Source: a virus
Virus record (IMG/VR): IMGVR_UViG_3300021389_002345
Span: 1-24,731 of that record
Reading direction: 5' to 3' (one strand)
Length of the DNA: 24,731 nucleotides
Shown: positions 1 through 24,731 of the stretch, piece after piece
How the letters are laid out: the number at the start of each line of letters is the position of its first letter
Position numbering within the stretch: position 1 is the stretch's first letter
Notes under the pieces: generated by a model
Told to the model about the DNA's origin: nothing
Seen by the model: the letters and a program-made list of their open reading frames with translations, nothing else
Database searches by the model: none
Made by a program: the position numbers and the translations under genes

Positions 1-759
1 CCTAGAAGGACCACCCATAGTGTCATCTTTTGGACTTAAGATAACGCCGGGAACAGCCATATTGTGTAACAAGGCAACAGCAAATTGTCCTGCTGCTTCA
101 TCACCGGCTAATTCTCTTAATACTGTTCGTATTGGAGCAAAGCCTCTTCTATGGTCATCCGGGTCCATACCTTGACGAATGTGGACAACATTCTCTCTTG
201 GTAATTCTATAAAATCTTTTGTTAGGGAGTTTGTTTGTTTCACTGCGTAATATTCGTAGTGAGTAATTAATTCTCTTTCATTCCCTCTTACTTTGACATA
301 AGAAGGCATCAAAGGTATCAATTGAACTACTTCACCTTTATTGTTTCTGCTCTTCATAAGGAATGCATCTCCGTGAGCAGATAAAGAAGTAACAATATAG
401 TGAGCTAAGCTTTGTCCACTAAGGAACTCGTTAGGTCTTGTTAAAAGGACTTCCATTGGATGTGAAGGAACTAGTTCTTTGCCACCTTCTACTTTTTTAT
501 AAACCTTTAATGTTGGTTCAGCAAAAGAAGTTGCTAAAACATTGAGACAAGCAGTCACGGCAGAGTTGCCTAGACCATCGCCCATATCGTCTATTAGTTT
601 TTGTGGGAAGTGTCCCGATTGTGTGTTGTAACCAAAATTACTTGTAAGCATAGAATCATTGCGGTCATAAGGACTTCCCTTTGCTCCTGCAACTATTCTT
701 TTTGGTGGAGCTTGTAGATAATCTACTGCTTTTCTATAAAAACTTTTTTCTTCAGCCAT
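1..759 (-). CDS. Phage portal protein (HK97-like), C-terminus cut by window edge
   Basis: The first 253 residues are visible and run off the left edge. The protein forms the dodecameric DNA entry/exit ring of the capsid and docks the terminase. Family-typical stretches are an early NSAVTACLNVLA segment, then HPMEVLLTRPNEFLS, then a region with HIRQGMDPDDHRRGFAPI followed by an amphipathic alanine-rich helix (ELAGDEAAGQFAVALLHN). These match the order seen in HK97-type portals. The ATG directly follows the terminase stop codon (TAA then ATG), so the two genes are translationally coupled in the usual terminase-portal order. The missing part lies outside the window. Confidence 0.88.
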   Translation of the reverse strand, partial: MAEEKSFYRKAVDYLQAPPKRIVAGAKGSPYDRNDSMLTSNFGYNTQSGHFPQKLIDDMGDGLGNSAVTACLNVLATSFAEPTLKVYKKVEGGKELVPSHPMEVLLTRPNEFLSGQSLAHYIVTSLSAHGDAFLMKSRNNKGEVVQLIPLMPSYVKVRGNERELITHYEYYAVKQTNSLTKDFIELPRENVVHIRQGMDPDDHRRGFAPIRTVLRELAGDEAAGQFAVALLHNMAVPGVILSPKDDTMGGPSR

Positions 760-2016
760 TTAATACGCTTGCCATTTCCTCTTCTTGTTGCCAGCTAATG
801 TAGCATAAGCTAATGTATCCACGATATCATCGTGAACACCAATTGGAAAAGTGAGTAGCTCTCGCTCCACTTCGCTGACCCAATCTGCATTTTTAGGAAA
901 GTAAACCAATCCTCTTTCCATCTTAGCAGATAAAGGAAGTGCTCGTGAGCGCTTATCTTTATCAGCTCTAAGTTCTTTTATTTTTATACCTTGTCTTCTT
1001 GCGAACTGAACTATAGCTAATTGATAACCAGCTCTTTCAATTCCTACCCATTCAAGATTATGTATTCCAACCATTCTTTCTATTTGTGGAACTATGTCCG
1101 GGGCTTCAACTCTATCTCTAAACATATCTAGCATAAATAACTTGTCATCTTCTGAGTGGTATCCAAAAACAGATATAACTGTATAGTCAGCTGATTCTTT
1201 TGTAGATACAGCTAAGTCGACAGTAGCAAATCGTTGTAATTCACTTTCTTTATATTTTTTGCCATCAGCCCATATCGTTCCGACTCCTTGTTTAAAATAA
1301 TTAAACCAAGAAGAACGAAATATCTGAGCACCCTCAGAAATAAACTCTGCTAGATACTCTTGAGCAAAAACTAATTCTCCTAAGTCTTCTCTTGCTGATT
1401 CAACTTCTGCTGGGTCAATGATTGGATTGGATACTGTTGGATATTGAAATCTAGCCCAGTCTTCTGCTTTTTCTGCTTTTTCCCATAAATGATAAAACCA
1501 ATTGTCCATACCAATAGGAGTAGAGATAAATAATGCTTGACCTTTATTTTCTGTAAGTGTAGGTCTTAATACTTCAGTCCAAGTTTCTTCTCTAACGAAA
1601 GCTGCCTCGTCCATAACTAGATAGTTCAAACCTTCACCACGAAGACGTTGAGGGTTATCTGCAGATTTAACTGATATAGAACCACCACTAGGAAAGGTTA
1701 CTTCCATATCTCCGAGTTTTATGTTAACTCCAGCATCTTTAGGAAATTCTGATGCTGCTGCTACTACATCACGCCAACCAACTCTAGCTATTGCGAATGT
1801 CGGAGCAACCCACCAAACACGACCACCATCAAGTGCTTGCTCTAAACAAAGTTGCACACCTAATCGAGATTTACCAAATCGACGACCGGCACAGAGAATT
1901 TTCCAACGTGCTTCGTCATCTTTTACTGTTTGTTGAGCCTCGTGTAGGGGCGGAAAGTCTATTGTAAAGGTTTTACTTTCGGGGTCTTCTATTGTTTCTA
2001 AATAATCACGACTCAT
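760..2016 (-). CDS. Terminase large subunit (packaging ATPase and nuclease)
   Basis: A 418-aa, full-length large terminase that drives DNA into the procapsid and cuts the concatemer. ATPase domain: Walker A GRRFGKS (44-50), Walker B LVMDEAAF (133-140) with the catalytic Glu, and coupling motif ALFISTP (161-167). RNase H-like nuclease domain: first Asp in ATVDLAV (about 267), Glu in VGIERAG (about 327) and HDDIVD (395-400). All key residues are present. The gene lies directly upstream of the portal gene, but the small-terminase candidate is about 5.9 kb away at 7888-8289. No good Shine-Dalgarno precedes the ATG, so the exact start is moderately certain. Confidence 0.96.
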   Translation of the reverse strand: MSRDYLETIEDPESKTFTIDFPPLHEAQQTVKDDEARWKILCAGRRFGKSRLGVQLCLEQALDGGRVWWVAPTFAIARVGWRDVVAAASEFPKDAGVNIKLGDMEVTFPSGGSISVKSADNPQRLRGEGLNYLVMDEAAFVREETWTEVLRPTLTENKGQALFISTPIGMDNWFYHLWEKAEKAEDWARFQYPTVSNPIIDPAEVESAREDLGELVFAQEYLAEFISEGAQIFRSSWFNYFKQGVGTIWADGKKYKESELQRFATVDLAVSTKESADYTVISVFGYHSEDDKLFMLDMFRDRVEAPDIVPQIERMVGIHNLEWVGIERAGYQLAIVQFARRQGIKIKELRADKDKRSRALPLSAKMERGLVYFPKNADWVSEVERELLTFPIGVHDDIVDTLAYATLAGNKKRKWQAY

Positions 2017-2036
2017 CTTAATTAATTATACTAATG

Positions 2037-2060
2037 CAAAACCCCACTAATGCGGGGTTC
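2037..2060 (-). terminator. Hairpin terminator between upstream operon and terminase
   Basis: On the minus strand AACCCC and GGGGTT (2040-2045 and 2054-2059) pair around an 8-nt loop and are followed by a short T-run. It separates the operon ending at 2172 from the terminase gene. The plus strand also folds but has a poorer T-run. Confidence 0.6.
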
Positions 2061-2075
2061 TACTTCGACAACAAC

Positions 2076-2094
2076 ATTTAGTCTAAGACTAAAT
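2076..2094. promoter_or_regulatory. Perfect 19-bp palindrome (operator candidate)
   Basis: ATTTAGTCT-A-AGACTAAAT has 9-bp arms around one central base. It lies in the gap between the 2172-2888 gene and the terminase. The odd-centred perfect dyad suggests a binding site for a dimeric protein. No matching protein can be named. Confidence 0.5.
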
Positions 2095-2098
2095 TAAA

Positions 2099-2139
2099 TA
2101 GGGTGACTTATTTTACCCTAGGAGGATTTAATAAGTCAC
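2099..2139. promoter_or_regulatory. Two mutually exclusive hairpins (attenuator-like)
   Basis: GTGACTTATT (2103-2112) pairs with AATAAGTCAC (2130-2139), a 10-bp stem. TAGGGT (2099-2104) pairs with ACCCTA (2115-2120). The two stems share bases 2103-2104, and the first stem's left arm lies in the loop of the second, so they compete. This is the geometry of an attenuator or switch, located just past the stop of the 2172-2888 gene in the transcript that leads to the terminase. Confidence 0.4.
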
Positions 2140-2171
2140 TTAATTATACCTATTGATTAAATTTACGTCAA

Positions 2172-2888
2172 CTATTCTTCTTCTAAAGAAGTAAAAGCTT
2201 TACCTAAATCTACTATGAGTGCCCTTTCTGATTCAGAAAGTTTGCCAGTGACAGAGTTTGTCCATATTTCAGAATACAAACTAGTGCTATCACGGTAAAT
2301 AGACTTAGCTAATTTAATCTTTTTGGCGTTGTAAAGGTGTCTAAGTAAATTGACTTTACCTTTATAAGCATTTGTCAAAAAGAATAGCTTAAAAAAGAAC
2401 GATGACAACACTACTGGAGTGCTTGAATCGTTAATATCTTTTCTAGTCCATTGCTTATGTGATTTAAAATGACCTTTAACAAAAGATACTGCAGAGCGAA
2501 AGCTTTGCTTAATCCAATGATAAAAGAATCCAGTAACATACGAAGTCCAAGTTTTTTGGTCCCAGCCAATATGACCGTGCCAAAAACCGGGTTCGCTCCC
2601 ATTGTGAGCGTGTCCATCGTGTGTTAATAGGACTGCATCGTTGTTCAACCAACGAGCAAATTGATGACTATGTTTGTGACACAACCTAAAGTATGCTGGT
2701 TTTTGGTCGAATAAATCGATAAAATCACCATAACCACCTTGAGTGATTAGGTCCAACGCACCTTCGTTGTTTGTATCGTGGGATTTCCACTTACATTTAC
2801 GAACAGCACAGCCATCTACGTGGTATTCGTATCTTGGTCTTTCAACCAAGTCTTCAGCGTTTACATCACTGTTATTATTAGTTAACAT
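2172..2888 (-). CDS. Hypothetical protein with C-x4-C ... C-x2-H zinc pattern
   Basis: 238 aa, not recognised. The N-terminal part has Cys27-x4-Cys32 and Cys70-x2-His73, followed by a His-rich stretch (HDGHAHNGS, 90-98; WHGHIGW, 103-109). This is compatible with metal binding. The C-terminal half is basic and aromatic and ends in an acidic EEE. The same C-x4-C ... C-x2-H arrangement occurs in the small protein at 3876-4145, four genes upstream in the same direction. The start ATG is preceded by AGAAAGGC, a usable Shine-Dalgarno. A structural or accessory role is possible but nothing specific is supported. Confidence 0.75.
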   Translation of the reverse strand: MLTNNNSDVNAEDLVERPRYEYHVDGCAVRKCKWKSHDTNNEGALDLITQGGYGDFIDLFDQKPAYFRLCHKHSHQFARWLNNDAVLLTHDGHAHNGSEPGFWHGHIGWDQKTWTSYVTGFFYHWIKQSFRSAVSFVKGHFKSHKQWTRKDINDSSTPVVLSSFFFKLFFLTNAYKGKVNLLRHLYNAKKIKLAKSIYRDSTSLYSEIWTNSVTGKLSESERALIVDLGKAFTSLEEE

Positions 2889-2942
2889 TTTTCAATGCCT
2901 TTCTACTTGTTATTACTTTCCTCATTCATACTGTAAACACTA

Positions 2943-3003
2943 TAGGATTCCCACTCATACGAAATTAATCGCACGTAAACAAACAGGGGTCGTAGGAATC
3001 CTA
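2943..3003. repeat. 9-bp inverted repeat with 43-nt interior between two genes
   Basis: TAGGATTCC (2943-2951) and GGAATCCTA (2995-3003) flank a 43-nt segment in the gap between the 3009-3383 and 2172-2888 genes. In the minus-strand transcript it would form a hairpin in the leader of the 2172-2888 gene, a possible processing or termination site. There is no T-run. Confidence 0.45.
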
Positions 3004-3008
3004 ACTAT

Positions 3009-3383
3009 TTACAGGTCTTCTACAGCTTCTCTAGTCGAATCTATAAACTTCAACATATCTTCATAACTTCTATCTTTAGGATGGAAGCCATCATTAAACT
3101 CTTCAAAAGTTTTTCTATCATCTTCAACTTCATACAAGTCAAATACTCTTTCGAATATAGCTGAGTCTTTTGCATCGTATTCTCTTAATGCAATATCTTC
3201 GTGTGTCAAAAGCGTTGCTAAAGGAATGACAGGTCCACCTTCTTGTTTGAGAACGAGAACCACTTCTCTTCTTCTAGTCTCTGTATTAATAGCTGAGCCA
3301 ACAGTTAACATATCAGAAAAGTTCTTTATCATCTGAACTTTCTCATACAACTTGCCTAAGCTTCTTTTATAATCTTCACTCAT
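3009..3383 (-). CDS. Hypothetical acidic protein
   Basis: 124 aa, not recognised. It is predicted mostly helical and charged, without Cys pairs or membrane segments. Its ATG overlaps the stop of the 52-aa gene upstream (ATGA), and the Shine-Dalgarno GAGGAGGAAG is read inside that gene's Glu-rich tail. It is the last gene of the coupled operon starting at 4396, apart from the more distant 2172-2888 gene. Confidence 0.72.
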   Translation of the reverse strand: MSEDYKRSLGKLYEKVQMIKNFSDMLTVGSAINTETRRREVVLVLKQEGGPVIPLATLLTHEDIALREYDAKDSAIFERVFDLYEVEDDRKTFEEFNDGFHPKDRSYEDMLKFIDSTREAVEDL

Positions 3384-3538
3384 TCTTCCTCCTCTTGGAA
3401 TCTTCCTATTGATTCAAACTTCATATTGAAGTTCGGGTGAATAAATTCTAAATCACCTTCTACTTTTCGTTTTGCGTCATCGTAAGAATTAGCAAATACT
3501 TTTTTATGCCCTTTGAATGTAACTATATATTTTTTCAT
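3380..3538 (-). CDS. Hypothetical 52-aa protein, Glu-rich tail
   Basis: The 52-aa protein begins MKKYIVTFKGHKKVFANSYD and ends QEEEE. The short beta-rich start followed by a helix (DDAKRKVEG) recalls the small DpnD/PcfM-like phage proteins, but this is only a visual likeness. It overlaps both neighbours by ATGA. The C-terminal Glu codons form the ribosome binding site of the next gene. It is too short for most gene callers, but the coupling supports translation. Confidence 0.68.
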   Translation of the reverse strand: MKKYIVTFKGHKKVFANSYDDAKRKVEGDLEFIHPNFNMKFESIGRFQEEEE

Positions 3539-3876
3539 AAGTAGCTCACTTTATTTTTGTGCTTAAGATTCATAGTCCATCTTTTTTGTATCTTTGCGTG
3601 GATACCTACTCCGTAAGGTCTGTCATACTTGTAATGAAGACGATACAAAATATTATGTTGTAGCTTCCAAGCTCTCCAAACTTTATTAGAGTAGACAATA
3701 CCTTGTTCATCAGCTTGAATGTTCTTAGAGCTTACAGCCCAAGTCCACATCAAATGTCTAAACCACTGGAATCTAAAACTAAAGTTTAATTTCTTACCGT
3801 CAATCTCACAGAACAACTGATAAGGAAATCTTCCGTGGGCTAGCTCAGCTAACCCAAGGAACAAATATTTATCCAT
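3535..3876 (-). CDS. Hypothetical basic, Trp-rich protein
   Basis: 113 aa, rich in Trp, Arg, Lys and His (for example FRFQWFRHLMWTWAV at 34-48), with no recognised domain. Its start overlaps the upstream stop by one base (TAATG) and its stop overlaps the next start (ATGA), so it is translated within the 4396-3009 operon. The basic, aromatic make-up could fit nucleic-acid binding, which is inference only. Confidence 0.7.
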   Translation of the reverse strand: MDKYLFLGLAELAHGRFPYQLFCEIDGKKLNFSFRFQWFRHLMWTWAVSSKNIQADEQGIVYSNKVWRAWKLQHNILYRLHYKYDRPYGVGIHAKIQKRWTMNLKHKNKVSYL

Positions 3877-4145
3877 TAGTAATCACCCCAGTTCTTTCGG
3901 TAAATTTCGTGGGCAATAGAATTTTGCTTATTCCATTTATCCCAATTCTTATCCTCGTGATAAGGACCAAAGTTACCATTGTTGTGATTCGCACAAATCC
4001 AAAAATAAGATTTGTAGAATTGGTGAGCATAAACTCGGTGACCACTCTTGTGAAAAGTCTGACCACTTTTATTTACTCGGTCTCCTCTGTAACGAGTTAC
4101 ACCTTTACCGTTGCACCAGCTCACTGAGCATTTTGCATTCGCCAT
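3876..4145 (-). CDS. Small putative zinc-binding protein
   Basis: 89 aa. It carries Cys6-x4-Cys11 near the start and Cys51-x2-His54 (ICANH), the same C-x4-C ... C-x2-H layout with a 39-residue linker as the protein at 2172-2888 (37-residue linker). The linker is basic. A zinc-stabilised fold with nucleic-acid binding is plausible but no family was recognised. It follows the 4148-4396 gene by two bases, with a GAGGAGGAAT ribosome binding site encoded in that gene's tail. Confidence 0.72.
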   Translation of the reverse strand: MANAKCSVSWCNGKGVTRYRGDRVNKSGQTFHKSGHRVYAHQFYKSYFWICANHNNGNFGPYHEDKNWDKWNKQNSIAHEIYRKNWGDY

Positions 4146-4147
4146 AA

Positions 4148-4396
4148 TTATTCCTCCTCTTCGGATTGTGGATGTCTAAAAACGTAATAGACTCTAGCAT
4201 CCTTTGTATTTGTTTTGGTATATGCACGCTGGGTCTTTGTAGACCACTTATGGAAAACTTCTTCTCCATTTGCGTATCCAAAAGTATCGAGTTCTATCTC
4301 TCCATACCCTACGACTTCTGCGTCATAGTAAGGATGAGTAGTTACTCCTCTTGTTATTTGTATAATATCGTAATCGAAATTTCTCGGTTCTTTCAC
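4148..4396 (-). CDS. Hypothetical protein, GTG start, first gene of operon
   Basis: 82 aa. The GTG at 4394-4396 is chosen because AAGGGGG lies just upstream and the promoter at 4430-4458 gives a short leader. The protein is beta-rich (YYDAEVVGYGEIELDTFGYA) and ends in EEEE, whose codons double as the next ribosome binding site. It heads the coupled set 4396-3009. No family recognised. Confidence 0.72.
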   Translation of the reverse strand: MKEPRNFDYDIIQITRGVTTHPYYDAEVVGYGEIELDTFGYANGEEVFHKWSTKTQRAYTKTNTKDARVYYVFRHPQSEEEE

Positions 4397-4416
4397 AATA
4401 CCCCCTTTTGTTTTGT

Positions 4417-4458
4417 TGGTTATATAACCACTATAGCATAGATGTTTTTATTTGTCAA
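4417..4458 (-). promoter_or_regulatory. Strong promoter with 14-bp palindromic operator at the start site
   Basis: -35 TTGACA (4453-4458), 17-bp spacer, -10 TATAGT (4430-4435) with a TG extension (TGCTATAGT). A perfect palindrome TGGTTATATAACCA (4417-4430) abuts the -10 and covers the expected start point, which is the classic repressor position. Drives 4396-3009. Confidence 0.8.
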
Positions 4459-4491
4459 ATTATGTTTAAAATTTTTTTTCCATTTTGTATA

Positions 4492-4557
4492 CGGCTCTCC
4501 TAAGAGAGCCGACGATGGGAGGGTATCGGCAATAAAAATCCCCGAAGGAACTTTTAC
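4492..4557 (-). terminator. Hairpin plus UUCG-loop terminator
   Basis: Two elements lie here. CGGCTCTC/GAGAGCCG (4492-4511) is a strong hairpin upstream of the promoter. At 4533-4557 the minus strand has an AAAGTTCC arm, a TTCG tetraloop, then GGGATTTT running into more T, a good intrinsic terminator. Outer arms GAGGGTAT/ATACCCTC enclose it. It would end transcription of the 4798-6200 operon. Confidence 0.65.
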
Positions 4558-4751
4558 CGACATTTATTATTATACCCTCTCATATACTCGTCGTATCTTG
4601 CTCACTTTAACACTTACTTAATTATCATTATTTAAATAACATTTTTCTGTGAGCAAAAAAATAAGGGAAGACTCTTATAACTTTTACTTAATCACTACAT
4701 TTAGTATCAAACATCCATACAGATATTTAGTTACTTTCTTCTTCCCTAGTG

Positions 4752-4783
4752 CAGTAGCTGGGTATCGCACCCAGCATGGACTG
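4752..4783 (-). terminator. Stable hairpin just after the 4798-5502 gene
   Basis: GCTGGGT (4757-4763) pairs with ACCCAGC (4769-4775) around a 5-nt loop, extended by CAGT/ACTG across an internal loop. It starts 15 nt past the stop codon. No T-run follows, so it may protect or process the 3' end and leave termination to 4533-4557. The remaining bases between 4558 and 4751 are AT-rich with nothing recognised. Confidence 0.45.
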
Positions 4784-4797
4784 TCCCTCCCACTTGG

Positions 4798-5502
4798 TTA
4801 CTGCTCAATATTTATATTATAAGCATTGCAAATTTGTTGCACTGCATTTTCTATAAAATTTTCTTCTCCATAAAAATTTGAAATAGCATCTAAAGCTAAC
4901 TCTGAAGTTTTACCCTCATCAAATTCCGGATTCCTTTGTGGCAATCCTCTTGAGTTCTCTTCAATAACACTATCTATAATTTCCCACATATCTTTTACTG
5001 ATACTGTATCATCTAAGTCGCCGTTATCTATAAGCTTGTGCATCAAGATACTCATACAACTTTTAAGTGCTGTGTGCATAGCATAGAGTTCATCGTCTTG
5101 ACCCCACCAAGTATGGTTGAAAACATTCTTCCACTTACTTGCATCTACTTTTTTGTAAACACAATCTACTTGAGCATCAAATAAACTTTTACCTGCGTAT
5201 GCACTATCTTCATATTTTTTAGGCATAGGTAATCTACCAGTCAAAGACATAATACTGTGTGTATACAATCCCATACTTGACTCATCAAAAATAGTGTCAC
5301 TCTTTGACGGGTCTATGTTTAGAATTATTTCATCTTCTTCTTGTAATAGATACAACTCATCTTTCATTAATTGAGAAATGATACCTATGTATTTCTTAAC
5401 TCTCATAGCGTGATAGAAACTTGTCACCTCAAAGATGTTATGACTTATCTTTTCTTCATTGTCTCCGAAAAGACATCTTCTATAAAATTCGTTGTCAATC
5501 AC
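4798..5502 (-). CDS. Hypothetical protein, GTG start, coupled to putative helicase loader
   Basis: 234 aa, acidic and mostly helical, no recognised motif. The start is GTG (5500-5502), overlapping the upstream TGA (GTGA), with a strong GAGGAGGTG ribosome binding site 5 nt before it. Coupling to the 5499-6200 gene suggests a partner in the same process, possibly replication initiation. It ends the operon before the hairpin at 4752-4783. Confidence 0.75.
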   Translation of the reverse strand: MIDNEFYRRCLFGDNEEKISHNIFEVTSFYHAMRVKKYIGIISQLMKDELYLLQEEDEIILNIDPSKSDTIFDESSMGLYTHSIMSLTGRLPMPKKYEDSAYAGKSLFDAQVDCVYKKVDASKWKNVFNHTWWGQDDELYAMHTALKSCMSILMHKLIDNGDLDDTVSVKDMWEIIDSVIEENSRGLPQRNPEFDEGKTSELALDAISNFYGEENFIENAVQQICNAYNINIEQ

Positions 5503-6200
5503 TTAGCACCTCCTCTAGTCGCAAGCTCATCTTCAGTCTGTAGTCTATTTCTGAATTCTAAAATCTCATCCTGTAACTGAGGAGCTAGATTCATAGTTTT
5601 CATTGTTGCTATAAACTTTTCCCGTGTCATAGGCTCGGGTTTGATTCTTAAATTATATTCTGATGGAGTTGACTTAACTCTCTCAGCTAAACAAGCCGGT
5701 AAGTTAGGACCACCTCGTTTTGGACAAAACTCGTGGAAGACTGGTGTGCCTATGTCATCAAAGACCCATCCACTATCGACCCAATCGTGTTCTCCACCTC
5801 CACTACACTGTGTCTTGTTGTTCTTTAACAAATTGTATGTGTGGTAAGTAGTCACTTGGTTGTAACCTAGTTTGTTTATCATACCAATAATCTGTGATGA
5901 GTTAGGAGCATAAGCTCTACCCTCATTGTGCAATTTAATGACAGCACCTTGAACAGCTTTGTATGAAAAATATTGTAAGTCTTGAAACATACCTCTGATG
6001 TAAGTATCGCTCCATTCAGATGGTGCGTCTTCACCTTTGGTAAATCTTGTAGATAGATATTGAACTACCTCTATCCATTCGTTCCAAGTTATGCCTATCT
6101 CTCCATCGTCCTTAGCTTTTTCCAAATGTTCTTTGGCTTGCACTAAGTCAGTTAGATTAGTCTGAACTTGTTCTAGTTCATAAGGATTGTTGTCATCCAT
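5499..6200 (-). CDS. Putative replicative helicase loader (G39P-like N-domain)
   Basis: 233 aa. Residues about 38-112 (TWNEWIEVVQYL ... AYAPNSSQIIGMI) resemble the helical N-domain of the SPP1 G39P type: conserved aromatic positions, an AxxxAVIKL-like helix and a final 'Y.P...QI..MI' segment. That family binds the replicative helicase and loads it at the origin. The second part has a possible metal site (Cys132, His138, His156, Cys159, Cys170). The likeness is by eye and the sequence is divergent. The iteron region at 7311-7423 about 1 kb away fits a replication role. Its promoter is at 6231-6259 and the leader carries the CGACAATAA motif and AGGAG. Confidence 0.5.
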   Translation of the reverse strand: MDDNNPYELEQVQTNLTDLVQAKEHLEKAKDDGEIGITWNEWIEVVQYLSTRFTKGEDAPSEWSDTYIRGMFQDLQYFSYKAVQGAVIKLHNEGRAYAPNSSQIIGMINKLGYNQVTTYHTYNLLKNNKTQCSGGGEHDWVDSGWVFDDIGTPVFHEFCPKRGGPNLPACLAERVKSTPSEYNLRIKPEPMTREKFIATMKTMNLAPQLQDEILEFRNRLQTEDELATRGGAK

Positions 6201-6230
6201 AATTATTCTCCTATATTATTGTCGTTTATC

Positions 6231-6259
6231 ACTATAGCACAGAAAGTGCTTTTTTACAA
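6231..6259 (-). promoter_or_regulatory. Promoter of the 6200-4798 operon
   Basis: -35 TTGTAA (6254-6259), 17-bp spacer, -10 TATAGT (6231-6236) with TGC extension. The -35 overlaps the stop codon of the upstream gene. The transcript begins near AAACGACAATAATATAGGAG, a leader shared with other genes here. Confidence 0.72.
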
Positions 6260-6544
6260 ATCGGCTGGTTCTAAATCAATTCCATCGTCACCAATGAAAG
6301 AAAAGTCTAAATTAGAAAACTCATCAAATCTCGGGTCATTCAAATATGGACGACCGGCATAGTGCCACGTAAAGTAGCAATCTATTAGTTTGTGGTTTCT
6401 GCAATTAATCATAACCCAGTAGACATCGTCTTTATCTTTGATAGCACCAGCATCTTCTAGAGCTAAGATAAATACTTTCATATCTTCGTAAACAGTCAAG
6501 TCAGACTTTCTAGCTACATTGTTTAATCTTTTATTCTTATCCAT
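6254..6544 (-). CDS. Hypothetical protein
   Basis: 96 aa, not recognised. It is basic at the start (MDKNKRLNNVARKSD) and acidic at the end, with two Cys but no clear metal pattern. It overlaps the stop of the nuclease gene by one base and is the last gene of the three-gene operon from 7166. Since it is coupled to a PD-(D/E)XK protein, it could be an accessory factor (inference). Confidence 0.68.
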   Translation of the reverse strand: MDKNKRLNNVARKSDLTVYEDMKVFILALEDAGAIKDKDDVYWVMINCRNHKLIDCYFTWHYAGRPYLNDPRFDEFSNLDFSFIGDDGIDLEPADL

Positions 6545-7068
6545 CAGAACTCTATTGTATCGTCTTCCAAATAAGATTTCAACTCTTTGATTGGGTTCAG
6601 CTCAGATACTGGCACGACTTTAACATCGTAGCCATACTTTTCTACTTTGGCATCTTTGACTTCATCGTGTGTTGTCCAACCCACAATATAAGCTCTCATA
6701 CCTTCTACTAGTGTGTTCTTTTCTCCATCAGTAGTATCAAAGATAACTTGAACATATACTTCGGGTTCTCTCTTCTCTACATAATCTAATCTAGCCATCA
6801 AACTTACTTTACCTTGTAGAGGGGTAGCACTGGATTTGATTTCAATAATACTATTGAGGTCAATCTGACCCATACCACCTAATATCGACGTATAATTACG
6901 CCAATCTCCAAACCAATACTGTAAAAACACTAATTCGCCGCAAATTCCAGTAATTGTGTCGTGTTGACTGTTTCTAGTTCGGTCTACTCTCTTATCTTCT
7001 TCTTGAGCCATAGCAAAAGCAAGCATTTCTGCTGTAAGAAAGGTATAAGGATAGAATTTACTGAGCAT
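6544..7068 (-). CDS. PD-(D/E)XK superfamily nuclease
   Basis: 174 aa. The core signature is visible: Glu45 in the helix CGELVF, Asp70 in GQIDL, then IIEIKSS with Glu76 and Lys78, so the D-x5-E-x-K geometry and the upstream helix Glu are intact. This fold covers restriction enzymes, phage recombination exonucleases and junction resolvases; which role applies cannot be said. The N-terminus has hydrophobic LTAEMLAFAMAQEE. The ATG overlaps the 32-aa gene upstream (TAATG). Membership in the fold is fairly secure, substrate unknown. Confidence 0.7.
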   Translation of the reverse strand: MLSKFYPYTFLTAEMLAFAMAQEEDKRVDRTRNSQHDTITGICGELVFLQYWFGDWRNYTSILGGMGQIDLNSIIEIKSSATPLQGKVSLMARLDYVEKREPEVYVQVIFDTTDGEKNTLVEGMRAYIVGWTTHDEVKDAKVEKYGYDVKVVPVSELNPIKELKSYLEDDTIEF

Positions 7069-7166
7069 TATTCTTCCTCGTCTAGCCCAACAACGTCGAT
7101 TAATGGGACTTTTCCTACAACTCTGCCTTTATCGTCATACCAATATTCGTATTCAATATCTTTCAT
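7068..7166 (-). CDS. Hypothetical 32-aa protein leading the nuclease operon
   Basis: The 32-aa acidic protein begins MKDIEYEYWYDDKGRV and ends DEEE. The AGGAG ribosome binding site sits just ahead of the ATG. The stop overlaps the nuclease start (TAATG), and its Glu codons give that gene its ribosome binding site. It may act mainly as a translational starter for the nuclease. Confidence 0.6.
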   Translation of the reverse strand: MKDIEYEYWYDDKGRVVGKVPLIDVVGLDEEE

Positions 7167-7195
7167 CACTCTCCTATTTAATTGTCGGTATAAAC

Positions 7196-7224
7196 ACCAT
7201 ACCAAAAAACTTCGGCTTTGTCAA
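7196..7224 (-). promoter_or_regulatory. Promoter of the 7166-6254 operon
   Basis: -35 TTGACA (7219-7224), 17-bp spacer, -10 TATGGT (7196-7201). The transcript starts near ATACCGACAATTAAATAGGAG (split: ATACCGACAATT, AAATAGGAG), the leader motif found upstream of other genes. Confidence 0.75.
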
Positions 7225-7264
7225 CTCTTCTACAAGTATTTCTTTACTAGCTCTCTCTAAGTAG

Positions 7265-7433
7265 TTAAGTAGGTATAGTTATTAGGTTTAGTTATATAGG
7301 TATAGTTCGTTGTTCATATATGAGCACCCCCCCTGTTCACATATGAGCGACCCCCTGTTCATATACGAACACCCCCCTGTTCACCTATGAACATACTACA
7401 TATGGTATGGTCACCTATGAACACACTATATGG
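7265..7433. repeat. Iteron array with AT-rich direct repeats: candidate replication origin
   Basis: Five 16-bp palindromic units begin at 7311, 7334, 7356, 7378 and 7408. The clearest is TGTTCACCTATGAACA; the others vary at one to four positions. The first three are followed by runs of 5-7 C. Spacing is 22-23 bp for the first four (about two helical turns) and 30 bp to the fifth. Upstream are AT-rich direct repeats with TAGGTATAGTT (about 7270 and 7299). Downstream, ATATGGTATG occurs twice (about 7400 and 7429). The mix of iterons, an AT-rich side and neighbouring replication genes fits an origin; a multi-site operator is the main alternative. Confidence 0.6.
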
Positions 7434-7487
7434 TATGTTTGCAATAAAACACTAGATATAGTATGCTATTATTAAAGTAAGAGATGA

Positions 7488-7680
7488 CTTTCTTAATCTT
7501 TCTAGATTGTTAAGTCATAGTCTCCTTTATTGTCGGTTAAGCCCTAATTCAGCAATGAATACAAGGGCGTCCAGTTCTCTGTGCGAACAGTCTACAAAGG
7601 GGAAAAGAACCCCTGCAGCCCCGCAACACCGTTGTTATAAGGTCTATTACCATACCGGAGGTCGGCGAAATTTTTTTGCG
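7488..7680 (+). ncRNA. Structured non-coding region with GNRA-loop hairpins
   Basis: No gene fits here. A hairpin with arms ATGACTT/AAGTCAT lies at about 7493-7519. Further on, three hairpins follow: 7541-7568 (GCCCT/AGGGC outer stem, ATTCA/TGAAT inner stem, GCAA loop), 7579-7590 (CTGT-GCGA-ACAG) and 7599-7613 (GGGG/CCCC). The two tetraloops are GNRA type only when read on the plus strand, so I favour plus-strand RNA. No strong promoter was found for it. The minus strand carries ACCGACAATAAAGGAG followed by ATG ACT TAA, a two-codon ORF. Confidence 0.35.
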
Positions 7681-7697
7681 TAATACCACCATCTTAT

Positions 7698-7726
7698 TTG
7701 ACAAAATACCCCTTATATGCTATAGT
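7698..7726 (+). promoter_or_regulatory. Consensus plus-strand promoter with dyad -10
   Basis: TTGACA (7698-7703), 17-bp spacer, TATAGT (7721-7726) with extended TATGC. Immediately after, ACTATA mirrors the -10 across 4 nt. No protein gene lies downstream on this strand before the convergent small terminase gene, so it probably makes a small RNA. Confidence 0.75.
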
Positions 7727-7732
7727 AAATAC

Positions 7733-7880
7733 TATAAACAACTTAATATACCGACAATAAGTGTGGGACACAGCATCAAAACGTGTAGAATACCCCCTGC
7801 CCAAAAGGGCAACAGTAAAAAAAGGTGATTTATGGTGTCATTTCAAGTGACATTGATTCATTAGGCATCGGCGGGCGACC
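7733..7880 (+). ncRNA. Putative small RNA, convergent to small terminase gene
   Basis: The transcript from the 7698-7726 promoter contains the CCGACAATAA motif (about 7751), hairpins GTGT/ACAC and GCCC-AAAA-GGGC (about 7799-7810), and an AAAGGTGA ribosome-binding-like site before a 10-codon ORF (7832-7864, MVSFQVTLIH). A further hairpin TGTCA/TGACA overlaps that ORF. It may be a leader-peptide RNA or may run antisense into the small terminase gene. The end is not defined. Confidence 0.35.
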
Positions 7881-7887
7881 CTAAACT

Positions 7888-8289
7888 TTACTTCTTGTCA
7901 CCACTATATTTAATCTGAACTTTGACGGGTTCTTTATCAGAACCACCTATTTCAACCTTGTTAGGTTTAGTCCATTTTTCGAAAGAACGCTCTAGCCACC
8001 AAGCTGCTGCCTGCCATTGACCACGAGCTGCTGCAGACTTAATTGAGTTAAGATAAACACCCTCAGCTTGAGCTCTAGCAAGCTCTATAGCGTCGCAAAA
8101 ATCACCATACAAACTAGTGATTTCTTCTTCTCTATCTTTACGACCTTGTTCAATCCATCGATACAATGTTGATTTATGAATACCAACCATTCGAGCTGCA
8201 TCTTCAATAAACATACCGTGATTTAACCACTTGCATATGTTCTTTGTGAGCTCTGCTGTTAGCTTACTTGGTCTGCCTCGTTCTGCCAT
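7888..8289 (-). CDS. Terminase small subunit (HTH)
   Basis: 133 aa. The N-terminus (MAERGRPSKLT) and HTH at about 28-47 (IEDAARMVGIHKSTLYRWIE) match phage small terminases, which bind the packaging site and hand DNA to the large subunit. The helical middle with WWLERSFEKW (97-106) is also typical, and the length fits the family. It is oddly separated from the large terminase by about 5.9 kb carrying two operons. Another HTH regulator role is possible but less likely. Confidence 0.72.
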   Translation of the reverse strand: MAERGRPSKLTAELTKNICKWLNHGMFIEDAARMVGIHKSTLYRWIEQGRKDREEEITSLYGDFCDAIELARAQAEGVYLNSIKSAAARGQWQAAAWWLERSFEKWTKPNKVEIGGSDKEPVKVQIKYSGDKK

Positions 8290-8409
8290 ATGTATATAAT
8301 TCTAACAGATAAATATGAGACGGTTTCATAAGGTCACATGACACTCTGCGATACATTAATCGTAGGCAAAAGAGGGCTAGTAAAGGTTCAAAAACATCAA
8401 AAATAGATG

Positions 8410-8656
8410 TATACTTACCAGTATGAGTGAGATGCAAGTAAAGAGTCAGAACAATGTTTATGTCATAGATATGATACACAGTCTTGAAAGACGACAGTTA
8501 GTTCACGAGTGCTTAAGGCTATTAACAGCCATAGATGAGAGTGAAGCCGCGATTACTATGTTCGAAGAAAATGCAATGTATGTAGATGACACGTATCTTA
8601 AATGGTTAATCGAAAATTTAGAAAAAATAAAAAATTCAGTCTTAGAAGAAGAGTAA
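8410..8656 (+). CDS. Hypothetical helical protein, leaderless start at 8423
   Basis: 77 aa, read from ATG 8423 to 8656. TATACT (8410-8415) lies 7 nt before the ATG and no Shine-Dalgarno is present, so the mRNA likely begins at the start codon. A weak -35 (TTCAAA) lies 18 bp upstream. The protein is helical and acidic and ends LEEE, with no recognised family. It is one of few plus-strand genes and diverges from the small terminase gene; the 130-nt gap between them holds nothing else recognised. Confidence 0.6.
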
Positions 8657-8819
8657 GTTTTCAAACACAAGGCAAATAGTGCCCCTACCCCTAATAACTT
8701 TATATCCATTCTCAATGCTACTGGAGCCCACAATTAATTATGCCTTAGCGATTCCATTAGGACCCTACCTTTTACAGAACAGCTTAGGAGCCCCTCCACT
8801 CAATCTCCACTGGACGAAC

Positions 8820-8848
8820 AAAAACCCTAGCCAGTTACCCAACTAGGG
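8820..8848 (-). terminator. Intrinsic terminator with conserved loop
   Basis: On the minus strand CCCTAG and CTAGGG (8843-8848, 8825-8830) pair around a 12-nt loop and are followed by TTTTTG. It lies past the stop of the 8889-9161 gene. The loop CAGTTACCCA (plus strand) recurs in the terminator at 13132-13157. The stretch 8657-8819 holds no gene; I see only a CT-rich tract with a GGCA/TGCC hairpin. Confidence 0.7.
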
Positions 8849-8888
8849 ATATTGTTTATTTAATTGTTAGCAATGGAGGTTGCCAAAT

Positions 8889-9161
8889 TCATAGATAGTA
8901 TTTCATATCTGTATGGTCAAACCCAAGCTCCTTTAACTCCTCATACACCGCTGAAAGATATCTATAACGCGCGTTGACTTCACTACGGGATGCCTCGCCA
9001 TCGCTATGGATATTCTCGGGTGAAAGGTTGGAAAGCAAACTGTCAAAGACATCCTCAACATAACTTCCGATGTTGTCCATATCTATGAGCCCCTCTCCAC
9101 GGAACTTTCTCCAGTGATTCATATCTTCAATATAATTTGATAGTCGTTTATTTTTACTCAT
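8889..9161 (-). CDS. Hypothetical protein, leaderless
   Basis: 90 aa, helical, charged, no recognised motif. The ATG lies exactly 6 nt after TATACT of a near-consensus promoter (9168-9196), so the start codon is the expected first base of the mRNA. No Shine-Dalgarno is present. A single-gene transcription unit ending at the terminator at 8820-8848. Confidence 0.72.
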   Translation of the reverse strand: MSKNKRLSNYIEDMNHWRKFRGEGLIDMDNIGSYVEDVFDSLLSNLSPENIHSDGEASRSEVNARYRYLSAVYEELKELGFDHTDMKYYL

Positions 9162-9167
9162 AAGAGT

Positions 9168-9196
9168 AGTATAACACAGTGTGTAAGAATTGTCAA
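9168..9196 (-). promoter_or_regulatory. Leaderless-type promoter
   Basis: TTGACA (9191-9196), 17-bp spacer, TATACT (9168-9173), then ACTCTT and the ATG at 9161. TGTG precedes the -10, as in several other promoters here. Confidence 0.85.
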
Positions 9197-9226
9197 GGAC
9201 TTAAATATATTTTTTTCTACGCGGAC

Positions 9227-9745
9227 CTATACGCCTAATTTTTTCAACTGGGCTTGGATAGCATAGGGAACATATTTCTTTAAGCCGTAAGAGTCAAACT
9301 CCCACAAACCTAAGTATCTCCATTCTTTATTAGGGTAGAGAACTAAAAACTTATAGTTAACGTATGGACCCCATTTGATTGGACTAATTTTAAACAGTGT
9401 TACTTTTTCAACTTCCATTTCATCCCTAACGTAGTTACTAGGTGAAGTCAAGCAATCAACGAAACCTTTCTCTTCGTCCCAAACCTCAAACCTTGTGTCT
9501 TTGTGGAATGTAGGGTAATCAACAGTGTGTGGATTATTCTTCGCGTGGTCAGAAGAAAAAGTCCAATTAATCTTTTTATCAACTTGATTAACAACTTTAA
9601 CTGTGTGACCAGTCCAACTTCCAATAAACGGAATGCTTTGGATAGCCTCGTTCATCCAATTCAACCACTTCTCTCTGTTAAAACTTCCATCGGAATTGTT
9701 GTAGTTTCTTTCGTTATTCATTTTATCTCCAGTTTTTGTTTTCAT
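9227..9745 (-). CDS. Hypothetical protein with two possible in-frame starts
   Basis: 172 aa from ATG 9745, which lies 6 nt behind the -10 TATACT and would be leaderless. A second in-frame ATG (9721, MNNERNYN) is preceded by ACTGGAGATAA, a good Shine-Dalgarno, giving 164 aa. Both may be used. The protein is rich in Trp, Tyr and Phe, beta-rich in the second half, and has no recognised family; one Cys only, no membrane segment. Confidence 0.72.
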   Translation of the reverse strand: MKTKTGDKMNNERNYNNSDGSFNREKWLNWMNEAIQSIPFIGSWTGHTVKVVNQVDKKINWTFSSDHAKNNPHTVDYPTFHKDTRFEVWDEEKGFVDCLTSPSNYVRDEMEVEKVTLFKISPIKWGPYVNYKFLVLYPNKEWRYLGLWEFDSYGLKKYVPYAIQAQLKKLGV

Positions 9746-9751
9746 AAGAAT

Positions 9752-9779
9752 AGTATAACACAAGTATAATATTTGTCAA
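9752..9779 (-). promoter_or_regulatory. Leaderless-type promoter
   Basis: TTGACA (9774-9779), 16-bp spacer, TATACT (9752-9757) preceded by TGTGT, then ATTCTT and ATG 9745. Confidence 0.85.
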
Positions 9780-9804
9780 CTAGATTTAAACTTTATTTGG
9801 AACG

Positions 9805-9886
9805 TGGTGGAGCTGTTGGGAATTGAACCCAAGTTCTCCAACAGGCAGGAGTTATTCCTACTTACTGGAGCTTACCTATCAGCCCC
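9805..9886 (-). ncRNA. tRNA-like RNA with tmRNA/tRNA-Ala acceptor arm, no D-stem
   Basis: 82 nt ending in an encoded CCA. The acceptor stem GGGGCTG/CAGCTCC has a G3-U70 pair and discriminator A, the identity set of alanyl-tRNA synthetase and the same 5' and 3' ends as bacterial tmRNA (GGGGCUGAU ... CAGCUCCACCA). The T-arm is canonical: TTGGG-TTCAATT-CCCAA. There is no D-stem; the nine bases after the acceptor (ATAGGTAAG) keep a GG that could meet the T-loop. Instead of a normal anticodon arm there is a 14-bp helix with one A-C mismatch (9857-9870 with 9836-9849) capped by AATAACT, and G-U pairs arise in the minus-strand RNA. This matches the tRNA-like domain plus helix 2 of tmRNA, without tag ORF or pseudoknots. 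It lies downstream of a leaderless micro-ORF on the same transcript. A degenerate tRNA (UAA in the loop) is the main alternative. Confidence 0.72.
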
Positions 9887-9902
9887 GGAATCTTAAGTCC
9901 TA

Positions 9903-9968
9903 TTATTTTTTGGAAGAGAAAGCCTCAGCTCTTCTCTCCATTTTTTCTATTTGTTTTGTTGTTCTCAT
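9903..9968 (-). CDS. Leaderless 21-aa micro-ORF ahead of the tRNA-like RNA
   Basis: MRTTKQIEKMERRAEAFSSK plus one more Lys; basic and helical. The ATG is exactly 6 nt after TAGAAT of a good promoter, like other genes here. The stop is 17 nt before the 5' end of the tRNA-like RNA, so both are on one transcript. It could be a real peptide or only the 5' part of the RNA precursor. Confidence 0.5.
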   Translation of the reverse strand: MRTTKQIEKMERRAEAFSSKK

Positions 9969-9974
9969 AAAAGA

Positions 9975-10002
9975 ATTCTAACACAGGAATAAACCTTGTC
10001 AA
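9975..10002 (-). promoter_or_regulatory. Promoter of micro-ORF and tRNA-like RNA
   Basis: TTGACA (9997-10002), 16-bp spacer, TAGAAT (9975-9980) preceded by TGTGT, then TCTTTT and ATG 9968. Confidence 0.82.
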
Positions 10003-10006
10003 GTTA

Positions 10007-10032
10007 TTCCCCAAGTTTATTTGCTCGGGGAA
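10007..10032 (-). terminator. Hairpin after the 10046-10330 gene, next to a promoter
   Basis: TTCCCCAAG (10007-10015) pairs with CTCGGGGAA (10024-10032), 9 bp with one G-U on the minus strand, loop 8 nt. There is no T-run; the -35 of the next promoter begins 5 nt later. Confidence 0.45.
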
Positions 10033-10045
10033 CTTCTTGATAACT

Positions 10046-10330
10046 TTACATTAATATCTTCCACTCTTCAACGAGGGTTAATATAGATGGGCTACAACGA
10101 AAGGTCCCGACATCGGGAACCTTAAGAACTACAGTCTTTGGATTTATCTTTTGAATAACTCCAACATATGTGGTTCCTTTGTATTCTATTTCAGCATTGT
10201 CACCAATCTCGAAACTGTCTTTGATTTTACTTTCAAGGACTCTTCTTCTTTCCTTGAGAATACCAAAAGCAATTCTCCAATCTTCGATACTGTTAATATC
10301 TTCCACCATTTTTACAAATGCTTTATCCAT
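10046..10330 (-). CDS. Hypothetical protein with SH3-like C-terminal segment
   Basis: 94 aa. A helical N-terminus is followed by a beta-rich part (GDNAEIEYKGTTYVGVIQK, then KTVVLKVPDVGTFRCSPSIL) with the rhythm of small SH3/KOW-like modules found in phage proteins. It overlaps the 49-aa gene upstream by 8 nt and uses the ribosome binding site AAAGGAG inside it. Function unknown. Confidence 0.68.
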   Translation of the reverse strand: MDKAFVKMVEDINSIEDWRIAFGILKERRRVLESKIKDSFEIGDNAEIEYKGTTYVGVIQKINPKTVVLKVPDVGTFRCSPSILTLVEEWKILM

Positions 10331-10472
10331 TGTTTTCTCCTTTTATTTCATACTCTTTTAGATAGTTTTTTAATAAGGACTTATAGTCATAATCGATACC
10401 GAAATTATTTAAGTTATTTATTTCATCATCTATTAGGATTTCTAACTCCTCTTTTGTTATTGTCTTTTTCAT
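10323..10472 (-). CDS. Hypothetical 49-aa protein, leaderless
   Basis: The 49-aa protein starts MKKTITKEELEILIDDEINN and is acidic and helical. The ATG sits 6 nt after TATAGT, so translation probably begins on a leaderless mRNA. Its end overlaps the 10046-10330 gene, forming a two-gene operon in which the second gene has a Shine-Dalgarno and the first does not. Not recognised. Confidence 0.65.
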   Translation of the reverse strand: MKKTITKEELEILIDDEINNLNNFGIDYDYKSLLKNYLKEYEIKGENNG

Positions 10473-10478
10473 AATAAA

Positions 10479-10507
10479 ACTATAACACAACCTTGGAACT
10501 TTGTCAA
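10479..10507 (-). promoter_or_regulatory. Leaderless-type promoter
   Basis: TTGACA (10502-10507), 17-bp spacer, TATAGT (10479-10484) preceded by TGTGT, then TTTATT and ATG 10472. Confidence 0.85.
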
Positions 10508-10556
10508 TCTATTTAGAAAGTTTTTTTTTGGAACTTCCTTGGATTATTTGGATACA

Positions 10557-10574
10557 GGAGGTTTTATAACCTCC
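10557..10574 (-). terminator. Hairpin after the 10586-10798 gene
   Basis: GGAGGTT and AACCTCC pair around a 4-nt loop, 12 nt past the stop codon. No T-run directly follows; a run of A on the minus strand lies farther on (about 10520-10530). Confidence 0.45.
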
Positions 10575-10585
10575 AGCTTGGAACT

Positions 10586-10798
10586 TTAGATTTTTTCTTC
10601 TTCTAAAAGTTCTTTACCCACGGAAATCGCTAACCCGAGTTCAGAACATTCCTTTTTAATTCTCATCAATTTTCTTGCTTGTTTTGGGTCCAATTTTCCG
10701 ATTTCAAGAAGTTGTCTCCAGTCTCCTTGGAGTTTCTCCAGTCTTGCTTCCTTCTCTTCAAGTAATTTTTTAATATCCATTTTGTTTTTCGCTTTCAT
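10586..10798 (-). CDS. Small coiled-coil protein
   Basis: 70 aa, highly charged and predicted helical almost throughout (KKLLEEKEARLEKLQGDW, then MRIKKECSELG). A short coiled coil is likely. Its promoter (10814-10841) would give a leader of about 8 nt, with no Shine-Dalgarno before the ATG at 10798. A second in-frame ATG lies at codon 7. Function unknown. Confidence 0.65.
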   Translation of the reverse strand: MKAKNKMDIKKLLEEKEARLEKLQGDWRQLLEIGKLDPKQARKLMRIKKECSELGLAISVGKELLEEEKI

Positions 10799-10813
10799 TT
10801 AAGTAACAATATA

Positions 10814-10841
10814 ACTATAACAGAGGTTGGAAGTTTGTCAA
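10814..10841 (-). promoter_or_regulatory. Promoter with very short leader
   Basis: TTGACA (10836-10841), 16-bp spacer, TATAGT (10814-10819). The ATG is 15 nt after the -10, so the leader is about 8-9 nt. Confidence 0.8.
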
Positions 10842-11117
10842 ATGGTTTTGAAATAATTTTATTGGATACTTGACAAATGATATTCCTATGCTAGGGATTT
10901 GGTTGGATTATACCACTATATATTGTATGCTCATAATTGCGTTTTAAGGGGTGTTTGTCAAGCAAGTGGCTAACCGTTAAAGGATGAATGCAGTCTTCAA
11001 GGAGAGCGTTTAAAGGTGTATAGGAGCTATATTGGACTAAATGTATAATTATACATAAAAATGTATAAAGGACCCTATTCCTGCATAAACTATGTATAAA
11101 AAAAAGAAGAAATATCC
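10842..11117. promoter_or_regulatory. Intergenic control region with ATGTATAA repeats and perfect palindrome
   Basis: No gene in about 300 nt. At 11041-11056 ATGTATAATTATACAT is a perfect 16-bp palindrome. Its half-site ATGTATAA recurs at 11061 and 11092, all upstream of the zinc-finger gene at 11152. A weak plus-strand promoter-like pair TTGACA/TAGGGA with TATGC extension lies at about 10872-10899. Likely a regulatory region for the plus-strand genes that follow. Confidence 0.45.
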
Positions 11118-11145
11118 TTGACTAAATCCACGAACCTGTTAGATT
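11118..11145 (+). promoter_or_regulatory. Leaderless-type promoter, plus strand
   Basis: TTGACT (11118-11123), 16-bp spacer, TAGATT (11140-11145) preceded by CTGT, then TAAATT and ATG 11152. Confidence 0.8.
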
Positions 11146-11151
11146 TAAATT

Positions 11152-11277
11152 ATGGAAAACAAAGAAACATTATCAACCTATAAGTGTGAGTGTGGTGCTT
11201 ATAGCGATACAAAAGATGCGAACAGCCACCACAACTTTAAAGCCCACAAAGGAACTTGGACTTACATTAATTTGTAA
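11152..11277 (+). CDS. 41-aa putative zinc-finger protein, leaderless
   Basis: Cys12-x-Cys14 and His26/His27 with His32 (YKCECGAYSDT, then NSHHNFKAH) form a C2H2-like arrangement. The ATG is 6 nt after the -10, without Shine-Dalgarno. The size and the finger suggest a small DNA- or RNA-binding regulator, first of four consecutive plus-strand genes. The ATGTATAA repeats upstream could be its own operator (inference). Confidence 0.68.
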   Translation: MENKETLSTYKCECGAYSDTKDANSHHNFKAHKGTWTYINL

Positions 11278-11306
11278 GTCTAAGATTTCCAAAGAAAGGT
11301 AAAAAA

Positions 11307-11519
11307 ATGGAACAAACAGAAAACACTAAAGTGGATGTGAAGATTGAATTCTCCACAACACTAGAAAAAATATTAATGGACTTAGGCTGTGAGATTTCAA
11401 AACTTACAGAATGGAACCCAACTATGATAACCGACATTTTTCAACTTGCCTTGGAAGATGCCAACGCTCATACTTTTAACGAGGGAATTACTAAGCTCAG
11501 AAAGGAGCACGGTTTCTAA
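11307..11519 (+). CDS. Hypothetical protein
   Basis: 70 aa, helical, acidic, not recognised. AAAGG lies 7 nt before the ATG. The stop is directly followed by the next ATG (TAA then ATG), so it is coupled to 11520-11849. It belongs to the plus-strand operon started at 11118. Confidence 0.68.
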   Translation: MEQTENTKVDVKIEFSTTLEKILMDLGCEISKLTEWNPTMITDIFQLALEDANAHTFNEGITKLRKEHGF

Positions 11520-11849
11520 ATGAACCAAATAAAAAGTTATCAAGGATATGTGAACTTGGACTTGATGGACCACGACAAACATCCATCAATGGACAACTTC
11601 TTAAAAATAATGGAAGACCTTTTTGTTGAGGGGAACCTTAACAATGAACAAGTCTTTATGTTTATGAGAACTCTTATCCGTAAAGCAGAAAATAAAAAAG
11701 TAAAAGCATTTTTAGAAATTAATGAAGAAAGGTCCAACCTTGTGCAAGACGTTATGGATTACGGATGGATTACAGAGGACGGCGAGTTCACTGACCACTG
11801 TAAAGCAAAACTTCACGAGATGGGATTTGAGGGATATGACAATGTATAA
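11520..11849 (+). CDS. Hypothetical protein
   Basis: 109 aa, predicted helical, no Cys pairs or membrane segments except single residues; not recognised. No separate Shine-Dalgarno stands out except AAAGGAGC within the previous gene's end, so translation is likely coupled. It overlaps the next gene by 8 nt. Confidence 0.68.
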   Translation: MNQIKSYQGYVNLDLMDHDKHPSMDNFLKIMEDLFVEGNLNNEQVFMFMRTLIRKAENKKVKAFLEINEERSNLVQDVMDYGWITEDGEFTDHCKAKLHEMGFEGYDNV

Positions 11850-12021
11850 AATAATAAACAATTTAATGTTAGCGATAATGGAAAAGCTCGACAGGAGGGA
11901 AACCTCCTTGGAGATAAAGCTCTACAATTTAGCTCGAAGAATTTTTAATAAAACATTTTTCAAACTAAATGGATATAGCGCTTACGACTATAAAAGAAAT
12001 TACGAGTATTTCGAGGAATAA
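11842..12021 (+). CDS. Hypothetical basic 59-aa protein
   Basis: The ATG at 11842 is chosen because GAGGGA lies 7 nt upstream; an ATG at 11836 is only 1 nt from it. The protein is basic and helical (EKLDRRETSLEIKLYNLARR) and ends in a Tyr-rich acidic tail. It is the last gene of the plus-strand operon, overlapping its predecessor by 8 nt. Not recognised. Confidence 0.62.
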   Translation: MYKIINNLMLAIMEKLDRRETSLEIKLYNLARRIFNKTFFKLNGYSAYDYKRNYEYFEE

Positions 12022-12023
12022 GC

Positions 12024-12052
12024 TTGACAACAATTCTTATATGGACTAGAAT
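12024..12052 (+). promoter_or_regulatory. Consensus plus-strand promoter without a protein gene
   Basis: TTGACA (12024-12029), 17-bp spacer, TAGAAT (12047-12052). It starts 3 nt after a stop codon and points into a gene-free stretch. Confidence 0.75.
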
Positions 12053-12058
12053 TTTAAT

Positions 12059-12264
12059 ATAAGAAAAAAAATGATGGGCTCCCCTGCTCCATTGTATCCA
12101 TAGGAGTTGGAAGTTCCATATAGGAGTCTAAACCGTGCCTCTCCTTGCCCTCCTAAGCATTTGGATTATCTCCTTGAACACTTACCCAAGGCAATGCTCC
12201 CTATCTAGGGAGCTAAACCTCGTTGGGCTGGAGCTATTTCCTCTGATGGTCTAGTAAGTAGACC
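12059..12264 (+). ncRNA. Putative structured RNA of about 200 nt
   Basis: The gene-free stretch behind the 12024-12052 promoter has several nested stems: TAGGAG/CTCCTA, CCTTG/CAAGG (about 12170-12195), GCTCCC-TATCTA-GGGAGC (about 12198-12216) and GGTCTA-GTAAG-TAGACC (12248-12264). Only very short ORFs exist (for example MMGSPAPLYP). The last hairpin overlaps the convergent gene's stop. A non-coding RNA is the simplest reading, though the 3' end is not clear. Confidence 0.4.
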
Positions 12265-12484
12265 ACCAAAAGAATGAGTAGAGAGCAAGCCCTGTAACTA
12301 ACCTTCCTGTAATTTGAAAGTTAAGACCTATTAAGACAAATCCCATCGCAAATAATAGAAATGAGACAGCAGTCATAATAAAATCGTATCTTTCATAATT
12401 GTCGTGAAAGATGGTTAACGCTTGCTTGTGTAGGCTACTTAGTTCCTTTATATCGGTCACTAAGATTTTTATAATGTTTTTCAT
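12251..12484 (-). CDS. Small membrane protein with two transmembrane helices
   Basis: 77 aa from ATG 12484 (an upstream TTG would add 7 residues). A charged N-terminal half is followed by two hydrophobic helices (FIMTAVSFLLFAMGFVLIGL, then TGLALYSFFWW) separated by a short loop, so it is likely a phage inner-membrane protein. Holin or superinfection-exclusion roles are conceivable, but there is no lysis cassette nearby. TACTAGTGACAAGTT just upstream (12494-12508) is also found at 13510-13524 in the promoter of another gene. Confidence 0.62.
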   Translation of the reverse strand: MKNIIKILVTDIKELSSLHKQALTIFHDNYERYDFIMTAVSFLLFAMGFVLIGLNFQITGRLVTGLALYSFFWWSTY

Positions 12485-12532
12485 TACATAAGTTACTAGT
12501 GACAAGTTTTTTATTTTTTTTGGAATATTGGC

Positions 12533-12560
12533 TAAATTTAAAAAACTTTTCCCCTATAGG
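12533..12560 (+). promoter_or_regulatory. Variant promoter, copy 1
   Basis: TAAATTTAAAAAACT (12533-12547), then six bases and CTATAG. The -10 TATAGG (12555-12560) lies 7 nt before the ATG at 12568. There is no TTGACA. The same arrangement with identical spacing occurs at 12730-12757. Confidence 0.6.
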
Positions 12561-12567
12561 TATAAGT

Positions 12568-12732
12568 ATGAACGAAATAAAAATAGAAGTAATTGAACCA
12601 AGAGAGCCAAGCATTGAACTTATATTGGAGATGATTGATGACGCTAGTAAGAAAAAGAATCCAAGCAATGATTACATAAGGCAACAATTAGCAGATTTAA
12701 TAATTGTTAAAAAATTAATGGATTTACCGTAA
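12568..12732 (+). CDS. Hypothetical 54-aa acidic protein
   Basis: The 54-aa protein begins MNEIKIEVIEPREPSIELIL; helical, not recognised. The ATG is 7 nt after the -10-like TATAGG, so a leaderless mRNA is likely; no Shine-Dalgarno is visible. The next gene downstream has its own copy of the same promoter. Confidence 0.6.
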   Translation: MNEIKIEVIEPREPSIELILEMIDDASKKKNPSNDYIRQQLADLIIVKKLMDLP

Positions 12733-12757
12733 ATTTAAAAAACTCTTGTTCTATAGA
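12730..12757 (+). promoter_or_regulatory. Variant promoter, copy 2
   Basis: TAAATTTAAAAAACT (12730-12744), six bases, then CTATAGA. The spacing is the same as in copy 1 (21 nt from the first T to CTATAG). It reads into the TTG-start gene at 12789. Confidence 0.6.
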
Positions 12758-12788
12758 TAAGACAGAGAAAGAAAGAAAGGAGGTCATC

Positions 12789-12962
12789 TTGAAAAAGCAA
12801 ATTACATTACACAACTTGCTACGAGATGCAGAGGCACTGTCCTCAGCACTCGCTACTGCTACTGATGAGCAAATCATCAGCCAAGCTACATATGATGACA
12901 TTCTCTATTCGCTTGCTAGCGAATTAGAGGATACTTTATATGCTCTAACTCAAAACAATTAA
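12789..12962 (+). CDS. Hypothetical 57-aa protein with TTG start
   Basis: TTG at 12789 follows AAAGGAGGT, the strongest ribosome binding site on this strand, by 5 nt. The product is 57 aa, acidic, helical and Ala/Leu-rich (RDAEALSSALATATDEQ). No family recognised. It is followed by a three-way-junction RNA element and by the plus-strand terminator at 13132-13157. Confidence 0.62.
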   Translation: MKKQITLHNLLRDAEALSSALATATDEQIISQATYDDILYSLASELEDTLYALTQNN

Positions 12963-12964
12963 AT

Positions 12965-13020
12965 AACTCCATTATTTCACAAGTGCACAAGCTTGTGAAT
13001 AGTGGACGTCCACTGGAGTT
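12965..13020 (+). ncRNA. Compact three-way-junction RNA element
   Basis: The outer stem AACTCCA (12965-12971)/TGGAGTT (13014-13020) encloses TTCACAAG/CTTGTGAA (12976-12983, 12992-12999) and GTGG-ACGT-CC AC (13002-13013, a perfect 12-bp palindrome). It begins 2 nt after a stop codon. No T-run follows, so it may be a 3' stabiliser, processing site or regulatory RNA. Confidence 0.5.
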
Positions 13021-13079
13021 GACTTAGTCACAATCCGCGCCTAAGTCTTGGAGGTGTCATTGGCTCCTTTTGATAGGGT

Positions 13080-13118
13080 CCGGAACCTTTGGATAGAACA
13101 TATGTTCGATAGTTCCGG
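13080..13118. repeat. Nested palindromes
   Basis: CCGGAAC (13080-13086) pairs with GTTCCGG (13112-13118). Inside lies a perfect 12-bp palindrome GAACATATGTTC (13096-13107), whose half-sites resemble those of the 7311-7423 iterons in opposite order. Could be an RNA hairpin or a protein site. Confidence 0.45.
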
Positions 13119-13131
13119 GATTTAAAGGAAT

Positions 13132-13157
13132 AGCTACCAGTTACCCAGTAGCTTTTT
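13132..13157 (+). terminator. Intrinsic terminator of the plus-strand genes
   Basis: AGCTAC (13132-13137) pairs with GTAGCT (13148-13153) around CAGTTACCCA, followed by TTTTTA. The loop is the same as in the terminator at 8820-8848. Confidence 0.72.
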
Positions 13158-13162
13158 ACCTT

Positions 13163-13501
13163 TTAAAGATTTACGCCGGTTTCGTCTTGAGCATTCTCTA
13201 TGCCTAAGACAGCAGTAGCCACGTTTGACCAATAAGCCATATCGTATCGCTCATCGTTCATCGCTGTAAGTTGAGCTAAAACATCGATAGCTTGTGAGAT
13301 GGATTCTTGTGGTTGTCTGCTCATGGCGTTAACCAATTCGCTGACTGTGTAAGCACCCTCAACAGTTTCACCTGTTGTGAATGATTTGTTTTCAACGTTG
13401 AAAACCATAGTCATTGTTACTGGTGCAGTAGTCATATAAGTTTCGATAGCGTCGTTTAAGTTAGTCATTGTTACCTCTTTTTCTGTTTTGTTTTCGTTCA
13501 T
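13163..13501 (-). CDS. Hypothetical protein with two in-frame starts
   Basis: 112 aa from ATG 13501, which is 7 nt behind the -10 TAGTAT. A second in-frame ATG (13468, MTNLNDAIETYM) has AAGAGGTAAC before it. The first eleven codons are Lys/Glu-rich and may serve only the leaderless start. The protein is acidic, rich in Thr, Met and Ala; no family recognised. Confidence 0.68.
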   Translation of the reverse strand: MNENKTEKEVTMTNLNDAIETYMTTAPVTMTMVFNVENKSFTTGETVEGAYTVSELVNAMSRQPQESISQAIDVLAQLTAMNDERYDMAYWSNVATAVLGIENAQDETGVNL

Positions 13502-13508
13502 ATATAAT

Positions 13509-13536
13509 ATACTAGTGACAAGTTATTCTTTGTCAA
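13509..13536 (-). promoter_or_regulatory. Leaderless-type promoter with shared 15-mer
   Basis: TTGACA (13531-13536), 16-bp spacer, TAGTAT (13509-13514), ATG at 13501. The spacer contains TACTAGTGACAAGTT (plus-strand reading, 13510-13524), also present at 12494-12508. Confidence 0.72.
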
Positions 13537-13545
13537 GTCAATTTT

Positions 13546-13596
13546 AAAAAAAACTTTGTAGGAATACCCACCTCACTGGATGGGTTTAATTCCTAC
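13546..13596 (-). terminator. Long hairpin terminator with T8 run
   Basis: GTAGGAAT/ATTCCTAC (13558-13565, 13589-13596) and inner ACCCA/TGGGT (13566-13570, 13581-13585) form a 13-bp stem with a bulge. On the minus strand it is followed by AAAG and eight T. It ends the 13652-14255 operon. A G5/C5 repeat at about 13605-13643 lies beside it. Confidence 0.75.
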
Positions 13597-13651
13597 TTAA
13601 TACTTGGGGGCTCGGCAAAACAAAAACAAAATCCTTACCCCCGGATGTTAA

Positions 13652-13999
13652 TTACTTATATTCGAATCCCGGTCTATCTTTGTAAGGGATATCTTTGTAT
13701 CCATTCAAGTGGTAGGACTTATTCTTGTCGATAGTATTCTTTTTAGAATAACGTCTCCACTCTTTAGCCTTGGACTCTCTATACCATTTAGTTATCTTTG
13801 TAAGGTCTTTGTTTACAAATGTCTGTAGGTATTCGTCCCTTAAATCTTTAGGGACTGTGTTAACAGCATTGCGAACTGTGTGCCTAAACAATCCATAACC
13901 TATGTTGTGTGGACTTACGTATCCACTTTTGTTCCTGTTCTTATCTACTAGGTCGCTTAATATAAAAGCGTCCCAGTATTTTTGTAATTCTTTATTCAT
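13652..13999 (-). CDS. Hypothetical basic protein
   Basis: 115 aa from ATG 13999, chosen because AAAAGGAAAAC lies upstream; an in-frame TTG at 14032 is less likely. It is rich in Lys, Arg, Tyr and Asp, with a C-terminal Tyr-rich stretch (KNKSYHLNGYKDIPYKDR). Not recognised. It is the second gene of an operon with 14025-14255. Confidence 0.66.
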   Translation of the reverse strand: MNKELQKYWDAFILSDLVDKNRNKSGYVSPHNIGYGLFRHTVRNAVNTVPKDLRDEYLQTFVNKDLTKITKWYRESKAKEWRRYSKKNTIDKNKSYHLNGYKDIPYKDRPGFEYK

Positions 14000-14024
14000 T
14001 GTTTTCCTTTTGTTTCCGGTGCCG

Positions 14025-14255
14025 TTAAGCAACCATATCTTTTAGTTCTTTTTTAATCTCCCTAGCAACTTCCCCTTTCCAAGGTGTAGCGTTAGCGAGA
14101 AAATATCTAACAACGCTTTTTGCACTATCAAATATGTATCTGTCTTCTATGGAGTCAAGCTCGTCCATTGCCTCCAAATAAGGTAAAGCATATGGGCTAG
14201 CGTTTGTCCAATCGTTCCTAATGTCTTTTGCGATTTCAAATATCGGTCTGTTCAT
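14025..14255 (-). CDS. Conserved actinophage-type hypothetical protein
   Basis: 76 aa from ATG 14255 with AGAAGGAC upstream. The pattern FEIAKDIRNDWTN ... PYLEAM ... DSAKSVVRYFLANA ... WKGEVAREIKKELK closely recalls a small protein common in actinobacterial phages (IAREIR-DW, SVVLYFLSNA, WRGE-ARRIKAELK). Its function is unknown. It is the best single pointer to an actinobacterial host. The likeness is from memory. Confidence 0.68.
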   Translation of the reverse strand: MNRPIFEIAKDIRNDWTNASPYALPYLEAMDELDSIEDRYIFDSAKSVVRYFLANATPWKGEVAREIKKELKDMVA

Positions 14256-14286
14256 TTTCGTCCTTCTTTCTGTTTGTCTTAATACC

Positions 14287-14315
14287 AATCTAACAAAGTA
14301 TTGTTACTTTGTCAA
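14287..14315 (-). promoter_or_regulatory. Promoter of 14255-13652 operon
   Basis: TTGACA (14310-14315), 17-bp spacer, TAGATT (14287-14292) preceded by TTTGT. Leader of about 25 nt with a Shine-Dalgarno, so this one is not leaderless. The -35 lies inside the end of the 46-aa gene upstream. Confidence 0.78.
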
Positions 14316-14444
14316 ATAACTTTTATACTTTCTTTCAGCTCGGCTAATCCACTTCTCAGCCCAACCTTGAAAATCCCAAACAAACTTTGTAGCCATAATG
14401 GATATAAAGATTGTTCCTATAAGGTCGTAGTTTATGTTATCCAC
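14304..14444 (-). CDS. 46-aa protein with a hydrophobic segment, GTG start
   Basis: GTG at 14444 overlaps the stop of the 14437-14751 gene, with GGAAG upstream. It begins VDNINYDLIGTIFISIMATK; residues 8-24 are hydrophobic and may span the membrane, followed by a basic, Trp-containing tail. Its coupling to the DUF2958 gene suggests a linked role. Not recognised. Confidence 0.55.
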   Translation of the reverse strand: MDNINYDLIGTIFISIMATKFVWDFQGWAEKWISRAERKYKSYLTK

Positions 14445-14751
14445 GTGCTTCCCTTTCCATCTTCTCTACTTCGCTTAAAGCTGTTGGTGTCCAGTAAAGG
14501 TCTCTCTCTACTTTCATTCCAAATGGTCCTGTTACTATTTCAAAGCTCTCAAGGTCAAAGTATCCTAATTCAACTTCGTGACCTGCTACAAGTCCGTAGA
14601 AGATTCCCTCTTCTTTATCAAACTCTGTCGCATACCAAGTCCAATTATTCCACGGGCAAAAATATTTCGCTTGCACTATTGGGTCCTCTTGTCTTTGTGT
14701 CTCGTATATTTCGGGGAACTTGTTTTCAAGTTCTTTGGTTACTAACTTCAT
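14437..14751 (-). CDS. DUF2958 domain protein
   Basis: 104 aa. The order of conserved elements fits DUF2958: LENKFPEIYETQ, DPIVQAKYFCP, WTWYATEFD, then FYGLVAGHEVELGYFDL and ERDLYW. The full family length is present. The function is not established; homologues occur on phages, plasmids and mobile elements. AAAGGAG precedes the ATG. It has a structured 5' leader of about 160 nt (14752-14914), long for this genome. Confidence 0.8.
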   Translation of the reverse strand: MKLVTKELENKFPEIYETQRQEDPIVQAKYFCPWNNWTWYATEFDKEEGIFYGLVAGHEVELGYFDLESFEIVTGPFGMKVERDLYWTPTALSEVEKMEREARG

Positions 14752-14948
14752 CGTGTCTCCTTTTGTTTTGTTAATCTTTATTAACCTGCTAGGTCCTTAT
14801 ACCTTTGACTTACTCCTCGGGTATTTAAGAGGTTTATAAGTTATGGTTTCCCACCTCTCCCGAAACTTTCAGTCTCTAGTCCTAAGATTTTTACTCCTAG
14901 CTTGTCGGTTAATACTTTAACCCTAACAAATAATGTTCTACTTGTCAA
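14752..14948 (-). promoter_or_regulatory. Promoter plus 160-nt structured leader of the DUF2958 gene
   Basis: TTGACA (14943-14948), 17-bp spacer, TAGGGT (14920-14925). The leader starts with ATTAACCGACAAGCTAGGAG, the shared motif, but here AGGAG is not followed by a start codon and lies in a stem CTAGGA/TCTTAG. Further stems are CTTATA/TATAAG enclosing CCTC/GAGG, ACCT/AGGT, and GTTAAT-AAAG-ATTAAC just before the real ribosome binding site. This looks like a regulatory leader. Confidence 0.55.
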
Positions 14949-14954
14949 GGATTA

Positions 14955-14998
14955 AATAAAAAAATATTTGGAGCTGTTTTCTGTTGACAGGTAACAGC
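14955..14998 (-). terminator. Probable terminator after the zinc-ribbon gene
   Basis: GCTGTT (14973-14978) and AACAGC (14993-14998) pair, with an inner CTGT/ACAG. On the minus strand a T-rich tract (14956-14965) follows about 8 nt after the stem. Confidence 0.5.
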
Positions 14999-15022
14999 GA
15001 ACCCCGTTCAAAGCAAATGGAC

Positions 15023-15310
15023 CTATTCGCGCAAAGCGTCTAGTAAGTAACCGGCTTCCTCGAAGTCGGATTGCAAACTATAGCTATTGTCGAAGTTGCC
15101 GTTATTTGTTAATAACAGAGTTGTATTATCTGTATTATCAAAGAACATACTCTTGAGCAAAGCTCTTGAGCTAACAACTTTATGACCATTGTTACAGTAA
15201 CCATTTGATTTGGTTACCATGGAACAAGTTTTGCAAACGAAACGCTTGTCTATTGTTTGTTCGGACATTTTCACACCCCCTTTTTGTTTTATAGTTTTTT
15301 TAATATTCAT
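15023..15310 (-). CDS. Small zinc-ribbon protein with two in-frame starts
   Basis: 95 aa from leaderless ATG 15310, or 81 aa from ATG 15268 (MSEQTIDKRF), which follows AAGGGGGTG. Cys26-x2-Cys29 (VCKTCSM) and Cys39-x3-His43 (YCNNGH) form a likely zinc site. The C-terminal part is acidic. Possible nucleic-acid or protein binding; no family recognised. Confidence 0.7.
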   Translation of the reverse strand: MNIKKTIKQKGGVKMSEQTIDKRFVCKTCSMVTKSNGYCNNGHKVVSSRALLKSMFFDNTDNTTLLLTNNGNFDNSYSLQSDFEEAGYLLDALRE

Positions 15311-15316
15311 ACTCTT

Positions 15317-15344
15317 ACTTTAATCTTTCTGTAATCTTTGTCAA
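15317..15344 (-). promoter_or_regulatory. Leaderless-type promoter
   Basis: TTGACA (15339-15344), 16-bp spacer, TAAAGT (15317-15322), then AAGAGT and ATG 15310. Confidence 0.8.
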
Positions 15345-15370
15345 CTCTTATTGAAAATTTTTTTCATCGT

Positions 15371-15398
15371 GTGTGGATTCTGTTGAAAGGCTCCACAC
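15371..15398 (-). terminator. Hairpin after the 15411-15554 gene
   Basis: GTGTGGA (15371-15377) and TCCACAC (15392-15398) form a 7-bp stem, 12 nt past the stop. T content after it is modest, so the call is tentative. Confidence 0.45.
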
Positions 15399-15410
15399 TG
15401 CCCCACGTCT

Positions 15411-15554
15411 CTAGGACCTAATGTCTTTCGAGAACATAAGATAACGACCTAATGTGTTTATTAGGAAGTTTTCTACACGCATAGAGCTTGTAGGGATACT
15501 GAATAAGTAAACCCAACTCTGTGGTGTGTAGAATGTTAGTTTATGTTTTTGCAT
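15411..15554 (-). CDS. Hypothetical 47-aa protein, leaderless
   Basis: The 47-aa protein begins MQKHKLTFYTPQSWVYLFSI and is basic. The ATG is exactly 6 nt after TAAATT of a good promoter, the same geometry as at least seven other genes here, which is the main support. No Shine-Dalgarno, no family. Confidence 0.6.
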   Translation of the reverse strand: MQKHKLTFYTPQSWVYLFSIPTSSMRVENFLINTLGRYLMFSKDIRS

Positions 15555-15560
15555 ACTTCC

Positions 15561-15588
15561 AATTTAACAAGATTTAAAACTATGTCAA
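15561..15588 (-). promoter_or_regulatory. Leaderless-type promoter
   Basis: TTGACA (15583-15588), 16-bp spacer, TAAATT (15561-15566), then GGAAGT and ATG 15554. Confidence 0.8.
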
Positions 15589-15609
15589 CTTTATTTAAGA
15601 TTTATTTTA

Positions 15610-16232
15610 TATCCTTGTGAAAAATTTCACAAAGTAGGATTAAAGGGAATCCAAGTTTGTGTCCATTGAGGAGCTATTTACCAACTTGGAATCTCAAGCT
15701 CCGACACTATTTCCCTTAACGAGAAACTGCACAGTCGTGTGTCCTTCACAGTTTCCTTTTTGTAGAGCTACACAGCAACACACACGATTGGCTTTCCACC
15801 TCATTGCTATGTCATCACCCTTTGACCTTTAAAACTATGGATACTTTCTGAGGGGGCTCTTGTCGACTAACTGCCTCGCACAGTCTCTCCAGTATCCAAA
15901 TTAGTAATCCATTTATATTCGATTACCAAACTTTAGTAAGACAATCTTTAGAGCTGTTTAGTTGCAACTGAGAGTTTCCTCTCTTACTCTGTGCAGGTAG
16001 TTTCCGATAAGCTCACATTGTTGCTAGAGGTAGTAGGTTTCTTGTGGTCATAACTAGTATTCTCACAATTCTTAAAACATAGCGAACAAGAGGTTTCTTT
16101 TCGAGACTATGGACACTTTACGAGCCAACTCTTAAAATTATCTTGCTAAAGTTTGATATAAATATTCTGTTGTCAAAAAGCCAAATTTTCTTAATATCCT
16201 CAGAACCACTATTTCAAGTTCGTATTGAATAT
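15610..16232 (-). ncRNA. Putative large structured RNA A, about 620 nt
   Basis: No gene fits. From the promoter at 16239-16267 the minus strand is dense in paired segments: GAGCT/AGCTC (15951-15955, 16010-16014) around GAGAG-TTTC-CTCTC; GTAATC/GATTAC (15904-15926); TGGATAC/GTATCCA (15838-15844, 15892-15898); GAAACTG/CAGTTTC (15723-15729, 15749-15755), whose loop TCGTGTGT (15735-15742) can pair with ACACACGA (15780-15787); and a four-helix pseudoknot at 15645-15715. It may end at the long hairpin ATCCT ... AGGAT with TGTGAAA/TTTCACA (about 15611-15640). Such density resembles the large ornate phage RNAs (GOLLD, ROOL), but I cannot assign a family. Confidence 0.5.
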
Positions 16233-16238
16233 ATAACC

Positions 16239-16267
16239 AAGTTAGCAGGTTTTGAATAACTTGTCAA
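16239..16267 (-). promoter_or_regulatory. Promoter of RNA A
   Basis: TTGACA (16262-16267), 17-bp spacer, TAACTT (16239-16244) preceded by CTGC. No start codon follows nearby. Confidence 0.62.
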
Positions 16268-16269
16268 AT

Positions 16270-16832
16270 TCTGTAACCTAATTTCTTTTTGGAGTTGAAT
16301 CCAGTCTCCAGTTAGATTCCAGCCTCCAGTATCTGACCATTACCTCACTTAAGAGGGTCCGGACCGTTTTATTGATACCGTGGAGTTATCACTTGAGTTA
16401 TATTCAGATGAACCCGTTACTTTCACCCTCCAACTCTTTTTACACAGAATGAGACCTATACGGTTTACACAAACATTCCCATTTTCGGAAACTCGCAGAT
16501 TTAGTGGGGCGTTCCCATAACATTCTCTCTCTTACCTAATGGCTTAATCTCAGCCGACCTCAGTTACCCAAGGTGTCCTGCAACTCTCAAGTCATCTACA
16601 GAATGTTAACAAAGTCAATTCTTTGTCTCTTTTTACTGGCTAGGTGCTCCGGTTCTCCACCCCTCGAGGTGCCGGCTCCTTCGTCGCTCTCCGTGAGTCC
16701 CGGTCTCACCCGAGCAGAAAGCATATTCCCCTAGTAATTCTCCCTAGTTTGTCTCTCACATAACCACATTTCCTAACGAATGTATCCATTCAGAAGAAAT
16801 GTTGCCGTGCGTGATAACTTCACGCTATCAAT
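16270..16832 (-). ncRNA. Putative large structured RNA B, about 560 nt
   Basis: The minus strand is purine-rich here and starts from a consensus promoter (16839-16867). Stems in order: GCGTGA/TCACGC at the 5' end; ACATTTC/GAAATGT (16766-16772, 16796-16802) over GAATG/CATTC; GCTC ... GAGC enclosing GTGAG/CTCAC; CACCT/GGGGTG flanked by CCGG on both sides; a hairpin with CAAAG/CTTTG; a long-range 9-bp pair AGAATGTTA/TAACATTCT (16600-16608, 16518-16526) closing a multi-branch region; GGTATC/GATACT near the 3' end; and two copies of ACTGGAG-R-CTGGA. Several stems gain G-U pairs only in the minus-strand RNA. No ORF of note. Confidence 0.52.
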
Positions 16833-16838
16833 ATAATT

Positions 16839-16867
16839 ACTATAACATAGTCTTGGCACTATGTCAA
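16839..16867 (-). promoter_or_regulatory. Consensus promoter of RNA B
   Basis: TTGACA (16862-16867), 17-bp spacer, TATAGT (16839-16844) preceded by ATGT. It points into the gene-free block. Confidence 0.8.
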
Positions 16868-17075
16868 GTCATTACATAAATAGCTTGTAACACACAATTA
16901 ACGAGGTCTGCGTTTAGTTGTTTCGTGTCTAGGTAGTAATGAACTACCAACCTTTATTATGTGCTACAAGCTACTTACAGACTTTGAATGTCTAGTTTCC
17001 TAGAAATTTTATCACCCTAAGGTTCCTCTCGTCCTACATAAATAGCTTGTATAAAGTTAATTTCTTAACCTTATG
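16868..17075 (-). ncRNA. Putative structured RNA C, about 210 nt, with direct repeats
   Basis: The expected first base (about 17075) opens a perfect 10-bp hairpin with a GAAA loop (17051-17074). A 17-bp direct repeat TACATAAATAGCTTGTA lies at 16873-16889 and 17035-17051. A TACAAGCTA copy in inverted order (16965-16973) can pair with either one; with the 16881 copy the stem reaches 13 bp including CACA/TGTG. Other hairpins are CTAG-GAAA-CTAG, AGAC/GTCT and GGTAGT/ACTACC. A segment ACGAGAGGAACC resembles the sarcin-ricin-type bulged-G motif. No gene. Confidence 0.5.
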
Positions 17076-17081
17076 TAATCC

Positions 17082-17109
17082 ACCTTAACAGATTATTTAT
17101 TTTTGTCAA
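17082..17109 (-). promoter_or_regulatory. Promoter of RNA C
   Basis: TTGACA (17104-17109), 16-bp spacer, TAAGGT (17082-17087) preceded by CTGT. The -35 lies within the 3' end of the 41-aa gene. Confidence 0.68.
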
Positions 17110-17218
17110 GTTCTTTAGAAAGTTTTTTTTCAGCTGGACTTCTTAAGTCATAAAAGTCTCTTTTGACTTCGTTACCAAATATATCTTCCCAAACAACTTC
17201 TGTTAAATGTTCTTTCAT
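17093..17218 (-). CDS. Hypothetical 41-aa protein, last of the tiny-gene chain
   Basis: The 41-aa protein begins MKEHLTEVVWEDIFGNEVKR; charged and Lys-rich at the end. The ATG overlaps the upstream stop (ATGA) and uses the GAGGAGGAAG site encoded by that gene's tail. Not recognised. Confidence 0.6.
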   Translation of the reverse strand: MKEHLTEVVWEDIFGNEVKRDFYDLRSPAEKKLSKELDKNK

Positions 17219-17355
17219 TCTTCCTCCTCTATTGGTGTCAAGGTATCGTATTCAGTAACTTCAAAGTTTTCGTTCATATAATCACTATTAAAATTATATA
17301 ATTTACCTTTACTATCTGACACAATAACTTCGTGAATAAAATATTCAGCTTGCAT
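17215..17355 (-). CDS. Hypothetical 46-aa protein with EEEE tail
   Basis: The 46-aa protein begins MQAEYFIHEVIVSDSKGKLY; beta-rich start, acidic end. Overlaps both neighbours (TAATG upstream, ATGA downstream). The start pattern (short beta strands, then helix) is similar in form to the proteins at 3380-3538 and 17671-17796. Function unknown. Confidence 0.6.
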   Translation of the reverse strand: MQAEYFIHEVIVSDSKGKLYNFNSDYMNENFEVTEYDTLTPIEEEE

Positions 17356-17498
17356 TATTCCTCCTCTAATATTTCATAGTCCGGTAAGTCTGTTGTGCTA
17401 GTCCACCAGTCAATTACTGCGTCTTTAATCTCATTACTATCATTGATATCTTGAACTTCAATATAAACGTTGAAATCAAACTTTGCATATATAGCCAT
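17355..17498 (-). CDS. Hypothetical 47-aa protein with EEE tail
   Basis: The 47-aa protein begins MAIYAKFDFNVYIEVQDIND and has DAVIDWW in a helix. It resembles small phage proteins with a beta-strand start and an acidic helix, but no family is assigned. Coupled on both sides by TAATG overlaps. Confidence 0.62.
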   Translation of the reverse strand: MAIYAKFDFNVYIEVQDINDSNEIKDAVIDWWTSTTDLPDYEILEEE

Positions 17499-17671
17499 TA
17501 TTCTTCCTCCTTTAATGCCTCATACCAAATAACAATACTGTTATCTAATTCAAGGTCATACTTAGATTTATCTGATAGTTCTTCTTTAGAGTATGTGCTT
17601 GTATATCCCCAATTAGTATGACCATAAACACTTTCGCAATACTCATCTAATACTTCTGTGATATCTGCCAT
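17498..17671 (-). CDS. Hypothetical 57-aa acidic protein
   Basis: 57 aa from ATG 17671 (MADITEVLDEYCESVYGHTN); an in-frame upstream TTG is ignored because the TAATG overlap with the previous gene and GAGGAGGAAG fix the start. Tyr-rich and acidic, with C-terminal KEEE. Not recognised. Confidence 0.66.
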   Translation of the reverse strand: MADITEVLDEYCESVYGHTNWGYTSTYSKEELSDKSKYDLELDNSIVIWYEALKEEE

Positions 17672-17796
17672 TATTCTTCCTCCTCTAAATGTTCTAACCA
17701 ATCTTTTGGTTGCATATCGTAAACGAAATCTTCTGCGTCTTTTTCGTCAGTCGCATCAAATTTTACTAATATCTTATATGTTTTTAACTTAGGCAT
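17671..17796 (-). CDS. Hypothetical 41-aa protein with EEEE tail
   Basis: The 41-aa protein begins MPKLKTYKILVKFDATDEKD, a beta strand followed by an acidic helix (AEDFVYDM). AAGGAG lies 8 nt before the ATG. Overlaps the next gene by TAATG. Similar in shape to the other tiny proteins of this chain. Confidence 0.64.
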   Translation of the reverse strand: MPKLKTYKILVKFDATDEKDAEDFVYDMQPKDWLEHLEEEE

Positions 17797-17808
17797 TATT
17801 TTTTCTCC

Positions 17809-17880
17809 TTATATGTCTTCATTGTTTTCCTTTTCTTCACTTTGCTGTCCGTCTATTATTGCTAATAACAATCTAATCAA
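17809..17880 (-). CDS. Possible 23-aa peptide with TTG start
   Basis: TTG at 17880 follows AGAAAGG by 6 nt. Peptide MIRLLLAIIDGQQSEEKENN plus three residues. It lies between two coupled genes in the same direction. The only support is position and ribosome binding site. Confidence 0.35.
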   Translation of the reverse strand: MIRLLLAIIDGQQSEEKENNEDI

Positions 17881-17892
17881 TGTCTGCCTTTC

Positions 17893-18075
17893 TTAGTTAT
17901 GTCTTCTATTAATGGCTTCTAATGTCTCAAAGTTTTCCCGGCATACACTACTAGTCTTAATAGTGAACTCTTTGATACCTCTAGTAGACCAATTAAAAGA
18001 TGGAACCATAGTGGCGTTAATAAAGATATCTTTACTTTGATACTTTTTATTAAGTTCAGCCAATGTGTATTTCAT
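17893..18075 (-). CDS. Hypothetical 60-aa protein, first of the chain
   Basis: 60 aa, begins MKYTLAELNKKYQSKDIFIN; basic, one Cys. AGAAAGG lies upstream of the ATG, and a promoter at 18108-18136 gives a leader of about 25 nt. It heads the chain of seven or so tiny genes down to 17093. No family recognised. Confidence 0.66.
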   Translation of the reverse strand: MKYTLAELNKKYQSKDIFINATMVPSFNWSTRGIKEFTIKTSSVCRENFETLEAINRRHN

Positions 18076-18107
18076 TTTTTAACCTTTCTGTTTTATCTTG
18101 TATTAAT

Positions 18108-18136
18108 AACTTAACAGAAAGTAGGACATTTGTCAA
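18108..18136 (-). promoter_or_regulatory. Promoter of the tiny-gene chain
   Basis: TTGACA (18131-18136), 17-bp spacer, TAAGTT (18108-18113) preceded by TCTGT. Confidence 0.75.
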
Positions 18137-18139
18137 ATC

Positions 18140-18405
18140 AATACAATTAATTTCTTTTTTGAGTTAAATCCTATACTCCACGGAGCTCCCGGAACTTTTA
18201 CCAAAATTTACCAACTCCAAAATCTAGATATAAAGTTTAGGTTTAGATTCCCATTTGCATTAAGATTCCCAATAATGTCCGGAACCTTTTTAATCCATTG
18301 GGCATTAGTGACTAGAAAATAGTCCGGACCTCTATCTAAAGTATAGATTTAGATTTTTGAAATTTAAAATTTGGACGACTTTGGAATTCAGATTTTTTTT
18401 GATTG
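18140..18405 (-). other. Gene-free stretch with hairpins and GTCCGGA motifs
   Basis: No gene seen. On the minus strand TCTAT/ATAGA, GACTA/TAGTC and CCCAAT/ATTGGG form hairpins, GGGAATCT is repeated twice, and the motif GTCCGGA occurs at 18277 and 18322. It may be the 3' part of the RNA started at 18546 or a separate RNA; no own promoter was found. Confidence 0.35.
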
Positions 18406-18406
18406 G

Positions 18407-18546
18407 AAAATAAAAACGGACCCCTCCCCTATTGTCCCTAGACTCCTCTCCATAGGATTGGACCCAATAAAGCAGGGGATGCTCTCTCTTCTTTGGAAGA
18501 AATCACGAACGGTCTTACCCTTTTGAACTAGCCGTTCAGCCTTATA
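18407..18546 (-). ncRNA. Putative small RNA of about 140 nt
   Basis: Starts at a consensus promoter (18553-18581). Hairpins on the minus strand are GAACGG/CCGTTC, TCTTC-CAAA-GAAGA, AGCA-TCCCC-TGCT and CCTAT/ATAGG. It ends with GGAC/GTCC followed by GTTTTTATTTT (18407-18437), a weak-stemmed but T-rich terminator. The TCCCC loop could pair with GGGGA downstream. No ORF with a ribosome binding site. Independent promoter and terminator make a small RNA likely. Confidence 0.5.
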
Positions 18547-18581
18547 GTAATAACTATAACATACCTTGTATACTTTGTCAA
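18542..18581 (-). promoter_or_regulatory. Consensus promoter with dyad across the start site
   Basis: TTGACA (18576-18581), 17-bp spacer, TATAGT (18553-18558) preceded by ATGT. TTATAGT and ACTATAA (18542-18548, 18553-18559) mirror each other across 4 nt, as at 7721-7736 on the other strand. Confidence 0.8.
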
Positions 18582-18622
18582 CTACTAAATAAAAAAATTT
18601 ATGTGCAGACTAGGTAGGGGGC

Positions 18623-18715
18623 TTATTTAGATTCGGGCAACGAACATTTAATACACCCCCCACTCATCTTACGTTTGCAATATAATTGTGTTATACATAT
18701 ACACTGCTTAGTAAT
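18623..18715 (-). CDS. Possible 30-aa Cys-rich protein with ATT start
   Basis: Reading from ATT 18715 gives ITKQCICITQLYCKRKMSGG followed by CIKC and a short tail: Cys5-x-Cys7, Cys13, Cys21-x2-Cys24, a zinc-ribbon-like set. The frame opens after a TAG, 17 nt past the stop of the 18732-19265 gene, and AGAAG lies before the ATT. The only ATG in frame would remove three of the five Cys. A rare start codon lowers confidence, but the Cys spacing is unlikely by chance. Confidence 0.4.
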   Translation of the reverse strand: MTKQCICITQLYCKRKMSGGCIKCSLPESK

Positions 18716-18731
18716 CTTCTATACTTCTTTG

Positions 18732-19265
18732 TTAGACTATAAAGTATTCACCTTCGGGTAGCTTTGCTACTTCTATAGCTTGTCTAAAAGTGAAACCATT
18801 TTCTTCATCTAGGTCACCCTCATAGATAGCACCTGCTAGGTAATTCATAAGTAAGGTAGTTGGTTTACCTTTGACGAATGCCCTAGGGTTCTTACCATCT
18901 ATCATATCTAATAACCTTTGAATATAACTCAAAGTAAATAGTGTTACTTTACCACCTGCGTTTTTAGCATTAGCTCTAACCATTCTCTCTGTTGAGGTTC
19001 TTTGAACCTTGTTTCTAGGAACGGTAACTCTTGCTGTAGCAAGTTGTGCTTCTTCATACATCAATGCACTAAAATCGTGTGATGACTTGGCAGTCAAAGA
19101 ACCAGTTTCTAAATCTAAAAGATATGAAACCCATACTTCAGCGCCTTTTTCTGTAAACCCAAGAAATCTTTTACCACCAAATTCTTTAGCTTTTTCGGCG
19201 TTCTTTAGCCAAATGTCTCTTATGTTTACTGTATCTTCTTTAACGTCAACCTTTACAGATTGCAT
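18732..19265 (-). CDS. Hypothetical protein
   Basis: 177 aa, mixed alpha/beta, not recognised. Contains FLGFTEKGAEVWVSYLLDLE and a helical middle. GAGGGAGAC precedes the ATG. It has its own promoter (19295-19322) although it follows the long operon. No Cys, no membrane segment. Confidence 0.75.
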   Translation of the reverse strand: MQSVKVDVKEDTVNIRDIWLKNAEKAKEFGGKRFLGFTEKGAEVWVSYLLDLETGSLTAKSSHDFSALMYEEAQLATARVTVPRNKVQRTSTERMVRANAKNAGGKVTLFTLSYIQRLLDMIDGKNPRAFVKGKPTTLLMNYLAGAIYEGDLDEENGFTFRQAIEVAKLPEGEYFIV

Positions 19266-19294
19266 TATGTCTCCCTCTATTGATTGTCTCTATC

Positions 19295-19322
19295 ACAATA
19301 CCACGATTTTCCAGTTTGTCAA
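19295..19322 (-). promoter_or_regulatory. Promoter of 18732-19265
   Basis: TTGACA (19317-19322), 16-bp spacer, TATTGT (19295-19300). Leader of about 22 nt with a Shine-Dalgarno. Confidence 0.65.
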
Positions 19323-19341
19323 GCTATCTTAGGTAAATCTT

Positions 19342-19764
19342 TTATTCTTCTTCGAATACGTTCATATAGTTGTCGAATGAAGTCTCTGTATCGATAAAGT
19401 AATCAAACTCGGGTCTATGAAAAGTCTCCCAGTCTGCTTTCATTCTGTGACCTTTAGGTAGTATGTGAAAATCTTCTTCTGCACTTAAGTCAGAGGTCAT
19501 TGCCGGGTAACCGTTTCTCATTAGATACAAGAAATACTTTACTCTTCTGAAGCCTGCTTTAATTTTTTTGTTCTCATTGTCTTCACCAAACATTTCTTCT
19601 GCTTCATACCCACGTGAAAATACAATCCTCAGTGTGTAGAAGTCTGCTTTCTTGCCCGAGATAAACTCAAACCTTTTGTTGTGGCTTTCTACCTTGCGTT
19701 TAAGTATCTTAAGTATCTGCTGTTTAGTTAACGTCACTGTTGCCATACTTCTTTTTGTCTTCAT
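19342..19764 (-). CDS. Hypothetical basic protein at the end of the long operon
   Basis: 140 aa from ATG 19764 or 134 aa from ATG 19746 (MATVTLTKQQILKI); neither has a clear Shine-Dalgarno. It overlaps the ParB-like gene by about 20-40 nt in another frame. The N-terminus looks like a Lys-rich helix and the rest mixed alpha/beta, ending FEEE. Not recognised. Confidence 0.7.
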   Translation of the reverse strand: MKTKRSMATVTLTKQQILKILKRKVESHNKRFEFISGKKADFYTLRIVFSRGYEAEEMFGEDNENKKIKAGFRRVKYFLYLMRNGYPAMTSDLSAEEDFHILPKGHRMKADWETFHRPEFDYFIDTETSFDNYMNVFEEE

Positions 19765-20269
19765 ATGGATACCAAGCTTTAGAGTATTGCCATTTATCTA
19801 TCTCTTTTATGACGAATACAGTGTCAGCAAGTAACAATTCGACCTCTCTGCCGCCCATACCAAGCTCTTCTTGTAGGTTAGCTGGTGTCATTCCGAACTC
19901 ATTTACTAGTTTCTTTGCAATCTTTGCCATAGAACTAGCCTCGTGAACGCCCTTAGCTCTGTTTATTCTGATGGTAAGTAGCATTGCTTCCCTATCATCT
20001 AAGTCCATAACAACGCAAGGAACTCTGCCGCTGAACATTTTATAAAGTTCTTTACTGTCTTGAGCAAGTTTCCATCTATGAAAACCATCAATAATGATGT
20101 TGTTCTTGTTTATAAGTATTGGCTGTATCCATCCGAATCTTTGAATGTTCAAAGCTAATATTCTAAACTCATCTGTTAGAACTCTGTTTGGGTTGTAATC
20201 GTTAGGGTCTAACTCACTAGCTAGTTTCCAAACTACATTACTTATTGGCTGGTCTTCGAATATACTCAT
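19724..20269 (-). CDS. ParB-like (IbrB-type) protein, second copy
   Basis: 181 aa. The N-terminal ParB domain has DYNPNRV (24-30), IQRFGWIQPILI (42-53) and DGFHRWKLA (61-69), the arginine box of the family. A helix-turn-helix-like segment follows (FGMTPANLQEELGMGG, 125-140). ParB domains of this kind bind CTP in partition proteins, and IbrB-type relatives pair with a PAPS-reductase-like protein, as here (21117-22244). The domain assignment is firm; the role is not. Confidence 0.75.
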   Translation of the reverse strand: MSIFEDQPISNVVWKLASELDPNDYNPNRVLTDEFRILALNIQRFGWIQPILINKNNIIIDGFHRWKLAQDSKELYKMFSGRVPCVVMDLDDREAMLLTIRINRAKGVHEASSMAKIAKKLVNEFGMTPANLQEELGMGGREVELLLADTVFVIKEIDKWQYSKAWYPYEDKKKYGNSDVN

Positions 20270-20364
20270 TTTTTCTTTTCACTCTCACCGTATTTAGGTA
20301 AAGAGGTATTCCAATTTATCTCTTGAGTCCACTGGTGCTGCTCTTTTCTGAATCTTTTACTCAT
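20266..20364 (-). CDS. Hypothetical 32-aa basic protein
   Basis: The 32-aa protein begins MSKRFRKEQHQWTQEINWNT. It overlaps the upstream gene by 8 nt and the ParB-like gene by ATGA. Basic at both ends. Coupling is the main evidence; it may serve only to carry ribosomes to the next gene. Confidence 0.52.
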   Translation of the reverse strand: MSKRFRKEQHQWTQEINWNTSLPKYGESEKKK

Positions 20365-20725
20365 CTTCTTCTATCCTTTCATCAAAGTTTACGTCGGGCA
20401 TCTGCAAGAATATAGGTCCATTCTCGTTATCTTCACCGAAGATACCACCTGCAATGTTGAAGTCAAAGTGTTGACTTGCCTCATCATAAAGAGCTTCTAT
20501 CTTATCTTGCTCCTCTGTATGGTCCTTCTCGAGATTTTCCATAAACTCTTTGTCTTGCATTAAGTTAAAACCAATAGTGTTGATGATTGTTTCAGTGTCA
20601 TACATAGCAACTGGCTTTAAACCTACCCTTTTAGCAATACCCATATACGCTGATTCGAATTCTTCATAAACAACTGCATCGGGGTTAAGTTCTGCAAGTT
20701 CCCAATAATAATCATTAACTGCCAT
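20357..20725 (-). CDS. Hypothetical acidic protein
   Basis: 122 aa, acidic, ends EEDE. It starts MAVNDYYWELAELNPDAVVY, is helical in the middle, and carries a FGEDNENGPIF loop (the FGEDNEN string also occurs in the protein at 19342-19764). Overlaps its upstream neighbour by 11 nt. Not recognised. Confidence 0.72.
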   Translation of the reverse strand: MAVNDYYWELAELNPDAVVYEEFESAYMGIAKRVGLKPVAMYDTETIINTIGFNLMQDKEFMENLEKDHTEEQDKIEALYDEASQHFDFNIAGGIFGEDNENGPIFLQMPDVNFDERIEEDE

Positions 20726-20897
20726 TTGTATCTAACTCCTCCCAACTCATTTTATGAACTCTTTGGTCATTGAACTCTACTTCTAATCCCTCGCTACCAA
20801 TATTAACTATTAGAGATTCCCCATTGAGAATAGAGAACACAGAGATTTCATCTGTCTTTACAAACTCTAACGAATGAAATAGATACTTATTGCTCAT
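20715..20897 (-). CDS. Hypothetical 60-aa protein
   Basis: 60 aa, beta-rich (VFSILNGESLIVNIGSEGLE), no Cys. Overlaps the upstream gene by 11 nt and the downstream one by 11 nt, so it is coupled on both sides. No family. Confidence 0.66.
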   Translation of the reverse strand: MSNKYLFHSLEFVKTDEISVFSILNGESLIVNIGSEGLEVEFNDQRVHKMSWEELDTNGS

Positions 20898-21120
20898 AAT
20901 TAGAACTTATTCCTTTAAACGTTTTAGCACAAGTCTTTAAAATCCTTAGATTGTTTCTAAGAGCTTTAATTTCATCTGTATTGTGCTTACGTGATTCCAT
21001 CTTATATATTTTAGTTTCGAGCTTACCAATCCATCCATTTAGGTAGTCAAGGTATTCTTGCTTGACCATAGTAAGTCTGTATGCCTGTTTAGATTTTGAT
21101 TTGAAAAACAAATCCATCAT
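20887..21120 (-). CDS. Hypothetical basic helical protein
   Basis: 77 aa from ATG 21120, directly overlapping the PP-loop gene's stop (ATGA), with AGGAG upstream. Lys-rich, two predicted helices (YLDYLNGWIGKLETKIYKME, then TDEIKALRNNLRILK). Coiled-coil-like. It may be a partner of the PP-loop protein (inference from coupling). Confidence 0.68.
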   Translation of the reverse strand: MMDLFFKSKSKQAYRLTMVKQEYLDYLNGWIGKLETKIYKMESRKHNTDEIKALRNNLRILKTCAKTFKGISSNYEQ

Positions 21121-22244
21121 TTCTTTCTCCTATTCTTATTAATTTTCGGTTTCTTTCTACCGTATTTTTGTCGTATTTCCTGTGTAGTCATTGGATAAAT
21201 ATCACCGTGTATGATTTTGCCAGTAACAAAGTGCTTTAACACCCACTCTGCTGTGCCTCCCGGTAAATATCTATCCGGTTGTGTTTCAGTTAAACGCTTT
21301 ACAGCTTTCCACTTCTGCAGCATTCTTGGATAAACAGAGTCTTCCGGGTCAACATTGGCTTCAATCCATTGCTTGACACCTTCCATATCTTTACCATATT
21401 CTTTATAAATGTGTGCGTCGCTTATCGTGCCCTTGTATCTTTCGTGTGCTCTTACCTCGGGGAATATATCAGTTAACCTGTTATAAAACTCCGGGTCCAT
21501 CTGTGCCCACTTGTCTATAGTCTTCATAGATTCTGCGATTAATGGTGGTGCAACCCTAAGTCCGTCGCCACTCCATAATTGTTGCTCATACCAAGCTGAG
21601 TATCTTAAGTTATTATCGTGAAAGTATTTAAATACATCATTTTCCATCCAGTCATATATTGGCTTAGCTAATCTAGTTCTATCTAAACTAGAGCTTACAA
21701 TATAGTTGTCAGTAATCTTATTTACTACTGAACGGTAACGAACTAAACTTTCTTCAGCTCTGATACCATTTATTATTGCTACTTTACCTTTAGGATAAGT
21801 ATCAGTAATGATTTGGTCATAGCCGTGTCGACCTAAGACTTCTGTTCTATCATTTAAAGTCTCAGCCCATTCGGGTTTAGGTCTTAGCCATTCTCTTTCT
21901 CCACTTGGGTCCCAGTAAGTTATTTGCTTAGTTACGCCTAAACAGAAGAAAGAACCATTCTTTGGTAGTGCATACCACGTCATATTGCACCAAGGTTGGT
22001 CAAAGTAATACTTTACATTATCAAGTATCAGTCCCGGATTCAATTCTTCATCTCTATGATGAGCATCGATTGAGTCTAGTCCTCTTTCTTGAGCGACTTC
22101 CCAAACGAGGTTAAGGATGACGGTAGAATCTTTGCCACCGCTGTAAGCAATGTTAACATTGTCGTGAGTGTCATAAATATGATGAATACGTTTCTTAGCT
22201 TCTTCATAAACATTCTCCTCAATGAAACCTTTTTGTCTAGCCAT
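21117..22244 (-). CDS. PAPS-reductase-like PP-loop protein (IbrA-like)
   Basis: 375 aa. The ATP-pyrophosphatase loop SGGKDS is at 35-40 after beta-strand NIAY, with GIRAEES (160-166) and PIYDWMENDVFKYF (195-208), the pattern of the PAPS reductase/DndC/IbrA group. These enzymes adenylate a substrate before sulfur transfer or another reaction; IbrA-type members work beside a ParB-like IbrB. Here two ParB-like genes lie on either side (22461-23105 and 19724-20269). Full length, intact motifs. The actual substrate is unknown; nucleic-acid modification is one option. Confidence 0.82.
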   Translation of the reverse strand: MARQKGFIEENVYEEAKKRIHHIYDTHDNVNIAYSGGKDSTVILNLVWEVAQERGLDSIDAHHRDEELNPGLILDNVKYYFDQPWCNMTWYALPKNGSFFCLGVTKQITYWDPSGEREWLRPKPEWAETLNDRTEVLGRHGYDQIITDTYPKGKVAIINGIRAEESLVRYRSVVNKITDNYIVSSSLDRTRLAKPIYDWMENDVFKYFHDNNLRYSAWYEQQLWSGDGLRVAPPLIAESMKTIDKWAQMDPEFYNRLTDIFPEVRAHERYKGTISDAHIYKEYGKDMEGVKQWIEANVDPEDSVYPRMLQKWKAVKRLTETQPDRYLPGGTAEWVLKHFVTGKIIHGDIYPMTTQEIRQKYGRKKPKINKNRRKK

Positions 22245-22461
22245 TTTCCGTTTTTAACTTAGCTTTACGTAACTTGTCTATACCTGTATCAAACTGTAAC
22301 ATTGCTGCTTGCCATTGGGTATATTGCTGTGGTTCACCTTGTAATCTACTAGGCTCAGACATCTCAAGACTAAATCTCTGCACTTCCATCTCTAGAAGTT
22401 GTCTGTCTAAGATTTCTAATTTTTTTTCTTTATCTAATAATTGATATTCAAAATCACTCAT
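22237..22461 (-). CDS. Hypothetical helical protein between ParB-like and PP-loop genes
   Basis: 74 aa from ATG 22461, in a TAATG overlap with the ParB-like stop; GGGGGAAT is upstream. Helical and charged (FEYQLLDKEKKLEILDRQLL), probably a coiled coil. It overlaps the PP-loop gene by 8 nt. Its position inside the module suggests a linked role. Confidence 0.7.
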   Translation of the reverse strand: MSDFEYQLLDKEKKLEILDRQLLEMEVQRFSLEMSEPSRLQGEPQQYTQWQAAMLQFDTGIDKLRKAKLKTENG

Positions 22462-23105
22462 TATTCCCCCATACACATTTCTATGTGCTGAAAAAATCTT
22501 TCTCCGATTGTTTCACCATCATAATTATCTTGAAGCCATCTAACGAAAGAATAAAACTGTGCTTGTTGAGTTTCATCGTCAAACACTATCTCATAAGATG
22601 GTTTACCCATTGGCAACCCTTTATCTTCACCTTCGTCTATTGACGCTTCCATATCGTCATACATTTGCTGAATGTCAGCTTGGTCGAAACCAGTTCCACT
22701 CAAGTCAGTTGCCTCTGCTAATTTTTCAAGTTCTTCTAAAAGAACATTTGTATTCCAACCACCAAGCTCTACTAATCTGTTATCTGCTAACAAGTATGCT
22801 TGAGCTTCGTTCTCATCTTTGAATGAGACACCACGGATAATTGGTATCAACCAGTCTCCGTCTTCATCAACATTTATATTTGCTGGGGGGTCTTCGTTAA
22901 ATTGTTTTTTCTGAGTTAAGGCTTCCACTCTACCGTGACCTGCAACAAGTTTCCCTGTAGCTTCATTCATAAGTAGTGGTGAGGTAAAACCAAACCTGTT
23001 CATAGATTCGTGTATTGCACCTATGTCGTGGTCTTTTGGATTTACGTCTGCCTCAGCAATCTCAGAAAGTTTTGTAAATTGAATGCCTACTTTGTCTTCG
23101 CTCAT
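22461..23105 (-). CDS. ParB-like (IbrB-type) protein, first copy
   Basis: 214 aa. The ParB N-domain has NPKDHDIGAIHESMNRFGF (22-40), LLMNEATGKLVAGHGRVEAL (44-63) with the GHGR box, then AYLLADNRLVELGGW. The C-terminal part is acidic and ends with a helical segment (AQFYSFVRWLQDNY, GERFFQHIE). This layout is common in phage ParB-like proteins that sit beside PP-loop genes. Overlaps the upstream gene by 4 nt. Confidence 0.8.
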   Translation of the reverse strand: MSEDKVGIQFTKLSEIAEADVNPKDHDIGAIHESMNRFGFTSPLLMNEATGKLVAGHGRVEALTQKKQFNEDPPANINVDEDGDWLIPIIRGVSFKDENEAQAYLLADNRLVELGGWNTNVLLEELEKLAEATDLSGTGFDQADIQQMYDDMEASIDEGEDKGLPMGKPSYEIVFDDETQQAQFYSFVRWLQDNYDGETIGERFFQHIEMCMGE

Positions 23106-23596
23106 CCTACTTCACCTCTTTCATATTCTTCCATTGATAATCCAATGTAATCACCTATTGGTGAATCTTCATATCTATCTATATTTATTGTAAATAGCAT
23201 TAACTTCTTAAAAAGAATCTCTCCTGTTTCGAGAGATGCCATATCGGATTTAAGAAAGTTGCCTTTGTCTTGACTCATACCTGCTAGCCATAAGTCTTGG
23301 TCGTCACATTCTGATTCGAGCCAATCAATAACATCAATTGGTTCGTAAACTTGTATAGTTTTTCTTAAATGTCTTTTAAATTTATTACTTCGCATAAAGT
23401 ATTCTTTAAAATATGCCTCTGCTTTAAGACAGTTGTTGAATGTAGGCATTTTATTGTCTTTCAGAAGTGTGTTGGCATAGTAATCATTCCAACCGATACC
23501 TCTGTTTATTTCATTAATTGACAATCCATCGTCTCTTACCATCTGTCTGATAAAGATTGAGTAAGCTCCGGGGTTAATAATTGTTCGTTTATCCAT
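23102..23596 (-). CDS. Hypothetical protein with HTH-like N-terminus
   Basis: 164 aa. Residues about 12-60 (AYSIFIRQMVRDDGLSINEI, then GWNDYYANTLLKDNKMPT) have the length and spacing of an XRE-like helix-turn-helix, though divergent. The C-terminal half is mixed. It lies next to the other HTH genes and may be a regulator. Two bases separate it from the upstream stop. Confidence 0.62.
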   Translation of the reverse strand: MDKRTIINPGAYSIFIRQMVRDDGLSINEINRGIGWNDYYANTLLKDNKMPTFNNCLKAEAYFKEYFMRSNKFKRHLRKTIQVYEPIDVIDWLESECDDQDLWLAGMSQDKGNFLKSDMASLETGEILFKKLMLFTINIDRYEDSPIGDYIGLSMEEYERGEVG

Positions 23597-23597
23597 C

Positions 23598-23843
23598 TTA
23601 TCCCTTCTTTGGCTTCACCCAAACTGGTGTTCTGCTCATAGGCATCTTACCAGTAGCTGTTGCCCAGTCTTCTACTGTTTGTCTTGTCCAAATTAGAGTT
23701 CTCCCGGCATTTAAAGTAGTGTCGGGAAGTGGCATAACATTTCTTTTAATCCAAGCTGACACCAAATTTGGCGTTACTTGTAAAAAGGTAGCCACTTCAT
23801 TGACACCCATCAAATCGTCTAAAGTGATATTACTTTGAGGCAC
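23598..23843 (-). CDS. MerR/excisionase-like HTH protein
   Basis: 81 aa. MGVNEVATFLQVTPNLVSAW (12-31) and a wing with GRTLIWTRQTVEDWA (47-61) fit the single-domain HTH proteins of the excisionase/MerR type that are frequent in phages. It may bend DNA or regulate transcription. Overlaps the upstream gene by 14 nt. Confidence 0.74.
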   Translation of the reverse strand: MPQSNITLDDLMGVNEVATFLQVTPNLVSAWIKRNVMPLPDTTLNAGRTLIWTRQTVEDWATATGKMPMSRTPVWVKPKKG

Positions 23844-24060
23844 TACTTAAAGAACCTTTGCCTAACACTTTTTCTAACTTGTTCAACGTCCCTGTTGGAA
23901 TCTTTGCATCCATAACATTGTATTTACTTACAGTGTTTGCAGAAACCTTGCTCTTCTTAATTAACTTATCCAAATCAATACCTTTATCAGCACAAGCTTG
24001 CTCTATTGCAGTTAGCTTTGGGGCATCATTTGTTTTACCTAATTTTCTAAACCATCCCAT
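23830..24060 (-). CDS. Small XRE-like HTH protein
   Basis: 76 aa. ADKGIDLDKLIKKSKVSANT plus IPTGTLNKLEKVLG form a helix-turn-helix of the Cro/C1 type (first and recognition helices, then the closing helix). TAATG overlap with the SSB stop couples it to SSB. A regulator is likely; targets unknown, though the palindromes in this window are candidates. Confidence 0.62.
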   Translation of the reverse strand: MGWFRKLGKTNDAPKLTAIEQACADKGIDLDKLIKKSKVSANTVSKYNVMDAKIPTGTLNKLEKVLGKGSLSSASK

Positions 24061-24584
24061 TAAAATGGAACCTCACTTCCTCCGTCTTCATTAGCAGTTG
24101 GTGCAGATGGTGCAGCATCAGCAGTTACTTCTGCTTTTGGTGCCGGTGCCGGTATGTCGCTACCTTTTTTCATTTGTGAAAAAGCGGCAGAGCTTTTGGC
24201 ACTATTCATTGGGTTCGTAGATTTATTTATGCTACCAACTTTAGAATACTTAAGAGATACACCTATATCTTCTACAAATACAGTTGTAGTTGTTCTCTTA
24301 TTACCGTTTGCATCTTCCCATGCTTCGGGAACTATTTTCCCTGTTACTATTGCTCTAAAGGATTTTTCACCTTGGTTTTGAGCATTTTGAAAAGTCTCAG
24401 CAATATTTTCTGCTAAATCTCCCCAAGCCTTTACATTGAACCACAATGTTTCTTTGTCTTCACCATTCATATCTTTACCACCGCTTACGGCTAAAGATGC
24501 TTTAGTGAAGGCTGAACCTGTGTTTCCTGTTGTCATTTCGACATTTGTTAGATTTCCTTGTAGTGTTACTACGCTTACTGGCAT
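24060..24584 (-). CDS. ssb: Single-stranded DNA-binding protein
   Basis: 174 aa. The OB-fold covers about residues 1-112 (VVTLQGNLTNVEM, WFNVKAWGDLAENI, FRAIVTGKIVPEAWED, TTTVFVEDIGVSL). A Pro/Ala-rich linker then leads to an acidic tail ending SEVPF, which matches the protein-interaction tip of bacterial and phage SSBs. It coats single-stranded DNA during phage replication. AGGAG precedes the ATG by 5-6 nt. Confidence 0.9.
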   Translation of the reverse strand: MPVSVVTLQGNLTNVEMTTGNTGSAFTKASLAVSGGKDMNGEDKETLWFNVKAWGDLAENIAETFQNAQNQGEKSFRAIVTGKIVPEAWEDANGNKRTTTTVFVEDIGVSLKYSKVGSINKSTNPMNSAKSSAAFSQMKKGSDIPAPAPKAEVTADAAPSAPTANEDGGSEVPF

Positions 24585-24592
24585 TTTATCTC

Positions 24593-24731
24593 CTAATATT
24601 TATCTTCCTCGGGATTTTCCCAATTTTCTAATATACCTAAAACGACTTCCTTCAACTGTGAAAGTCGAAATAGAACTATACCGTCAGTCTCTCCGTCGGG
24701 CATAGCCACCATCATAAATGGTTTACCTTTA
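24593..24731 (-). CDS. Hypothetical protein, N-terminus beyond window
   Basis: The last 45 or so residues are visible (KGKPFMMVAMPDGETDG ... NPEEDKY). It precedes SSB by 8 nt in the same operon. The visible part is beta-strand then helix, with no recognisable motif. Confidence 0.6.
   Translation of the reverse strand, partial: KGKPFMMVAMPDGETDGIVLFRLSQLKEVVLGILENWENPEEDKY

Follow-up and report, generated by a model that had tools for sequence, protein, structure and literature searches.

The window, by which we mean the whole 24,731-nt stretch of viral DNA that was analysed (IMG/VR record IMGVR_UViG_3300021389_002345), carries in an intergenic gap a gene for an RNA that appears to be a tmRNA cut down to its TLD, the tRNA-like half, with a closed hairpin arm in the place that the mRNA-like domain and the pseudoknots would occupy. 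The earlier note had described the RNA as this half without the mRNA-like half, a reading that is now strongly supported by the anatomy, by covariation and by the lack of a cloverleaf. It had also treated the RNA as a one-off, which did not hold, as the window RNA is one divergent member of a phage family. We consider it about 60% probable that this phage RNA is an alanylatable decoy that binds SmpB and EF-Tu and blocks trans-translation. Direct support exists for the anatomy, the covariation, the invariant alanine identity pair, most of the SmpB-contact positions across the family and the absence of smpB from the carriers scanned.

The 82-nt RNA was read directly from the window sequence on the minus strand, from 9886 to 9805. 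In 5′ to 3′ order, its first half consists of GGGGCUG, AUAGGUAAG, CUCCAGUAAGUAGGA and AUAAC, and its second half of UCCUGCCUGUUGGAG, AAC, UUGGG, UUCAAUU, CCCAA, CAGCUCC, A and CCA (Table 1). The 7-bp acceptor GGGGCTG/CAGCTCC, the G3-U70 pair, A73 and the encoded CCA that had been claimed before were all recovered on this strand, and the canonical T-arm, of 5 bp with a 7-nt loop, was present in both the sequence and the fold. The predicted fold had an energy of −32.5 kcal/mol (z = −3.2 against dinucleotide shuffles). In this fold the nine bases of the D-region are unpaired, in agreement with the claimed lack of a D-stem, and the acceptor strands enclose just one closed hairpin arm. This single hairpin and an ARAGORN tmRNA count of 0 also bear out the statement that a tag reading frame and a pseudoknot are missing. 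The middle helix had been given as 14 bp under a 7-nt loop; the 14 pairs stand, as 8 + 6 pairs with a single A-C mismatch between them, and the loop on top has 5 nt instead. The full layout of the RNA had no occurrence in 436 kb of shuffled sequence. A permuted two-piece tmRNA was considered and rejected, since the two TLD halves lie in normal order around the hairpin only.

ARAGORN reported no tRNA and no tmRNA in the window, and Rfam gave no match there at gathering thresholds. The covariance search that the earlier note had proposed found no cloverleaf, and the top sub-threshold Rfam model of the window RNA was tmRNA (RF00023; 35.7 bits, gathering score 47), which displaced the lower matches of the same clan. 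The orthologous RNA of a relative, L015, scored 46.7 bits with the tmRNA model (gathering score 47), in a match that spans both ends of the model (1-374) and skips its interior. By sequence and predicted fold, the window RNA has the stemless D-region with GG and the T-arm that make up the elbow of tmRNA. It departs from tRNA (RF00005) in having A8 instead of U8, no D-stem and 0 genes in ARAGORN. TLD-only phage RNA genes of this kind escape standard annotation or occasionally carry a wrong label, tmRNA or tRNA-Val.

The promoter-like TTGACA-16-TAGAAT that lies 5′ of the RNA matches 11 of the 12 consensus positions and is TG-extended; the good promoter claimed upstream was thus found again, at 10002-9975, as a consensus match only. 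Between this site and the RNA, at 9911-9940, a strong hairpin (GGAGAGAAGAGC-TGAG-GCTTTCTCTTCC) is located inside a possible 21-codon ORF, the start of which is potentially almost at the transcription start. Farther along the window, two ParB-like proteins are encoded at 19724-20269 and 22461-23105, with a PAPS-reductase-like protein between both genes (21117-22244).

The nearest phage, L002, is almost identical to the window and carries an identical RNA, so that this near lineage gives no variation and therefore no test. L015 was found among the relatives via the large terminase. At the same place, before the 90-aa gene and the small terminase, it has the RNA GGGGCUGAUUGGUUUAGAUACUAAGGGACACUUAAGUGAUUCCGUAGUAUAACUGGGGUUCGACUCCCCACAGCUCCA, in which the acceptor and the T-arm are kept and the long helix, nearly all different in sequence, still folds (z −3.0). 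Compensatory change in the helix, which had been named earlier as a check, was seen in this orthologue and in at least 165 other phage RNAs. Ten other terminase relatives had no match to the R1 covariance model described below, which indicates that the gene comes and goes and is not essential to the lineage. Just upstream of the L015 RNA (~137-299), ~160 bases resemble a further non-coding RNA, with an ordinary folding energy (z 0.15). Two terminase relatives, L030 (~2758-2868, plus strand) and L031, have a larger tRNA-like RNA, GGAATAAG...GGGGGTTCAAATCCCCCTTATTCC-A-CGA (fold z −3.6), with another acceptor that lacks G3-U70; after it, several hundred nucleotides of non-coding sequence seem to be structured. 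L030 had no Rfam match at threshold. Comparison of the locus with isolated phages by blastn gave matches at chance level only.

Table 1. Features of the TLD-only RNA and its locus in the window.
Feature	Position	Strand	Evidence or remark
TLD-only tmRNA-like RNA, encoded CCA, 82 nt	9805..9886	-	sequence, fold, R1 match 41.6 bits, tmRNA 35.7 bits
Acceptor 5′ strand GGGGCUG, G3 = 9884	9880..9886	-	sequence; pairs with 9809-9815
D-region AUAGGUAAG, without stem, GG = 9876-9875	9871..9879	-	sequence; GG common to 163/167 RNAs listed
Long helix, 5′ arm, in place of mRNA-like domain	9856..9870	-	sequence, fold
Terminal loop AUAAC	9851..9855	-	fold
Long helix, 3′ arm	9836..9850	-	sequence, fold; L015 pairs with other sequence
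AAC linker, second A = presumed A334-equivalent	9833..9835	-	A there in 164/167 RNAs listed
T-arm UUGGG-UUCAAUU-CCCAA, 5 bp + 7-nt loop	9816..9832	-	sequence, fold
Acceptor 3′ strand CAGCUCC, U70 = 9811	9809..9815	-	sequence; 89-sequence alignment
A73 and encoded CCA	9805..9808	-	sequence; CCA encoded in 59/167 RNAs listed
Promoter-like TTGACA-16-TAGAAT, upstream of RNA	9975..10002	-	consensus match only
Second promoter-like site, for next gene, downstream of RNA	9752..9779	-	consensus match
Next gene, 164 aa, without family match; absent from this place in L015	9227..9721	-	
90-aa gene after RNA locus in window and L015, 60% identity	8889..9161	-	
Terminase small subunit, marker of shared locus, 95% identical in L015	7888..8289	-	

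For the first test of the structure, 28 sequences were aligned with MAFFT, the RNAs of the window and of L015 being left out. In this alignment 94.9% of cells were paired, and the covariation score was 0.544, whereas shuffles gave 0.127 and slid partners no more than 0.128. Among 89 distinct aligned matches, 97.0% of cells were paired, with 561 double changes and a covariation score of 0.601 against 0.115 after shuffling; because this larger alignment was fitted to the structure, the count from the 28 sequences is the cleaner one. A mixed-length MAFFT alignment (A2), in which the acceptor was misaligned, was left out of the pair counts. All 89 aligned RNAs had G3-U70, including two with U4-A69 for G4-C69, and acceptor pairs 4, 5 and 6 covaried among the relatives in this alignment. 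As all four helices covary in ~90 sequences, the RNA structure is under selection. These compensatory changes contradict the view that the locus is a relic or an attachment site, namely a host tmRNA remnant that stayed behind after integration or recombination and has no function as RNA. The 3′ ends of tmRNA genes are often attachment sites (PMC11915505), but here a matched 5′ half is present as well, and the 20 window proteins tested included no clearly recognisable integrase; we regard this poorly fitting explanation as extremely improbable. Reading the gene as a pseudogene was rejected on the same compensatory changes.

The covariance model R1 was built from the 28-sequence alignment, without the window RNA and without that of L015. 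It matched the window RNA end to end (1-79 of 79; 41.6 bits, E 8.4e-7 in 422 kb) and the L015 RNA over positions 1 to 79 (53.7 bits). At E ≤ 1, the window RNA, its twin in L002 (41.6 bits) and the L015 RNA were the only matches in the 422 kb. In a background of 13 bacterial genomes (~67 Mb) that had been chosen as pattern matches, ordinary tmRNA and tRNA reached at most 38.3 bits, so the window RNA with its 41.6 bits lies little above this background, whereas L015 and most members lie far above it.

In IMG/VR, the sole match to a strict pattern (CCA, GGGTTC..CCC) was the near-identical phage, and a relaxed pattern uncovered the family, in at least 119 contigs. A second scan was anchored on UUCGAC and GGAC, with the 5′ acceptor strand (position 3 included) and position 70 left free, and gave at least 120 contigs. 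After filtering, the two scans together comprised at least 167 unique RNAs of 61-92 nt, those of the window and L015 included, and 94 representatives under ~78% identity were obtained from the 167 unique RNAs listed. Position 5-68 was paired (A-U, C-G, G-C, U-A or U-G) in 116 of 116 true members among the matches listed for the first scan. Among the unique matches listed for the second, 85 of 87 had a perfect 7-bp acceptor, and each of these 85 had G3-U70. The acceptor type GGGGATG/CATCTCC was found in 24 contigs by the full scan compared with 13 among the matches listed. Scaled up, this suggests that the strict pattern would occur in roughly 220 of the 2.9 million contigs of IMG/VR. The TLD-only RNA gene is thus widespread, not common, in IMG/VR. 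The D-region type of the window, GGUNAGC, occurred in 12 further contigs beyond L002, and CCA was encoded in 59 of the 167 RNAs listed. The viral matches L066, L092 and L149 were discarded as 3′ ends of ordinary tmRNA with an internal GGGGCTGAGAAA; matches in genome contigs were mostly 3′ ends of ordinary actinobacterial tmRNA, in which the internal GGGGCTGAGAAA imitates the 5′ end.

The hairpin arm of many members shows an A-rich internal loop under a short CC...GG hairpin, a form that is absent from tmRNA, and the tetraloops are CAYG, CAAG or GNRA-like. A loose motif of this arm was present in 36 of the 94 representatives, compared with 5.7 after shuffling. TLD-only RNAs were also observed in a cellular, non-phage setting, on the minus strand of two Poribacteria MAG contigs (L164, 1361-1443; L204, 4114-4196). 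They scored ~60 bits with R1 and 66-68 bits with Rfam tmRNA. Next to them are cas1 and a CRISPR-like array that repeats every ~73 bp, and a full-length tmRNA is also present in at least one of these MAGs. Short TLD-like candidates (36-41 bits) were noted in L266, L188 and L276 (Eisenbacteria, Chloroflexota and Terriglobia MAGs), with a full-length tmRNA in the same genomes.

One clear copy of the RNA was present in each of the 43 carrier records tested. None of 40 carrier records had an SmpB family match, in a search that was positive in 10 of 14 control genomes. Five isolated Streptomyces phages (LuckySocke, Alone3, GiJojo, pSt2308 and BRock) contain the TLD-only RNA, always within the tRNA array, after tRNA-Val and before the next tRNA genes, and in these genomes it is not annotated as RNA. 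Two of the five have U4-A69 instead of G4-C69 and retain G3-U70. A Ro-like RNA-binding protein and an RNA ligase are encoded near the array of LuckySocke (L379, 1-570). In L127 the RNA likewise lies directly between tRNA genes, and 20 of the 167 RNAs listed are at most 500 bp from a tRNA gene (19 of the 20 on the same strand), compared with 5.3% of random places in the same loci. This vicinity of phage tRNA genes and the patchy occurrence among related phages would also suit a decoy aimed at an effector of host defence, which might absorb a nuclease or modifying toxin of tRNA-Ala or tmRNA, or the SmpB-like domain of a defence protein, such as the SPB domain of CoCoNuTs, which are predicted to sense tmRNA-like partners (PMC11090510). 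We consider such a role distinctly unlikely, as no particular defence system is linked to the RNA, and the tmRNA-specific positions (the A334-equivalent and the majority UUCGAC) indicate SmpB itself. The genome context does not separate ribosomal from defence targets.

We take U17 and G19 of the E. coli numbering to fall in UUCGAC and A334 to be the A of GGAC; the second A of the AAC linker in the window RNA presumably equals A334. In E. coli tmRNA, a pocket formed by A15, U17 and A334 receives Trp122 of SmpB, and G19 is required for SmpB binding (PMC8363625). Among the RNAs listed, 164 of 167 had an A at the A334-equivalent and 163 of 167 the GG of the D-loop. UUCGAC was the commonest D-loop among the matches listed, and its combination with a GGAC hinge was the majority pattern. 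The window RNA retains GG, the A334-equivalent, G3-U70 and the T-arm; it has UAAGCU for UUCGAC and GAAC for the GGAC hinge, and the contacts made by U17 and G19 are not clearly preserved. The replacement of UUCGAC by UAAGCU makes the window RNA a divergent member and its affinity for SmpB the least certain step of the proposal. A variant of tRNA-Ala, or a tRNA-like RNA unrelated to tmRNA that acts, for example, as an alanine donor outside the ribosome, would share G3-U70, the T-arm and A73, all common to tRNA-Ala, and R1 gave the tRNA-Ala of LuckySocke 28.5 bits. Such an origin nevertheless fits poorly and is highly improbable: the D-stem and the anticodon arm are absent, position 8 is A in 108 and T in 9 of the 167 RNAs listed as against the U8 of tRNAs, UUCGAC and GGAC are tmRNA motifs, and Rfam favours tmRNA.

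According to the decoy model, the adjacent upstream promoter would drive transcription of the RNA, the 5′ end would be processed as in a tRNA, and alanyl-tRNA synthetase would charge the molecule via G3-U70. Host SmpB and EF-Tu would bind its elbow and acceptor, and the RNA would compete with host tmRNA for SmpB, AlaRS, EF-Tu and stalled ribosomes. In a stalled A site it could take over the nascent chain and would offer no resume codon, so that tagging and rescue by trans-translation would be blocked. Expression, charging, SmpB binding, inhibition and a benefit to the phage are steps that we infer. Since the same stripped-down RNA occurs in more than 100 very different phage contigs, it is probably a tool for jamming host ribosome rescue. 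The invariance of G3-U70 suggests that charging matters and hence that the RNA acts on the ribosome or with EF-Tu besides titrating SmpB. This invariant pair, superfluous for a pure SmpB sponge, may also point to a productive rescue factor without a tag, which would take the nascent chain together with host SmpB and leave untagged release to peptidyl-tRNA hydrolase or ArfA/ArfB; phage proteins would then be spared ssrA-directed proteolysis. Truncated tmRNA with SmpB and EF-Tu binds the stalled ribosome (PMC8363625), and a passage in PMC4131195 reports inhibition for chargeable and unchargeable RNA alike. We hold productive rescue to be unlikely, because ribosome recycling after transpeptidation has no known step in the absence of a resume codon and the published TLD-type molecule is described as an inhibitor in passages of PMC4131195 and PMC11915505.

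The tmRNA of mycobacteriophage DS6A has been listed as ‘TLD only’ (tmID 11587; Hudson, Lau and Williams 2014, PMC4131195). A passage in that paper, citing Mao et al. 2009, describes a comparable molecule as a strong tmRNA inhibitor that may act by titrating SmpB, and a passage in PMC11915505 repeats the inhibition of tmRNA by the TLD type and adds CDS-less plastid tmRNAs. The DS6A RNA is phage-encoded and TLD only, and the window RNA is likewise a phage gene of little more than the TLD. DS6A is a single phage, covered by one sentence and a table and likened to the present family by description, whereas the present family spans more than 100 contigs and has a conserved hairpin arm, with a member in the window that lacks UUCGAC. 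The engineered TLD-type inhibitor, as reported in these passages (Mao et al. 2009, in PMC4131195 and PMC11915505), is a TLD without the mRNA-like domain that inhibits E. coli tmRNA; unlike the phage genes, it is a laboratory construct. AlaRS and SmpB recognition of the window RNA and its role as a decoy would be in agreement with both the TLD-only phage RNA and its engineered counterpart. With bacterial tmRNA (RF00023), the window RNA has in common the G3-U70 acceptor, A73, the T-arm, the stemless D-region with GG and the A334-C335 hinge, but it lacks the mRNA-like domain, the resume codon and the pseudoknots and measures 82 nt versus ~360. The full-length or two-piece tmRNAs of Bxz1-like mycobacteriophages, Bacillus phage G and methylophage Melnitz are also phage-encoded tmRNA relatives (PMC4131195, PMC9004378), but they retain the tag reading frame and could in principle tag proteins. 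The CDS-less tmRNAs of some mitochondria and of Mallomonadaceae plastids (~65 bp; PMC11915505) are likewise barely more than a TLD. They differ in that they were reduced in organelles (an SmpB encoded in the nucleus has been noted for the mitochondrial form) and are not phage genes in competition with a full host tmRNA. In the open-licence literature we found no report of a wider phage TLD-only family; the kind was known from one phage, and its breadth, the conserved arm and the loss of UUCGAC in the window type appear to be new.

Trans-translation is nearly universal in bacteria, and phage attack on it has barely been studied. We give even odds to the broader proposal that TLD-only tmRNAs with a hairpin arm of their own form a family scattered over many unrelated phages, in which they serve as inhibitors of trans-translation made of RNA alone. 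The recurrence of the RNA in more than 100 diverse contigs and in five culturable Streptomyces phages makes a block of ribosome rescue by an RNA mimic directly testable. If the proposal is true, phage counter-measures would be aimed at ribosome rescue time and again, with an RNA mimic in place of a protein.
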